A program made the translations under genes and the position numbers. A stretch of 64,000 nt of DNA from Thraustochytrium sp. TN22 (taxonomy: Eukaryota; Sar; Bigyra; Thraustochytrida; Thraustochytriidae), in NCBI GenBank assembly GCA_013306675.1, contig JABLUY010000025.1, positions 62,001 to 126,000 on the forward strand. Reading direction: 5' to 3'. Below the pieces are notes generated by a model, which searched no databases, was not told the DNA's origin, and worked only from the letters and a program-made list of their open reading frames with translations. Positions 1 through 64,000 of this stretch are shown piece after piece. Position 1 is the stretch's first letter; each line of letters starts with the position of its first letter.

Positions 1-683
1 GGATTCGTCTTCTCCAATTTTTTTCCCTCTCATGTCTGAGTCATGTCATGTCATGTCATGTCATGTCATGTGCTCAGCTCGAAATGTGCCGCCATCCAGC
101 CGGCCGGCTCGGGGCTCTCTGCGCGCCGTCGCTGTTTGCGCGGTCTGTTTTGCCTCAACCCTCCCTCTCTCGCGCAGTCAGTCTCAGCAGACGCTCCGGC
201 CCGCGCTCCTGCCACGCCAACCAAGCGTGCGCGCGAGGGCAAAAGCGGGCGCGGCCCCTCCTCCTCCTCTTCCTCGCCCTGACGTGCACTGATTGATTCT
301 GCAGGGCTCGGCGGCGCCGCGGCCAACGGCTAGCGGGCCGGGTCCGGTGGCACGCGGGCGCGGGCGGCGAGGCGCGGCGAGGCGGCGAGCGCCGGTGCGG
401 AGCGCGGCGGACCGGGCGGCGTCCGGCGGCGCGCCGCAGAGAGCGCGAGCGGGGCGGCGGCGGCGGCGGCGAGCAGCAGGTCCCGGTCCAGGTCCAAGCG
501 CGCGCGCGGCAGAGCGGCGCGCGGCGCTGGCGCGGCGGCGAGAAGCGCGGCGCGGCGCGGCGCGGCGGCGGGAGGGCGGCGCGGCGGCAGCAGCGGCGCG
601 GCGAGCAGCGGCGAGGCGCGGCGCGGGCGCGGCGCGGGCGCGGCGCGGGCGCGGCGGCGGTTGCGGCGCGCGGCGGCGGCGGC
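1..683. other. GC-rich upstream region of the MNS1 gene
   Basis: No gene is recognised here. The stretch begins with a TCATG pentamer array and then becomes extremely rich in GCG and CGG runs. Several frames stay open on both strands only because stop codons are rare in such DNA. It probably holds the promoter and 5' untranslated region of the gene that starts at 684. Confidence 0.5.
41..70. repeat. (TCATG)6 microsatellite
   Basis: Six perfect copies of TCATG are seen directly. This is one of seven pentanucleotide arrays in the window. Confidence 0.95.
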
Positions 684-2078
684 ATGGGGGACCGCTCGTA
701 CCAGCGGCGCATGGTGGCGCAGCGCGAGGCGGAGGCTCGGCGCGAGGGCCTGTGCCGCGTGCTGTCGGAGGACTCGCGCGTGCAGGAGGTGAACAGGTGG
801 CAGCAGAAGGCGGACGGGCAGCGGTACAGGTACAAGGTGGAGCAGCTGGAGGAGGAGCGGCGGCGCGAGGAGGAACTGCGGCGCGCGGAGGTGGAGGCGC
901 GCGTGCGCGAGCGCGAGAGCGCGCAGGAGGGCGCGCTCGCGGAGCAGCTGCGCAAGAAGCGGCAGGAGGACAATGCGGACGCCAAGCGCGTGGAGCTCAT
1001 CATCCAGAGCGACCCGCGGCTGCGCGACCTGCAGCGCAAGCTGAAGCTCGCGTACGTGACCAAGGAGCGCACGGAGCAGCTGAAAGAAAAGGCGGAGTTC
1101 GAGTACAAGGCCAAGGTGGAGGAGGTTGAGATGGACCGTGCGATGATGGATGCCATGCGCGAGCAGGAGGAGCGGCGCGCGCGCGAGGAGGCGAGCAGGC
1201 AGGAGTGGATCCAAAAGTCCAAGGACGACCTGCTGCGGCAGATGCAGGAGCGCAAGCAGATGCACCGCGCGCAGGCCACCGAGGAGTACGAGGAGGACAG
1301 GCGCAACGTGGAGGCTGTGATCGAGCAGATCATGCGCGAGGAGCACGCTGCCATGGAGGAGAAGCGCCGCCAGCAGGAGGAGACGCGCGAGCTCCTGCAA
1401 AAGTACCAGGTCCAGTACGAGCAGGAGAAGGCCGCGCGTCTGCGCGAGGAGCAGGAGCACGAGCGCCGTATTCAGGAGTACCGCGCCGCCGTGCACCAGC
1501 GCGCCGAGGCCGAGGCTGCCAAGAAGGAGGAGGAGGCGCAGCGCCAGGAGAAGATTTACCGCGAGATGCTGGCGCAGCAGGAGAAGCTGCGCGCCGCCGA
1601 GGAGGAGCTCCTCGACATTCGCGAGACGCTCTCGCTCGAGGAGGTGGAGCAGCGCGAGCGCGTGCGCGAGGCCGCGCGCCAGGAGCGCATCCGCCAGATG
1701 AAGCAGGAGATGATCGCGGCCAACGAGGCGCAAAAGCGCTACAAGTCCGCCATTCAGCAGCAGGAGGCGCTCGAGGAGCTCGAGTTGCGCCAGAGGATGC
1801 TGGACCAGTACGAGCGCGAGGCGGAGCGGGAGCGCGAGGCGGCGCGTCGCCAGGCCGACCAGATGCGTGCGCATCGGGACGCTATCGAGCAGCAGCGCAA
1901 GGACCGCCTCGAGCTTTACTACCGCGCTCAGGAGCAGGAGAAGGAGGAAGCTGCACGTCAGCAGCTTGAGGATGACTTTCGCGAGCGCGTCGTGCGTGAG
2001 GCTGCGCGTCGTTTGCTCGAGCAGCACAAGGACGTTATCGAGACGTACGGCGGTGGTCTTCGCAACTTTAGTTACTGA
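684..2078 (+). CDS. MNS1: MNS1-like ciliary coiled-coil protein (TPH domain)
   Basis: The predicted protein has 464 residues and is almost entirely helical coiled coil, dominated by E, R, Q and A, with a trichoplein/TPH-type region from about residue 100 to 450. Its length and its ending (RRLLEQHKDVIETYGGGL, compared with the hydrophobic-glycine ending of animal MNS1) fit meiosis-specific nuclear structural protein 1. In animals and algae MNS1 is a microtubule inner protein of ciliary doublets. That would suit an organism with flagellated zoospores, which is inference. The ATG at 684 follows a long CGG-rich leader and begins MGDRSYQRRM, like the N-terminus of other TPH proteins. It converges on VWA8. 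Another TPH-family protein such as CFAP53 or CFAP45 is the main alternative. Confidence 0.75.
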   Translation: MGDRSYQRRMVAQREAEARREGLCRVLSEDSRVQEVNRWQQKADGQRYRYKVEQLEEERRREEELRRAEVEARVRERESAQEGALAEQLRKKRQEDNADAKRVELIIQSDPRLRDLQRKLKLAYVTKERTEQLKEKAEFEYKAKVEEVEMDRAMMDAMREQEERRAREEASRQEWIQKSKDDLLRQMQERKQMHRAQATEEYEEDRRNVEAVIEQIMREEHAAMEEKRRQQEETRELLQKYQVQYEQEKAARLREEQEHERRIQEYRAAVHQRAEAEAAKKEEEAQRQEKIYREMLAQQEKLRAAEEELLDIRETLSLEEVEQRERVREAARQERIRQMKQEMIAANEAQKRYKSAIQQQEALEELELRQRMLDQYEREAEREREAARRQADQMRAHRDAIEQQRKDRLELYYRAQEQEKEEAARQQLEDDFRERVVREAARRLLEQHKDVIETYGGGLRNFSY

Positions 2079-2079
2079 T

Positions 2080-2170
2080 TCTGCTCGCTGCTCGCTGCTC
2101 GCTGCTTGCTGCTCGCGGCTCGCTGCCCGCTGCCCGCTGCCTGCTGCTTGCTGCCTGCTGCTCGCTGCTG
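2080..2170. repeat. 7-bp tandem array (CTGCTCG variants)
   Basis: About twelve degenerate copies of a CTGCTCG / CTGCCCG / CTGCTTG unit follow directly after the MNS1 stop codon. Confidence 0.85.
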
Positions 2171-2385
2171 TTGTGTGTGGTGGTGGAGGAGGAGAAAGAC
2201 AAGAGTGTCTGTCTGTTTGTCAACCTACCCAACGAACCCGTCCATCACGAAATGTGTGCCATCATCTCATCTTTTCATTTTCTCTTCTTTTTTTCATGTG
2301 TACGTGGTGGCGAAGAAAGGCAAGTCATCGCCTCATCACGAACTGTGTGCCATCGTCTCATCTTTTCTTTGGTCTCCTTCTTCCA

Positions 2386-2613
2386 TGTGGTGGTGGTGGT
2401 GGTGGTGGTGGTGGTGGTGGTGGTGGTGGTGGTGGTGGTGGTGGTGGTGGTGGTGGTGGTGGTGGTGGTGGTGGTGGTGGTGGTGGTGGTGGTGGTGGTG
2501 GTGGTGGTGGTGGTGGTGGTGGTGGTGGTGGTGGTGGTGGTGGTGGTGGTGGTGGTGGTGGTGGTGATGGTGATGGTGGTGGTGGTGGTGGTGGTGGTGG
2601 TGGTGGTGGTGGT
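2386..2613. repeat. (GGT)n microsatellite, 228 bp
   Basis: About 76 GGT triplets are interrupted only by two GAT triplets near 2566-2574. It lies inside the convergent intergenic spacer, so it may be GGU in MNS1 transcripts and ACC in VWA8 transcripts. GG-rich tracts of this kind can form two-layer G-quadruplexes; whether this one does is inference. Confidence 0.98.
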
Positions 2614-2655
2614 ACTTTTCTCCAAAATTCTTTCTTTCTCTCTGCTACGACGACA

Positions 2656-5600
2656 TCAGGCGTTGAGGACGGAGGACATAAAGATGCGCTTGAGAACGCG
2701 TGGGATGTCGCTTGTCTCGAGCGTGATAAAGGCGCGGTCCGGAGGCAGCTCCGACTTGAGGCGCTGCGCTTGGTCGCCGCTGGAGCCGATGAAGATGATA
2801 AAGACGGCGACGCGCGCATCCTGCTCGAGCAAGGCGCGCAGGTCGGCCGGCTCGATGCCGTACTGCTCCAGGTTGGCGTCCGAGAAGAGCACCAAAAAGG
2901 ACTCGTCCGACTCCTGCGCGGCGAGGTCCTTGATGGCCAGGCGCGCGGCCTCCAGCGTGTTGTCGCCCGACGCGCAAGTCTCCGAGTGTGCGTTGATCTC
3001 GCGCAACACACGCAGGCGGGCGCCGTCGTTGGGCGGCGGTGGCTTGGCCGGGTCCACAAACATGAGGTCGTCTGTGGACCCGCTGTGGCCGCGCACACTG
3101 TAGCGGAACTTCCACTCGAAGCCCTTGAGGCTCTCAAGGATCATGCAGACCGCCTCGAGCGAGCGCTCCAGGCGGCCGTCGAAGCCCATGGACGACATAG
3201 ACGAGGAGCAGTCCATGAGGAAGCACAGGTTCTTGGGCGTCGAGAGGAACGAGTACGGGTCCGGAGGCCGGTCCATGCGCCGCTTGTAAATGTTACGCGA
3301 CCCCGTGAGCGCGTCCACGATGCGCGTGTCGTCCAGGTCGCCGTTGTCGCGGTTCTTGACCCAGGTGCGCTCGTGCTTCTTGCGCTCCATGGCTTGCAGC
3401 GTCGTCCGCAGCTCATGGATCTCCTGCCGCACCGCCTCCTTGTAGCGCAGATAAATCTCGCCGTCGTACTTTTGCATGTCAAGCGCGCCCAGAACGTCGT
3501 TCCACCGCTCCGTGCCGATGCGCTTAGCGGCCTCCTTGGCCTCCAGCGCCATCTCGCTCTGGCCCTCGCGCCGCCGCCGCGCGGCCTCCTCGAGCGACCG
3601 CCGCCCGGCCGGCTGCGAGATTTGCTCTTGCAGCTGCTGCTCGAGTCGCCGCACCAGCTCCTCAAGCTGCGCCGCCTCGGCGCGCAGCCGCGGGTCGTCG
3701 TTGCCCTGAGCCAGCTGCCGACGCACGCGGTCGAGGCGCTGCCGCTCACGAGCGAGCCGCTCCCCGATCTCCGAGTCCTCGCTCCTCAGCTCCGCCTCGT
3801 CCGCTTCTGCCAGCCGCTGCTCGAGCTGATCCAGCTCAGCCTCAAGCTTATCGTTGTGCGGGAACAGCTTGAGCATCTCCTTGAGATCACTGATGCGCCG
3901 CTGCACCTCCTCGCGGTTGCGCTGCGACAGCTTGCGCGGACCGCGCTGCTGACCGGGCTCGGGCAGTGAGAGACCGCCGCTGCCACCACCGCCGCCGCTG
4001 CCACCGCCGCCGCCGCCGCCGCCGCCACGACCGCTGCCGCTACCGCTACCGCTGCCGCTACCATTGCCAGAGCCGGACCCAGTGCCGCCCCCGGCGCCGT
4101 CATTGCCGGCGCCCTCGCCTTCGTTGGGCTCGCCAGGGCCGCCACGCCCCCCACGGCGGCGAGCACGAGCACGCGCCCGCCGCGTGGGCCCGCCTCGGCG
4201 CCGGCCACGGCCGGCATCGCGTCGGCGTCGGCGCCCGCGGCCCGAGGCATTCTGCTGCTGCAGGTCGTCGAGGTCACCGCTGGTGGTGCCCCGCCCGCGG
4301 CCGCGCCGCTTCTTCTTGCCGCCCTTCACCTTGGCGCCCCGCACGACCACCATCTGGCCCTCGCCGGTCATCTCGCCGTTCTCATCGATCTCGAATTCGC
4401 CCTCCATCTCAATCTCTTCGATCTCGCCATCTTCGGAGCCCTCCTCTTCGGAGTCGTCATCTTCGTCCGAGGAGGTGTACGACGAGTCGTCATCGTCGTC
4501 GTCCTCGCTCATGTTCTCGTAGTCCACGTCAAGATCTCCGTTGTTGGCTGGGCTGTTGGAGCCAATCATCTTGCGCCAGTCCTCGTGCGACCTCTCCAGG
4601 CGGTCGGCGTCGATCTCGAATACGCGGCCCACGCCAGTGCGGTCGATGACCACAATGTTGCCGTCGTCGCGCGCAAGCGCGAACATCATGCGGCGCCGGA
4701 AGCGCTCCGGAAAACCAGCCACGGCCGCGCGCTCACCCGTCTCGCTCGACTCCAGCGAGTACTCGGCGGCCTCGGCGTGCACCGCGGAGGCGCTGACCTC
4801 GTCCTCATCCTCGTCCTCCTCGAATGTGGAGCCCAGCATGAGTGAGCGCTGCGCGCCATAGACCGAGGTATCCGGCAGCGAAATGGCGATCTGGCGCAGC
4901 TGCTGGCGGTCCAGGTCCACGATCTCCAGTACCGCGTCCTTGGCAAAGCCCAGGTAGCCGGCGGAGTGACCAGTCGTCTTGGCGCGCTCCTCGTCGGTGC
5001 GGCGGCGCAGGAGCACCGTGCAGAGCTGGGCGCCGAACGGCTGGAAGGCCGAGGCTGCCTGCACCTCGTCCGCCGGCGCGATGGCCGAGGTGGTGGTTGT
5101 GCGCAGGTACGAGCGCACCGAGGCGCCGTGCTGCTGCGGATCGTGTGCCGCGAGGTCGCCCTGCGCCGCAAGGGCCGCCGAGTTGAAGTCGAAGGCGCTC
5201 ACCAGGCCTGAGGCCACCTGGCCCAGCGTGCCCTTGCTGTACATGCAACGGCGGTCGGCATGCGCAGCGCCGCCGCGTAGAGGGAGCTGCTCCGACACAA
5301 GCGGCGCGGATGCCGTGAAGGCGCGCTCTGCGTGCAGGCGCGCAGGGGAGCGCGCGGACGGCTGCAGGTGCTCGCGCTCAACGGGCTCCAGCACAAAGGT
5401 GTCGTAGCGGATAGTGCGCACGCGCGGGCCGGCCGCCTCCTCGAGGAGGTAGTCGTCCGTGGCGCCGCCAAACGCGACGTCGTCATCCTCGGCCGCCGCA
5501 AAGACCGCCTCCGACTCGATGCGCTCGCCTTCAGCGTGCAACACGTGCAGCTTGTTGAGCGGGAGGCTGGAGGCTGCGGACTGCTGCGAGTGCTCGAGCG

Positions 5601-8600
5601 AACCCTCGGTGGCGCCGCACTCCGTGATGAGGAAGCGCGTCGGCGACAGCACCTCGACGGTGTCGACAAAGACCGGGAGATGCACCGTGGTGAGTGTGTT
5701 CATGGAGAGGTTGAGGATGACGATCGCCGAGGAGGCGAACTGCGAGAAAATGAGCACGCCGTGCGAGGCCGAGAGCGGCGTGAGCATGGCAATGCGCTGG
5801 CGCTCGACCCAGAGGCCCGGGCTCTGGCCCGGTTCGCACGGGCGCTGCGCGTCCCGAAAGGCGTCCATGGGCAGGTGAACAATGGTCTGCGTGTTGGTCG
5901 CGCGGTCCAGCACGTGCAGGAACTGCTCGTCGTGCACATATAGCGCGAGGCGCGAGGCCTCCGGGAGCGCTGCCAGCGTGCACCGAGCCGGTGCAGGCTT
6001 CCGCACAGAGGGCACGACCTCGCCGCGGAAGTTGAAGTGCGGAAAGTGCAGCTCGGTCTTCTCGTAGGAGCGCAGGTCGGGCGCCAAAATGTACAGGTGC
6101 ATGTTGTGAAAGGAGTCATTGGCCACGATCACGAGCTCGTTGGCCGGCGTCACGGCCGTGTCGGAGACGCCCGAGTTGGGGCCGCTGACCTGGGTCCCAA
6201 GCGGCAGGCTGAAGGAAAAGAGCTGCTCGTTGAACTCCACGGTGCGCCCTTCAAAGCGCGGCAGGCGGATACCAACCTTGCGCGAGCGAGCCAGCTCGAA
6301 CTCAAAGGCGAGAGGCGGCGCGTCCGAGGGGTCGACCTTGCCCTCGCCCTTGTCCGGGCCGAGATTGGGCTTCCAGGGCACGTCGGCGACCTGAAAGGCG
6401 CAGCGCAGCGCAGCAGGCTTGCCGACGGGCCGCGTCCAGCGCTCCGTGAGGAGGTCGGCCGGCAGCGGCGTGACATCACCGAGCTTGACCTTGTAGACGG
6501 CGTCCAGGCCGGTCGGGATGCCATGGCGCTGGAAGAGGTTCAAGATGACCTCCTTCTCCTCGACGGCGTACTGGTCAAAGTCGAAGACGTTCTGTAGCGT
6601 GACAGCGATGCCGTCGTCCGGGAAGAGCTGAATGTGACGCACCACGTTGACGAGCTCGCGCGTGCTGTACGGGTAGTTGATGACGCCGCGGTCGACGAGG
6701 CCGCGCAAGTCCTGGAACGCAATGGAGAGGCGGCGCAGCGTGTCCTCCGGCACGTCGGGCGCGTACTTGCGCAGCAGGTGCATCTCAGACTCCTCGTCCG
6801 GGTTGTCGACAACGTAGCAGGAGAAGATGTCGCCGATCTCGCGGAAGAAGTCGTTGCCGAGGAAGGGGAAGCCCGGGCGGTTGGCCAGCACAATGGCGCG
6901 GAAGTCCGGATGCACGCGGATGAGCATGCTCTCGTCCTGGCCCTCGGCCACGGGGGTGCCTGTCGACACGAGGCGGCGGCCGTCGCCCAGCAGCATCTCG
7001 CCATCGGCCAGGAGCGACTTGAGGATAGCCGTCACGTGCGTGGGCGCCTTGTCGGCCTCGTCGATGACGAGCACGTGGCCGTGCGCCGCGGCCTTGACGA
7101 GCGAGGAGTCCTCGTAGCGCACGATGCCCTCCTCCACAACGGGCTGCGACGTGAGGTGGTTCACCGTTGTGTCGCGGTCCAGCTGGATGTACTCGCGAGG
7201 CAGGTGCAAAAGCTCAAGGAAGCGGTCGGCGAGCTTGTTCTTGCCGACGCCCTGGTTGCCGATGAGTAGCAGGTGCTCGCCGAGCTCGAAGTCCACGAGC
7301 ATGTCTGCGAGGATACCGGTCTGACGCGGGTTGTCGTAAAACACGGTCTGTGGCACAAGCAGGCGGTTGGACGGCTCGTGGACGGGCGTGCGCACGTTGC
7401 CGATGCGCAGCTCTCCGATGATGGGGCGCTGGCGGCGCAGCGTGACGCCGGGCACGGACGGCGGCGGCGAGGCGGGCGCCACGGGGGCGTCCAGGAGCGT
7501 GGAGGCGATGCCGCCCGCGCCGCGGCCCGCGCCACCGGGAGCGTCGAGCGCGAGTACAAAGTCGTGGCCGCCGTCCGGATCCGGGGCGTCCGCGAGCCCG
7601 AGCGCCTCGAGCTCCGTCTGCAGCACCTGCTGCGCGAGCGAAGGCAAGAAGCGCCAAAGGCAGGCGTTGCGGATGAGGTTGGCCACAGTCTCACGGCGCG
7701 GCTCGGCGGCGGCCGGGGAGGATGAAGATGACGAGGAGGCGGAACCGGCCGTCGTGATGGCGAGACGGCGCGCGATGCGCAGCATCTGGCGCGTGGTGAT
7801 GGTGGAGGCGATGGAGCGCGCCTCGTCGTCGGAACGCGCGCGCAGAGCATGCGCGAGGGCGAGCATCTTGGCGATGTCCTCCTCGTCGCGCTGCCGGTCG
7901 CCAAGCAGCGAGGAGATGACCTGGGCCTCCTCGTCTTGGCGCAGTGGGCGCACCCAGATAAAGGGCATGAAGGCGGACACGACCTCGGGCGTGACCCAGG
8001 AGGTCTGCGTGCCGGCGCCCGAGGCGAGCGAGTGCGGGCGCGCCACGCCGAGGATGCGGCAGTTGGGGTGCACGGGCAGCAAGTCGACGGCATCGTCCCG
8101 CGCCTCCGCGGCCGAGGCGCGCGGGCGCAGGTGGCCGCGGCGGCGCAGCGCCTCAATAGCCTCGGCATCGTGGAAGCGCGCGCCGTCCGGCAGGCTGATC
8201 ATGCGGTCCGTGAGCAGCGACTGCAGCGAGGCGAGCGTGGGCGGCGGAACCTGCTCGAGGCCGTCCAGCACGACGACGCCGCCATACAGGCAGGCCAGCA
8301 CGAGAGGCGACGGCAGCCAAAAGGTGTCGCCGTTGGGCCGCGTGGACCGGCGCTGCAGCAGGTCAAGCGAGGTCATGTCCTTGTACAGCGGAAAGTACAG
8401 GAGGTCCATGCCGGCAGATCGCGCGAACTGGCGCACCAGGGCGCTCTTGCCACTGCCGCGCGGGCCAATCAGGCACATGTCCAGGCCGGCGCGGTGCACC
8501 ATGAGCATCTGCGTGAGCAGCTCCACGTGGTACGGAATGGGAACAAACTGCTGCGTCGCAGCGCGCTGCTGCGCGGCCGGGATGGCGACCTGAGCGGAAG

Positions 8601-9913
8601 AGGCCGACCCGGAGTCGTCGTCCCCGGCATTGACGTGCAGCGTGCCGGCCGCCAGGTCGAGCTTGTAGCCGGAGGCGGACGTGTAGCCGTCACCGATGAG
8701 GCGCGCACGCGAGGCAACGTCGGCGACGCCCATGCCGACGTTGTCGCGGCGTAGCATCTCCTCGCGCACCTCTCGAAAGCCGCGGCGCTTGCCAGTCCCC
8801 GGATCAACGGCGAAAGGCGTCCAGCGCGACTCGAGCGAGTCAGCCGCGAGCGTCTCGCGCGGCAGTGCGCCCTCGCGCACCATGAGCTCCACAAGCAGCT
8901 GACCCTGCATCGGGTCGAACCACGGAAGGCTCGGGTACGGGTACACACAGGCGATGAGCGTGCGCAGCGGGAGGTGCGGGAAGTGCTCGAGCAGCGTACG
9001 TGCCGCGACAAGCTCCTTGGGGAACTCCGTGCGGCGCAGCATTCGGGGCGGCAGGCCCTCGAGGCCGAGCGCCTCCACGGCGGCTAGCGAGGCGCGCAGC
9101 GCCACGAGGCGGTCGAGCTTTTGCGGCGCAGCGGTGCGCGCGCTGGACTCTAGCTGCGCGACCGGCACGTCGTAGGCTTGAAATCGGGACCGGAACGGCG
9201 GGTCCAGCGGACTGCCGTCGTACTCGGGCACGGGCAGGCCGAGCGCCACGACACGAAAGGCGTGACTCACGCGTACGAGTGGGACGTCCCCGGCGCCCTT
9301 GGCCAGCTCGCCCATGGCACCCAGCGAGTCGTAGCGACCCGGGTGCGTCAGGAAGCGGCCGTCGTCCAACTGCATCTCGCGGTTCTCCAGAAGATTGTTG
9401 AGCACCGACAAGATGTTGCGCTCGGCCTTCTCGACGCCCTCGAGCACCAGCACTCGGCCCTTGATGGCTGCGCGAACCGCCGGCCCGTCCACGAAAATGG
9501 CCGACCCGGCGCGAATCTCGCGCCGCTGCGTCAGGTCGCTCACCGTAATGTCCTGCGAAATGGCCACGTACTCCACCTCGCGCCGCGTCAGCTCGCAGTA
9601 CGCCAGCACCAGGTTGCGCTTGGCACGCCCGGGCGGGCCTACCAAGAAGGCATCCTGGCCCAAGCGGTCCTTTTGCAGCAGAAAGGCGAGGCCCTCCAGG
9701 CACGGCTGTGACAGCGCGCCCGTCTCGGCGTCCTTGAAGCGCTCCAGGAAGCCCTCCGGCACGAGGTCCGGCCGCTCCGGCGCCTGCGTTGCTAGCGAGC
9801 AAACCTCGCGATCGCCGCGCACGATGCGCACCTCCGACGTCAGCTCCGCTGCGCTCGTCGCGCGCACCTCCAGCCGGAGCTGCGCCGCCGAGGCGCCCTT
9901 CCGCTCGCGCTCA

Positions 9914-9946
<33 letters not shown>

Positions 9947-10083
9947 AGGGCCAGGTGATGCGCGAACTGCGCCACGCGCCGCGCCGCGGCCGTCTCGCGC
10001 CCGCCCGCCATCCTCTGCGCGCGGCCACGGGTCTGTCTGCCCGCGCGCCTGCCCGCCCCGCGCGAGGCGAGTCGTCGCTCCAC
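2656..10083 (-). CDS. VWA8: VWA8-like AAA+ ATPase with von Willebrand A domain
   Basis: The predicted protein has 2,475 residues and is a dynein/midasin-type multi-AAA protein. AAA1 is near residue 148 with a Walker A-like GPPGRAKR that lacks the usual Ser/Thr. AAA2 is near 540 with an intact GPRGSGKS. AAA3 is near 941 with GNQGVGKN and Walker B LVIDEADK. A beta-rich middle region follows, then an acidic stretch, a basic and Gly/Ser-rich low-complexity segment (about 1960-2050), and a C-terminal VWA domain (about 2285-2475) with MIDAS motif DCSSS. The architecture matches VWA8, a mitochondrial-matrix ATPase in animals of about 1,900 residues. The extra length here is mostly the low-complexity insert. 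The Arg-rich, acid-free first 28 residues could be a mitochondrial presequence. A second ATG lies at codon 25. Confidence 0.88.
3960..4520 (-). other. Low-complexity insert in VWA8 coding sequence
   Basis: In the minus-strand frame this encodes, in order, an Asp/Glu/Ser-rich acidic run, a Lys/Arg/Gly basic block and a Gly-Ser tract. The nucleotide sequence is simple GCC/CCG repeats. It lies just ahead of the coiled-coil linker and VWA domain, and I know of no equivalent in animal VWA8. Confidence 0.75.
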
Positions 10084-11477
10084 TGCCAGGAGGAGACTGA
10101 TCGCGCGCGACGATGATCAGGATGACCACCTCGTCTTAGTCCGCTGTCCCAGTCCGCTCGCGAGTAGTTGGCCTTGTAGCTGCCAGAGATAACGAGAGGA
10201 CTCACATGTCAAGGAGGGAGGAGACCTTGCTGGCGGACCAGTACTGCGCAGCAGGTCGCCGTTTTCTTCTAAGTTAGTTCCGCCCGAAGAGAAGACGCCT
10301 CCGGACTCGAGTCCGAGTCTCTTGCTCTAAGACATACTTAAGTTAGGCCTGGTACTGTCGGGACTTACCACGTTGTTCCCAAGCAAGCGAGAACGAAGCA
10401 AAAGCTTCGCCGCGCTCGCCGCGCTCGCCGCGACCTCGCCTTCGAGGCCAAGACGGAATGGCTTCTCAGAGCGTCGGAAGGCCGGCGAACGAGCCTTGCG
10501 GCCGGTGTGGGCTGACATATGGCGCGACGGGCGGCCTGCAGTTCCGAGAGTCCAGGACCGGCGAGGTCCCCTCTGCGACAGCCGGGGGTTGCCAGTCGCG
10601 TCGCGAGCCTCATGAGGCCCTTCGAGCGCGCAACAGCGGGCTCGCGAACATCCAACCCCAGAAAGACATCGAGGCTGGAACTAGGATCGCGCAAAGGTGC
10701 GCTGCGTACCTCCTCAGGCTGTCTGGCTCTGACTCACGGTTGGTTCTGATGCCGTGAGGCCAGAGGGCTCGGGAAAGCCAGGCTGCCAATGATCTCTTGA
10801 GCGTGCGCACGGCTTCTGCCAGCTGGCCCAGCTGGCCTCCTAGTAGGCTCCTACCACGTCGCCCCAGCTCGCCAATGGTGCAGAAGCCGTGGTATGCTAC
10901 ACATTCCACATGCGGCCTGAGATTGGCCCCGATGCCGCGCATCGCAATCTTGCCGTCATCCCCTCCTGTACGCTGCCCCGTCCTTCTCCCCGGCTTGCAT
11001 GTCTCTCCTGGACAGCGAGTGCGTGCAGCACCACAACTAGTAGCAGGCCGTCCGAGTCGCTCGCCAGTCAGTGAGACCATGACAGGCTTCAACTCAAGCA
11101 AAGCCCGGCGGCGGCGGCCGGCGCCTCGAGACTCGTCGGTTCGCCCCGGCGTGCGCGTGCGCGTGGCCACTTTGGGCTCGGCTACGGCTGTCAGAGAGGC
11201 GCCTCCCACTGGAGTACGCCGGGTCGTCCCCCGCTGCGCTCGGCGCGCGCACTGCCACGTAGTTGGCTTGTGCCGCCTTGGCAAACGGGGCGCGCGCACG
11301 CAAAACGCAGGTGCGCCTGGCCTTGCGCCACCTGCGCGTGCGCGTGGGCGAGCGAGGGAGCGATCTTGCTAGCTAGAGCCTGCAAGGGAGCGGGCGAGCG
11401 GCCGGCAAAGGCCTGCGAGCAAAAGAGCAAAAGAGCATTGGGCGGGGCAGCGCCGCAAATCGCTCGCTCGAAGGCTG
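10084..11477. other. Divergent intergenic region between VWA8 and the GH5-like gene
   Basis: The 1.4-kb spacer lies between two divergently transcribed genes. Short open frames exist on both strands but show no recognisable domain. It must contain both promoters; no TATA box or other clear element was recognised. Confidence 0.5.
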
Positions 11478-13076
11478 ATGGGGCACTCCTCGCGTCCAGC
11501 GGTGGTGGGGCTCCTCGCCACGGCGACGCTGGCCGCGATCTGCGGCGCTGTCAACGGCGAAGCGAATTGCGGAGTGAATGTGTCCATCGCCGACAAGGAC
11601 ATGAGCGGATTTGCCACGGCGCACGGCCCGCTGAGCGTGAGCGGCGTGCAGCTCGTCAATGAGGATGGCAACACCGTGCAGCTGCATGGCCTCGCCGGTA
11701 GCCTGATCAGCTTTGTGGACGGCGCCACGAGCAACTGCGTGACCGAGGCGTACCTCCGCCACGTTGTGGAGCACTGGGCTGTCAACGTGTTCCGCATCGA
11801 TGTGGACCCTGCCGAGTACACCTCGAGCACGGCGCGCGGCGATGCGCTCTTCGCCGGGATTGTGGAGCTCGTAGGCATCGCTGAGGACCTTGGCATCTAC
11901 GTCATCGTCGACTGGCACGTCGTGGGCAATCTCTACGACTACATGACGGACTCCACGTCCGGGTCGGCCGTGGACTTTTGGACGCGTGTCGCGACGCAGT
12001 TTGCCAGCAAGCGACATGTGCTATACGAGCCAGCAAATGCGCCCGCTGGGCTCACCTGGACCGAGACGCTAGCTTACCACAACACGCTCATCTCCACGAT
12101 CCGCGCCATCGACGCTGATGTAGTGATTCTTGTCGGCACGGCCAACAACGCGCTCGACGTGGTGAGCGCCAACAGCCAGCGCGTCAACAACCCGGCCAAC
12201 GTTATGTACACATTTCACTTCGCATCGGCTGAAAGCCAGCATGCGAGCTACGCTGACACGATATCCGACCTCATTGCTGAGATCCCGCTCTTCGTGTCGG
12301 GGTTTGACACCGCCAACAGCGACTGGTCCGGCGGCATCAACCTCACCAATGCAGAGATCTTTTTAGACATGCTTTCTGGCGTTGATGGCGCGCAGACTAC
12401 CGGCGTCAAGGTCTCCTATGTGATGTGGGGCCTCTTCGAGAGCGACGGCAACCCGGCCGCGGTACTTTTCGGCGACGCCTGCGCCAACAACCTCGTCGCC
12501 GATACTGCGCACATTACCTGCGCTGGCACCTTCATCCGCAACTACATGAACGATGCGGAGCGCGTGGCCACGCTGCCGCCCATTACCACCTCCGCGCCCA
12601 AGGCCGAAGCTGAGCCGGCGACGGACACGCCGGCGACGGACGCGCCAGCGACCAGCACGCCAGCGACCAGCTCGCAGGCAACAGCTACGGCGACCGCTAC
12701 CGCTGCCCCCGAGGGCTCAGGCATCACAGCGTCCCCAACCGCGTTCTTCGCAGGAGGCTTGGGAGCTGAGGGGACGAACATCGTTCCTATCGCGGCCGGC
12801 GCCAGCGGTGCGGTCGGCATGCTTGCTATCGGCAGCCTTTTGATGACCTGCCGCCGCGGCTCGCACGACAACATCGCGGGACAGTACTACTTTGACAAGA
12901 AGGACTCGAATGTCTGGCAAGGCGGCGGTCGTGTCATCATTCGCTCGGACGAGGACCCGTACGTGCCGTCAAACGAGCCCATGCGCCAGTCCTCGTCCGT
13001 CTTTGGGCCGCTCTTCCGCTTCACCATCCGGCCTGTCTCCACCGACGTGCACATGAACGTTGACCTCGACGTGTAG
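11478..13076 (+). CDS. Membrane-anchored GH5 (cellulase-like) probable pseudoenzyme
   Basis: The predicted protein has 532 residues: a signal peptide (about 1-26), a glycoside-hydrolase-5 (subfamily 2-like) barrel (about 30-355), a Thr/Ala/Pro-rich stalk (about 365-410), a transmembrane helix (about 436-460) and a 70-residue tail starting with basic residues. Family landmarks are clear: the QLHG strand, WAVNVFRID, LGIYVIVDWHV, and a VLYEPAN strand. The acid/base Glu of the NEP motif is Ala188 (NAP). The nucleophile Glu of the T/S-EWG motif is Gly275 (SGFD). The usual HFY near the active site is FHFA. Both glutamate losses are one base away from GAG. It is therefore probably catalytically dead but may still bind cellulose or another glucan at the cell surface. 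The frame is otherwise intact. Confidence 0.85.
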   Translation: MGHSSRPAVVGLLATATLAAICGAVNGEANCGVNVSIADKDMSGFATAHGPLSVSGVQLVNEDGNTVQLHGLAGSLISFVDGATSNCVTEAYLRHVVEHWAVNVFRIDVDPAEYTSSTARGDALFAGIVELVGIAEDLGIYVIVDWHVVGNLYDYMTDSTSGSAVDFWTRVATQFASKRHVLYEPANAPAGLTWTETLAYHNTLISTIRAIDADVVILVGTANNALDVVSANSQRVNNPANVMYTFHFASAESQHASYADTISDLIAEIPLFVSGFDTANSDWSGGINLTNAEIFLDMLSGVDGAQTTGVKVSYVMWGLFESDGNPAAVLFGDACANNLVADTAHITCAGTFIRNYMNDAERVATLPPITTSAPKAEAEPATDTPATDAPATSTPATSSQATATATATAAPEGSGITASPTAFFAGGLGAEGTNIVPIAAGASGAVGMLAIGSLLMTCRRGSHDNIAGQYYFDKKDSNVWQGGGRVIIRSDEDPYVPSNEPMRQSSSVFGPLFRFTIRPVSTDVHMNVDLDV

Positions 13077-13205
13077 TCGAGTTCCGTGTTTCCAACGACG
13101 CGCACATGAACGTTGACCTCGACGTGTAGTCGAGTTCCGTGTTGTCCGTCTCCAACAACGCACACACACAAACATGGAGCTCGACGTGAAGTCGAGCCCC
13201 GTGTT
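13040..13205 (+). repeat. Three tandem hairpin repeats across the GH5 stop codon
   Basis: Three repeat units each contain the inverted repeat CTCGAC-(5 nt)-GTCGAG, at 13065-13081, 13118-13134 and 13180-13196. Spacing is 53 and 62 bp. The stop codon TAG (13074-13076) of the GH5-like gene lies in the first hairpin. In the third copy the loop changes from GTGTA to GTGAA and the pair just outside the stem becomes G-C, so the stem is kept or lengthened while the sequence changes. Confidence 0.9.
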
Positions 13206-13828
13206 GTCCTGTGTCTTCCCGTGTCATCTGTTGTTGCGCTGCTGCTGCTGCCGCTGCTGCTGCAGCTTTCTGCTGCTGCGTCCTTCTGATCCTTGATTTC
13301 ATTTCACCCTGTGGCCAAGCAGCAGCTACAGCTCTCCTGCAGTGCCTTCTGCCGCTCTTGGATCTTAGTAATCTGATGTGCTCTGCTCCCGCTGCTCCGT
13401 CGGAGAAGGAAGGCCGGCCGGGCCGGGCCCGCCGGAAGAAGGCGTCCCTGGTTCGCTTCTGCCTCCTGTGCTGACGCACACCGGCGCCCATGCAGGCGCA
13501 AGCTGCTTTTTTCAAGGACGCGCTCAAGGCCGGCGTTCGGGTCCTCGCTCGCTCGCTCGCTCGCGCAGGGCAGGCCGCGGCCCAGGCCGCCGCCCGGCCG
13601 CCGTGGCTCTCCTGGTCCCTCCCTGCCAGCGGCAGCGCCGGCGGGCGGCGTCGGTCTCGTCACGAGCTCGAGCCGTGTGGGCCCTGACAGTGAGGCCGGC
13701 GTCGTCATCGCCTCGCGGACTTGAACTTCTTCGAAACAGAACCCGATTCTGGCTCGCGCAGGGCCTCGCAGGCTCGCGCAGGGCCGCACAGGCTCGCGCA
13801 GGGCCGCGCAGGGCCGCGCAGGGCCGCG
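13206..13828. other. Spacer upstream of the membrane esterase gene
   Basis: No gene is recognised. It holds a CTG/CCG trinucleotide run near 13235-13280, a GCTC tetramer array near 13544-13563 and a tandem array of 10- and 20-bp units directly before the next ATG. Confidence 0.5.
13750..13828. repeat. Tandem GGCTCGCGCA / GGGCCGCGCA array before an ATG
   Basis: Repeated units of GGCTCGCGCAGGGCC and GGGCCGCGCA end immediately upstream of the ATG at 13829. An earlier in-frame ATG at 13721 would translate this array into an Ala/Arg/Gly-rich leader. That is why I prefer the later start. Confidence 0.85.
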
Positions 13829-16800
13829 ATGGGCGGGGGCCAGGGCCTGCGCGCGCTGGCGTGGACGCTGGCCGTGGGCAGCGTGGGGTGCTTCGCGCTC
13901 AAGGCCGGCGACCTGGGCGATGACGCGCTCACCGGCGGCGCGGCGAGCGACCAGCTGGCGGTGGTGGGCGGCGTGGTGGGCCTGCTGTGGAGCGGCCCGC
14001 TGACCGTCCTGGCCGGAGTCGAGCGCTTCGGCTCGTACAGATTTCAGATGTACCAGCCGCTGCACGGCGGCTCCGTCTTCGTCGTCATGCAGGCGCTCGG
14101 TTGGACGTGCTTCGCGTTGGCGGCAGGCCTGTGCGCGGTGGTACTGCTCAACCCGCGAGTCGCCGAGGGCACGCTCATGGGGATCGCCGTGCTCGGGTTC
14201 TGCGCGAACGCGCTGCTCAACTTGAGCCTGGACTGGTACAAGCCCGGCCGCGGCTCGTACATCCAGCGCCGGCTGCAGGCCATGCTCGAGGAGCGCTCCG
14301 GGCTCGAGTCGACGGCCGTGGCGCTCGGCGGCGCCGGCCTCGCCGTGCTGGGCCTTACCGATGCCGCGCTCGGCAGAACCGCCAGCGCGCACCGCTCGGC
14401 GCGAGTCGACCTCGCCATGCAGGTGGGCAGCGCCGCCTTCGCGGCGAGCGCGGTGCTCTCCCACGGCCTCGCCGGCGCGTGGGCGCGCCGTCCGCAGGGT
14501 TATAGGCTCTTGCAGCCGTTTCAAGGCGGACCCGAGTTCCAGATCCTGCAGGGCTTTGGCTGGGCGCTCGCCGGCACGGGCGTCTACGCCTTCATGTACC
14601 GCCAGGACCTTGGCGTGGGACAGTTCCAGGGCTTGCCGACCATCTTTGGTGCGTTAGGCTTTGCGTCCAGCTACCTGCTGGCCGTCAGCCCGCGCTACTT
14701 TCAAGAGCCCCACGACCCAGCCGCGGCAGCGGGCGCCGCGGCCAAGCTCAGCGCGGCTGCGGCCGCCACGGCGGCGGCTGCGTCCAAGGCCAAGGAGGCG
14801 GCAAAGGCAGCTCGACGACGCGCTCAGGGCCCGGCCTGGGTCATGCATGCAACCTGGGTACTGAGCGCAGTCCCTGCGCTCCGGTACGTCACAGGCACGA
14901 CCATCATCCCGGAGGATGCCGTGCGGGCGTGCGCGGCCGCAGCCGCGCCGCTCGCGCACGTGGGCGGCTGGATCAAGCTGCGGGAGCGAAGTGGGTACAG
15001 GCTGTTCAGACCCTTCCATGGCAACACCTCGCATATCTTGGCCCAGGCCTTTGGTTGGCTGCTGTATGGCATCGTGGTTTACATGCTCCTCCTGCTTCGT
15101 CAGGGCCGCCGGTCGGAGCACCACTTTGAACCACTTGCCGTGATCGCGCACGCACTCATCGTCGAGTCGGTGCGGCGCCACCCGCAGGTGCGCGCGCCGC
15201 CGGCATCGAGTGCGTCGGAAAGCGAGCGGGATGCGCAGCCAGCGTCGACGGCGAAGAGGAGCGCGGCGGAAGTCGCGGCGGCCGCGGCGCGCTCGAGGTT
15301 CCGCGGCGTCGACATCCTGGCCGCCGTGGTGGCGTCGGCCTGCCTCCTCCCGGAGACCGTGATGACTGTGGAGCCAGGCACGTGGTGGGCCGTGCATGCG
15401 GCGGCCGGCCTGGCCTGGGTAGGCGTCCGCGTGCTCATCTACGTAGCCCTCTTCCGCGGGGACCTGCGCGCGTGGAGACCCTTTGGCGGACCCGACATGT
15501 GGGTCCTGTGCGAGGCCATCTCATGGACCATCTTCACCATCGCGACGCTGGCGAGCCTCATCATCTTGCGCTTGCCGCTGCTTGGTGCGGTGGCTGACAG
15601 CGGCAGTGGCAGCGGCAACAACAACAGCAGCATGCGCGGCGCGCGACGCGCCGCCGCGGCCGACGCAGCGCGCGCGTGGATCGTGGCCGCCACCATTGGC
15701 CACGCCTTTTCCTACGTGCTCTTGCGGTACGGCGCACAGGCGTACGCCGTGGACGAGGCGCGCGAGCAGGCGCGCGATAGTGAGATTCGGCCGTCGCTCA
15801 CCGCAGGTAGGTCGCGTAGCCGGCGCTCCTCGTCCATGAGCCTGCTGGCCGCCACGCCACCACCGCCGCCGAGCCGCGGCTGGCTGGCCTGGGTTGTGAC
15901 GGGCGTCGCGCTCGCGGACGGCGCCCTCTTCGTCTGGGTCGACCGCGGTGCGTGGGACGGAACTGAGGGCAACGCCCGTGCGCAGCGCGTCTTTGCCGCA
16001 GCCGTCGCCCTGGCGGTCCTCGGCATGGGTGGTACGCACCTCTTGGTGGGCCCGCGGTCGCTGGCCGGCTACCGTGCCTTCCAGCCGTTCGAGGGCGGCG
16101 CCATGTTCGTCATGTTCCAAGCACTCGCGTGGACGCTCTTCTCCGTAGGGCTCATCCTGGCGCTCATCGTCTCCAACGCCGGCTTGCAATTCGTGCGTGC
16201 CATCCCGGGCGCCGTCGCTCTGCTGGGTGCCGGCTTCGCGTCGGCGCAGCTGCTACTGGGCTGGTCGCTGCGGTTCTTCACGCGCCTACCCAAGTTCGCC
16301 ACGACGTTGGACGGCGGCGTCGGCCTCATGCTTGGACTGTTCTCCGTGGCGCTCTTCATGCTCGTGGACTTTGCCGTCATCCGCTTCGCGCTCCCGTACA
16401 CCTTCTTCCGCCCTGTGATTGCGAGTGCCTGGGTGGCCGCGTGCGCCTCGGTGCCGCTCTCCGGCGTCGTCCTGGCGCGCGCGCGACGCGACCGTCGCCG
16501 GCGCATCGAGGGCGACGGCTGCGGCGGCGATAAAGATGGAAGCAAGCTCAAGAAGATCATCAAGAAGCGAGATTCTGACCTCGTGGAAGAGATCGACGCG
16601 GCCAGTGCCGCTATGGTGCACTCTCCGACGCTCATCGTGATTGGCTGTGCATTGTGGAGCTTCACCATCCTCATGGGCGCGCTCCTGGTGGCCAACAGCG
16701 TCTACAGCAGCCATTACATCCCGTCGGCGTGGTCCGCGACGCTTGCGGGCGTGTCGAACCTTGCATCGCACGCCTTCTTGGGCCTGGCAACCACGTCCGC

Positions 16801-18259
16801 GTCCTCACCGCGGGAGCTTCTGGGCTCCGTCCCGGCCGTCTGGCTCTCGGCCTTGGCCGTCTTCATCGGTGTGCGCATCTTTGCGTATCTGTTCCTGCCA
16901 TTCCTGCGGTCCTTCCTGGACTGGCCCATGCACTACTACGGCGTGCGCGCCAAGCGGTGGCGTGGCTGGCTCTCACCCGATGGCCTGCAGGCACTGCGCA
17001 ACGTGCACGTGCAGCGCGCCATTCCATACGGGCCGACGCCACGCCATGTGCTGGACGTGCTGCGCCCGCTGCATGCCGCCGACGTGCACGCGGCGCCGCT
17101 CGCGGCAGGCGAACGCGCGCCACCGCCCGTCATCTACCTGCACGGTGGCGGCCACATTTGCGTGTCGGCCGAGCTGCTGCTTCATTCTGTAACGCCGTTC
17201 TGCCGCGCCGGCCTCACCGTATACGCGGTGGAGTACCCGTTAAGCCCAGACGAGCAGTACCCGGCGGCCGTGCTGAGCGTGCTGCACGCGTTGCTGTACA
17301 TTCAGGCCTACCACTGCAGCAACCCGGCGTGCCGGTACCCGTGCGCCGAGGCGGATCCACGTGCGCGGGGGGACGCGGCGGCCTCGCACGAGTGCTTGTA
17401 CTCGATGTGCGGCTACGTGCCGCCGGCCGGCGGCACGCTGGAGGAGCTTCTCGCGGCGCGCGATCGCCAGCGCACCTGCGCGTGGTGCGGATCGCAGCTC
17501 GGCACGGACCAGGTGCAGCTGCTGGGCGACTCGGCCGGCGGTAGCCTGGCGGCCATGGCAACCGCGCTCCTGTGCAACGAGGGCCTGTACAAACGCGCGG
17601 CAGCCAGCGCGTCGCCAACATACGTGGGGTTTGAGGACCTCAAGCCATCCGACTTTCCCTCGGTGCGCCGCCTGGGCGTGCTGTACGGTCTGCTGGGCCG
17701 CCAGACGCCGCTGCGAGACGAGGTGGAGGGGGTGGACGCCGGTTCGTGGCTGTGGCGCATCATCTGCCATGTGGGCATCCTGCTTGTCTTCCGCCTCTAT
17801 GACAGCGGGCTCAACACGCCGCACCGCGACACGCCCGGCCCGCAGTCGTCACTCACGGATGTCCCGGCCGAGGAGCTGAAACACTTCGCGCCCGAGACGC
17901 TCTTGATCTGCGGTGCCTCGGACCCGCTTCTGCCGTGCAATGTGGTCGCGGAACGCTACCTCGGCAAGCTCGGTCATCCGTGCTCGCTGCACGTTGTGCC
18001 CGGCACGCACGCGTTTCACGGGTTCCCTGTGAACTGGATGCGCTATGTTGGCACGGACTGGACGCTGAACGCGCTGCCGGCCACGTACGACCTGCTGGAG
18101 CTCTTCACAGGCGGGCGCTTCGACAAGGCGGCGCTCGTTGCCAAGCAGCGCCGCGAAGTGATGCTTCCGGACTACACGCCGTTCGTGGTCTTTCCGCTGC
18201 TGCTCGTCGCGCTGCCGGCGGTGTTGCTCTCGTACCTCTTCAGCTTGCTGCCTGTGTAA
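13829..18259 (+). CDS. Five-module polytopic membrane protein fused to HSL-type esterase
   Basis: The predicted protein has 1,476 residues from the ATG at 13829. The first ~1,050 contain many hydrophobic helices organised in five diverged modules. Each carries a G/D-(Y/L)-R-x3-P-(F/L)-x-G landmark followed by an aromatic helix (near residues 67, 224, 389, 545 and 746, so about 156-200 residues apart). I do not recognise this module. The C-terminal third is an alpha/beta hydrolase of the hormone-sensitive-lipase family: oxyanion-hole HGGG near 1104, nucleophile elbow GDSAGG near 1233, Asp in GASDPLLP near 1363 and His in GTHAFHGF near 1393. Between HGGG and GDSAGG lies a Cys-rich insertion (about 1161-1224). 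A last hydrophobic helix ends the protein. The likely role is hydrolysis of an acyl ester at a membrane; substrate unknown. Confidence 0.8.
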   Translation: MGGGQGLRALAWTLAVGSVGCFALKAGDLGDDALTGGAASDQLAVVGGVVGLLWSGPLTVLAGVERFGSYRFQMYQPLHGGSVFVVMQALGWTCFALAAGLCAVVLLNPRVAEGTLMGIAVLGFCANALLNLSLDWYKPGRGSYIQRRLQAMLEERSGLESTAVALGGAGLAVLGLTDAALGRTASAHRSARVDLAMQVGSAAFAASAVLSHGLAGAWARRPQGYRLLQPFQGGPEFQILQGFGWALAGTGVYAFMYRQDLGVGQFQGLPTIFGALGFASSYLLAVSPRYFQEPHDPAAAAGAAAKLSAAAAATAAAASKAKEAAKAARRRAQGPAWVMHATWVLSAVPALRYVTGTTIIPEDAVRACAAAAAPLAHVGGWIKLRERSGYRLFRPFHGNTSHILAQAFGWLLYGIVVYMLLLLRQGRRSEHHFEPLAVIAHALIVESVRRHPQVRAPPASSASESERDAQPASTAKRSAAEVAAAAARSRFRGVDILAAVVASACLLPETVMTVEPGTWWAVHAAAGLAWVGVRVLIYVALFRGDLRAWRPFGGPDMWVLCEAISWTIFTIATLASLIILRLPLLGAVADSGSGSGNNNSSMRGARRAAAADAARAWIVAATIGHAFSYVLLRYGAQAYAVDEAREQARDSEIRPSLTAGRSRSRRSSSMSLLAATPPPPPSRGWLAWVVTGVALADGALFVWVDRGAWDGTEGNARAQRVFAAAVALAVLGMGGTHLLVGPRSLAGYRAFQPFEGGAMFVMFQALAWTLFSVGLILALIVSNAGLQFVRAIPGAVALLGAGFASAQLLLGWSLRFFTRLPKFATTLDGGVGLMLGLFSVALFMLVDFAVIRFALPYTFFRPVIASAWVAACASVPLSGVVLARARRDRRRRIEGDGCGGDKDGSKLKKIIKKRDSDLVEEIDAASAAMVHSPTLIVIGCALWSFTILMGALLVANSVYSSHYIPSAWSATLAGVSNLASHAFLGLATTSASSPRELLGSVPAVWLSALAVFIGVRIFAYLFLPFLRSFLDWPMHYYGVRAKRWRGWLSPDGLQALRNVHVQRAIPYGPTPRHVLDVLRPLHAADVHAAPLAAGERAPPPVIYLHGGGHICVSAELLLHSVTPFCRAGLTVYAVEYPLSPDEQYPAAVLSVLHALLYIQAYHCSNPACRYPCAEADPRARGDAAASHECLYSMCGYVPPAGGTLEELLAARDRQRTCAWCGSQLGTDQVQLLGDSAGGSLAAMATALLCNEGLYKRAAASASPTYVGFEDLKPSDFPSVRRLGVLYGLLGRQTPLRDEVEGVDAGSWLWRIICHVGILLVFRLYDSGLNTPHRDTPGPQSSLTDVPAEELKHFAPETLLICGASDPLLPCNVVAERYLGKLGHPCSLHVVPGTHAFHGFPVNWMRYVGTDWTLNALPATYDLLELFTGGRFDKAALVAKQRREVMLPDYTPFVVFPLLLVALPAVLLSYLFSLLPV

Positions 18260-18384
18260 GATAATTAGTTAGAGAGAGAGAGAGCAACAGATACCAGTAA
18301 AAAGCTTGAAGAAGACATGTGGCAAGGAGGGCAAAAGAAGCGCAATGATGATCGTAGAGCAAAGGGAGGGAAGGTGGCAATCAA
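18260..18384. other. Short convergent spacer
   Basis: The spacer is 125 bp between the stop codons of the membrane esterase and the CDPK-like kinase, with a short GA run near 18272-18283. It presumably serves as the 3' end of both genes. Confidence 0.5.
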
Positions 18385-19944
18385 TCAGGAGTCGCGGAGC
18401 GAGGAGGAATCCCGCAGCCCCTGCATGTACTCGTCATAGGACAGCACGCCATCGTGGTTGCGATCAAAGCGATCAAACTCCTCCTTGAGAAGCTCAAAAG
18501 ACTCGTGGTCGCCGTAGGCGTCGCGCAGCTCCTCAAAGGAGATGAAACCATTGCGGTCGCGGTCGATGTGATTAAAGGCCCAGCGCAGGTTGGCTTCCTT
18601 GGTGAGCATGTACTCGTTGTGGCAGGCAGTGCAGAAGTCGTTGAGGTCGATGAGGCCGTGCTTGTCGAGGCCGGAGCTGCGCAGCAGCTGCGTCAGGTTC
18701 TCGGCGGACGTGAGAATGTTGAAGGAGTTCTCCTTGCGTGAGGCCTCGAGGATGGCCTCGGCCAAGTCGTCCGCGGAGATGAGCCCGCTGTGATCCTTGT
18801 CGAGCGAGGCGACGACCTGGCGCAGGCCAATGACGTAGGCGTCCATCTCGTCGCGGCCCGCACAGTCGGCCAAACGCTTGGCGATGAGTTCCAGCGAGAG
18901 GCGCTTGATGCGCGTCGTGCGGCTCAAGGAGACCAGGTTGTCGATGGCCAAGCTGAGCGGCGCGTCGCGGCCGCCGCCCAGGTCGCGCACCCACTCGTGG
19001 TGCAGGCAGGCCGTAGCCGAGAGGCGGTCGTCCGGGTTCACGCACAGCATGCCACGGATGAGGTCCTTGGCGCTCTCTGAGACGTCGCGCCAGGCGTCGC
19101 CTTCGAAGTCGTACTGGGCGCGGCACACGCTTCGGATGATGGACTCATCCGAGTCGCCGTGGAATGGGACGCTGCCACTCAGCAAAATGTACAAAATCAC
19201 GCCAGCGCTCCAGATGTCGCACTTCTCGTTGTAGTTCTGGCTGATGACCTCGGGCGCCACGTACGACGGGCTGCCGCAGCTCGCATGCATGAGCTCATCG
19301 TTGCGGAACGGATGCGCCATGCCGAAGTCGCACAGCGCCAGCCAAGAGTCGTCGTCCCTGGTCCAGAAGAGTAGATTCTCCGGCTTGATGTCGCGGTGCA
19401 CCACGTGCAGCGTCTCGTGGCAGTACTCGAGCGCGAGTAGCACCTGCCGGATCAGCGTGGCGGCGTCCTGCTCCGAGTGAGACCCGCGCTCGATGATCCT
19501 GTCGAAGAGTTCGCCGCCCACACACAGCGGCGTCGAAAAGTACACGTGCTCCACGTCCTCGAAGGCCTCCACGAGCCCCACACAATGCGGGTGCTCGATG
19601 CGCTCCATCACGTCCAGCTCCGTGCGCAGCTCTTCCAGGCTGTCCACACTATCCTTGGCCACGATCTTGAGCGCCACAAACTCATCGTTGAAGCCCTCGA
19701 TCTTGTGCTTGGGCAGCACGCGCGCGCGCGACACCGTGCCATACCGGCCGCGTCCCAGCTCCTCCAGCACCTCGTACCTGTCCTCCAGCCTCGCAGAGCA
19801 CTTGGTTACGGACGTTTTGCTCGGGCTTTCGAACGGATTCAGCCTGCTCATGAAGTTCGACAGCGACGACACGCCGCGCGTGTGCCTGCTGCGCCGCGCC
19901 GTTGCCGCGCACAGCGTGCGCGACACGAGCCCCAAGCCTGACAT
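18385..19944 (-). CDS. Calcium-dependent protein kinase (CDPK-like), four EF-hands
   Basis: The predicted protein has 519 residues from the ATG at 19944. The Ser/Thr kinase domain (about 56-320) has glycine loop GRGRYGTV, Lys in VALKIVAK, catalytic loop HRDIKPENLL, CDFG and the GSPSYVAPEV activation segment. A junction region follows, then four EF-hand-like loops (about 375-515). EF1 (DKDHSGLISADD), EF3 (DRDRNGFISFEE) and EF4 (DRNHDGVLSYDE) look calcium-competent; EF2 (GLDKHGLIDLND) has lost its first acidic ligand. The kinase-plus-EF-hand order is that of CDPKs of plants, alveolates and stramenopiles. The N-terminal 45 residues are Arg/Ser-rich without an N-myristoylation Gly2 pattern and could be a mitochondrial presequence. 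A later start at 19851 is possible. The frame stays open to 20508, but that extension is repeat translation. Confidence 0.88.
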   Translation of the reverse strand: MSGLGLVSRTLCAATARRSRHTRGVSSLSNFMSRLNPFESPSKTSVTKCSARLEDRYEVLEELGRGRYGTVSRARVLPKHKIEGFNDEFVALKIVAKDSVDSLEELRTELDVMERIEHPHCVGLVEAFEDVEHVYFSTPLCVGGELFDRIIERGSHSEQDAATLIRQVLLALEYCHETLHVVHRDIKPENLLFWTRDDDSWLALCDFGMAHPFRNDELMHASCGSPSYVAPEVISQNYNEKCDIWSAGVILYILLSGSVPFHGDSDESIIRSVCRAQYDFEGDAWRDVSESAKDLIRGMLCVNPDDRLSATACLHHEWVRDLGGGRDAPLSLAIDNLVSLSRTTRIKRLSLELIAKRLADCAGRDEMDAYVIGLRQVVASLDKDHSGLISADDLAEAILEASRKENSFNILTSAENLTQLLRSSGLDKHGLIDLNDFCTACHNEYMLTKEANLRWAFNHIDRDRNGFISFEELRDAYGDHESFELLKEEFDRFDRNHDGVLSYDEYMQGLRDSSSLRDS

Positions 19945-21147
19945 CTTCCCTAGCCCCACCGACCGCGAGCGAGGGCTACGCCGCGCTGCGCAGCACGACG
20001 CGGCTGCCGCGTCGAGGTCGACGACGTCCCCCACGCGTCGCGTCGCGTCTCGCGTCGCGTCGCGTCGCGCGTAGTCGTCGCGCGCGTCAGGCCGAGTCGA
20101 GCGAAGCGCCGCTTCGCATGCACGTTTGCCCCCTGCCAGGCCGGCCCGGTTCGGGGCCGCGCCGCCGCCCGCGCGCGCTCGCGCGCGCGCCGCTGCTGCG
20201 CGCCCTGCGCCGCCCGCGGCAGCGCGCCCGGCGTCCGCGCCGCGGCGAAGGAGACCGCGCCCGAGGAGGCGGCGACGGAGGACTGCTCCGCGGCAAGGTC
20301 CGCCAGCCGCCCTGCCGAGGCGCCCGAGAAGCGAGGACAAGGCCGAGGACGAGGGCGGGCAGGACGAGGACGAGCAGGACGAGGACGAGCAGGACGAGCA
20401 GGACGAGCAGGACGAGCAGGGTGAGGAAAAGGACGAGGGCGAGCAGGTCGAGGACAAGGACGGGCAGGACAGCTTCAAGAGGAACTGGACCAGCACCAGC
20501 ACCAGCACCAGGACGAGGACGAAGACGAGGACAACGGCGGGGACGGGGCACGGCGTGGGAGTCGAGGGCGAAGGAACGGGGGACTGGGGGACGAGGACGA
20601 GGACAAGGACGACGGGGAACGCCGCGAACAGCGGAGGAGTCGAAGCTGCGCTCTGCTCTGGTTCTGCGAGAGGAGCGGCGTCACAGATGAAGCTGATGCC
20701 GCCGCGTGTCTGTCAGGCGCAAAACGTACTGCGGCGGCACGAACGAGGCGTTCGATAGCATGTCTGCTGGCGAGACAAAGAGTTTGCTGGCAAGAAAGAC
20801 TTGTGATTTTCTCAATGGGGAGGCAAGCGTCTGATTCGTGCTGGTTGAGGCATTGGACTCGATGAGAATGAGCAGTGCTCCCAACACCGCTGTACGCTGC
20901 TGCGAGGAGAGGCAAGCCGTCACACTTGACCTTCTATAACTAAGAAAGAACACAAATGCTCCAACTCGCGGCGCACGGGGCCCGGGCCCGGCCGGCCATG
21001 AGTCCGTTACGGTCAAAGTTGACCTTTCGAAGGAAGTTGCGCCGGCGCCGTGGTGCGCTCGCTCACTGCCAGGCCGCAGCTGCGTCCTCCTCCCCGAGGC
21101 TCGTTGTCGCGCTGGCAGCACATCAGCATCGAACGCAAGCGCGCAGC
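19945..21147. other. Divergent region between CDPK and EF-hand-like gene
   Basis: The spacer is 1.2 kb. The first part is GC-rich with tandem CGTCG units (20030-20070). A GACGAGCAG-type array follows, and then 20640-20950 is more balanced in composition. Open frames over the array translate to acidic or Ser/Leu runs depending on frame and strand and are not convincing genes. A TTCTATAACT near 20933 is a weak TATA-like candidate upstream of the plus-strand gene. Confidence 0.45.
20336..20480. repeat. GACGAGCAG / GACGAGGAC tandem array
   Basis: Imperfect 9- to 18-bp units of GACGAG followed by CAG or GAC are visible. On the plus strand they would read as Asp/Glu/Gln repeats, on the minus strand as Ser/Cys or Leu/Val runs. 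Confidence 0.85.
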
Positions 21148-21774
21148 ATGGAGGACGCGCAGGCGTTCGCCAAGGTTCTCGTGCGCACGAGTCCTCTGAC
21201 ACTGGAGGACATCGAAGACCTGCGAGCGCTCTTCGACTACTTCTTGCACGCGTCGCATGCAAGCACGCGTGGCTTCGTGGCGGCGGATCAGGCGGCGCGC
21301 ATCCTGCGACAGCTCGGTTTCCCAGAGGTGGAGCTGACGGAGAATGGCGGCCTCGTTGTGCAGGACCCGAGCAAGCCGAAGCTGCTGGTGAATGAGCAAG
21401 AGTTCCTGCTGGCCGCCGCGCGGCTGGCGGCGCAGGAGAAGGTCGTGCTGCTGGAGGGCGAGCTGGACATGCCGGAGGAGAAGACCGCCATCTTGCGCGC
21501 CTCGCGACTCTTCCGGTCCATGGACCCGAATGGCAAGGGCGTCGTTGCCTGCGAAGCCTTGCGCTTCGCGCTCATCAACATGGGCTGCCGCCCGCCCGAC
21601 CTGGCTGGCGTGGGCGACCTGGCCGACCGCTGGAGCGACTTGAATCGCTACTTTTGGGAGCCGGAGGACGAGACGCGCTACGTCACCTTTGATGAGTTCG
21701 TCGATTACGCCGCAGCTCTCATTCTTCCCACCATTCCTGCTCGTGCTGTCAAGTATGCTGTTGGAGACGATTGA
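21148..21774 (+). CDS. Small EF-hand-like (calmodulin-fold) protein
   Basis: The predicted protein has 208 residues from the ATG at 21148 (MEDAQAF). It contains two helix-loop-helix pairs resembling calmodulin lobes. The segment around ALFDYFLHASHASTRGFVAA is a degenerate loop. A clearer one follows around FRSMDPNGKGVVACEALRF, with D, N and G at expected loop positions but no Glu at position 12. The Asp-poor loops suggest weak or no calcium binding. The in-frame ATG at 20956 adds a 64-residue Arg/Ala-rich leader with no domain. It could also be a centrin-like or CML-type adaptor; the specific role is unknown. Confidence 0.6.
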   Translation: MEDAQAFAKVLVRTSPLTLEDIEDLRALFDYFLHASHASTRGFVAADQAARILRQLGFPEVELTENGGLVVQDPSKPKLLVNEQEFLLAAARLAAQEKVVLLEGELDMPEEKTAILRASRLFRSMDPNGKGVVACEALRFALINMGCRPPDLAGVGDLADRWSDLNRYFWEPEDETRYVTFDEFVDYAAALILPTIPARAVKYAVGDD

Positions 21775-22932
21775 GCTGAGCCGCCCGCCCGCCCACAGAG
21801 CGCTTCTGAGAGCGAGCGTCGCGTTGAGAGTGAGCGGGCAGAGCTGCCGGAGCGAGGGAGCTGACCGATGACAGCGTGAAATGAAGCGGCCTTCCCTCTG
21901 GCGGGTCCGGGAGCCTTTAATTCCGGTCGCATGGTCGTTTACGGTGACGGCTTTGGGTCGGCCACGGCTGGCTACTAGTAGCTGGCCAGTAGCAAACGTA
22001 CCAAACGTAGAAGAGAGCGAAGGTCGCGGGGGTACCCGCGGGGGAACCGTGGCTCTTAGTACCGATCGCCCCCGCCAAGATCAGCTCAGCGACCAGCTCA
22101 GCTGGGTCGAGTGTCGGCTGTCTCCGGATGGCCGATGGCAGGGAGCGCAGCACGCCAGTGGCAGCTCGCTCGCCTGCCGTTTACACATTTCATGACAAGA
22201 CTCCGCAAAATGACGTGTCGATGACGACGCACGACGGCCGGGCCGCCGCGATGCGGCGCCACCTCTCGTGAAGCAAGGCTTTGCTACCGCAGCCACCAGT
22301 GCGATGCAACCCGTACTAACTTAGTGATGTTGGTATCGTCGGCGAACGACAGAATCTGATCCGGACAGCCTGAGCGCTTGACCTTGCGGCCGCAGCGGGC
22401 GAGGCGGCCGCCTTTTGCAGCGTCGGCTGCTTGGAGTATCAAGCAGTAGTCGCAACCTGGCTGCTCTGCAAACGAGCGACCACGTGGGCTGCCGACAGCC
22501 GGGTCCCCGCGGCGCTGGCTGCTCCTGGCCAACCTGCGTGTGGCGGCCACTGGCTAGCTCTGACGTCCATCGTCCGTCTCACTTTCCGGCCACGACTGAC
22601 ATGAGCTGCTTTTCACTCTGCTAGCCTAGTTCCGCACAGACCGAGCCAGACCGGTCGCAGACCCAGAACCAGAACCGAAGCACCAGCAACCAGCGATTCC
22701 AGCCCCAGGTTGCCGTCGCTCGCTGCCAGCAGCCAGCCGTGGCTGGCCAGGGCCGAGCGCCGCCAGTACGGACCAGTACCTCGAAGTTTGACTCCGCGCT
22801 CGGCGCGAAGGCGTCGGATTCCGAGCGCGCGCGGCCTTCCCTGTTCGCCAGGCGTTGAGAGATCAGAGAGCGAGGGTGAGTGACGCAGCTGCACAGCGCG
22901 TGCAGGCTTGTGATCAAGGCAGGCAGTCCTCA
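21775..22932. other. Intergenic region with no recognised gene
   Basis: The spacer is 1.16 kb between two plus-strand genes, with mixed composition and a few short open frames lacking domains. No RNA gene or repeat was identified. It probably holds the promoter of the oxidoreductase gene at 22933. Confidence 0.45.
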
Positions 22933-24078
22933 ATGGCTCTGGTGGCCGGCAACATGGCGCAGCGCAAGAAGGTGGTGGTGGTGGGCGGCGGGTACGCCGG
23001 CTCGTACGTGGCCGGGCCCCTGGACGGCGTGGCGGACGTGACGGTGGTGGATGCGCGCGACTGCATGGTGCACAAGGTGGGCGCCCTGCGCGCCGCCGTG
23101 CAGCCGGCGACGTGGGCCGACAAGGTGCTCGTGCCGCGCGGCAAGCTGCTCAAGAACGGCAAGGTGGTCACGGGCGTGGTCACGGAGGTCGGCGACACCA
23201 GCGTGACGCTGGACAGCGGCGAGCAGCTGCCGTACGACGTGCTGGTGGTGGCCACGGGCGCCAGCAACGTGTCGCCCGGCGAGCCGGGCAAGACGGTGCG
23301 GACGCTGGAGGACCTCAAGGCGTTTTACGCCGACTTTCACGCGGCGCTCTCCCGCGCGACCAAGATCGCCATCGTGGGCGGCGGCGTGGTGGGCGTGGAG
23401 CTGTCGGGCGAGATCAAGAGCGCGTTCCCGTCCAAGGAGGTCACTATCGTGCACGCGGGCCGCGAGTTCGTGAGCGCCTCCACGCCGCCGCTGGGCGCTG
23501 GCTTCCAGCGCAAGATTAAGGCGCAGATGGACAAGCTGGGCATCAAGTATGTGCTGGGCAGCAAGGCGGTGATCGACCCGGCGGAGTTCGCCGATAAGCA
23601 CTTCCTGAGCGGCGACCGCTCGCTGCGCACCGAGGCCGGCGAGGAGCTGGAGGTGGACTTGGTCATCTCCTGCGTTGGAACGAAGCCCAACTCGGAGGGC
23701 CTGCCGGCCGCGTGGCTCGACGCGAGCGGTCACGTCAAGGTGAACGACAAGCTGCAGGTGCTCGCGGGCGCCACCGCGCTGCCCAACGTGTTTGCGGTTG
23801 GTGACATCAACGATGTGGCCGAGAACAAGATGGCGTACTACTGCACGCAGCAGGCGCCTTTGGTGGTCAAGAATGTCCAGGCCGTAATTAAGGGCACGGC
23901 GCCCACCAAGACGTACAAGGCGCACAAGGACGCCTTTATGATTGTCCCGCTCGGCCCCAAGAACGGCGTCATGGCCACGCCGCTCGGCTCTTTTGGTGCC
24001 TTTTTCGCGTCTAACGTCAAGGGCAAGGGGCTCTTTCTCGACCTGGCGTGGAAGCCGAACCACGCCAAGGCCCCGTGA
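22933..24078 (+). CDS. FSP1/AIFM2-like FAD-dependent NAD(P)H oxidoreductase
   Basis: The predicted protein has 381 residues and belongs to the two-dinucleotide-binding-domain flavoprotein family that includes FSP1/AIFM2 and type II NADH dehydrogenases. The FAD-binding motif VVVGGGYAGSYVA is near residue 15. The LVVATGAS turn is near 110, the NAD(P)H-binding motif AIVGGGVVGVEL near 148, and the C-terminal FAD contact VFAVGDIND near 290. The size fits the AMID/FSP1 branch. FSP1 reduces ubiquinone or vitamin K at membranes to block lipid peroxidation; that role is inferred from family only. Unlike animal FSP1, there is no Gly2 myristoylation site. A second ATG seven codons downstream (22954) is an alternative start. 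Confidence 0.82.
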   Translation: MALVAGNMAQRKKVVVVGGGYAGSYVAGPLDGVADVTVVDARDCMVHKVGALRAAVQPATWADKVLVPRGKLLKNGKVVTGVVTEVGDTSVTLDSGEQLPYDVLVVATGASNVSPGEPGKTVRTLEDLKAFYADFHAALSRATKIAIVGGGVVGVELSGEIKSAFPSKEVTIVHAGREFVSASTPPLGAGFQRKIKAQMDKLGIKYVLGSKAVIDPAEFADKHFLSGDRSLRTEAGEELEVDLVISCVGTKPNSEGLPAAWLDASGHVKVNDKLQVLAGATALPNVFAVGDINDVAENKMAYYCTQQAPLVVKNVQAVIKGTAPTKTYKAHKDAFMIVPLGPKNGVMATPLGSFGAFFASNVKGKGLFLDLAWKPNHAKAP

Positions 24079-24516
24079 GATTCGAAAGTGTCTGCGAGAG
24101 GCCCTGTGAGACTCGGGTGTTTGCGAAACAACGTCCAAAGCGTGCAGTGCGTGAAAAAAATCCTCTTACAGTTCGTTCCGCCGTGATCTGCCCTTTTTGT
24201 CTGTTTCTGTGTGCGCGAGTCTGGGCTTGGACGTCATTGGAGGGAAGGACAACGGTTTCTTTGGGTGCAGTCACATCTTCTCTTTTATAAGTGGATGATC
24301 GTTAGGTTACTAAGCGCCAAAGCCAGGGGAAGGTTGTAGAGTGGTGCGCCGCCACGGCCTTACGGTCTTGTTTCTTGTTGTCTCTGTCTCTGGCTTCTTG
24401 CTGTCTCTTGTCTCAGTCTCTTGTTTCTGCATGCCTCGGCTCTGCCTCTTTGCTTCTTCTCGCCTCTAACTCTCGTCTCTGGGCTGTGTGTGCTTCGAGA
24501 CGCCTTTGTTGCATCA
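24079..24516. other. Convergent spacer, pyrimidine-rich
   Basis: The spacer is 438 bp between the convergent stop codons of the oxidoreductase and the kinesin gene. The segment 24365-24490 is a TCTC/TTGT-rich pyrimidine tract on the plus strand. No gene is seen. Confidence 0.5.
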
Positions 24517-27222
24517 TCAGCGCTTGGCGTCCTCGACGTGCTTGGAAGCCTTGCCGAGTTCCACAGCGCGGGCGCGCGCGGCAAAGTTGAGAGAGCAAAA
24601 GGACTCCTCGGCATTGGCCTTGACGGGACTGACCTGGACAAACATGAGTGTCTTGGAGTCGGTTGAGAGCGAGTCCTGCAGCAGGTAGGTGAGCGTAGAG
24701 TTGCGAAAAGGCACGTGGCCCTGCTTGTTGGCGCGCGCGTGGATGACGTCGCCAAGCGCAGAGAGCGACTTGTTGATGTTGGTGGCCTCGGTGAGGCGCG
24801 CACCCTGAACGCCGGACTTGGAGACGCGCTCGGAACCCGCGAGATCAATGAGGTGCAGCTTGCCACGCGCTTCGAGGCCAGTGATGGCGTTGCGCGCCAC
24901 GATGTACGTGGACAGCATGGAGTGGCTGCGCGAGGAGTGCGCGTTCATGTCGGTACAGGCGACAGAGCGATTCTTCTTGCCGAGCTTGATGAGCTTTAGC
25001 ACCTGCGAATGCTCGGTGACCTGCACCATGGTGAGCCCTGGCACGTGCATTCCGTGCGGGCCGGCCTTGACCTCGAGCTTCTTTTGCTGTGCCTGCTTCT
25101 GCTTCTGCTTGTCGGCCAGCAGGTCGCGGATCTGCTCGTTGTAGATCTCGAGCAACGAGACCTGGACGTCAAAAGTCCACTCGCCGCCCTGATTGCGCTC
25201 GCGCATGTTGTCAAAGAGGCGCTCGAGCGCGCGGAAGTTGACGCCGCGATCGTGCTCCGGACCCTCCATCGTGTGCGTTTTGCCAGAGCCGGTCTGGCCA
25301 TACGCGAAGATGCACACGTTGTAGCCGTCCAGGATGGATGTGCACAGGTCAGACACCTGCGCGAAGACCGCGGCATTGTCGGCATCGGAGCGGAAGACGT
25401 GGTCGAACTCCCAGGACTTGTCGCGACCCTTGGCATTGCGCAACTCGAGGGCGCCGTCCTGCGGAAAGCGCACGGCGATGTCGTTCTCCTCGTGCGGAAG
25501 GGACGGCCGGACGCGGCAAAGCACCCGGATGTTGCCCCTCAGCTCCTGCAGCTCATTAAAAAGACGGCGGCGCTCCTTGTACTCGCGCTCGTACTTGGCA
25601 ACAATGCCGGAGAGCGACGCCTGCTTGGCGGCCACGCGCTCCTTGAGGCCGGCCAGGAGGCGCGCCACGTCCTGCTGCGCAGCGGCCGTCTCGGCCGCGG
25701 CGCTCTGGGCTGCCTGCGCCTGCGCGGCGCGCAAGCTGCGCAGCTCGCCGCGCATGGACGTGAGCGCAACCTGAACGGCGCGCTGCCGCTCGCGCGCAGA
25801 CTTTTGCGAGGCACGCTCCTGGTCCGCGAGCTGGCGCTTCGCCTTGCGTTGCGAGTGCTCGAGCGCCTGCTCCAGCTTTGCCACCTGCTGCTGCGCCTCG
25901 GCGAGCGCCCGCTCCTTGGCCTCGTCGACGACCGGGACAGCCGGGGCCGCGGGTGCCGGCGTTGGCGCTGGCGCGCTACGGGCGGCCTCCAAGTCGCGGC
26001 GGGCGGCGGAGAGCGCCTCATTCGCCGCCGCGAGCTCGTCCTCCTTGGCCTGCAGCTTCGCCTTGAGCTTGTCAAACTTCTCGCGCACCTTGTGCGCGGT
26101 GCTGGGCGGCGCCGGTGTAGGCGGTGTCTGGGGAATATGCACTGGCTTATTGCTGGCACGGGCCGAGCCCTTGGTGTCGGGCGTGCAGGGCGCGACCGTG
26201 GCCTGGGTCTCGCTGGCGATCGCAGGCTTGCGCATGTCGGCGAGGCGCGCGGCAAGGTCTGCATTGTCCTTCTCGACTGCCGCGAGCTTGTTCTGCGTTA
26301 CCTTGGCGACCTTGAGCGCCTTGACCAACTTGGTGCGCAGCGCGTCCACACTGAGCCCGTTCAACTTGGCGCTTACGGCCGCGGACGTGCTCTCGCTGTT
26401 GCTGCTAGCGCTGCTATCGGCTGGCACCGGCCCCTTGCTGCCTCCGCTGATGGAGACGCGCGTGTCGCGTAGGAGCAAGAACCCTGGCCGCAGGCTGTCG
26501 AGCGACTCGCGCAGCACGCGGTTCTCCTCGCCAAGCGACTCAAGCTGACGCTCCAGGGCAGCAAGGCGGTCCGCCGTCTCGGGCACAGCATCGGCTGCTG
26601 CTGCTCCTGCCGTGGCGACGTCCTCTTCGGCCGCCTCGGCCAGCACGGCCTCTGCGGCGCTGCGCTCCTGCTGCAGCGCCTTGGCGAGGACTCCGGCCCG
26701 CGGCTCGGACGGCCGCAGCTGTGTCTCGCAGGCCTGCAGCGAAGTGACCAGACGTTCCGCGACGTCCTGGTGGCGCTGGAGCTTCTCCCGAAAGCTCTTC
26801 TTGAGGATTGTCACCTGCGTCTTGGCCATGCGCTTGAGAATCCCCACCTGGTCCGCGGCGCGGCGCTCCTTGTCGCCGGCCTCGTGCAGCTCGCGCAATG
26901 CCGTCATATAGCGCAGCTGCAGCTGTTCGAGCTCCTCGCGCGCGGCCTCCTCCTTCTCTTCGAGCTCCTCGCCGACCGCGCCGGCCGCCGCAGCCTCGAC
27001 GTACTGGTCCAGATTGCTGCCGCCCGTGCCGTCCTCGCCATCCTCGTCGTCCTCCGAGTCCGAGAATCCGAGCTCCTGCCGCAGCGACCGCAGCTGGTTC
27101 GCCGCGATGCGCTCCGCCAGCTCTTGCACTTGCAGCTCCTGTTCCTGCTCCTCCTCCGCGCGTCGCGCGAGCTCTGGGTCGTAGGTCTTCGGCCGCGACA
27201 CCACCGGCGAGTAGTACGACAT
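24517..27222 (-). CDS. Kinesin-14 (C-terminal motor)
   Basis: The predicted protein has 901 residues from the ATG at 27222 (MSYYSPVV). An N-terminal acidic region is followed by long Ala/Glu/Lys coiled coil (about 40-555). The motor lies at the C-terminus (about 560-890), preceded by the kinesin-14 neck signature ELRGNIRVLCRVRP. P-loop GQTGSGKTH is near 643. Switch I NAHSSRSH, switch II LIDLAGSE and the LTYLLQDSL motif are all present. Motor-last topology is diagnostic for minus-end-directed kinesin-14 (HSET/Ncd/KIFC type), which acts in spindle focusing and microtubule cross-linking. An upstream in-frame ATG at 27462 would add 80 low-complexity residues and is less likely. Confidence 0.93.
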   Translation of the reverse strand: MSYYSPVVSRPKTYDPELARRAEEEQEQELQVQELAERIAANQLRSLRQELGFSDSEDDEDGEDGTGGSNLDQYVEAAAAGAVGEELEEKEEAAREELEQLQLRYMTALRELHEAGDKERRAADQVGILKRMAKTQVTILKKSFREKLQRHQDVAERLVTSLQACETQLRPSEPRAGVLAKALQQERSAAEAVLAEAAEEDVATAGAAAADAVPETADRLAALERQLESLGEENRVLRESLDSLRPGFLLLRDTRVSISGGSKGPVPADSSASSNSESTSAAVSAKLNGLSVDALRTKLVKALKVAKVTQNKLAAVEKDNADLAARLADMRKPAIASETQATVAPCTPDTKGSARASNKPVHIPQTPPTPAPPSTAHKVREKFDKLKAKLQAKEDELAAANEALSAARRDLEAARSAPAPTPAPAAPAVPVVDEAKERALAEAQQQVAKLEQALEHSQRKAKRQLADQERASQKSARERQRAVQVALTSMRGELRSLRAAQAQAAQSAAAETAAAQQDVARLLAGLKERVAAKQASLSGIVAKYEREYKERRRLFNELQELRGNIRVLCRVRPSLPHEENDIAVRFPQDGALELRNAKGRDKSWEFDHVFRSDADNAAVFAQVSDLCTSILDGYNVCIFAYGQTGSGKTHTMEGPEHDRGVNFRALERLFDNMRERNQGGEWTFDVQVSLLEIYNEQIRDLLADKQKQKQAQQKKLEVKAGPHGMHVPGLTMVQVTEHSQVLKLIKLGKKNRSVACTDMNAHSSRSHSMLSTYIVARNAITGLEARGKLHLIDLAGSERVSKSGVQGARLTEATNINKSLSALGDVIHARANKQGHVPFRNSTLTYLLQDSLSTDSKTLMFVQVSPVKANAEESFCSLNFAARARAVELGKASKHVEDAKR

Positions 27223-28043
27223 TTTCGCAGGCCGCAGTGCGCGCTGCCCTGCCGCCCGCTCGCTCGCCCGCCCGCCCGCTCGCCCGTTGGGCGCGCTCAG
27301 CTGCGCTTGGCTGCCGTTCGACGCGCTCCGCCGCCGCGAGCCTGATCGATAACCTGAATGCGTGCGCGCTGCGCGGCGTTGATCATCTCGATGGTGAAAC
27401 TGTCGAGCACGACCTGGGGACGCCTGTTGCCAGTCCCGTTCGCCTGTGGCGCACTCACGCACTGTGGCGCACAGTGCGCCGGCGGGCGTGCTGGCTGACG
27501 AGGCGAGAGGGACTGCAGTCCCGCGGTGGTGGCGGCGTCAACGGCTTCGGGATCGACCTTGGTGCTGCTGCGTTGTAGCGCTCTGGCACTCGCTCAGTCA
27601 CAATGCAGTGCCGCTTTTCGTGACGAAATGAACCACAAAGGAGCTCATGCGTGTCTCTCGCCTGGCATGGCATGGCCTATGGCCTATGCCAGACACTACA
27701 TGCACGATGTGCCAGGTGGCTGGTCTTGATGTGTGAAGGCCCTGGAAGGGCGAGCCGGCTGACAAAAAGGTCAAGCCTGTCTTGTGCGGGCGGCACAGGA
27801 ATGCCGAGACGAGAGGCGTCTCCTACGTTTGCACCTCCCAGTCTGCGCTGCAATCCCTTTTAGTCTTTTTATTTAGAAAATGCGTGCAGTGCAGTGGGCC
27901 CTCGATCGGTGTTTCTCTGCAAGTTCACGTACTTCGTCCTTCGTCTCAGCTTGCTTGCAGTGCATACGGTGATCGTGACTCAGTCACTCTCCAATCAACC
28001 ATGGCACTGCAGAACGAGATCCGCGACAGGTCTGAGTCGGAGG
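27223..28043. other. Divergent promoter region of kinesin-14 and the end-repair gene
   Basis: The 821-bp spacer holds both 5' flanks. A TGTGGCGCAC motif occurs at 27445 and 27463, the second forming a perfect palindrome. An upstream ATG with strong context (ACCATGG, 28001) opens a frame overlapping the next gene in another phase. Confidence 0.5.
27466..27480. promoter_or_regulatory. 15-bp palindrome GGCGCACAGTGCGCC
   Basis: Perfect 7-bp arms flank one central base. It lies 244 bp upstream of the kinesin-14 ATG in a divergent spacer. A dimeric transcription-factor site is possible but unproven. Confidence 0.3.
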
Positions 28044-28297
28044 ATGGACGCCTTTGTGCGGTGGCGGTGCCGCGATTGCGGGCACGCGGGCAACGCGGGC
28101 GGGCGCGAGGTCTGCGGCAAGTGCGGCGCATCGCGCAGCGGTGGCGGGCCGCCGTCAAAGCGCGCGCGGCTGGCCGATGGCAATGCGGGCTTCTCGACGC
28201 GGTACCAGGGCAAGGTGCCGCTGCCGGAGCCGTGGCTGGCGGCGGCGGGCGGCTCAGTCCTGTTCCGCGCATGGCCGTCCACGGGCAGTGGCGATGA
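28001..28297 (+). promoter_or_regulatory. Overlapping upstream ORF with strong start context
   Basis: An ATG at 28001 in the context ACCATGG opens a 98-codon frame that overlaps the start of the end-repair gene in a different phase. No domain is recognisable. If it lies in the transcript, it could lower translation of the main frame. Alternatively it marks an unrecognised first exon. Confidence 0.3.
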
Positions 28298-28312
28298 TAC
28301 CTCGTCTTCGTC

Positions 28313-28347
<35 letters not shown>

Positions 28348-30761
28348 TGTCGGCGTCGTCGGCGGCAGCAGTGGCGGCCTTCGACTTCGATGGGTGCCTG
28401 TGCACCTTTGACGTGCGCGGCGGCGACAACAAGATGGAGCTGGTCTTCGATCACGCAGCGGACGTGCTGCGAGCGCTGCACGACAAGGGCCACCGGCTGG
28501 TGATCATCTCGAATGAGTCGCTGGCGCGGCTCAAAAAGGATGACGCGATCCGAAGGGCGATCGAGCGCAAGGTGCAGCGCGTGGACACCTTCTTGGACAC
28601 GCTGGCGGTGCCTTGTGAGGTGTACATGGCGACGCAGTACGACAAGTACCGCAAGCCGGCGACCCGGGACGCGGAGAGGCACGGCCCCAAGGCTGGCGGC
28701 ACGGCGCTATGGGACTTCATGCTGACGGACCCGCTCAAGGTGCTCAAGACGGCGCAAGGGGGGTCCTCAGGCGGCCACTTTTATGTCGGTGACGCGGCCG
28801 GGCGGCCGGGCGACATCAGCGACGGCGACAAGCAGTTCGCAGAAAAGATTGGCGTGCCGTTCCACACGCCAGAGGAATTCTTTTGGGCGGACGGCGTCGG
28901 CGAGCGCCTGACGGGCGTGCAGCCGCGCGGGGGGGCGCGCGCCAGCATGGCAGCCGGCGGCGCGGACCAGCAGGCGCCCATGTCGCGCGAAGAGCTCGTG
29001 GCGGGGCTACAGGGCATGCTGCGGCGCGCCGCGAAGCCGACGCTGGCGGTCCTCGTGGGACCGCCCGGGTCCGGCAAGTCGTCGCTTGCGGAGCGCATCT
29101 GCGAGCTGCTAGGCGGCGCGAGCGGGCCTGCGCGGCGCTTTAGCCAGGACAGTCTCAAGACGCGCCCCAAGGTGGAGGCCGCGTGCCGGGCGGCGCTAGA
29201 AGCCGGGTCCGGCGTCAAGCTCATCTTTGTGGATCGCACGAACCTGGGTGCAGAGCAACGTGCCTCGTGGGTGGAACTCGCTCGCGCCAGCCAGGCGCGC
29301 ATCGTGGCGATCGAGTTCGACGTGCACGTCTCGGTGTGCGTGCACCGATGCGAGACGCGGCGCGAACACGAAGGCAACTTCCCGACGGAGCGCGCGCAGA
29401 TCCTGGGCGTCCTGAACCGCTTGCAGGCCGGCCGGCAAGCAGTCAACGCCGCCGTAGAGGGCTTTGACGCCCTGTACCACGTCCAGGGCGCCACCTCGGT
29501 GGACGAGGCAGTGCAGCAAGTCCTGGCGACGGACGCGTTGGAGAATCATCCGCCCAAGGTGCGGGCGGCGGACAAGGATGCCTGCGTGGCGTTCGCATCC
29601 ATTTCGACAGGCGATTTTGCGTTCCCTGCGAACCGCGCGGCGGCCGTGCTGGTGCGCTCGGCGAAGAGGCTGGAGGGAGAGCTTGGCCTCGCGCCCAAGG
29701 CGCTGCGGCTCGTGGAGCCCGTGGGCAGCGAGGTGGTCCGCGCACTGCGTGCGCTGCCGTCGCTACCTGCTGCACTCGAGGTGGTGGAGGGTGACCTGCT
29801 GGCGCAGGAGAAGGTGACTGCGCTCGCCGTCGGCTGCGTGCCGCGCGCCGGAAAGCCGGGCGAGAACCGGGCAAACGTGGCGCTGCATGCCAAGATGCCG
29901 GAGCTGCGCACCATGGTGCCCAAGGGCCAATGCGCAGTGGCGGACCCTCTCGTGCTGCAGCTGCCGCAGGAGCACGAGGTGCGCAGGTCGACGGGGGCGC
30001 GGCAGGTCGCCCTCGTGGTCGGGCCTAACCTGAATCCAGACCGCGGCGCCACGCTACACAACCAGCCGCCAGAGATCGCGGACAGCCAGTTGGAAGCGTG
30101 CTACGCAGCCGTCTTTCGAATGGTGCTCTCCGGCGGCTTTCCAGAGACCTACTCGCCCCCGAACGGCCCTGTGCCGCCCGCGACGCGAGGCTGGGCCAAC
30201 GCGCTTCTGGACTACCTCCGCGTGCCGCCGCTGGCCGCGCACGCGTCGTACATTTTCTACGAGGACGCGCGATACACGGTTATCTACGACGCCTTTCCCA
30301 AGGCACGCGTTCACTTGCTGGTGCTGCCCAAGACCATCAACAGCACCAAGGTGGATCGCCTGGCGGACCTGCGCCGCGAGGACGAGACGGCGCTGGTGCA
30401 GCTGGGAGCATTTTGCGAGCGGCTCGTGGCGCACGTGGGCCAATTTGCGGGCGGTGTGCGCGTCTGTGCGGGCTTCCACGCCCAGCCATCGCTGCACCAT
30501 CTGCACGTGCACATCATCTCGCAGGATCTCTCGGGCTTCGGGCACAAGAAGCACTGGAATTCCTTTACGCACGCGGATTTCTTCATTGCGCCCGAACGCG
30601 CGCTGGAGACGCTTCGCGCCAAGGGGTCGTGTGCCTCGCTGTGCGGAGATGCCGCCACGGCTGCGCTCAAAGCGCCACTGGCGTGCAACCGGTGCCAGGC
30701 GCCGTCGACCAACATCCCAGCGCTCAAAGCGCATCTTGCCACGTGCACGAAGCCTCGGTAG
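28044..30761 (+). CDS. Fused DNA-end repair protein: ZnF, 3'-phosphatase, P-loop kinase, macro-like, aprataxin HIT
   Basis: The predicted protein has 905 residues from the ATG at 28044. The order is as follows. A RanBP2-type zinc finger (about 7-30; W-x-C-x2-C...N...C-x2-C). A Ser-rich linker (about 90-107). A HAD 3'-phosphatase of the PNKP/ZDP type with FDFDGCL near 112. A P-loop kinase-like domain with GPPGSGKSS near 340. A macro-like domain (about 505-700) whose flanking ISTGDFAFP and GPNLNP motifs match plant bHLH140-type proteins. A HIT domain of the aprataxin class with HLHVHI near 820. A C-terminal C2H-type finger (CNRC...HLATC). Together these activities would remove 3'-phosphate, phosphorylate 5'-OH and remove 5'-AMP from DNA breaks. 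Nuclear action is inferred. Confidence 0.85.
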
Positions 30762-30929
30762 TCGCTCGTTGGCAGACGACTGTGAAACGCACGTTGAGGA
30801 CACGCTAACTATCACTTCGAGCGAACTCCACAATACGAAGAACTTTAGAACCAGCTCGCTGGCAAGAGAGCGCTCCAACTTGAAACCGAATACGACCGAG
30901 TACGACAGAATTGAGTAAAGGTAGTTATA

Positions 30930-33268
30930 TCCCAATCCCATCGCCCTAGACGGAGTTTAATCAGGATAGCCATATTATCCCTAGTAAATCGGCTCTCCTG
31001 CTTGCGCTCGACTGACCTGTTGCTATCATGATTCTAATCATTTTTGGAACTTTCAACTACTGGGTTTGTATGGAAGCGTAAAGTGTTGGTCACTTCCGAC
31101 TGGCCTGTGCGGATGCTGAGGCCAACTTGGGCTGCATCAAGGGCACGATGGACTCGTGCTGAGGCTGCTGCGAGAGGATCTTGAACTATGGCTTGATGGG
31201 GTGTCGGTGTAGCTGGCTTGGGCTACGTGGTCGTTCCTGCTCTGCGCTGTAGGGGTACCGGACGAGGCACTGGCGCTGCTCGAATCGACATGATCGAGGC
31301 AAATGGGCGAAGGTGTTCCGTTGACGTTTGTCTTGCGCTTCTTGAAGCCTTCGTGAGGCTCGACGCGCACGCGCGTGTGCCACTTGGAAAAGCAGGTTGT
31401 GCGTTCATTCTTTCTCATGAACACGTGCAGAGGCACACCGCAGATGGTGCAACGACGGTGCGTTTGCTTGCCGCAGATGACGCAGAGCCGCTTGGCGGGA
31501 ATCCTCTTGTTGTTGGCGTTGAAGGATGCCTTTCCCGCTGCCTCTGAGTCATGTTGCAGTGCGGCATCGAGGCGGATGTCGCGGGCTTGGCCGTGGTTGA
31601 AGAACTTCTGCAACTCGGGGGTTCGCTTGCGCTTACCGGCGGTCACGAGGTCCCTCGCCGCTTCCCTGGTGAGCCCAGTGGGCTTGGGCATGCTTGGCTG
31701 CATGTTGAACTCCACCTGCGCCGTATCGAGCTGCCTGCTCCTGTAGACGTGACGGACCATGTCGACAGTGAGGCGGAACGAGACAGTGCTGAGCGCTTCA
31801 GAGCGGTTCACCTTGTCGCGGAGGGCCTTTAGCCCGTCGCTGTCTTCGAGGTTGCTCTTCCTCGCAGCCTGTAAGTAGCGGTAGACCACGATGGCGTTGA
31901 CAACGAGCTGCTTGTACGTGCGCAACGCGATGTTCTGGTCGCAGCTCAGATTCATGCACTGCGTGTTGGTGATCTGCTCCACGTACTGTGTGCTTCCGTC
32001 GACGCCGCCCTTTGCGACGTTGTATAGCTCCTGCGGTAAGCACTTGATGACATGCACGGGCCGCATGGGCCCCTTCAGAGCGACAAGCTTGCGCATGGCG
32101 CGCCACAGCCGGAAGTGCGAGCTCAGCACCGCCCCCTCCTCCTCGCCGAAGATGGCAGGTGGCTTGGGCGGCGCACCCGCTGTCGATGCTCTGGTGCGCC
32201 CATGTCGTGAGCTTGTCCGCCCACGGTTTCAGAGCGCGCTCCATGGCGAGCCGGGCGTCCGGAGGCACTTCAACGAGGCAGGCGTACAAACACGAACTCG
32301 TGCTGGCAGCAACGTAGAGCACGTGATCGATTTGGAGGACCACAGCTTGGTGCAAGACTTGCGCGCGGTGCTCGGCAGGTATGGCCTTCCACCAAGTCTC
32401 GTCCCCCACGTGTTCATCTGGGTGCTCACGATACGTGCGTCTACCGCGCCTCCAGGCGCGACGCGCGTCTTGATCTCGACGCTGCATAGTACTGACGATG
32501 CGTCGCACTCCGCGCCTGGAAGCCGGACGCGAGCGACTCCATCCGGCGAGACTGCGAGCCCCGGAACGGTCTTGTGCTGAATGAGGCCGACCTCGAACAT
32601 GCACTCGCACCACGCGTCGGTTCGTCGACCAACGCAAGTATGTCTTCGAAGTCTTGCTGCGCAGCGGCCTCAGCACGAGCATCCTCGTCGCCAAGCTCCT
32701 CTCCTTCTTCGTCTTCGTCCCCTGTGTCCCGCTTGTCCAGGGGCACGAACTCGCTGTCGCTGTCGCTGTCGCTGTCGTCCTCCACGCGGTGGTTAGGCCT
32801 CGCCGATGCCATGATGTCGCAGTGCGGGCCCGACTCCACGTCCAAGCGCTGCGGCAGGGGCGTGCGAGCTGAGAGCAGGCACAAGGCACCCGCCAGGGCC
32901 GCCTGCAGCCGCGCGCCGCAGCGCCTGCGGCTCCAGCGCGCTCCGCGACGAAGTCGCGCGCGAGCTCCCCCCAAAGCCGCTCTGGGCGAACTGCCGAGCT
33001 CATCTCATCCTAACCACCACGCCTTCGGCCAAAATGAATAGGGGGCAGGAGCCTTGGGTCGCTTCGAGTGGGCCTCTTCAAGCTCGGCCCCATCGCTGCG
33101 TTTTTGATCGAATGCGGAACTAACTTCGCCAGACTCTAGGCCACTTTTTTGGAGCAAATCGGGAGTAAAGTACCCTCTTAATACGCTTTAGTGCCCCCTG
33201 TGCCGGGCGTCACCGAGGGACCCCCGCGTGGTAGGCGGATACGAGTAAGCATAGAGGTGTGATTGGGA
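30930..33268 (-). mobile_element. DNA transposon copy A (2,339 bp), short inverted ends TCCCAATC
   Basis: Copy A is the mirror image of copy B: its genes read leftward and it has the same length as copy B. Every open frame in it has an identical partner in copy B. Its outer end begins TCCCAATCCC and its inner end reads ...GATTGGGA, so the two termini share TCCCAATC. TA dinucleotides flank the ends (30928-30929 and 33269-33270), suggesting a TA target. It sits 168 bp after the end-repair gene stop, in a spacer between convergent host genes. Identical copies imply a very recent event or an assembly artefact. Confidence 0.8.
31137..32812 (-). CDS. Transposon protein of copy A: YqaJ-type nuclease plus piggyBac-like C-terminus
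   Basis: This is the exact mirror of the gene in copy B (see that entry for domains). Coding signal is spread over more than one frame, so this is either an intron-containing gene or a decayed one. The longest clean block is the C-terminal 330 residues (31137-32129). Confidence 0.5.
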
Positions 33269-33270
33269 TA

Positions 33271-33313
33271 TCCCAATCCCATCGCCCTAGACGGAGTTTA
33301 ATCAGGATAGCCA
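33271..33313. repeat. 43-bp fragment of the element's terminus at the palindrome centre
   Basis: Bases 33271-33313 are the same as the first 43 bases of copy A (30930-30972) and the reverse complement of the last 43 of copy B. It is flanked by TA on each side (33269-33270, 33314-33315). It is therefore a terminal fragment lying between the two head-to-head copies, or a real 5' terminal inverted repeat of copy B. Confidence 0.9.
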
Positions 33314-33315
33314 TA

Positions 33316-35654
33316 TCCCAATCACACCTCTATGCTTACTCGTATCCGCCTACCACGCGGGGGTCCCTCGGTGACGCCCGGCACAGGGGGCACTAAAGCG
33401 TATTAAGAGGGTACTTTACTCCCGATTTGCTCCAAAAAAGTGGCCTAGAGTCTGGCGAAGTTAGTTCCGCATTCGATCAAAAACGCAGCGATGGGGCCGA
33501 GCTTGAAGAGGCCCACTCGAAGCGACCCAAGGCTCCTGCCCCCTATTCATTTTGGCCGAAGGCGTGGTGGTTAGGATGAGATGAGCTCGGCAGTTCGCCC
33601 AGAGCGGCTTTGGGGGGAGCTCGCGCGCGACTTCGTCGCGGAGCGCGCTGGAGCCGCAGGCGCTGCGGCGCGCGGCTGCAGGCGGCCCTGGCGGGTGCCT
33701 TGTGCCTGCTCTCAGCTCGCACGCCCCTGCCGCAGCGCTTGGACGTGGAGTCGGGCCCGCACTGCGACATCATGGCATCGGCGAGGCCTAACCACCGCGT
33801 GGAGGACGACAGCGACAGCGACAGCGACAGCGAGTTCGTGCCCCTGGACAAGCGGGACACAGGGGACGAAGACGAAGAAGGAGAGGAGCTTGGCGACGAG
33901 GATGCTCGTGCTGAGGCCGCTGCGCAGCAAGACTTCGAAGACATACTTGCGTTGGTCGACGAACCGACGCGTGGTGCGAGTGCATGTTCGAGGTCGGCCT
34001 CATTCAGCACAAGACCGTTCCGGGGCTCGCAGTCTCGCCGGATGGAGTCGCTCGCGTCCGGCTTCCAGGCGCGGAGTGCGACGCATCGTCAGTACTATGC
34101 AGCGTCGAGATCAAGACGCGCGTCGCGCCTGGAGGCGCGGTAGACGCACGTATCGTGAGCACCCAGATGAACACGTGGGGGACGAGACTTGGTGGAAGGC
34201 CATACCTGCCGAGCACCGCGCGCAAGTCTTGCACCAAGCTGTGGTCCTCCAAATCGATCACGTGCTCTACGTTGCTGCCAGCACGAGTTCGTGTTTGTAC
34301 GCCTGCCTCGTTGAAGTGCCTCCGGACGCCCGGCTCGCCATGGAGCGCGCTCTGAAACCGTGGGCGGACAAGCTCACGACATGGGCGCACCAGAGCATCG
34401 ACAGCGGGTGCGCCGCCCAAGCCACCTGCCATCTTCGGCGAGGAGGAGGGGGCGGTGCTGAGCTCGCACTTCCGGCTGTGGCGCGCCATGCGCAAGCTTG
34501 TCGCTCTGAAGGGGCCCATGCGGCCCGTGCATGTCATCAAGTGCTTACCGCAGGAGCTATACAACGTCGCAAAGGGCGGCGTCGACGGAAGCACACAGTA
34601 CGTGGAGCAGATCACCAACACGCAGTGCATGAATCTGAGCTGCGACCAGAACATCGCGTTGCGCACGTACAAGCAGCTCGTTGTCAACGCCATCGTGGTC
34701 TACCGCTACTTACAGGCTGCGAGGAAGAGCAACCTCGAAGACAGCGACGGGCTAAAGGCCCTCCGCGACAAGGTGAACCGCTCTGAAGCGCTCAGCACTG
34801 TCTCGTTCCGCCTCACTGTCGACATGGTCCGTCACGTCTACAGGAGCAGGCAGCTCGATACGGCGCAGGTGGAGTTCAACATGCAGCCAAGCATGCCCAA
34901 GCCCACTGGGCTCACCAGGGAAGCGGCGAGGGACCTCGTGACCGCCGGTAAGCGCAAGCGAACCCCCGAGTTGCAGAAGTTCTTCAACCACGGCCAAGCC
35001 CGCGACATCCGCCTCGATGCCGCACTGCAACATGACTCAGAGGCAGCGGGAAAGGCATCCTTCAACGCCAACAACAAGAGGATTCCCGCCAAGCGGCTCT
35101 GCGTCATCTGCGGCAAGCAAACGCACCGTCGTTGCACCATCTGCGGTGTGCCTCTGCACGTGTTCATGAGAAAGAATGAACGCACAACCTGCTTTTCCAA
35201 GTGGCACACGCGCGTGCGCGTCGAGCCTCACGAAGGCTTCAAGAAGCGCAAGACAAACGTCAACGGAACACCTTCGCCCATTTGCCTCGATCATGTCGAT
35301 TCGAGCAGCGCCAGTGCCTCGTCCGGTACCCCTACAGCGCAGAGCAGGAACGACCACGTAGCCCAAGCCAGCTACACCGACACCCCATCAAGCCATAGTT
35401 CAAGATCCTCTCGCAGCAGCCTCAGCACGAGTCCATCGTGCCCTTGATGCAGCCCAAGTTGGCCTCAGCATCCGCACAGGCCAGTCGGAAGTGACCAACA
35501 CTTTACGCTTCCATACAAACCCAGTAGTTGAAAGTTCCAAAAATGATTAGAATCATGATAGCAACAGGTCAGTCGAGCGCAAGCAGGAGAGCCGATTTAC
35601 TAGGGATAATATGGCTATCCTGATTAAACTCCGTCTAGGGCGATGGGATTGGGA
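33316..35654 (+). mobile_element. DNA transposon copy B (2,339 bp), inverted relative to copy A
   Basis: Positions in the two copies pair up exactly (each coordinate sums to 66,584), so there are no length differences. The inner end starts TCCCAATCAC and the outer end finishes GGGATTGGGA followed by TA. If the 43-bp segment before it is counted, copy B has perfect terminal inverted repeats of at least 43 bp. It ends 73 bp from the permease stop codon. Classification is uncertain: the protein combines a YqaJ-type nuclease with a piggyBac-like tail, while the TA flank is not the TTAA of classic piggyBac. Confidence 0.8.
33772..35447 (+). CDS. Transposon protein of copy B: YqaJ-type nuclease plus piggyBac-like C-terminus
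   Basis: An N-terminal acidic segment (MASARPNHRVEDDSDSDSD) is followed by a YqaJ/lambda-exonuclease-like core: VGLIQHKTVPGLAVSPDGV then CSVEIKTRV, and later AIPAEHRAQVLHQAVVL. These are the G-x-SPDG, EIK and Q-hydrophobic motifs of that nuclease family. The clean C-terminal block (34455-35447) has LYNVAKGGVDGSTQ, like the GGVD region holding the last catalytic Asp of piggyBac transposases. It ends in a Cys/His cluster (CVICGK...CTICGVPL...CFSKWHT), like the piggyBac C-terminal zinc domain. Coding signal moves between frames, so the gene has introns or is decayed. The first two piggyBac Asp residues were not seen. Confidence 0.55.
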
Positions 35655-35727
35655 TATTTGTTAGAGTGCGCTTTGACACAGGGACACACACCAACATGAC
35701 ATCGCCAGCAATGCTTGCAAGACCAAC

Positions 35728-37452
35728 TTAGGGGGCCGCGGCGGTCAGGTTGGACGGCTTGGAATCGGCCACGCGCTGCTCGTCCGAGTCGTCCATCTCA
35801 ATGGGCGCCTCAACCTTGCCCATCTTCTGGAGCTTCCAGAGGCCGATGAAGACGGCAGCGAGCATGAGGTAGGCCACGAAGTAGCGCCACTGGACAACGG
35901 GGAAGAAGCCGCAGCCGCCGCACCACTCGGAATACGCGGTGCGGCCGTCGCACGTGGTGCCGCCGACGCAGTAGCCATCGAAGCCGTTGCCCTGAGCATC
36001 GCCAAAGAAGTCGAAGGAGGCCTTGGGCTGGTGGATGAGGCCGACGAGGGCGAGGATGGACGTGACCAGGGTCCAGGCAGTGGCCATGACGTACTGGCGG
36101 TTGCAAGCGTAGACGGTGATGGAGCACATGACGAGGGCGACGAGGAGCGGGCCGGACTGCAGGGCCTCAAAGCCAAAGGCAGAGAGGGCAGAAGCGCTAC
36201 CGGGATAGCCACTGTTCTGGCGCGCAGCGTCAACAATGGACGGGGTGAGGGAGATGGCCACGGCGGCGTACTCGTGGGGCTTGGCGGAGGCCATGGCCTC
36301 ACCAGTAATGGCGAGGCCAACGAAGATGAGGAGCGGGGCGACGGCCTGCGAGGGAACGATGGCGTTGATCATGGCGAACATGCCGGTGAGGGAGAAGAGA
36401 AAGAGGATGGCACCGTTGATGGCGCTGTAGGCGTTGCCGGCCTCCATCTTCTTGTAAGCGGGGTGGCCGATGTAGACGGAGGTGCTGAAGGGGCAGCCGA
36501 AGAGGGCGGCGATGACGGTGCCGACGCCATCCGAGACGAGGGTGAGGGTGATGCCGTACGAGTCACCGGCCTGCTCGGCCGAGTAGCAGTTCATGAGGGT
36601 GCCCGCGGCGGCAGCGAAGGCGACCGGGATGATGGTGGGCATGCCATCGCCGACGGCAGACCAGTCGCTGAGGGCGGAGAAACCAGGCTCGATGCCCCAC
36701 CACTTGAGGTTCGCCTCGGCGGCCTCCACATCATCGCCAGTGCGGACGCCGTCCATCCACGCGAGAACGGTGGCGAGGACGATGATCACGACCGACTGCG
36801 GAATGGGACCGCACTTCACGTCACCAAAGTAGAGGATGAACACGAGGAAGAAGGGCACGAGGCCAACGATAGGCTCGGCGAACGGGTACTGGAGCTGGCC
36901 AATGACGAGGAAGGCCATACCAATGCCGGCCAGCGCGGTCAGGAGCGCCGGCGCCGGCGTGAACTTGCGGATCATCGGGCCAGCGAAGCCGAGCGCGATC
37001 GAAATAAGACCCACCACGAAGTTGGTGGTGACACCGGCGCGCCAAATCTTCTCGTAAACCTCGGCCGTGCAGACCGGGTCGAAGCCGGTGCCCGAGGAGC
37101 AATCAAAGATGTTGGCGTAGTAGGTGGGCACCATGATGCCAAAGAGCACGGCGAAGGAGCCCGGGGTGTTGATGCCATACGGCAGCGCGGTAGCCATGCG
37201 CTCCTCCTTGGCCGACAGCATGGCGCCCTGGATGGCGTAAAAGATGCCACCGCAGAGAATGGAAAAGCCCAGGCCAGGGATGATGCGCTGGTAGATGATC
37301 TCGGCCGCCTTGTCCTCAGCGCCCGCAATAAAGCAGTTGCCCATGAGCGCGCCCACGATGGCCAGAATAGTGCCGGCGTTATCAAAAAACACCTGGGCCA
37401 CGCCGGCGGCGTCGCCCGCGCGCGGCTTCAGGTACGGAAGCATGGAGGCCAT
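35728..37452 (-). CDS. NCS2/AzgA-type nucleobase permease
   Basis: The predicted protein has 574 residues from the ATG at 37452 (MASMLPYLKP), or 583 from 37479. About 12-14 hydrophobic helices run across most of the length. The block SYGITLTLVSDGVGTVIAALFG followed by STSVYIGH and a GLAITGEAM helix resembles the core of AzgA/NCS2 xanthine-uracil-adenine permeases. A Cys-rich loop (DGYCVGGTTCDGR...WCGGCGFF, about 500-530) is probably outside the membrane and may be disulfide-bonded. The acidic tail is cytosolic. Likely function is proton-coupled purine or pyrimidine uptake. Codons end in C (CTC, GTC, ACC) more than in neighbouring genes, which prefer CTG/GTG; this could reflect high expression. 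Confidence 0.75.
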   Translation of the reverse strand: MASMLPYLKPRAGDAAGVAQVFFDNAGTILAIVGALMGNCFIAGAEDKAAEIIYQRIIPGLGFSILCGGIFYAIQGAMLSAKEERMATALPYGINTPGSFAVLFGIMVPTYYANIFDCSSGTGFDPVCTAEVYEKIWRAGVTTNFVVGLISIALGFAGPMIRKFTPAPALLTALAGIGMAFLVIGQLQYPFAEPIVGLVPFFLVFILYFGDVKCGPIPQSVVIIVLATVLAWMDGVRTGDDVEAAEANLKWWGIEPGFSALSDWSAVGDGMPTIIPVAFAAAAGTLMNCYSAEQAGDSYGITLTLVSDGVGTVIAALFGCPFSTSVYIGHPAYKKMEAGNAYSAINGAILFLFSLTGMFAMINAIVPSQAVAPLLIFVGLAITGEAMASAKPHEYAAVAISLTPSIVDAARQNSGYPGSASALSAFGFEALQSGPLLVALVMCSITVYACNRQYVMATAWTLVTSILALVGLIHQPKASFDFFGDAQGNGFDGYCVGGTTCDGRTAYSEWCGGCGFFPVVQWRYFVAYLMLAAVFIGLWKLQKMGKVEAPIEMDDSDEQRVADSKPSNLTAAAP

Positions 37453-38910
37453 GGTTGCTTGTATGTAATCCAGCCCCACCCACCCGGGTCTAAGACCCCT
37501 GCTGTAGTCGCTGGCTGCTGCTCTTGCTTTTCTTCTGCCTCGGGGTTGCGGGTCTGCTGCTGCCGGAGCCGCGCCCGAGGTCGCCGGCGGCTCGGCTCAG
37601 CTCGAGCGCGCGTCCGGGTCGCGAGCAAGGCTTGCGAGTCCTGACTCACTGCCAGTGGCAGTCCTGCTGCGCAACTACCTCCTTGCAAGTGTGCATCCGA
37701 AGACGGGAGACGCCCGCCGCTGACTCGGCCGCGCGCGCGGCGCCGCGTGCGCAGGTCCGAGTCGGCGCCGGCCGGCGCGGCCAACCAGTGGCGTGGCGTG
37801 ACAGCCAGCCGGCCAGGCTCAGCGCGGTGACGGCACACGCGGCGCGCCGAGGCGAAAGTCGGGGCTGTGCGCTCGCGCGATGCCAGCCTGCTCTCTTTGC
37901 GATCAATGCGGCGCGGTCTTCAAGTTCCACCGCTGGGGATGGTGGATACGCACGCACGCAGGCACGCAGGCACGCAGGCTGAGGCGCTTGGCACGCAAAA
38001 CATAAGTTTCCAAGCAAAGCAAAACAGACAAGGGGGGGAGCTTCGCAGATTGACTTTACGTTCACGCCCAAAACAAGCCGTGACGACTCCAAGACGCAGC
38101 CACGCGAGACGCTCGTGCAGCCTGACCAAAGCACGCCGGGTTGGGTTGCGTAGCTTGCGTTGCTCCCGTCACAGACTCGCAGACAGGCAGCTCAGGCGTG
38201 CAGGCAACGGGAGCAGCCTTCCAGCGTAAGACATGCTCATCGTCCTCACGCTTGGTTGCTCGTGGATGGCTGCGGCGCGACGCAGCCAGTTAGTCGGTCG
38301 GTCACGCCTCGGACACAGCGCTCGGCTGCCAGGAGTAGGTCGCTCGCCTTGGTTTCGAAGAAACGTAGTAAAGGACGGAGCTCCGTGGACGCTTGCGTGT
38401 TGGTTGGCGCGTCGGCCTGACGCGGCAGGAGCCTGCTCGGAGGCCGGCCATCGGTCCCGGCGCCAACCGGCCGACTCGGCACCGCGGGACGCCCAGTGGC
38501 ACGCGAGGCTCCGCCTAGGAAGCACCAGCACGCATCCACTGGCACTGAAGAATGTCCAGCCAGCTTGCTAGCTAGCTAGCTAGGCCAAGTCCACGCATCG
38601 AACTCATGCCCCGAAGAACAATTGGCCGCTCCGAGCGCTTTGCTCGAGGCTTGCCATCCAATGCTTGGGCCAGTGCCGGTCTTCAGTAGGGCCGGCGCAC
38701 GCTGCGCGCTGGTCAAGACCGAGGCCATGGCGCCATTCAATGGCACGGCGCGATCAATGCTGCTGCTCGCACCTGCTCGCGCGCGCGGTGCTGGTCCCGC
38801 TCTCGAGATCGGCCGCTGGCCGTGCCGTCGACCCGGCCGCCGGCCAACGCGCGAGGCGCCCGGGGCCGCTGCTGCAGAGCTGCTGCTCGCGCCCGGCCAA
38901 GGGAGCGGGA

Positions 38911-38945
38911 GAGACGAGACGAGACGAGACGAGACGAGACGAGAC
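38911..38945. repeat. (GAGAC)7 microsatellite
   Basis: Seven perfect GAGAC units are seen directly. Confidence 0.95.
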
Positions 38946-39192
38946 GAGAAGGAAACAAGAAAGAGGGAAACAAGGACTCGCGAGGCGGCCGACGGCCTGC
39001 GGGCGGCACGCGCCGCGGCTGTGTCCACAAGAAGTCTCGGACCACAAGAGGAAAACACTCAAGGACGGTCCTCCGGCGCCGCCGGCGGAGGGAGCGGTAC
39101 CGACTGCAGCGCTCGGCTCGGCTGCGAGTGCGGCGCGAGCGCGCGAGCAGCGAGCGCGAGGCTCGAGCCGGCGGGAGAGAGAGCGAGAGACT

Positions 39193-39219
39193 GCCTGCCT
39201 GCCTGCCTGCCTGCCTGCC
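39193..39219. repeat. (CTGC)n microsatellite
   Basis: About six CTGC units in tandem within a GC-rich gene-free region. Confidence 0.9.
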
Positions 39220-39603
39220 ACCACCAGTGCTGGCTGGCTGGCGCAGAGTGGTCATGCCAGCCTGCTCTACGCTGCGAGCCTGAGTCCAAGGAAGGTGGGA
39301 ACTTACCAGCTAATACCGGGGCGGCGCCTGCCTGGCCGGCCGCAGCCCGCCTGCGCGGCCCTGGCCGCCCTGCGCGCCGCGGGACTCGGGAGGCTTGCTC
39401 GGATCAAAGCCGCGGCGCGACACCCGGTTGCGGCGTGCGCGCCTGCCTGCTTCGGTGCAGTGGGCGCAGTGGGGGCGGCCTGGTCCGTGGCGCCGCTGGC
39501 GCGGTGCACGCTCGCGCCGCGTGAGAAGATCCAAGCGCGAAGCGCGCGCGCACTGGTGCCATGCCGCATGGACGAGCAACCACGGCAAACAAAAGAACCT
39601 GCC

Positions 39604-39663
39604 CAATGCAATGCGATGCGATGCGATGCAATGCGATGCAATGCAATGCAATGCAATGCAATG
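39604..39663. repeat. (CAATG/CGATG)12 pentanucleotide array
   Basis: Twelve 5-bp units alternate between CAATG and CGATG, ending in five perfect CAATG copies. Confidence 0.95.
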
Positions 39664-40197
39664 ATTGCAGCCCTCGCAAGCCCGGCCTTGACGGCGTCCC
39701 CGGCGGCGTGCCTTGAGGCTTGCGCGGGGCCTGGCCACGCCGGCCGCCGGGCCGGGCCGGCGCGGTCGGCCGCGGCCTGACGGGCCGGCGGAGTCCGAGT
39801 CCTCGGCTCGACTCCTCCGGGTCACGGCGCGCCGCGTAACTTACGGCCGGCTGCGCGAGGCTCCGGGTCGACCCAGGTCGGCCCGCCCGCCGGCCACGCG
39901 CGAGGAAAACACACAAGGTCGCAGCGGGCGGCAGGCCTGGCTGCCTGCGAGAGGGTGGCGGCGACGGCGCCGCTCGGACTCGGGCTGCGAGCCAGGCCGT
40001 GTTTTGATGATGCGAGCGGCGAGCAGCGAGCCGTGGAACTTGAAGGATGGCTAGCTGAGCTCAGGCTGGGTAGCGAGGAGGATGGTCGACTCGACGGGGA
40101 TGGATTTCTGTCGGGCAGCCGCGGCGCACTGGCGCTGGGCGCAGCCTTGAGCGTTGTTCTTTCATCCATCCATCATCCGTCCCTGGCCGCCAGAGCA

Positions 40198-40294
40198 GCG
40201 CGCGGCGCGGCGCGGCGCGGTGCGGCGCTGTGCACGAGGCACTGCCCGGCACTGCCCGGCACGGCACGGCACGGCACCGCACGGCACGGCACGG
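40198..40294. repeat. GCGCG and ACGGC pentanucleotide arrays
   Basis: GCGCG-type units (40198-40228) are followed by CGGCA/ACGGC units (40257-40294) with occasional single-base variants. Confidence 0.85.
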
Positions 40295-40734
40295 CGGCGG
40301 GGGCGAGCGAGGCAGAGCAAGGCAAGCGCGAAGCACAGGGCTCGCAGCGATGGCAGACACAGCGTGTGTGTGTGCGGTGTGTTGTGCGCGGTGTTTGCGT
40401 CCGAAGGAGACCAAGCGAGTCACAGAGGCGCTCCGGGGCTAGTTCCGAACGCTCGCAAAGACGATGAGGGACGGTAGCGCGTTGCTTTCGGTTCGCGCCA
40501 AAGTGCCGAAAAGAGGTGGCGCCGCGCTGCATTGCAAAAGTAACGACTCCGTTGCTGTTGCTTCGCTCGCTTGCGACTTGGCTTGCAATTCGGTTCGCAA
40601 CTTGAAGAATTCGGCCCAAATGCAAAATCTAGAATTTGAGCTTGAACCAGCTTTTAGAAGCTCGTAGTGCTAGCTCGCAGTTGGTCCCCGGTTCGGGTCG
40701 GGCTTTTGTGTTTCACGCTTTCAACCCGAGCCTT

Positions 40735-41734
40735 TCAAAACTTGCGCATGTTGGTGCGAACTTGCTCCAGGAAAGCTGTACGGGACTCCAGACCTTGGTG
40801 GTCCATGTTATAAAGCCCGAGCCATGTGAGCGTGCAACCCGGATCCATGAGCGAGACAAAGGCGCGCGCGATCATGTTGCGCCCATTGTCGCCCGCCAGC
40901 CACACGATGTGCTCGGGCGACCCGTACGTGGTGACGCAGGCCACCTTGGTGATGTTGGTCAGGTTCGGCTGCAAGCCCAGGTCTCGAAGCCGCAGCTCCT
41001 CGCGAGTCTCCGCAGGCTCCAGATGTGGCAAGCGAAAGGCTGTCGCCATGTTACGCCAGGCCACGTGAGTATTTCCCTCAGTGATTCCTTCGTTTCGCGA
41101 GCCAGCCACCCAAAACCCGCCAATGTGCGCGCACTGCCGATTGTCACGACGCTACCCGACCATCGGTCAGTCAGGCTTTGGCAACGTACCGACTCCAGGC
41201 AAAAAGACGCGATCGAAGAAGCCCTTCAAAATGGCCGGCACGTTGAACCACCACGTCGGATACACGAGGACTAGCGCATCGGCTCGCTGCAGCCGGTCCA
41301 CGATCGGCTGCACGTCTTGCGACGGCGCAGGGTACACGGTGTGGTACGTCTGCCGTTCGGACGTCGTCAGTGAGGGCTGGAAGCTGCTGCCCTTGCCGTC
41401 CACGTCGTACAGCCGCAGCACGTCCACCTCGTGCCCGCCCTCTTGCAGGCCCTGCGTCGCAGCCTCGGCCAAGGCCGCTGAGAACGAGTCTTGCACCGGA
41501 TGCGCATGTCTGTTGATCGAAACTCTCTCGCGTCAGTTAGCAAGTGACTTTGTGAGATGAGAACGAGGTGGGCGTCTCCTCGTTGTTGTTGTCGTCGTTG
41601 TTGTTGTTGTTGTGCGCAATGTGCAGAGACACCTACACCAGCAAGACGCGCCGCTGTTTGGGCGTCTCCACAGCCGGGGCAGGCACCACGCCCTTGCTGA
41701 GCCTGTTCGCCTGCGTCTGCAAGTACGCAAGCAT
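40735..41734 (-). CDS. NAD(P)H:quinone reductase-like flavoprotein, three exons
   Basis: The gene reads 41734-41637, 41509-41190 and 41039-40735 (723 nt, 240 residues). Intron 1 (127 nt) has donor GTAGGT, branch-like CTAAC and acceptor CAACAG. Intron 2 (150 nt) has donor GTACGT and acceptor GACAG. Joining the exons restores the family motifs VLLVHAHPVQDSFSAAL and FFDRVFLPGVAFRLP, which strongly supports both introns. The protein is a Flavodoxin_2-type fold, with WWFNVPAILKGFFDRVF (flavin/active-site region), LTNITKVACVTTYG and LGLYNMD. Family members (NQO, KefF/MdaB-like) reduce quinones with two electrons using FAD or FMN. The start ATG at 41734 gives a short N-terminal leader before the first strand. 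Confidence 0.85.
41040..41189 (-). other. Intron 2 of the quinone reductase gene
   Basis: GT-AG intron of 150 nt with donor GTACGT and acceptor GCGACAG. Removal restores FLPGVAFRLP. Without splicing the frame stops shortly after the donor. Confidence 0.85.
41510..41636 (-). other. Intron 1 of the quinone reductase gene
   Basis: GT-AG intron of 127 nt with donor GTAGGT and acceptor CAACAG; TTGCTAACTGAC near the 3' end resembles a branch site. Removal joins VLLV to HAHPVQDSF. Confidence 0.8.
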
Positions 41735-42260
41735 CGTGTAGCTCCAGCCGCGGTCCTGCCCAAGATCGCGCGCTTCTTGCCTTCGATTCCGTGGCGAGCA
41801 CGTTGCAGCACTTGCACGTCCGCAGCAAGTCCGCCTGAGCTTGAGGAAATCCGGGCCCCCGCGCCGCAGGATAGCCTGAGTCAGAGCCCTGCCACCGCTC
41901 GCCGCCGCTCGCCGCTGCCCTCGCCGCCGCGCGCAACCGGCCTGACGGACCACACGGCCCGGCGCGACAACTTGCAGAAAGAGCTTTGCAAGCTCGCGCC
42001 GTGCTCCGGCTGCGAAGGCCCTGTGACTGCTCTTTCTCACTGCAACAAAGTTCTTTCGCAACTGGATGCTCGCTCGACAGCGCATTGGCAGCCGTGGCCG
42101 GCCACTGGCAACTTAAAAAGCAAGGCAAGTCAAGCGAGGCAAAAGAAAGGGAGAGCAGAACCCTCCTTCTCCCGGCTGCCGGAACCCGGCCGCGCGCGCG
42201 ACGATCAAGCGGCGGCGCGCAGGCGGCAGCGGCGCGGGGCGGCGGCGCGCCCGTCGCCGC
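41735..42260. other. Divergent promoter region of quinone reductase and WDR26-like gene
   Basis: The 526-bp spacer lies between divergent start codons. No individual element could be assigned. Minus-strand open frames upstream of 41734 are continuous with exon 1 but carry no domain. Confidence 0.45.
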
Positions 42261-42285
42261 GTGGCGAGGCCAGCCGCCCCGGCCG

Positions 42286-42316
<31 letters not shown>

Positions 42317-44237
42317 CAACAGCAGCAGCAGCAGCAGCAGCAGCTCCGGCGCCGGCGCCGGGCACGACCTCGGCAAGGAGGGCGACAAGCAGCAAAAGCA
42401 GCAGCTGGAGCAGGAGCAGCAGCTGGAGCAGGAGCAGGAGCAGGAGCAGACGAAGAAACACAAGCAAAAGCACAAGCAGAAGCAAGAGCAAAGGAAGAAG
42501 CAGCGGCAGCACAAGATGCTGGAGACGCCCGTACATGGGTTCAAGGTGAGGCGCGAGGACGTCGTGCGCGTGGTCGTGCAGGGCCTGCGCGAGCTGGGGC
42601 TCGCCAGATCCGCGCAGGCCGTGGAAAAGGAGGCGAAGGTTCTCGAAGAGGCCGTCGTCGTGCGAGAGCTGGAAACGCTTGTGCTCGAGGGCCAGTGGAC
42701 GCGCGCCGCAGCGCACTTGCGGACTGCGCTCGGCGCAGACCCGGCCGCACGCCGCTGCCTACGCCTGCTAGCGCAGGAGGACTTCGCCGAGCACGTAGCA
42801 GCAGGCGATACCGAGGCCGCCCTGCGGTGTCTGCAGCGCGACCTGGCGCCGCTCTGCTCGCCACGCGAGGCCGCGCGCTACGCGCAGGCCTTGCTTTCGC
42901 TTCCACCGCCCTTTGTCAACGGCACCGACGACGGCGCTGGCGCCCGCGGCAAGCGCCGCGCGGCCGTCATGGACCACCTGCGCACGCTGCTGCCGGATGC
43001 CCTGGTCATGCCGCGCCAGCGCCTGCTCACGCTGCTGGACCACGCCATCCATGGCCAGGTTCCAGAGGATGCCGCACGCGCCCCGCACATTCCTGTTACC
43101 TGTGATTTGCAAACAACGGCGCCGCACGACGCGTGCGCGAGCGCGGCGGGATGGGGCCTTCCGGTGCATCCCGCGGCGCGCCTGCGGGCGCACGAGGGCC
43201 ACCAGATCTGGTGCGTCCGCTTCGACCCGCGCGGCCGCCTGGTCGCCACGGCCGGTACGGACTGCCGCGTGCGGATCTTTGCCGTGCACCCGCGTACCGC
43301 GCAGCTCAAGCCCAAGCTCGTGCTGCATACTGGCCAGCGCGGCAGCGTCACCTGCCTGGCATGGAGCCCAGACGGGGCCTGCCTCGCGGCTGGCAAGAGC
43401 GACGGCAACCTCGTGCTGTGGCGACGCGCGTGGCCCGCCGACGACGCGAACACAGGTGCCGATGCCGACACCGACGCCGAGGCCGAGACCAACGCCGACA
43501 CCGCCGACGCGGCCGACCCAAACCCCGACTTGGTGCTGCGCAACTTTCGCCGTCGCGTCTCGGCCGTGTGCTGGTTGTCCTCGCGCCGTCTGCTCGCCAG
43601 CTCGCTCGACAGCACGCTCATCCTCTTTGACGCCCTCTCCGGGGCGCGCCTCGCCACCTGGACCGGCGCGCCGCTCTACGACCTCTGCTACGCGCCGCAC
43701 GCACGACTCATCGTCGCCGCCGCGGGGGGCATGCGCGACACGCCGCTACACAACAGCTTCGCCTGCCCGTCGCTGCGCCTCTTGTTCGTCTCGGGCGCCG
43801 ACACGGACGCGCCAAGCGTGCGAGACCTCACGGATTCCTGCCTTCCGGGCCGCTTCGAGCCCAAGGGCCCGGTCACCTCGGTCACGCTCCAGGCGCGCAA
43901 CCTCTATGCGACGCTGCTCGACGGCACCATCGCCCACTTCGATCTCGACACCGGCCACCTTGTGGGCTCCTACTCGGGCGTGACCCAAACCTCGGGCGTC
44001 ATTCTTCGCTGCGACGCCGACGCCAAGCTCCTCGTCACGGGCACGCATGACGCGCGCATCTGCTTCTGGGACGTGCACCGCGACTCCACCTCCGATGCTT
44101 GCGAGACGCAAGTCGCACGACCACGCACGGTCCTGCTCCGACACCACACGCAGACCATCAACGCTGTCCACCTCTCCTCCACGCGCCTCCTCGCGGCCGT
44201 CTCTGACGACGGCTACCTCTCCATTTTTCGCAGCTGA
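42261..44237 (+). CDS. WDR26/GID7-like protein (LisH-CTLH plus WD40)
   Basis: The predicted protein has 658 residues. The N-terminus (1-85) is Ser-, Gln- and Lys-rich repeat sequence encoded partly by an AGC run. A later ATG at 42516 (MLETPVHG) would skip it. A LisH-like helix pair (about 90-120: VVRVVVQGLRELGLARSAQAVE) and a CTLH segment (VVRELETLVLEGQWTRAAAHL) follow. A WD40 propeller (about 310-655) then begins HEGHQIWCVRFDPRGRLVATAGTD, with further blades at CLAWSPDGACLAAGKSDGNLVLW and INAVHLSSTRLLAAVSDDGYLSIF. This order is that of WDR26/Gid7, a subunit of the GID/CTLH ubiquitin ligase. Blades are diverged, so subfamily is inferred. Confidence 0.72.
42286..42342 (+). repeat. (AGC/AAC)n trinucleotide run, poly-Ser
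   Basis: About nineteen AGC triplets with a few AAC interruptions encode the Ser-rich N-terminus of the WDR26-like protein. Confidence 0.9.
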
Positions 44238-44720
44238 CGAACCGAACCGAGCGGAGGCGCGCCGCGCCGACCCGACCCGAGCCGAGCGGACTCGAGCGAG
44301 AGTTGGCACTCCAAGTGCAACATGATGTAAATGATCTTGTGCGTGTACATTCTGAAGCCAGGGCCGCCCAGAGCCTGAATGTGAATGTGACTTTTGATGG
44401 CGGCGATGGCGACGCCCACGACCTCGGCGCCGACCACGCCCGCTGTGGCAACCACGACCAAATCTCTGACTCGCCAGCGAACGGCGGCGCACGCGGCAGC
44501 GGCGCACGCGGCGGCGGCGGCGGCGGCGGCGCACGCGGCGGGAGCAGCGGCAGCTGCCGCAGTGCGCGGCCGCAGTGCGCGGCGGGCGAGCTGCGCGCCA
44601 TCGCGTCGGCCGCGGCCGTGAGGCCGAAGCGTGACACGGCCGAGGAAAGAAGCGACACGCGGCGGCGGCGGTAGCGGCGGTAGCGGCGGCAGCGGCAACA
44701 GCAGAGCGAGGCGAGGCAAA
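44238..44720. other. Spacer between WDR26-like and TFB5 genes
   Basis: The 483-bp spacer has runs of GCGGCGGC near 44500-44540 and GCGGCGGTA near 44660-44690. No independent gene is seen. It should contain the 3' end of one gene and the promoter of the next. Confidence 0.45.
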
Positions 44721-44969
44721 ATGGTCAAGGCGCTGCCAGGGTCGCTGCTCAAGTGCAGCGACGCGGCAACGCTGCAGTACGTCAAGTTCCTGGCGAACGA
44801 AGGCTCCATGGGCAACTTCATCTACGAGGAGCTGGACGAAACGCACCTCTTCGTGGATCCGGCCAAAGTACCGGAGATTCTGCGCAAGATCGACGAGTTC
44901 AGCGACCGAAACGCCTACGAGCTAGACCGCAAGGCCAAGGACGGGCCACCCAAGGCCAAGGCCAAGTAG
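44721..44969 (+). CDS. GTF2H5: TFIIH subunit TFB5 (GTF2H5/TTDA)
   Basis: The predicted protein has 82 residues from the ATG at 44721 (MVKALPGSLLKCSD). It matches the small TFIIH subunit Tfb5/TTDA along its length: the start MV-x-A-x-x-G-x-L-hydrophobic-C, the strand NFIYEELDETHLFV (animal IIQDIDDTHVFV) and the helix ending DRNAYELDRK (animal DQNAFSL). The usual length is about 70 residues; the extra is a Lys-rich tail (GPPKAKAK). Tfb5 stabilises the TFIIH core and stimulates the XPB/p52 ATPase during transcription initiation and nucleotide-excision repair. The in-frame ATG at 44631 adds a 30-residue Gly/Arg leader and is less likely. Confidence 0.88.
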   Translation: MVKALPGSLLKCSDAATLQYVKFLANEGSMGNFIYEELDETHLFVDPAKVPEILRKIDEFSDRNAYELDRKAKDGPPKAKAK

Positions 44970-45083
44970 AACGAACGTTTCCCCGCGCGCCTGGAGCCAA
45001 CAAGCCAAGCTCGCTCGTCAGGACGGAGCTTGCTTGCTCCCTGAACGCACGCCTGGAGCTCGCAACGCTAGCCTGGAGCTGGC

Positions 45084-45107
45084 TGACGTTACTCTCGCCT
45101 ATAAAAG
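45084..45107 (+). promoter_or_regulatory. Candidate core promoter: TGACGT plus TATAAAAG
   Basis: TATAAAAG at 45100-45107 follows a TGACGT half-site at 45084-45089. It could drive the trypsin-like gene with a long leader. It is the clearest TATA-type match noticed outside coding sequence in the window. Confidence 0.35.
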
Positions 45108-45415
45108 TAGAACTCATGACTTTGTACTCTCCCGATGCGAGCCTCAGCCACAATCTGCTCTGAAGCGTGTCCCCGATCCGGCCGCTCCTGATCGGAGCGA
45201 TCGGTCCGGCTCGAACACCAAAAGCCCATCATCAAGCGCGCTGCGCCGGCCTCCGCTTCGACGCCGCCGCCGTGACTGACTGACTCCTGCACGATCTTCC
45301 CTTCCCCTCCGCGCCGCCGTCCTCGTACCCGCCCTTGACGCGCTCGTTCGCGCCCCCCCACTGGCAGCGCCAGCCGGCGCCAGCCGCCACCGCAGAGGGT
45401 GGGTGTCTGCAACCA

Positions 45416-45467
45416 CCCAGCCCAGCCCAGCCCAGCCGAGCCGAGCCGAGCCGAGCCGAGCCGAGCA
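45416..45467. repeat. (CCCAG)n/(CCGAG)n pentanucleotide array
   Basis: CCCAG units change partway into CCGAG units; about ten copies in total. Confidence 0.9.
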
Positions 45468-45762
45468 GCAGGCAGTCCAGCTCCGAGCGCGCGAGCCCGG
45501 CAACACGCAGAACTGGACCGTGACGAGCCCAGCGAGCGCCTGAGAGCGCGGAACTGGGGGTGTGCGCGCCGTCCTCGCCTGCGCGCACCCCCTGGCGCGT
45601 GTGTGCGCGCGAGCAGGCAGGGCCTCTGATCACTCACAGAAGTCAAGTCGCGCGCGCGCGCGCGCTCGCGCGGGCCGCGGGCGAGCGAGCGAGCGAGCGA
45701 GCGAGCGCGCGGCGGCAGTCCCGAATCGAGGCCCGCGGCCTCGGCGCCGGCCCTGCGCGGCG

Positions 45763-46896
45763 ATGCGGCTGGCGCGGCTGGCACGGCTGGCGCTGGCGCT
45801 GGCCGGCGCCCTGCAGTGCGGCATGGCGCATGGCGCCGTGACGAGCAAGGCGACGGCCTCGACGACGACGACCACGACGACGACGACGCGCATCGTGGGC
45901 GGCACGGCGTCGGTGCTGGAGGGCAGGGAGTTCGTGGCGGGCTTGTGGACGGCGCAGGGCAGCTACCTCTGCGCCGGCGCGCTCGTGTCGCCGACGGTAG
46001 TGCTGACGGCGGCGCACTGCGTGGAGAGCGCCGTCTCCGTCACGGTCAACGAGCTCGTGCGCGGGTCCTCGGCCAAGATTGAGGTCGCGAGCAAGGTCGC
46101 GCACCCGGGCTATGACAGGGATGTGAGCAAGGCCAACGACATTGCCATCCTGCATCTCGCAGAGCCTGTACAGAACGTCGTGCCAGCGCTGCTCAATACC
46201 GGCAACACATCGGCCGTCATGGAGCTGGCCGGCACACCCGTCATCGCTGCGGGATGGGGCATCGTCGAGGACAACGGCGCCCCCTCAAGCATCCTGCGCG
46301 AGGTGGACATTGAGGTCATTTCGGACGACTGGTGCGGCGCGCCCTCCAGCTACGGAATCCTATTCGACGAGACAGCCATGCTCTGCGCGGGGAACTGGAC
46401 CGGCGGCGAGGACGCCTGCCAGGGCGACAGTGGCGGTCCTCTCTTTGCAGAGGTGGCCGACCGCGCCCTCTTGGTTGGCCTTGTCTCCTTCGGCGCCGGC
46501 TGCGCGCGCCCAGGGTACCCGGGCGTCTACTCGCGCGTCTCCGCGTTCGCGTCATGGATTGAGCCGCAGGTCAGCGACCTCGGTCAGATCTATGAAGTCA
46601 TCGTGGACCCCGCCATAGACCCTACCTCGGCGCCGACGACGGCCGGAGCCTCGGCTGCCATGACAGCGGCAACGCTTCTGGCCTCGCCCGGCGGCCTCGC
46701 CGGCGTTATCAGCCTCTCGCTGCTCTTATTACTCGTCGGCGCTCTGACGATCCGCCGTGCCCGCAGGCGCCTCAGTATCGAGCCAGATGTCGAGCTCGCT
46801 CTCGCCCCTGGAGGCCAGTTAGATGCGCAACTCCCTCGCAAGTCCTCCTTCAAGGCCTCCACCGACCCGGACGAGAAGCCACAAGACGCGCAATGA
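45763..46896 (+). CDS. Trypsin-like serine protease with C-terminal membrane anchor
   Basis: The predicted protein has 377 residues from the ATG at 45763. A signal peptide (about 1-24) and short propeptide with nine Thr in a row precede RIVGG near residue 43, the activation cleavage site of S1 proteases. The catalytic triad is complete: His in TAAHC near 84, Asp in NDIAIL near 125 and Ser in GDSGGP near 223. The residue six before the Ser is Asp (DACQGDSGG), as in trypsin, so Lys/Arg specificity is expected. A linker, a transmembrane helix (about 308-328) and a 45-residue cytosolic tail starting RRARRR follow. Membrane anchoring on the C-terminal side recalls prostasin-type proteases. Earlier in-frame ATGs run through GC repeats. 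Confidence 0.92.
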   Translation: MRLARLARLALALAGALQCGMAHGAVTSKATASTTTTTTTTTRIVGGTASVLEGREFVAGLWTAQGSYLCAGALVSPTVVLTAAHCVESAVSVTVNELVRGSSAKIEVASKVAHPGYDRDVSKANDIAILHLAEPVQNVVPALLNTGNTSAVMELAGTPVIAAGWGIVEDNGAPSSILREVDIEVISDDWCGAPSSYGILFDETAMLCAGNWTGGEDACQGDSGGPLFAEVADRALLVGLVSFGAGCARPGYPGVYSRVSAFASWIEPQVSDLGQIYEVIVDPAIDPTSAPTTAGASAAMTAATLLASPGGLAGVISLSLLLLLVGALTIRRARRRLSIEPDVELALAPGGQLDAQLPRKSSFKASTDPDEKPQDAQ

Positions 46897-47147
46897 TGAT
46901 GCCATGACCTCGACATGTAAGATGAAGGGCCCTCGACGTTGGATTTTTTTTCTTTTTGTTGCTGTTTTCCTTTCAAAAACGAATGAACAACATTTCGTCT
47001 CCGTTTCGCACGACGCGTGTGGGACAAAAAGACATGCAGCAGAACGAGTCGGCTGCTTCCGTCCGCCACAGGAGCGCCGCTGCATCACAATCACACTCAG
47101 CTCACCTCCTGGAATCACTCCTATACAGCTGTGGCTTGCCAACTAAA
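46897..47147. other. Convergent spacer
   Basis: The 251-bp spacer between the trypsin-like and VPS54 stop codons is relatively AT-rich for this window. No gene or repeat is recognised. Confidence 0.5.
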
Positions 47148-49007
47148 CTAATCCTCATGCTGGTCGACGGCAAAAGCGTCTTCGTCGTCCTCATAGGCTC
47201 GTGCGTCTTCATCGAGGGGATCGGAGTGGTGATGCCCAGCAGCATCGCCGTCGTTCTCCTCGTCATCCTCGTGATTCTGCCTGGTAGTTTCCACAAGGTC
47301 ACGCGGAGCGGCACTACGCTCGCTCTCCTCGTCGTCCTCGTCCCTGTGCTGAATGTCTTCTTCATCGTCGTAGTGGTTTTCGTGAGACCGCCCAGGAGCC
47401 TCCAGATGGTCGTGTGGAGCGGCACCATTGTCGCCTTCCTCGTCATGAGCGAGTCCTTGCCTCGCGGCAGCAACGATGAGATGATCATGCCCGTTCGTGT
47501 TGCCAATGATGTCATCAAGGCCACTGGTGACCTTGCCATCATTGTCGCCGTCTCCAGCCTCGTCTCCGACCTCGTCATCGTGTTCAATGGCACCGAGGGC
47601 TCCGTTTCCGTTGCTGCCATGGTCATTCTTGCCGCCTCGGTCGTTGTAGCCTCCTTGGTCGTTGTCGCCTTCGTCGCCGCTGCCGCGGTTGCTGCCATGG
47701 TCATTCTTGCCGCCTCGGTCGTTGTAGCCTCCTTGGTCGTTGTCGCCTTCGTCGCCGCTGCCGCGGTTGTTGCCATGGTCATTCTTGCCGCCTCGGTCGT
47801 TGTAGCCTCCTTGGTCGTTGTCGCCTTCGTCGCCGCTGCCGCGGTTGCTGCCATGGTCATTCTTGCCGCCTCCGTCGTTGTGGCCTCCTTGGTCGTTGTC
47901 GCCTTCGTCGCCGCTGCCGTGCTTGACCATGGGATCAGCCACATCTCCAGATGCATCCTCCGCAGTCGCACCAAGCGCTCCGTTCTCCTCGTTCGCGCCG
48001 TGGTCGTCGCCGCCAGGGTCATCGCCACGGTCAGTGCCACGAGGCTCGTCCACGTCAACCCCTGTTGTCGTGGAGGAGCCCTCTTCCCCCTGTTGCGGAA
48101 GCAAGGCAGGAGCCTGCTGCTCGTCCGTGTCAGCTGGCACGGCGGAGGCGACGGAGGCAGCGGCGGCAACCTGCTCTTGCGTGCGCGCGGACGACGCCGT
48201 GGGTGGGAAGCGGGCGTTGATGAAATTGTCAAGGTCGTTGCCGAGGCCCGCGGTGCCCGGCAGCATGTGCAGGCAGCGCGAGAGGTGGTTGAGGTCTATG
48301 TAGACCTTGACGTTGCCCACGCCGGTCTTGGGATGCACGTCGGCATAGAGCTCCGGAATGCGCTTGTTGAAGACCTTGAAAACGGCGTGAAAGACGGCCT
48401 GGAGCTGGTCGGGCGGGAGAATCTTGGAAACGACGCGGTGCACGGAGCGCACGCCCTTGGTCAGCTTGAGCATGTAGGGCTCCGGCTGCTCCATCTGCGC
48501 GTGGTCCCAGTCGACCGCAGCGAGGGCGCGCGGCGCACAACAGTCGTTGAGGAGGCTGGAGAGCAGCTCAACGATCTTGTCGAAGATGCGCTGGCGGTGG
48601 CGGTCAAGCTCGGAGGCAAGCTGCTCGAGCTGCAGACTAATGTCGCGCTTGTCGCGGTCGTAGTGGCGTGAGCGCGAAGCGAGCGCGGCCATGAGCACCG
48701 AGCGCACGGCCGGCAGGAGCGAGAGCAGGACGGAGAGGGCCTGCGAGGCCATGCCGAGGTTCTTGGTGGTGATGCCGGAGAGGCCTGCGGTCTTCTCGGA
48801 GCAGGCCTCGAGGTGCAGCACAAGGCGGTTGGACCGCTCGTTGTAGAGACGAACGAGGTCTACGACGATACCGAGCGCGTCGTGGCTGAGGGAGAGGCTC
48901 TGCGCGCAGGCCAGACAGGCCTCGAGCGCCTGAAGGAGCACGAGGACGCTGGATACGACCTTGTGCGGCTGGCCGTTGATGGTCAGCGTGAGGGCGAGCT
49001 TGCCTGT

Positions 49008-49071
<64 letters not shown>

Positions 49072-51008
49072 GAGGCGGCAAGGACGAGCGCGGGGGCCTT
49101 TTCCATGCGCGGGTGGCCCGAAGCGAGCCGGCGCACGGTTCCCTGCACCGGGCGAGGCACCTCGACCGCCTTCCATTGGTCCCGATTGAGCGAAGCACGT
49201 ACGCGCTCCGTGCAGTGCGTGTGCGTTGCGACGAGGAAGCGGCGAGCCTGCGCGCGCAGGCTCTCTAGCAGGCTGCCGCCGCGGCGCAGGCCGGTGACGC
49301 GCTCAGACTGCACGGAAAAGGCGCCGACCTTGTCGTAGAGCTGCTTGAAGTCAACGAGGCTGAGTTGCTCGAGGCAGGAGTTCATGCGCAGCGTGTACAG
49401 CTTCGCAACGCTGGACTGGGAGAGCTCGGAGACCTTGGCGAGCACGCGCGCCGAGGCTTCGCAGGCGGCATCGTTGTCGTCGATGCTGGCGCGCAGCGCT
49501 TTGTCGAGGCGTGCGGCGCGCTTCATCACGTCCGTGAGGCTCTCGAAGACCAGGCCAATGAAGGTGAGAAACGAGGCGTGCGTCATGTCGAGCAGCTGCC
49601 GTCGATTCACCTGCACGGGCGCCTCAGCTGCGGCAGTCGTGTCACCGGCGGAGTCGTCGCCGCGCACTTCCGCGAGCGCCATGGCGACGCCGTTCTCGAC
49701 GCTGGAGCGCACCTCGGCGATGGCTGCCTCGCGGTAGCTCTCGAGCGCCGTCATGATGGGGTCCACGGCCAGCTGCTCCTGCTGCTGCGAGTCTTGCTGC
49801 TGATCCTGGGCCGCGGTGAGGCCAACGAGCACGGGCCGCAGCTCCTCGACGAGGCGCTGCACGGCCTCCTCGTCGTCCGCATCCTCGTCGTCATCGGCGG
49901 CGAAGCCGATGGCGACTTCTACGAAGCGCAGCCGCAGCTGCTCGACGATCATCTCGTAAAAGTCGGCCATTTGGCGCTGCAGCGCCTGCAGGCTGTGCAC
50001 CTGGCGCAGGTCGGTGCGCAGCACATGACGCGCGTTCGCCAAGAGCGCGAGCGCACCGCTGTAGTCGTGGAGGTGCATGAGACGCTCAACAGTCGGAATG
50101 CAGGCCCGCACATCGCCAATCTGCGCGACAAGCGCCTCGAGCCGACGCACGTTGTGGCGCCGGCGCTTGTGGTGCAGCACGGCCAGATGACTCTCGGCGA
50201 GCTTGCGCCGCGCCGCCTGCACCCGGCCGCGCAACGTGGCGATGGCCTCGCACGCGCCGCGCACCTGCGCCTGCAGCGAGCTCAAGTCGCTGAGGGCCGC
50301 GAAGAACTCGTGCGCCTGCGAGGTCGTCTGGCTCCACAGACACACCTCGACCTGGTCCAGCCACCCGGACAGCTCCTCGTGCAAGAGGTACGACGCGTGC
50401 GAGTCACCGCCGGCCTCTTGCAGTGAGACGGCAAAGTCCGCCGCGAAGAAGCGCGCCGGCACGGACGCGAAGCACGCCTCCAGCGCCGCCTTGGGCGACT
50501 CTTCGGGCGCCCCGCGCCGCAGCTGCTGCTGCTGCTGCAAGGAGGCCAGTCCCTTGGCCAGCTGCAGCGTGCGCCGCACCGAGAGCGCCTCCTCGCCCGC
50601 GGACAGTCGCTGGCGCAGGCGAATTCTCCGCGCCGCCGCGTTCACGCGCGAGAGCGGCGCCACCTCGTGGTTTTGCAGGAAGCGAGACACGTCACTGCGG
50701 CTGGCGCCCAGGTACTCGTCGAAGTCCGCGAGCTCCACGGGCGCGATCACCGACGCCATGGGCGCCAGGTCTGCCTCTCGAGACTCGAACACCAGCGCGC
50801 CCAGGCTGCCCAGCCAGCTCGTGCTCGCCTCGGACGAGCCCTCCCACGCGCCGTGCATGACCGAGCCGACGTTGTGCTGGCCCTGCACCCGGCGCAGCTC
50901 ATCCCGCACATCCGCCGGGAACCGCGACAGCACCGCCGCCGACGACGAATCGGCGGCCTCCGCCGCGCCGCCCGGCCCGCCGCCGGCTCCCGCCGCCGAC
51001 CGCGACAT
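47148..51008 (-). CDS. VPS54: GARP complex subunit VPS54 with long repetitive tail
   Basis: The predicted protein has 1,286 residues. The N-terminal part (about 60-370) matches the vesicle-tethering helical region of VPS54, with the LxxLR...LR and HDYSGALALLANAR pattern. A poly-Gln run (about 645-665) follows. The VPS54 C-terminal domain (about 669-930) includes GLSGITTKNLGMASQAL, HYDRDKRDISLQLEQLASELDRHRQRI and VKVYIDLNHLSRCLHMLPG. GARP tethers endosome-derived vesicles at the trans-Golgi network. VPS54 is usually 950-1,000 residues; here about 330 extra residues form a disordered Asp/Gly/Asn/His-rich tail with four 26-residue repeats. The start at 51008 is the first ATG and is followed by a low-complexity Gly/Ala leader. 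Confidence 0.85.
47610..47921 (-). repeat. Four 78-bp tandem repeats in the VPS54 tail
   Basis: Units start at 47610, 47688, 47766 and 47844 and differ by a few bases. Because 78 is a multiple of 3, each adds 26 residues of the type GSGDEGDNDQGGYNDRGG followed by KNDHGSNR. The outermost copy (by 47921) has His and Gly in place of Tyr and Arg. Confidence 0.95.
49012..49073 (-). repeat. (CTG)n run encoding poly-Gln in VPS54
   Basis: An almost pure CTG run on the plus strand gives more than 18 consecutive Gln residues on the minus strand, just before the conserved C-terminal domain. Confidence 0.95.
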
Positions 51009-51733
51009 CTCGCCCCGCGCCCGCGCGCGGTGCCGACCCGGAGCCGCTCTGGCCTGGCGCCCGCTGCCGGTGCTCTACTCTAGCTAGTAGCTAGAGCTAG
51101 CAGCTCTCGCCAGCCTAATAACGTGATGCGCGACGGCGCCTCAAGACCTCGCCTCGATGCGCGGAGCTCTCGACCAATGCGACCAGGCCGTCCAGCACCT
51201 GCTGCGCCTGTACAATGGCCTACGGGCGCGAATGCGCGACGCAGCGCCGACGCCGGCCCACAGAGTGGACGCCATCAACAAGTAATTTGGTGGCGGCCGT
51301 GCTCAGGAAGGACCCCAAAGGCGCCAGGACTGCCAAGGCGCCAGTGTACTGCCGGTGCCAACATGCAAGGGCTCCAGCGTGCGCCAACATGCCAACATGG
51401 AGACGTGTGAGAGATGGTGATGAGTCTTGTCTTACATAAATTCTTCTCTTCGGAAATCGGAGACGACGGCGGAGCGAGCTGTGCCCTGGAGGGCGCTAAA
51501 GGTCTACTAGCAAACAGACAAGCGAGCGAGCGAGCGAGAGAGAGAGAGCACAGAGGGCACGATGGACACCTGCAGAGCTGCTCGGCGGATGCACGACCCC
51601 GGACAGGCCGGAGGCACGACGACCCCGGCGGCGCTGCACAAGATGCGAGGCCTTGGCGCCAAAGATGGCCTGACCAGTGGTCGCCGCCAGCATCGGCGGC
51701 TCTCAGTCGTCCGGCACGGCACGAAGGCGCCGG
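51009..51733. other. Spacer between VPS54 and the small membrane protein gene
   Basis: The 725-bp spacer between two minus-strand genes carries a 19-nt palindrome near the VPS54 start and a GAGC/GAGA run near 51519-51548. No gene is seen. Confidence 0.5.
51078..51096. promoter_or_regulatory. 19-nt perfect palindrome upstream of VPS54
   Basis: CTCTAGCTAGTAGCTAGAG has 9-nt arms around one G and lies 70 bp upstream of the VPS54 start codon. It could be a protein-binding site; there is no further evidence. Confidence 0.3.
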
Positions 51734-52000
51734 TCAGCTCGAGAGCTGCTCCGCTGCCTCGTCCGGCTGCACGAGCCCAGACAGATCGGAGGCATCGACG
51801 ACCTCGGAGCTGGAGAACATGCTGACGGTGAAGTAGGCCGTGGCGCAAAAGATGACCAGCAACAGCAGCGCCTCCCAGTCGTCCAGCACGTAGGCGCCGG
51901 TCCAGAGCCGCAGCAGGTACAGCTTGTGCTTGAGCCACGGCAGCGGCTCCTTGCGGCTGCGCTCCATGTAGCGCAGGCGCCGGTCCAACCCCTGCGTCAT
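51734..52000 (-). CDS. Small single-pass membrane protein, serine palmitoyltransferase small-subunit-like
   Basis: The predicted protein has 88 residues from the ATG at 52000 (MTQGLDRR). A basic N-terminus is followed by WLKHKLYLLRLWTGAYVLDDWE, then a transmembrane helix (about 45-64) and an acidic tail. The pattern aromatic-x-Y-x-x-TG-x-Y-x-L-(D/E)-x-WE before one helix resembles ssSPT subunits (SPTSSA/B, 68-76 residues). These bind and activate serine palmitoyltransferase in the ER to start sphingolipid synthesis. The match is short, so another small ER protein remains possible. The frame extends upstream to 52225 without family features. Confidence 0.6.
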   Translation of the reverse strand: MTQGLDRRLRYMERSRKEPLPWLKHKLYLLRLWTGAYVLDDWEALLLLVIFCATAYFTVSMFSSSEVVDASDLSGLVQPDEAAEQLSS

Positions 52001-52548
52001 GGCTGCCGCGGCGAGAGCGAGCAGGCCGGAGCGAGGGCGAGTGGGCGGGCGACGCGAGCACGCAGCTACAACACGACGCAGCGAGAGGCCCGGCTTGCGC
52101 CGTACACACAAACGGCGCTCGCGAGGGACGGAGTACCTGCACTGCCACGATGGCACTGGCCGCACTGGCAAGCACCACCGCGTGCCGTAACGGATGCCGT
52201 TATAACCGCACGTTGCACGTTTCAACTGCCAGTTTCGAGCTGAGCACGGTCGTCGAGCACGGTCGCCGAGGTGGTTACTAGAATCGCAACCAACAGAGAG
52301 CGCGGAGGCGGTGTGACCTGCCTCTCACAGGCTCTTCATCAAAGAATATTCCAGAAGCTTAGCCTTTTCATTGCCTGTGAGGATGGGTTGGCGGCGTCAG
52401 TGAGGGGCTGAAAGGGGCACCTTTGCCGAGGCACGCATGCCACGGCGTCTACATTTGCTTCCAAAGCGCCCTGCTGGGCAACTTGTTTTCTTTCCCTTTC
52501 GCGCCCGTGAAGCATGGCCAAGAGCCCTTTCAATGAATGTATCTCCTC

Positions 52549-52643
52549 GTATGGCCTCTTCGAGACAGTATGGCCTCGTCGAGACAGGATGGCCTCGTCG
52601 ATAAAGTATGGCCTCGTCGAGACAATATGGCCTCGTCGAGACT
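52549..52643. repeat. Five 19-bp tandem repeats
   Basis: Five units of GTATGGCCTCGTCGAGACA with single-base variants lie head to tail, inside the low-GC island. Confidence 0.93.
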
Positions 52644-53730
52644 GAGCCGCGCTTTCCAAAAACAGGCGCCAGCTTTACTGGCATGCGCGACACGAAGAAT
52701 TGTTCGACAAGTGCATTTCGTGACGATGTCCGTGCCTGGTGCATCGCGCTGACGTGCGAGACGCTTCCCGCAAAAAATCACCCACTTCTTCAAGTCCAGA
52801 TGAACCGAGCACTTTTTCAATTTTTAAGAATGCGCAGCACTGAAGCGTAAGCAAGCATTGCAGCTCTCAGCCCAAGCATTGTGGGTGTGTATCGGGGAGA
52901 GCAAGCATCGATCCACAAAATTTTCACGCAGAAGCTCACTGCGTCGCATCACTGACAGTCTGCGACAATTGAAAACAGTGTCACCACTCAAAGCAGACTG
53001 CGTCATACGCGCGTTCTTCTTCTTTTTCGTAAGCCATTTGCGCAAATCACTCCTCATCGCGAATTAGCGTCCGTTCAACGCCGCGTCGAGGCTTGCTCGA
53101 TGCATTTGGTCTCGACGATTCCCGTGTTTCTTCGCTCGAGTCCGAGGCGATGCACATGAGCCCTCTGAGGGAGGACCTCGAGGTTTCCCGTGTCCTTCTC
53201 TGCGATCTTGCTCAGCCCACTGCAGGCTGCCAGCTGCGGCTGCGCCTTGGCGGTCGCCTTGGTGCTCCACCACCTGGAGAGCAAGCTCGCGCCCGTGCAG
53301 CCAGCAGCACTGGCAGTGCAGGAGAGCGGTCCAGGTGGCGCGCGGAGCAAGGCGCGCGTTGAGGACCGGCGGCAAGGCGCAGCAGCGAGATCGCAGACGC
53401 AGGCAGCAGCGCAGCAGAGCGCTCCAGGCGGTCGTCGCCGCGAGGCAGCAGCCTGTGCAGCAGCATGACTTGGCCAGCCTGAGCTGCTGCTGATGGCAGG
53501 CCTTCCTGGCTTCGCCAGACCTGAGAAGCGCGCGCGCGGCTCCGCCGCGCGTCGCGTCGGCGCGGGAGGGAGGGCGGCGGTCGCGGCGGCCGCGGACGGG
53601 GCGGGCCTGGTCGCCTGGTCGCCCGCCCGCCCCGCGGTCGGGCAGCCAGGAGCAGGGCGGCCCGGGCGCCGCGGGCGCAGGCATCAGGCATCGGGCATCG
53701 GGCGTGCGCGAGCTCGGCTCGACTCCGCGC

Positions 53731-53754
53731 GGCTCGGCTCGGCTCGGCTCGGCG
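53731..53754. repeat. (GGCTC)n pentanucleotide array
   Basis: Four to five GGCTC copies lie 64 bp before the next start codon. Confidence 0.85.
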
Positions 53755-53817
53755 CGAGGCGACGCGCCCGCGAGCGCCCGCGCGGGGCGCGGCGGGGCGG
53801 CGGCGGCGGCGGCGAGG

Positions 53818-55272
53818 ATGAGCGTGCTGCTGATCAGCCAGCCGACGCAGGCCTTCGTCGGGCTGTCGAACCCGTACACGTCGGTGATGCACTTCGTGCT
53901 GGTTGTGCTGCCGCCCGAGGAGGCCAGCACCAACGCGAAGGCGACGTGCTGGTTCGAGGGGCTGGATGTGCTGCAGCGCGGGCTGGTGCGGCCGGAGCGC
54001 GAGCGCAGCAAGGACTTTAGCGTGGACGTGGACGGCGGGAACGCCAAGGGGTCCTTCAACGACCGCGTCTTCATGGTCTCGCTGCGGCCGTCGCGCAGGT
54101 TCTGCATTGACGCCAAGTCCGACTTTAGCAACGACTTTTACGTCAAGTTCAGGTTCGTCTTTACAAGCGAGAAGCCTCCGCACCGACCACTGTTCCGGGC
54201 GGCGCTGAGCTCGCGCGACATCACGCTGCGATCCAAGAACAAGACAGCGACCAGCGAGCAGTACCAGGCCTTTCGGCGCGGTCAGATTCAGTTTGGGGAC
54301 CGGCTGCTAGAGGGCGTGCGGCGTGCGCGTGCGCACTTTGCAGCGCACGCGGGCTCGCGCGCCCAAGTCATGGCCGCGCTCTACACGATGCCGCCCCTCC
54401 CGGACAATGCGGAGATCCTCGAGCGCTATATGGGCGTGCCAGCGCGGCCCGTGCCGGCGCCGGTGCCTGCGGCGCCACGCGTGCCTGGCGCCGCCTCGTC
54501 GGACCCGAATCCATCACCGGCGTCCACGTGCTCGCTCTCGCCGACGTCGGCGGCGTCCGCCTCGCCGCGTGGCAAGGGCGCGGTCCTGGTCATGGGCCCG
54601 ACGATCCTCTCGACGTCGACGACGTTTTCGCACGAGGTCTCTGGCGCAGGGCCGGCATTTCAGGAGTCCATGATGCGCCTGCACCAGCAACAGCAGCAGC
54701 AACTGCACTTGCAGCTGCAGCAAGCCAAGGCAGGCGTTCTTCAGCTCCACCAGCAGCGGCAGCAGCAACAGCTCAAGAGTGAGTCTTCTCGGCAGGCGGG
54801 TGCGCTCCAGGTTGCGAGCGCGCCTGCGACTGCCAGGGCTACCCACCCGCCAGCCCAGCCAAAAGATGACGGAAAGAAGCGCGCCCGCGGCGGCGATGGC
54901 TCTGGGCCGGACGCCGCGGCGCTGGAGTCAACCAAGCGCATTCGAGAGGAGCCTGAGGGCAGCAACGCCGTTCGCTTGCAACAGCAACACCAACACCAAC
55001 ACCAACAGGCGCAGGCGGCATCGTCCAGCAGCTCGACAACAAGCTCTGGCTCGAGTCTGGAACCCGAGTCCGAGTCCACGTCGTCTCGCATCGCAAGCCT
55101 CGAGGGCGAGGTGTGCGAGCTCCAGACCGTCGTGCAGAGCCTGAGCGACCGCCTTCAATTCGTCGAGCGCCTCCTTGTCGCCAACAACCAGGCGGCGACA
55201 GCGGCGGCAGCAGCTGCGACGGCGGCAGCAAGAGCGACGACGACGACGACGACGCCAATGACCAAGAAGTGA
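53818..55272 (+). CDS. Unrecognised protein with conserved-looking N-domain, Q-rich middle and coiled coil
   Basis: The predicted protein has 484 residues from the ATG at 53818 (MSVLLISQPTQAF). The first ~190 residues look like a folded, beta-rich domain (…NDFYVKFRFVFTSEKPP…, then ALSSRDITLRSKNK, a basic stretch). Next come a Pro/Ala linker, a Gln-rich segment (about 285-325), an acidic/basic Ser-rich part and a C-terminal coiled coil (SRIASLEGEVCELQTVVQSL, about 420-460) ending in Ala/Thr. The layout of a beta domain with basic edge, Gln-rich region and dimerising coil resembles transcription regulators. No family is recognised, and DNA binding is speculation. Confidence 0.6.
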   Translation: MSVLLISQPTQAFVGLSNPYTSVMHFVLVVLPPEEASTNAKATCWFEGLDVLQRGLVRPERERSKDFSVDVDGGNAKGSFNDRVFMVSLRPSRRFCIDAKSDFSNDFYVKFRFVFTSEKPPHRPLFRAALSSRDITLRSKNKTATSEQYQAFRRGQIQFGDRLLEGVRRARAHFAAHAGSRAQVMAALYTMPPLPDNAEILERYMGVPARPVPAPVPAAPRVPGAASSDPNPSPASTCSLSPTSAASASPRGKGAVLVMGPTILSTSTTFSHEVSGAGPAFQESMMRLHQQQQQQLHLQLQQAKAGVLQLHQQRQQQQLKSESSRQAGALQVASAPATARATHPPAQPKDDGKKRARGGDGSGPDAAALESTKRIREEPEGSNAVRLQQQHQHQHQQAQAASSSSSTTSSGSSLEPESESTSSRIASLEGEVCELQTVVQSLSDRLQFVERLLVANNQAATAAAAAATAAARATTTTTTPMTKK

Positions 55273-55356
55273 CTGACGAACAAAAGAGACCCTTTTCTCA
55301 CACATTTTCGTGTTTCTGTCCAAAGCCCGACCCGTGGCGCGCCGCTTCGTCTATTT

Positions 55357-56223
55357 TTACAAATGGCTCTTGCGTGGTGTCGGCGTCTCGTCAAAGTCCA
55401 CGACGATGGGAAAGTGGTCGCTGCACCGCACGGAGTCGCCGACAAAGGCGCGGCGCAGTGAGAAGCGACGCAAGAAGCAAGTGCGCGCGAAGCAGTAGTC
55501 AATGCGGTACAGCGGCTCCTCGACGCTGGCCGTTGGCGGCAGCGGTGCGTGCGCGTCGGACTCGAGGTGGCGGAAGCAGTCGACAAAATCAAACCGCTCG
55601 AGCTCGTCCAAGCAGCCGTGCGCCGGCGCTGCCCAGCCACGCTCGTGATGACGAGCTTCGAGCTGCGCCCAGTGCGCGTGCGCGTAGTCGGCGCGCTTGA
55701 GCGCGTTCATGTCGCCGCAGAGCAGGACGGGCTCGCCCGCGCGGGCCGCGCGCACGCGCTCCAGGACGCGGCGCACGTGCGCAAGCTGCACACTGCGCTC
55801 CGCCTCCTGCATGTGATCTAGATGCGTGACGGCAACGAGGAAGCGAGGAAGGCCTGCCGAGGTGCCATCGATGCTGCATACCATGAGGCCGCGCACGATG
55901 CGGTGCGTCTTGCCCTTGAACTCGACCCGCGAGCCGCCGTCGAGGCGCTCCTGCGCGCAGATCTCGAGCGGCAAGCTGGAGCAGACGGCGTTGCCGTAGT
56001 TGCCCTGCAGCGCATGGCCGAAGAACGCCACGTGCGGCGCTCCGAGCGCCTTGCCGAAGCGCTCCAGCGTGTCCGGCCACTTGGTGACGTCCACCTCATT
56101 CAGGCACACAACGGTCGGCTTGAGCTTGGCAAGCGCGCTGCCCACGGCCTCGATGGAGCACTCGCCGGAAGGGCCGACGAAGCGCTTCACGTTGTAGCTC
56201 ACGACGCGCACCCGCGCCGCCAT
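55357..56223 (-). CDS. Endonuclease/exonuclease/phosphatase (EEP) family protein
   Basis: The predicted protein has 288 residues from the ATG at 56223 (MAARVRVVSYNVKRF). All EEP landmarks occur in order: SYN near 9, the metal-binding Glu in CLNEVD near 44, GNYGNAV, THLDH near 135, GDMNAL near 168 and the C-terminal SDHFPIV near 273. The family covers AP endonucleases, TDP2, nocturnin/CCR4 and inositol phosphatases. This small form lacks extra domains, and its substrate cannot be told from sequence. It converges with the preceding plus-strand gene across an 84-bp spacer. Upstream in-frame sequence to 56427 is Arg/Gly-rich and probably untranslated. Confidence 0.82.
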   Translation of the reverse strand: MAARVRVVSYNVKRFVGPSGECSIEAVGSALAKLKPTVVCLNEVDVTKWPDTLERFGKALGAPHVAFFGHALQGNYGNAVCSSLPLEICAQERLDGGSRVEFKGKTHRIVRGLMVCSIDGTSAGLPRFLVAVTHLDHMQEAERSVQLAHVRRVLERVRAARAGEPVLLCGDMNALKRADYAHAHWAQLEARHHERGWAAPAHGCLDELERFDFVDCFRHLESDAHAPLPPTASVEEPLYRIDYCFARTCFLRRFSLRRAFVGDSVRCSDHFPIVVDFDETPTPRKSHL

Positions 56224-56664
56224 GCTGCTGGGCGCCGCTCGACCGCCGGCTCGCCCGCCCGCCCACCCGCCCGGCCGGCGGCTCGACCGAGGCTCTGCAG
56301 ACTGCCGCAGCCCGGGCGGGCGGTGAATCCGGGCCGGAGCTTGATCGAGTCCGAGTCGGGGTCGCCCTTCCGGCCTGGCCTGTGGGGTCCTCGCGCGTAC
56401 CGGTGTGCGACGTTTCCGAGCCGTCACGCCGTCCGCGCTCCGCCGTCGCCCGCGCGGTCACTGGTAGCTGCGGGCCCAGTGGCACTGACACCTCGGATCC
56501 GGTATGCAGCGCAGTGCAGTGCAGTGCAGTGCAGTGCAGTGGCGAGCGGTTCGCCGCGCTCGCGGTCGGGGCGGCGGCGCGGACGAAGCACGCCGGAGCG
56601 CCGCGAGTGACGCGGCACGGAGGCACGCACGGAATCAGAGTCCGAAGCGCGCGGCGCGGCAGGG
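56224..56664. other. Divergent spacer with (GCAGT) array
   Basis: The 441-bp spacer separates the EEP gene and the next plus-strand gene. It is GC-rich with a GCAGT array; no gene is seen. Confidence 0.5.
56511..56540. repeat. (GCAGT)6 microsatellite
   Basis: Six perfect GCAGT units. Confidence 0.95.
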
Positions 56665-56749
56665 ATGATGGCGAGCAGCGGTGTGTTGGCGGCGGTGCCG
56701 GAGACGGCGAGCGAGTCTGGGCGCAGCGGCGGCGCTGCTGGAGGCGTGG

Positions 56750-56796
<47 letters not shown>

Positions 56797-57522
56797 CATG
56801 GCACAAGCCGCGACAGCGGACGTGAGGAGATGGTCAAGTTCAAGATGCCCGGGGAGGTTGAGACGGTAAAGGAGTACTTCGAGACCGCGTCGCTGCCGAA
56901 CAAGCGGCGGTTTGGCAAGCGCGTGAACAACCAGCCGCGGCCGCACGCGCATCAGGAGTGGGACTTTCTCAAGTGCCGCGACGAGGAGATGTGGCGGCCG
57001 GAGCGCGGGCTGCGGCATACGAGATTCCACAAGGGGTTCGAGCGGCGAAGGTATGAAGCCATCGAGGGCGCACCGCCGCGATCGTGCGAGAACAGCGGCG
57101 AGCCCTTCAAGCCTGCCGGGTCGGCGCGCAAGGAGGCGCTCGCGTACCTCAAGAGCAACTGCCACGGCTTCGACATCATCACGGGCGGGCGGCCCGCCAC
57201 GAGCATTGGTGCACGCGCGCGGGAGCAGTATCCATCGTACAGCGTGACGGAGGCGGCGCGCGGACGGCGGCATATCTCCGCCGAGGGCGCTCAGGCGACG
57301 CATGGCGGAGGCCGGCCTGCCACACGGGGCGGATCGCGCGACGACCACGCCAAGCTGCGCTTTTTCCAGGACCTCCGGGACAACGAGGCGAGCCGGCACC
57401 GGCGTGATCTGCTCTCCAAGGACGGCTTGAGCCGGAGCCTTAAGCGATCGTCAATGATTGGGTACGGCCGCGCAGACTTGTCCTCGCGCGGCGTGCCGGA
57501 CAACTTCAACCAGCGCGAATGA
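56665..57522 (+). CDS. Unrecognised basic protein with poly-Ser N-terminus
   Basis: The predicted protein has 285 residues. After a low-complexity start with about 13 Ser encoded by AGC repeats comes a non-repetitive, charged stretch (from about 55: MVKFKMPGEVETVKEYFET). It is rich in Arg, His and Gly, with no hydrophobic helix and no Cys motif. The C-terminus (SLKRSSMIGYGRADLSSRGV) is basic. The second half looks like a conserved soluble protein rather than chance reading. Short Arg/Gly/aromatic motifs of this kind occur in some microtubule-associated or axonemal proteins, but I cannot assign it. Start could also be 56668 or 56830. Confidence 0.6.
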
Positions 57523-57716
57523 TTCGTTTCCTTACATCACGGCTGCGCCGTGGTGCGGCGCAAGTCAGTGCTAAAACGGAAGACAAATTGATCCAAGGGC
57601 AAAACGAAAAAAAAATCTGATGATGAGGAACAACGTAAAGAGATCAAAGTGCACTCGCTAAGAGGCACATTGGCACACAGGAGCATAGACAAAGGGAGGA
57701 GGAGGAGGAGGGAGAA

Positions 57717-57723
<7 letters not shown>
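57523..57723. other. AT-richer 3' flank before the gap
   Basis: About 200 bp follow the stop codon, with A-runs and GGA repeats leading into the GA microsatellite. No gene is seen. Confidence 0.5.

Positions 57724-57774
<51 letters not shown>
57724..57774. repeat. (GA)n microsatellite at gap edge
   Basis: At least 25 GA units run directly into the N block, so the repeat probably caused the assembly break. Confidence 0.95.
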
Positions 57775-58289
57775 NNNNNNNNNNNNNNNNNNNNNNNNNN
57801 NNNNNNNNNNNNNNNNNNNNNNNNNNNNNNNNNNNNNNNNNNNNNNNNNNNNNNNNNNNNNNNNNNNNNNNNNNNNNNNNNNNNNNNNNNNNNNNNNNNN
57901 NNNNNNNNNNNNNNNNNNNNNNNNNNNNNNNNNNNNNNNNNNNNNNNNNNNNNNNNNNNNNNNNNNNNNNNNNNNNNNNNNNNNNNNNNNNNNNNNNNNN
58001 NNNNNNNNNNNNNNNNNNNNNNNNNNNNNNNNNNNNNNNNNNNNNNNNNNNNNNNNNNNNNNNNNNNNNNNNNNNNNNNNNNNNNNNNNNNNNNNNNNNN
58101 NNNNNNNNNNNNNNNNNNNNNNNNNNNNNNNNNNNNNNNNNNNNNNNNNNNNNNNNNNNNNNNNNNNNNNNNNNNNNNNNNNNNNNNNNNNNNNNNNNNN
58201 NNNNNNNNNNNNNNNNNNNNNNNNNNNNNNNNNNNNNNNNNNNNNNNNNNNNNNNNNNNNNNNNNNNNNNNNNNNNNNNNNNNNNNNNN
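57775..58289. other. Assembly gap (515 N)
   Basis: Unknown bases. The frame reported across it is meaningless. The sequence resumes with an 11-base C run. The left end of the following transposon may lie in or near the gap. Confidence 1.
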
Positions 58290-58612
58290 CCCCCCCCCCC
58301 GCCTGCCCGGGCGCCGGCCGAAAGTCAGGGCGGACAGAAGTGGCGCTTCAGCGCCTCTTGCGCCTTGCCAGAGACATAACGAAGGGCGGAGGACTCACGC
58401 GCGCGGGCTGCAGCGCACGCTGCGTGGCGGGCGCGCAGCGCGGGCAGAGGCGTGGGCGCGGGGGGGAGGGAGGTCGTGTTAGGCTCAAGCCCTGCGGTTG
58501 GCCCTGGCGCGCTCGTAGCCGGTCAGGCAAGAGACCGGAGGGAGCCCTGGACGCACGTGGTCGTTAGGTTGACGCCAAGCCGAAGACCTCGCTCAAGACA
58601 CGCCTGGATGAC
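58290..58612. other. Left flank of the transposase gene
   Basis: About 320 bp between the gap and the transposase start hold the candidate left terminus (58340-58351). No gene is seen. Confidence 0.45.
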
Positions 58613-60838
58613 ATGGCGCGCACTCCAAGCATCTGCGTGGTGACCTCGGATGCTGGGCTCAGCCCGGACAAGGTCTTAGAGCCTGCCGGAGCACAGGCGT
58701 CGCCACCGGCGTCACGGTGCACGTGCGAGTTGGCGTGGTGCCAAGCGAAAGACGGTATCTTCCGCACGAGCCAGATCTACAGGAAACGACGTTTTCGCGG
58801 GGTGGTCTCGAAGAACGCGGAGACGGACTCTGACAAGCAGGATCAGCGTGCGCGAGACCGAATCTTCACCAAGCTGCGGCCGAAGTCTCAAGCCGAGCTG
58901 TCGCCCAACACGAGGGCGCGATTCCGGTGGCACCACTTCCGCCCAGAGTCCTTTCGCTTCGACGAGAAGAAGGGCGACTGGGTTTTGAAGACGAGCTCGA
59001 TCACTCAGGTGATAGCGATGGAGACCATGATGACACCGCCACCAACTCGCGAACCAGCCGTGTGGAACTCGAGCAGGTGGGTTCTTCAACACGAGAGTGC
59101 CACGCCGACTTCAACGGCGGAGCGAAGACTCGCGAGTCAAGTTGCGTCTCCGGAACGCAAGGCTCTTGGGCGCCGCGCTCATTCGGCCGCTCGTGCAGCC
59201 GAAAGTGATCGGGAGCACGCGCAGCAGCAGCTGGAGAAGAAGAGAAAGGCCGAGACTGCCCTCGCGCTGCGACGAGCAACGGAGGCCGAGGCGAAGCTGT
59301 CACGCCAAGTTCACGAAGCTAGCGTCGCAGAGTCTAGAATCAGGGCAAACTCGGAGCTGACAGTGGCGGCTTCTGTATCCCGCCAGATGCTGAAATTCAA
59401 GGAGATGATGAAGGCGAGGAATGCTGCCAAGGGTTCTCAGCGTTCGGCAGAAAAGGCCACCTTCGACGCGATCGTCCTGGACCTGAAAGCCGACAAGGCA
59501 AAGCTTAAAGCCGACAAGGCAAAGCTAGAGCACGACAAGGCGAAGCTGCAGGCCGACAAGGCGAAGCTGCAGGCCGACAAGGCGAAGCTGGAGGCCGACA
59601 TGGCCTTGTTTCAGTCGATGTTAGCTTGCGCCGACACCGAGAAAGAGAAGATCAGGGCGAGCACGGTTGATGCCGAGGCACGGATCAAAGCTCTGCAGAC
59701 GGAACTCTCCCACTCAAAGGCGGCCAACGAAGAGAACGAGCAGGTGATCAAGATTCTCAGTGCGACTCGCACTGAGGCAGACCCTCTTCGGTGGAACGTG
59801 TTCAAGTCAACACGGCGCTTCGCCGACAAGATCAAGTTCTATACTGGGGTGTCAAGTGTCAAATGCTTCGAAAAATTGGTTTCGCTCGCTCGCGTCGCTG
59901 GTGGAGACGACGCCCTGCAGCGCCCTGCAAGCACCGCGGCCTGGAAGGCTTTCAAGGAGGGCAATAGGGACTTAAAGCCCCAGTACGTGAGCACCAGAAT
60001 GACGTCCAAGTCCGCCTCAACCAGCGCGTCGTGCCGGAGTAGCGCAGCCCGCCTCGTGCTCGAAGATCGCCTTCTCATGACGCTGATGATCCTGCGCCTG
60101 AACCTGAGCCAGGTAGTAATCGGATCGCTGTTCGGCGTGAACCAGGGCACAGTCTCGCGCAACTTCGAGTTCGGGATCCAGACGCTGTACGAGGTCTTCA
60201 GCCATGGCTTGGAGACACCTGACTCAGAGATGCTGAAAGCGTCCTGCCCCGACAAGGTCAAGAAAAAGTTCGGGAATCACATGATCAGCTGGCTCCTCGA
60301 CGCGACGGAGCTCGAGATTCAGGTCCCCGATAACCCTCTAGCGCAGAGTGCGACCTGGAGCGAGTATAAGTCGCGCAACACTGCGAAGCTGCTCTTAGGT
60401 TTGACTCCTAGCGGCTACGTTGGTTGGGCTTCCCAGGCCTACCCGGGCAGGATCTCCGATCCTGTGATCACGGAGCGCTCGGGGTTCTACTCGGAGTGTG
60501 TGCACCCAACTCAAACCATCATGGCGGACAAGGGCTTCATGTTGCATGCGCCGCTGGCCAGCCGTGGTGCGCAGCTCTACGTTCCGCCCAAGCGATTCAA
60601 GGGTCAAAAGGTGCTGTCTCAAAGCGAGGCAAACGATACCCGCAAGATTGCCAACTTTCGCATTCACGTGGAGCGAGCAATTAACCGTGTCAAGGACTTC
60701 CATTGGCTCACGAGTAAGGTTGCACTCCACCAAGCTGACCTGATTACACCTGCCTTCAAGGTCGCTTGCTACATCACTGCACTATGCGGCCCTCCAATCA
60801 CCGCACCTTCAAACACCGCATCAAGCGGAAAAAAATGA
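58613..60838 (+). CDS. DDE_Tnp_4-type transposase with THAP-like finger and coiled coil
   Basis: The predicted protein has 741 residues. The N-terminus has a THAP-like zinc-finger pattern: Cys cluster CTCELAWC near 36-43 and RWHHFRPESF near 104, the latter lacking the usual third Cys. A coiled coil follows, with seven-fold xADKAKL heptads (about 290-330). A helix-turn-helix (LVLEDRLLMTLMILRLNLSQ...GVNQGTVSRNF) sits near 482-525. The RNase H-like catalytic domain starts WLLDATELEIQVP (first Asp near 563), then IMADKGFMLHAP (second Asp near 638) and HVERAINRVKDFHWL (Glu near 689), so the DDE triad is complete. This is the Harbinger-related DDE_Tnp_4 family that cuts and joins transposon ends. 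The start at 58613 is the first ATG in frame. Confidence 0.9.
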   Translation: MARTPSICVVTSDAGLSPDKVLEPAGAQASPPASRCTCELAWCQAKDGIFRTSQIYRKRRFRGVVSKNAETDSDKQDQRARDRIFTKLRPKSQAELSPNTRARFRWHHFRPESFRFDEKKGDWVLKTSSITQVIAMETMMTPPPTREPAVWNSSRWVLQHESATPTSTAERRLASQVASPERKALGRRAHSAARAAESDREHAQQQLEKKRKAETALALRRATEAEAKLSRQVHEASVAESRIRANSELTVAASVSRQMLKFKEMMKARNAAKGSQRSAEKATFDAIVLDLKADKAKLKADKAKLEHDKAKLQADKAKLQADKAKLEADMALFQSMLACADTEKEKIRASTVDAEARIKALQTELSHSKAANEENEQVIKILSATRTEADPLRWNVFKSTRRFADKIKFYTGVSSVKCFEKLVSLARVAGGDDALQRPASTAAWKAFKEGNRDLKPQYVSTRMTSKSASTSASCRSSAARLVLEDRLLMTLMILRLNLSQVVIGSLFGVNQGTVSRNFEFGIQTLYEVFSHGLETPDSEMLKASCPDKVKKKFGNHMISWLLDATELEIQVPDNPLAQSATWSEYKSRNTAKLLLGLTPSGYVGWASQAYPGRISDPVITERSGFYSECVHPTQTIMADKGFMLHAPLASRGAQLYVPPKRFKGQKVLSQSEANDTRKIANFRIHVERAINRVKDFHWLTSKVALHQADLITPAFKVACYITALCGPPITAPSNTASSGKK

Positions 60839-60841
60839 TCT

Positions 60842-61957
60842 TTACCACATGTCAGGACTCTCGTCAGAGTGCTCGTCGAAGATGGGATCGAGGGCCAACT
60901 CGGTGGATTCGTCGATGGGGAGCTGGTCGAGGCCGGTTCTGCGTAGCTCCGCAGCAGCACGGTCCTTCCAGAAATTCTTGGACACGAAACCGTTCAGCAC
61001 CGGCGTAAACATTTGCGAGGCGGCAGACTCCCCACCTGGGCATGTCTCTGCGCCCGCCGCGATGCACTCAGCTAATGCTTTCACGTAGTTGCTGTTGCGG
61101 CCCCTCTCGGCGATGTCGCGCAGTGTTGCAGCATGGACCTCGGGAGGAAACGGGTTGTACTCGAGTCGGCCAAGAGTGTTCTGCCGGCAGACGGGTTCGC
61201 CGTATCGCCTTTTCTTCGCACGAGGGGTTCGCTGGGCTCGCTCGAAGATGAGGTAGGCGAGGGGGTTATTTACCAGGTCCTCGTCTGCCTCTTGCCTCGG
61301 CCGGTTCCACTCGCACCTCCTGTCGGTGGCAGGGCCGTCTTCACAATGGTCACGTTTGAGGTTTTGGACGGCCTGCAGCAGTGCGCTCACATGCACACAG
61401 CCGCTGTCGGCACGCGCCGCGGGACACTCGCACATTTGGTCCTTGATCTTGGTGATGACCGGGGGCCGGTTGTTTGGGCGCCACTGGACCTCGCATTTGG
61501 CGTAGACCTGATACACGCCGTTGACCATTGACCTCGGGCAGAGAAGCCTGAGCCAGCAGGTGTCAGGGAAGCGATCGCCATTGCTCGGGTAGTAGGCGCC
61601 GAATCCGCGCAGGTGTGTGCGGAAGCAGATGCGCTTGTAGCCCTTCTCAAGCACCCCGTCCTTCGTGCATACGTCCTTGAAGTGCGCTTGCAAGACCGTC
61701 TCGGAGACAACTGGCGCGCGCTCTTGCATCTCACCGATGTTCGAGATCCAGTCCTCATTCTGAATGCCCTTGAGCATCGAGCTGACCTCGGCGTTGTCGA
61801 TGAGTGGGAGCTCGTGGGTTCTGCGCCCGTTATTGCGCAAGATTTGGAGAGCGCTCAGGACTTCTGGGCAGCGTAAGTTGGTGAGCGCTTTGTGCTCCTT
61901 GCGTGCCTCCTCCTCAACGCGCAGCTGCGTTCGAACATCAGCGTGGAGCTCAGCCAC
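60842..61957 (-). CDS. SWIM zinc-finger protein of the transposon
   Basis: The predicted protein has 371 residues. The SWIM motif C-x-C-x(n)-C-x-H is visible as CECPAARADSGCVHVSALLQ, near residues 185-205. An N-terminal helical region precedes it, and an aromatic-rich part (GYKRICFRTHLRGFGAYYPS) may be a folded domain. SWIM proteins, often fused to YqaJ nucleases, accompany some eukaryotic DNA transposons; here no YqaJ motif follows. The stop lies 3 bases from the transposase stop on the other strand. It is probably a DNA-binding accessory protein of the element (inference). Confidence 0.75.
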   Translation of the reverse strand: MAELHADVRTQLRVEEEARKEHKALTNLRCPEVLSALQILRNNGRRTHELPLIDNAEVSSMLKGIQNEDWISNIGEMQERAPVVSETVLQAHFKDVCTKDGVLEKGYKRICFRTHLRGFGAYYPSNGDRFPDTCWLRLLCPRSMVNGVYQVYAKCEVQWRPNNRPPVITKIKDQMCECPAARADSGCVHVSALLQAVQNLKRDHCEDGPATDRRCEWNRPRQEADEDLVNNPLAYLIFERAQRTPRAKKRRYGEPVCRQNTLGRLEYNPFPPEVHAATLRDIAERGRNSNYVKALAECIAAGAETCPGGESAASQMFTPVLNGFVSKNFWKDRAAAELRRTGLDQLPIDESTELALDPIFDEHSDESPDMW

Positions 61958-62036
61958 CTTTCTGTTGCCCGGAGACTGACCGCGAGTGCGAAGTCAGCGA
62001 GCCAGCTGCGCTTGCTTGGCCGTATCTACCTCGCTT

Positions 62037-63338
62037 TCAGCCATCTTGGCCCTCGGTGAGATCGACAGTCTCAAAGCCATCCTGGGGTTGCACTTTGGTG
62101 ACCCCGTCACCCACGTCGTGTTGCTTGGACGCACGGCCGTCGCACTCACACGTCCCGCGGAGGCCGTTGCACTCGCAGTCACACGTCTCGCGGAGGCCGT
62201 TGCACTCACACCTCTCGCGGAGGCAACGTAGCCCCAGCGCGATGAGGTCAACGTGATCCCTGTCAAAGCCTGTCTTGCCGACGAGCGCCGACACGTCGGT
62301 CTCGGCCAGCACGTCCAAATCCAGCGAGTCGACCTTTCCCGAGGCGAGGAAGAGCCCAACGCCAGCGAGAAGACCGCCCTTTGCCGTCTTCATCTGCAAG
62401 CAGACTTCCTCCTTCAGCGCCCGGGGCCAACCCATGTGCGCGATGAGCTTGCCGGCGAGCTTCTCGGGCTTGAGCCACTCCGTTACGTCCACCTGCTCAT
62501 CAAGAAGCTTGTCGAGGACGCGGAGCGCCGTCAAAGGCCCAACGCCCCTGATGTCGTGGTAGTCAGTCTTGACGAGCAGTGCGTACGCCAAGCACACGGC
62601 AGCCGCCGCAACCTGGGGCTCGCAGTCTTTCTCATCTGCGAGCTCGTCGATGATGTGTCCAAGGTCACGTTGACACGCTTCCCCGGACTCTTCGTCCAGA
62701 GGCGCTGTAGGTCCGGCAGGCTCGAAGAGGGTTCCCATGCCGGCATGCCAGTCTCCAGAAGGTACGACGAGGAGGTTGCCTCCTTCGTGCACGAGCATGT
62801 CCGAGTCGACCGAGATGATGTATTGAATGGTCTGTTCGCGAAGCATCGCCACGAGAGTGTGGTCTGCCTCGTAAGGCGCCACCACGTACGCGAATCCACC
62901 CTCGCGCAGCCGCCGAATGACAGCATAGACGAGCTCACGCGAGACGCCGGCGTTGACCTTGGAGAGCTTCTCCAAAAGATCGGGAGGAGGCTCTTCACCC
63001 TTTGCAGCGTGCTCCTGAAGCTGACTTGCTAGGGCGTCGGCCTTGTCCTTGCGCTTCTTGCTTCTCGCCGAGTTTGTACGACACTTCATCGGAGTTGGCG
63101 CCCCATCAAAGGCAACGATGGGCCTCGCACCCATTCTTTTGAGCTCCGTGAGCCGACTGACAAAGCTCTCCACGGTCTTGGTGAAGTTCTTCTTCGTGAT
63201 GTCCTCGTGCATGACACTCACGTACATGTGGAGCCAGACAGAGGCGTCCACGCCGACGTCCTTGTCGGACAAGAGCTCGCAGAGCTTGACCTCGCGCGAC
63301 TTGGATGCCAGAAGCCGCCGAAGGCCAGTAACGCCCAT
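62037..63338 (-). CDS. FEN1/XPG-type 5' nuclease carried by the transposon
   Basis: The predicted protein has 433 residues. It starts MGVTGLRRLL, the N-terminal motif of the FEN1/EXO1/XPG family. Metal-binding positions are kept: VDASVW near 31, VAFDGAP near 77, YEADHTL near 155 (second acid is Asp where FEN1 has Glu), SVDSDML near 176-178 and TDYHDIRGVGP near 258. A helix-hairpin-helix-like IRGVGPLTALRVL follows. The C-terminus has short Cys repeats (CECNGLRETCDC) encoded by a small tandem repeat (about 62140-62222) and ends with an acidic tail. It is 79 bp upstream of the SWIM gene on the same strand. Flap or gap processing during transposition or replication of the element is inferred. Confidence 0.88.
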   Translation of the reverse strand: MGVTGLRRLLASKSREVKLCELLSDKDVGVDASVWLHMYVSVMHEDITKKNFTKTVESFVSRLTELKRMGARPIVAFDGAPTPMKCRTNSARSKKRKDKADALASQLQEHAAKGEEPPPDLLEKLSKVNAGVSRELVYAVIRRLREGGFAYVVAPYEADHTLVAMLREQTIQYIISVDSDMLVHEGGNLLVVPSGDWHAGMGTLFEPAGPTAPLDEESGEACQRDLGHIIDELADEKDCEPQVAAAAVCLAYALLVKTDYHDIRGVGPLTALRVLDKLLDEQVDVTEWLKPEKLAGKLIAHMGWPRALKEEVCLQMKTAKGGLLAGVGLFLASGKVDSLDLDVLAETDVSALVGKTGFDRDHVDLIALGLRCLRERCECNGLRETCDCECNGLRGTCECDGRASKQHDVGDGVTKVQPQDGFETVDLTEGQDG

Positions 63339-63619
63339 CCTGGCTGAGAAGCAAGAGGCGCGAACGCAGGCGCGCTGCCCAGCTCTCCCGGCCCACCCCT
63401 GCCGCGCTGCCGCCTTGCTCCGCGCCTCCGCGTCAGCGTCCGCCGCGGCGACTCGAGGCTACAGTTATGTTGGCTCGCGCGTCGCTCGCGCTGCTCAGAG
63501 CCTGAAGCGCCACGCGAGAGGTGAACAAAAAAAGGAAAATGCGTTGCGGAAGCCGCAAAGGGGTAGCGGACGAGTCTCCTCGGCGCTCCCTCCTTGGCGC
63601 GGAGGGCGGCGCATCTCAT
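63339..63619. other. Right end of the transposon and HECT 3' flank
   Basis: The region is 281 bp with the candidate right terminus at 63502-63513. Beyond it, a roughly 106-bp segment reaches the HECT stop codon. No gene is seen. Confidence 0.5.
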
Positions 63620-64000
63620 CTATTCAGTCATGAGCTCCCAGAACCAAACGATGACGGGGTGGCGGTCCTTCTTGGAGGCGTACTCGCCGCGGTATTCGGT
63701 GTTATCGCGCCAGTCCTGTACGTCGATGGTGGGCAGGCCGCAGATGAGGAGCTCGATCTCCTGGTAGTCAAAGACGGAGATGAGGTGAGCCGGAATGACC
63801 TCGTAGAAGCCCCGGAGAAACTGCGAGAGCTGCATCGAGATGCGGTCGAACAGAATGAACTTGACGAGCAAGTGAATGTACTGCTCGCGGTTCTCGTTGG
63901 TAAGAGGGATGTCGGCGCCGCCAGGCTTGAGCTCGACGGTCTGCGTCTCGCCAAAGACGTAGGTTGCCGTGGTGAAGTCGAGGTAGAGGTACTCGACATC
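63620..64000 (-). CDS. HECT-type E3 ubiquitin ligase, partial, N-lobe end only
   Basis: The gene enters from beyond the right edge of the window. The visible 126 residues match the end of the HECT N-lobe: YVFGETQTVELKPGG, LTNENREQYIHLLVKF, FLRGFYEVIP, LISVFDYQEIELLICGLP, IDVQDWRDNTEYRGEY and VIVWFWE. A stop codon comes four residues after WFWE. The C-lobe with the catalytic Cys, normally about 100 further residues, is missing, and no obvious GT donor for an intron is present nearby. The break is close to the transposon's right end, so insertion-linked loss of the 3' part is the simplest reading. The product could not form the ubiquitin thioester. Confidence 0.85.
   Translation of the reverse strand, partial: DVEYLYLDFTTATYVFGETQTVELKPGGADIPLTNENREQYIHLLVKFILFDRISMQLSQFLRGFYEVIPAHLISVFDYQEIELLICGLPTIDVQDWRDNTEYRGEYASKKDRHPVIVWFWELMTE

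What the first reader, a model, noticed from the sequence alone, without database searches (positions are those of the whole stretch)
28044..30761. All-in-one DNA end-cleaning protein
Zinc finger, PNKP-type 3'-phosphatase, P-loop kinase, macro-like domain, aprataxin HIT and zinc finger occur in one 905-residue frame. Plants split these activities: a ZDP-type phosphatase and a bHLH140-type kinase/macro/aprataxin protein. Here they are fused, which would couple every common end-repair step on one polypeptide.
Basis: partly seen in the sequence, partly recalled or inferred. Interest (0 to 1): 0.75.

Follow-up and report, generated by a model that had tools for sequence, protein, structure and literature searches.

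The report
Fused DNA-end repair enzyme in protist
A protist related to marine thraustochytrids carries one gene joining three DNA-end cleaning enzymes that plants keep in two proteins, which suggests that the two plant proteins work together and which of them may supply a missing plant activity.

Summary
Window 28044-30761 (+) is one uninterrupted 905-residue frame with, in order, a four-Cys zinc ribbon, a PNKP-type 3'-phosphatase, a P-loop 5'-kinase, a circularly permuted macrodomain, an aprataxin HIT domain and its zinc finger. Catalytic residues of the three enzyme domains are present and conserved. It is not an assembly accident: of 136 proteins collected, 6 including this one have all four modules and a seventh has three. 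The only named one is from the thraustochytrid Hondaea. The phosphatase groups with plant ZDP (99/94, thin sampling) and the kinase bears the lid motif of plant bHLH140-type proteins. "Every common end-repair step" is too strong: Tdp1 and a second 3'-phosphatase are separate genes. The macrodomain has lost the glycine ligand loop and carries a conserved acidic one instead, so ADP-ribose binding is doubtful. Eight literature searches found no description of the fusion. No activity or transcript was tested. Verdict: a new variant of known end-healing enzymes, useful as a Rosetta-stone fusion.

The parts
28044..30761 (+). Whole fusion gene, 905 codons plus stop, uninterrupted frame
   Evidence: aligned over 98-99% of residues 100-905 with P0002, P0004, P0005, P0006
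28062..28124 (+). N-terminal four-Cys zinc ribbon (residues 7-27, WRCRDC...CGKC)
   Evidence: conserved in P0002, P0004, P0005, degenerate in P0006, absent from the P0003 model
28191..28274 (+). Short conserved module before the phosphatase (residues 50-77), shared with ZDP and PNKP
   Evidence: the HMM built from residue 50 matches ZDP rows P0019 and P0021 from its position 3; fold match to mouse PNKP begins at residue 61-64
28371..28883 (+). PNK3P 3'-phosphatase, residues 110-280; D114, D116, S156, R203, K204, D250, D260, D262
   Evidence: D114 aligns with the Asp that reads Asn in PDB 3zvn; ZDP group by tree
29016..29519 (+). P-loop polynucleotide kinase, residues 325-492; P-loop GPPGSGKS 339-346, D369, D397, lid R439..H442-E443-G444
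29565..30140 (+). Circularly permuted macrodomain, residues 508-699
29850..29888 (+). Altered ligand loop GKPGENRANVALH (residues 603-615) in place of the plant KPGGGGVNAAI loop
30246..30542 (+). Aprataxin-type HIT domain, residues 735-833; K753, H757, H812, H819, H821, H823; KKHWNSFT 835-842 follows
30576..30746 (+). Aprataxin C2HE/C2HC zinc finger, residues 845-901 (C881, C884, H897, C901)
   Evidence: the only zf-C2HE match in the assembly

Best explanation
It is a single-polypeptide DNA-end healing enzyme of thraustochytrid-type protists. Shown by sequence and predicted fold: a ZDP-type 3'-phosphatase, a bHLH140-type 5'-polynucleotide kinase, a permuted macrodomain and an aprataxin deadenylase with its finger are fused, each enzyme domain with its catalytic residues. 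Inferred mechanism: the protein binds a nick or double-strand end through its zinc ribbon and the aprataxin finger. The HAD-type phosphatase (nucleophile D114) turns 3'-phosphate into 3'-OH. The kinase (P-loop K345, D369) phosphorylates a 5'-OH using ATP. The HIT domain (H821) removes AMP from 5'-adenylated ends left by failed ligation. The break is returned to the cell's ATP-dependent ligases as 3'-OH/5'-phosphate. Fusion may stand in for the FHA docking that brings animal PNKP and aprataxin to XRCC1 or XRCC4 (docking: PMC5087659, passage; the substitution is my inference). The macrodomain is more likely a spacer or a sensor of a changed ligand than an ADP-ribose hydrolase.
For: Domains. Active sites: in the 6 rows of alignment A1, D114, D116, R203, K204, D250, D260, D262, K753, H757, H812, H821 and H823 are invariant, S156 is Ser or Thr; D369 is in the 5 rows that have that segment and the P-loop in 6 of 7 fusion rows. 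Architecture: 6 of 136 proteins, this one included, with all four modules, plus P0009 with three. One zf-C2HE match in the assembly and two PNK3P genes. Ku (2 matches), ATP-dependent ligases (3) and PARP (8 over cut-off) are present. Model pLDDT 85.8. Phosphatase groups with ZDP (99/94); lid motif R..HEG in 6 of 7 fusion rows, 38 of 39 kinase+HIT proteins without phosphatase, 1 of 74 phosphatase+kinase proteins.
Against: No transcript, protein or activity data. The Hondaea model P0003 lacks the P-loop half of the kinase and the last finger; a gene-model error is likely but unproven. P0008 (634 aa, 2743-base contig) groups with the fusion in the trees but ends without macro or HIT. NCBIfam equivalog models for PNKP (71.9 against 502.8 bits) and DNA 3'-phosphatase (87.9 against 107.65) are not reached. 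A stand-alone phosphatase gene (L005) means that the fusion is not the sole 3'-phosphatase. DNA rather than RNA as substrate is inferred from the families. pTM 0.54 means that domain placement is unknown.
Confidence: 0.78

Rival explanations
1. The frame is one gene, but its working products are separate: internal initiation (for instance at Met313 in the linker) or proteolysis gives a phosphatase and a kinase-macro-aprataxin, as in plants.
For: Low-confidence, poorly conserved linker at residues 297-310 between phosphatase and kinase. Plant-type proteins have the kinase-macro-HIT part without phosphatase.
Against: The same fused order is kept in relatives only 37-50% identical. Hondaea was annotated as one gene holding both phosphatase and HIT.
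Confidence: 0.1
2. The fusion acts mainly on RNA or on RNA-DNA junctions (RNA end healing, RNase H2 intermediates), not on general DNA breaks.
For: Human aprataxin has been solved with RNA-DNA ends (titles). The kinase fold also matches the polynucleotide kinase of C. thermocellum and fungal tRNA ligase Trl1.
Against: ZDP is a DNA 3'-phosphatase (PMC6728418, passage); aprataxin as a DNA deadenylase is recalled. The genome holds a separate RNA-ligase/kinase fusion, L003.
Confidence: 0.1
3. The macrodomain is an active ADP-ribose reader or hydrolase that brings the enzyme to PARylated breaks, as the macrodomain of Dictyostelium APL is needed for its recruitment.
Against: The glycine loop and the NAAN asparagines are replaced by a P-x-E-[NS] loop in the 6 fusion rows P0001-P0006. 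The authors could detect no hydrolase activity in APL (PMC5087659, passage).
Confidence: 0.2

Closest known systems
Plant bHLH140-type protein (kinase-permuted macro-HIT-zinc finger; rice Q10MW4 is taken to be one)
   Same: Same order of kinase, permuted macro, HIT and finger; R..HEG lid; about 26-31% identity to P0004 in the rows covering 94% or more of its residues 490-903.
   Different: The 37 plant-type rows have no phosphatase, and 33 of the 37 show the GGGG ligand loop by pattern.
Plant ZDP (zinc finger DNA 3'-phosphatase)
   Same: Phosphatase domain in one group, 99/94 support.
   Different: ZDP has PARP-type fingers and no kinase (PMC10573277 and PMC6728418, passages); here a zinc ribbon and a kinase are fused.
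Animal and fungal PNKP
   Same: 3'-phosphatase followed by 5'-kinase; fold match to mouse PNKP over residues 62-485.
   Different: No FHA listed; different lid motif; macro, HIT and finger added; below the NCBIfam PNKP equivalog cut-off.
Aprataxin
   Different: Fused behind phosphatase, kinase and macro; no FHA listed.
Dictyostelium APL permuted macrodomain (5LW6)
   Different: APL is FHA-PBZ-macro without obvious catalytic motifs (PMC5087659, passages).

Membership tests
PNKP-type 3'-phosphatase (PNK3P) | PNK3P domain with DxD nucleophile motif and Lys/Asp motifs | tested here: met
   D114, D116, K204, D250 in 6 of 6 rows
PNKP-type 5'-kinase | P-loop and catalytic Asp | tested here: met
   missing only in P0003, whose model lacks the segment
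Animal PNKP | FHA domain | tested here: not met
   no FHA among the 25 of 26 families shown; the N-terminus is a zinc ribbon
Animal and fungal PNKP | Groups with animal and fungal PNKP domains | tested here: inconclusive
   It falls on the other side in the trees, but AU tests do not reject the alternative (kinase p 0.327, phosphatase p 0.058)
Animal and fungal PNKP | NCBIfam equivalog TIGR01663 over its cut-off | tested here: not met
   71.9 bits against 502.8
Plant ZDP | ZDP-group phosphatase domain | tested here: met
   thin sampling: two near-identical rows with PARP-type fingers and P0045 with FHA
Plant ZDP | PARP-type zinc fingers | tested here: not met
   no zf-PARP listed
bHLH140-type kinase-macro-aprataxin | Domain order K-M-HIT-finger and HEG lid | tested here: met
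Aprataxin | HIT motif plus C2HE-type finger | tested here: met
Permuted macrodomain (APL type) | Macro fold with C-terminal half first | tested here: met
Permuted macrodomain (APL type) | Glycine-rich ligand loop as in the ADP-ribose-bound rice domain | tested here: not met
   P-x-E-[NS] loop in P0001-P0006; neither loop in P0009; GGGG in 33 of 37 plant-type rows
All enzyme families above | Measured catalytic activity | not testable with these tools
   needs purified protein

The most novel reading that the evidence does not exclude
The fusion may be the unsplit form of an ancient end-healing enzyme of which plant ZDP and bHLH140 are the two separated halves. If so, bHLH140 is the 5'-DNA kinase that ZDP lacks and it works with ZDP. 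The macrodomain of the fused form may have been rebuilt around an acidic P-x-E-[NS]-x-x-N-x-x-x-H loop to sense a ligand other than ADP-ribose. The same loop recurs in a second protein of this genome, where it is joined to an aldo-keto reductase.
Probability: 0.3. Interest if true: 0.68.

Novelty: new variant of a known kind. Interest (0 to 1): 0.52.

Why it matters
Plant reviews state that ZDP has no 5'-kinase activity (PMC10573277, PMC6728418; passages read). In the main text of both, the words aprataxin and APTX occur 0 times. A natural fusion of a ZDP-type phosphatase with a bHLH140-type kinase/aprataxin is comparative evidence that these two plant proteins act in one pathway, and it points to bHLH140, named as a transcription factor in databases, as a candidate for the missing kinase. 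Both predictions can be tested in Arabidopsis with standard assays. The fusion also offers one compact enzyme that may heal three kinds of blocked ends.

Tried and rejected
Viral origin: two scans of viral contigs, with P0001 and with alignment A1, gave no relative by tblastn.

N-terminal finger as RanBP2-type: the spacing looked similar by eye, but the Pfam scan gave for P0001 only below-cut-off matches (best DUF7130 E 0.0011, then rubredoxin-like E 0.0065 and other zinc ribbons), three weak ones for the P0005 piece and none for the P0002 and P0004 pieces; no RanBP2 finger was listed. Left as a generic zinc ribbon.

XRCC1 loss as a reason for the fusion: XRCC1_N was not found, but no control genome rang either, so nothing is claimed.

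Kinase tree as proof of bHLH140 kinship: the split from animal/fungal-type PNKP is strong (100/100), but AU tests reject neither core fusion + those PNKPs (p 0.327) nor core fusion + plant and kinase+HIT rows (p 0.094). I rest on the lid motif and collinearity instead. The lid motif was chosen after seeing the sequences.

Rows used and dropped: the trees use chosen subsets. Kinase 48 rows and 46 rows (without P0092 and P0030, long branches) of 125 kinase matches; P0003 (half a domain) and P0012 (truncated) were among those left out. Phosphatase 45 rows (44 of 90 matches plus the L005 frame) and 41 rows. HIT 26 of 52. P0008 was labelled fusion in the trees although it lacks macro and HIT; it counts as phosphatase+kinase and lacks the lid motif. 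One search counts 121 of the 125 kinase matches, the rest failing the domain cut-off. All trees are unrooted.

Literature: 8 answered searches showed no description of the fusion in their listings; most subscription papers are not held. Papers opened: PMC5087659 (abstract and passages), PMC5483884, PMC10573277 and PMC6728418 (passages). Others were seen as listings only.

Full report

Catalytic residues. D114 aligns with the Asp that reads Asn in the 3zvn construct of mouse PNKP. D116, K204 and D250 are also kept in all six rows of alignment A1; S156 is Ser in five rows and Thr in one. The kinase has GPPGSGKS (339-346) and D369, the latter aligned with the Asp of the PNKP NRDTL motif. In the HIT domain K753, R755 and H757 correspond to human K197, R199 and H201, as the variant structures 4ndi, 6cvp and 6cvq allow one to read. 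H812, H821 and H823 are invariant; the first His of the motif (H819) is Arg in two of six rows. That H821 is the nucleophile is recalled from aprataxin.

Relatives. Three protein searches, each scoring only the roughly 7990 candidates that share most words, gave 136 proteins including the query. HMMs made from the fusion find all four modules in 6 (P0001-P0006; P0003 has only part of the kinase), phosphatase+kinase+HIT in 1 (P0009, whose middle region looks like a decayed permuted macro by eye), kinase+macro+HIT in 37 (plant-type), macro+HIT in 2 (chytrids), kinase+HIT in 2, phosphatase+kinase in 74, and one module in the other 14. The only named full fusion is Hondaea fermentalgiana, a thraustochytrid. 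It was deposited as 'Aprataxin', so such a sequence is already in public databases.

Which halves. In the phosphatase tree the fusion rows, ZDP, P0045 and P0009-P0012 form one side (100/99; 99/94). Holding the fusion with the other PNKPs instead has p 0.058. Only two near-identical rows with PARP-type fingers stand for ZDP proper. In the kinase tree the animal/fungal-type PNKPs form one side (100/100, 24 of 46 rows), with fusion, plant bHLH140-type and some protist PNKPs on the other. The AU test does not exclude a different place for the fusion (p 0.327). The lid motif R..HEG is present in 6 of 7 fusion rows, 38 of 39 kinase+HIT proteins without phosphatase and 1 of 74 phosphatase+kinase proteins. 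With the collinear macro-HIT-finger, this makes the kinase half a bHLH140-type protein. In the HIT-finger tree the fusion rows are one side (89/88, 7 rows) and the plants another (96/92, 11 rows).

Macrodomain. Gunn et al. 2016 (PMC5087659; abstract and passages read) described the circularly permuted macrodomain in Dictyostelium APL and in plants, with ADP-ribose in the rice structure and residues F113 and D175 in its pocket. With an offset of 65, both fall on the expected letters of 5lw0 and map to F525 (6 of 6 rows) and D584 (Asp in 4 of 6). The glycine loop of plants (found by pattern in 33 of 37 plant-type rows) is replaced by [KR]P-x-E-[NS]-x-x-N-x-x-x-H in P0001-P0006; P0009 shows neither. 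The same loop occurs in L002, a second protein of the genome that joins a permuted macro to an aldo-keto reductase, although L002 lacks the F113 equivalent. Chytrid and Thecamonas relatives lack the glycines too, without this loop. Conservation in two different fusions argues for a kept function; the loss of glycines argues against ordinary ADP-ribose binding. I infer a changed ligand or a structural role.

Cell context. The assembly (37.9 Mb, 453 contigs) gives one zf-C2HE match, the fusion itself; two PNK3P genes, the fusion and a stand-alone 259-aa frame, L005; PARP 8 over cut-off; one Tdp1, two Ku and three ATP-dependent ligase matches. So the fusion appears to be the cell's only aprataxin, works among separate ligases, Ku and Tdp1, and is not the only 3'-phosphatase. 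Upstream on the opposite strand lies a kinesin. Downstream, the first arm of a perfect 2353-nt inverted repeat begins at 30927, 166 bases after the stop.

Mechanism and likelihood. I hold at 0.78 that this is one polypeptide healing 3'-phosphate, 5'-OH and 5'-AMP ends before ligation. Shown: domains, order, conserved residues, predicted folds, conservation of the fusion. Inferred: activity, DNA as main substrate, recruitment, single transcript.

Novelty. Each module is known and the pairings are known: PNKP joins phosphatase and kinase, bHLH140-type proteins join kinase, permuted macro and aprataxin. Their union with a ZDP-type phosphatase was not found in print in the searches. It is a new variant of a known kind. 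Its value lies in linking two plant proteins: reviews note that ZDP lacks 5'-kinase activity (PMC10573277, PMC6728418; passages read), and a table in PMC5483884 (passage read) pairs human APTX with bHLH140 and human PNKP with ZDP.

Noticed in passing
L002 (G000:C62), frame 481-2289 -: A permuted macrodomain with the same P-x-E-N loop is joined to an aldo-keto reductase (PF00248, E 5e-27). Separately, the unnamed protein P0027 joins phosphatase and kinase to an aldo-keto reductase. This suggests a link between aldo-keto reductases and end repair or ADP-ribose chemistry.
   Followed up: partly
L003 (G000:C321), frame 1411-3372 -: RNA ligase, a weak 5'-nucleotidase-like region below its cut-off, and a P-loop kinase in one 653-aa frame.
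   Followed up: partly
window 30927-33279 and 33305-35657: Perfect 2353-nt inverted repeat with 25 nt between arms. A 2201-base piece of it has 46 listed matches at about 100% identity across the assembly, these two included (40 of 110 candidates scored), several in head-to-head pairs. Frames of 330 and 401 aa; the 330-aa frame has no Pfam match. A recent or homogenised high-copy element.
   Followed up: partly
G000:C37:33100-33345 + and 67135-67380 -: Two macrodomain matches with identical scores on opposite strands of one contig, with a head-to-head pair of the repeat between them; possibly an inverted duplication or an assembly artefact.
   Followed up: no
P0101, P0132, P0134, P0135, P0136: Chytrid, Thecamonas and unnamed aprataxins carry a permuted macro-like region before HIT, clear in the two chytrid rows and weak or by eye in the others; P0101 also has a PBZ finger and P0136 a near-cut-off FHA. 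Macro plus aprataxin may be an old eukaryotic combination.
   Followed up: partly
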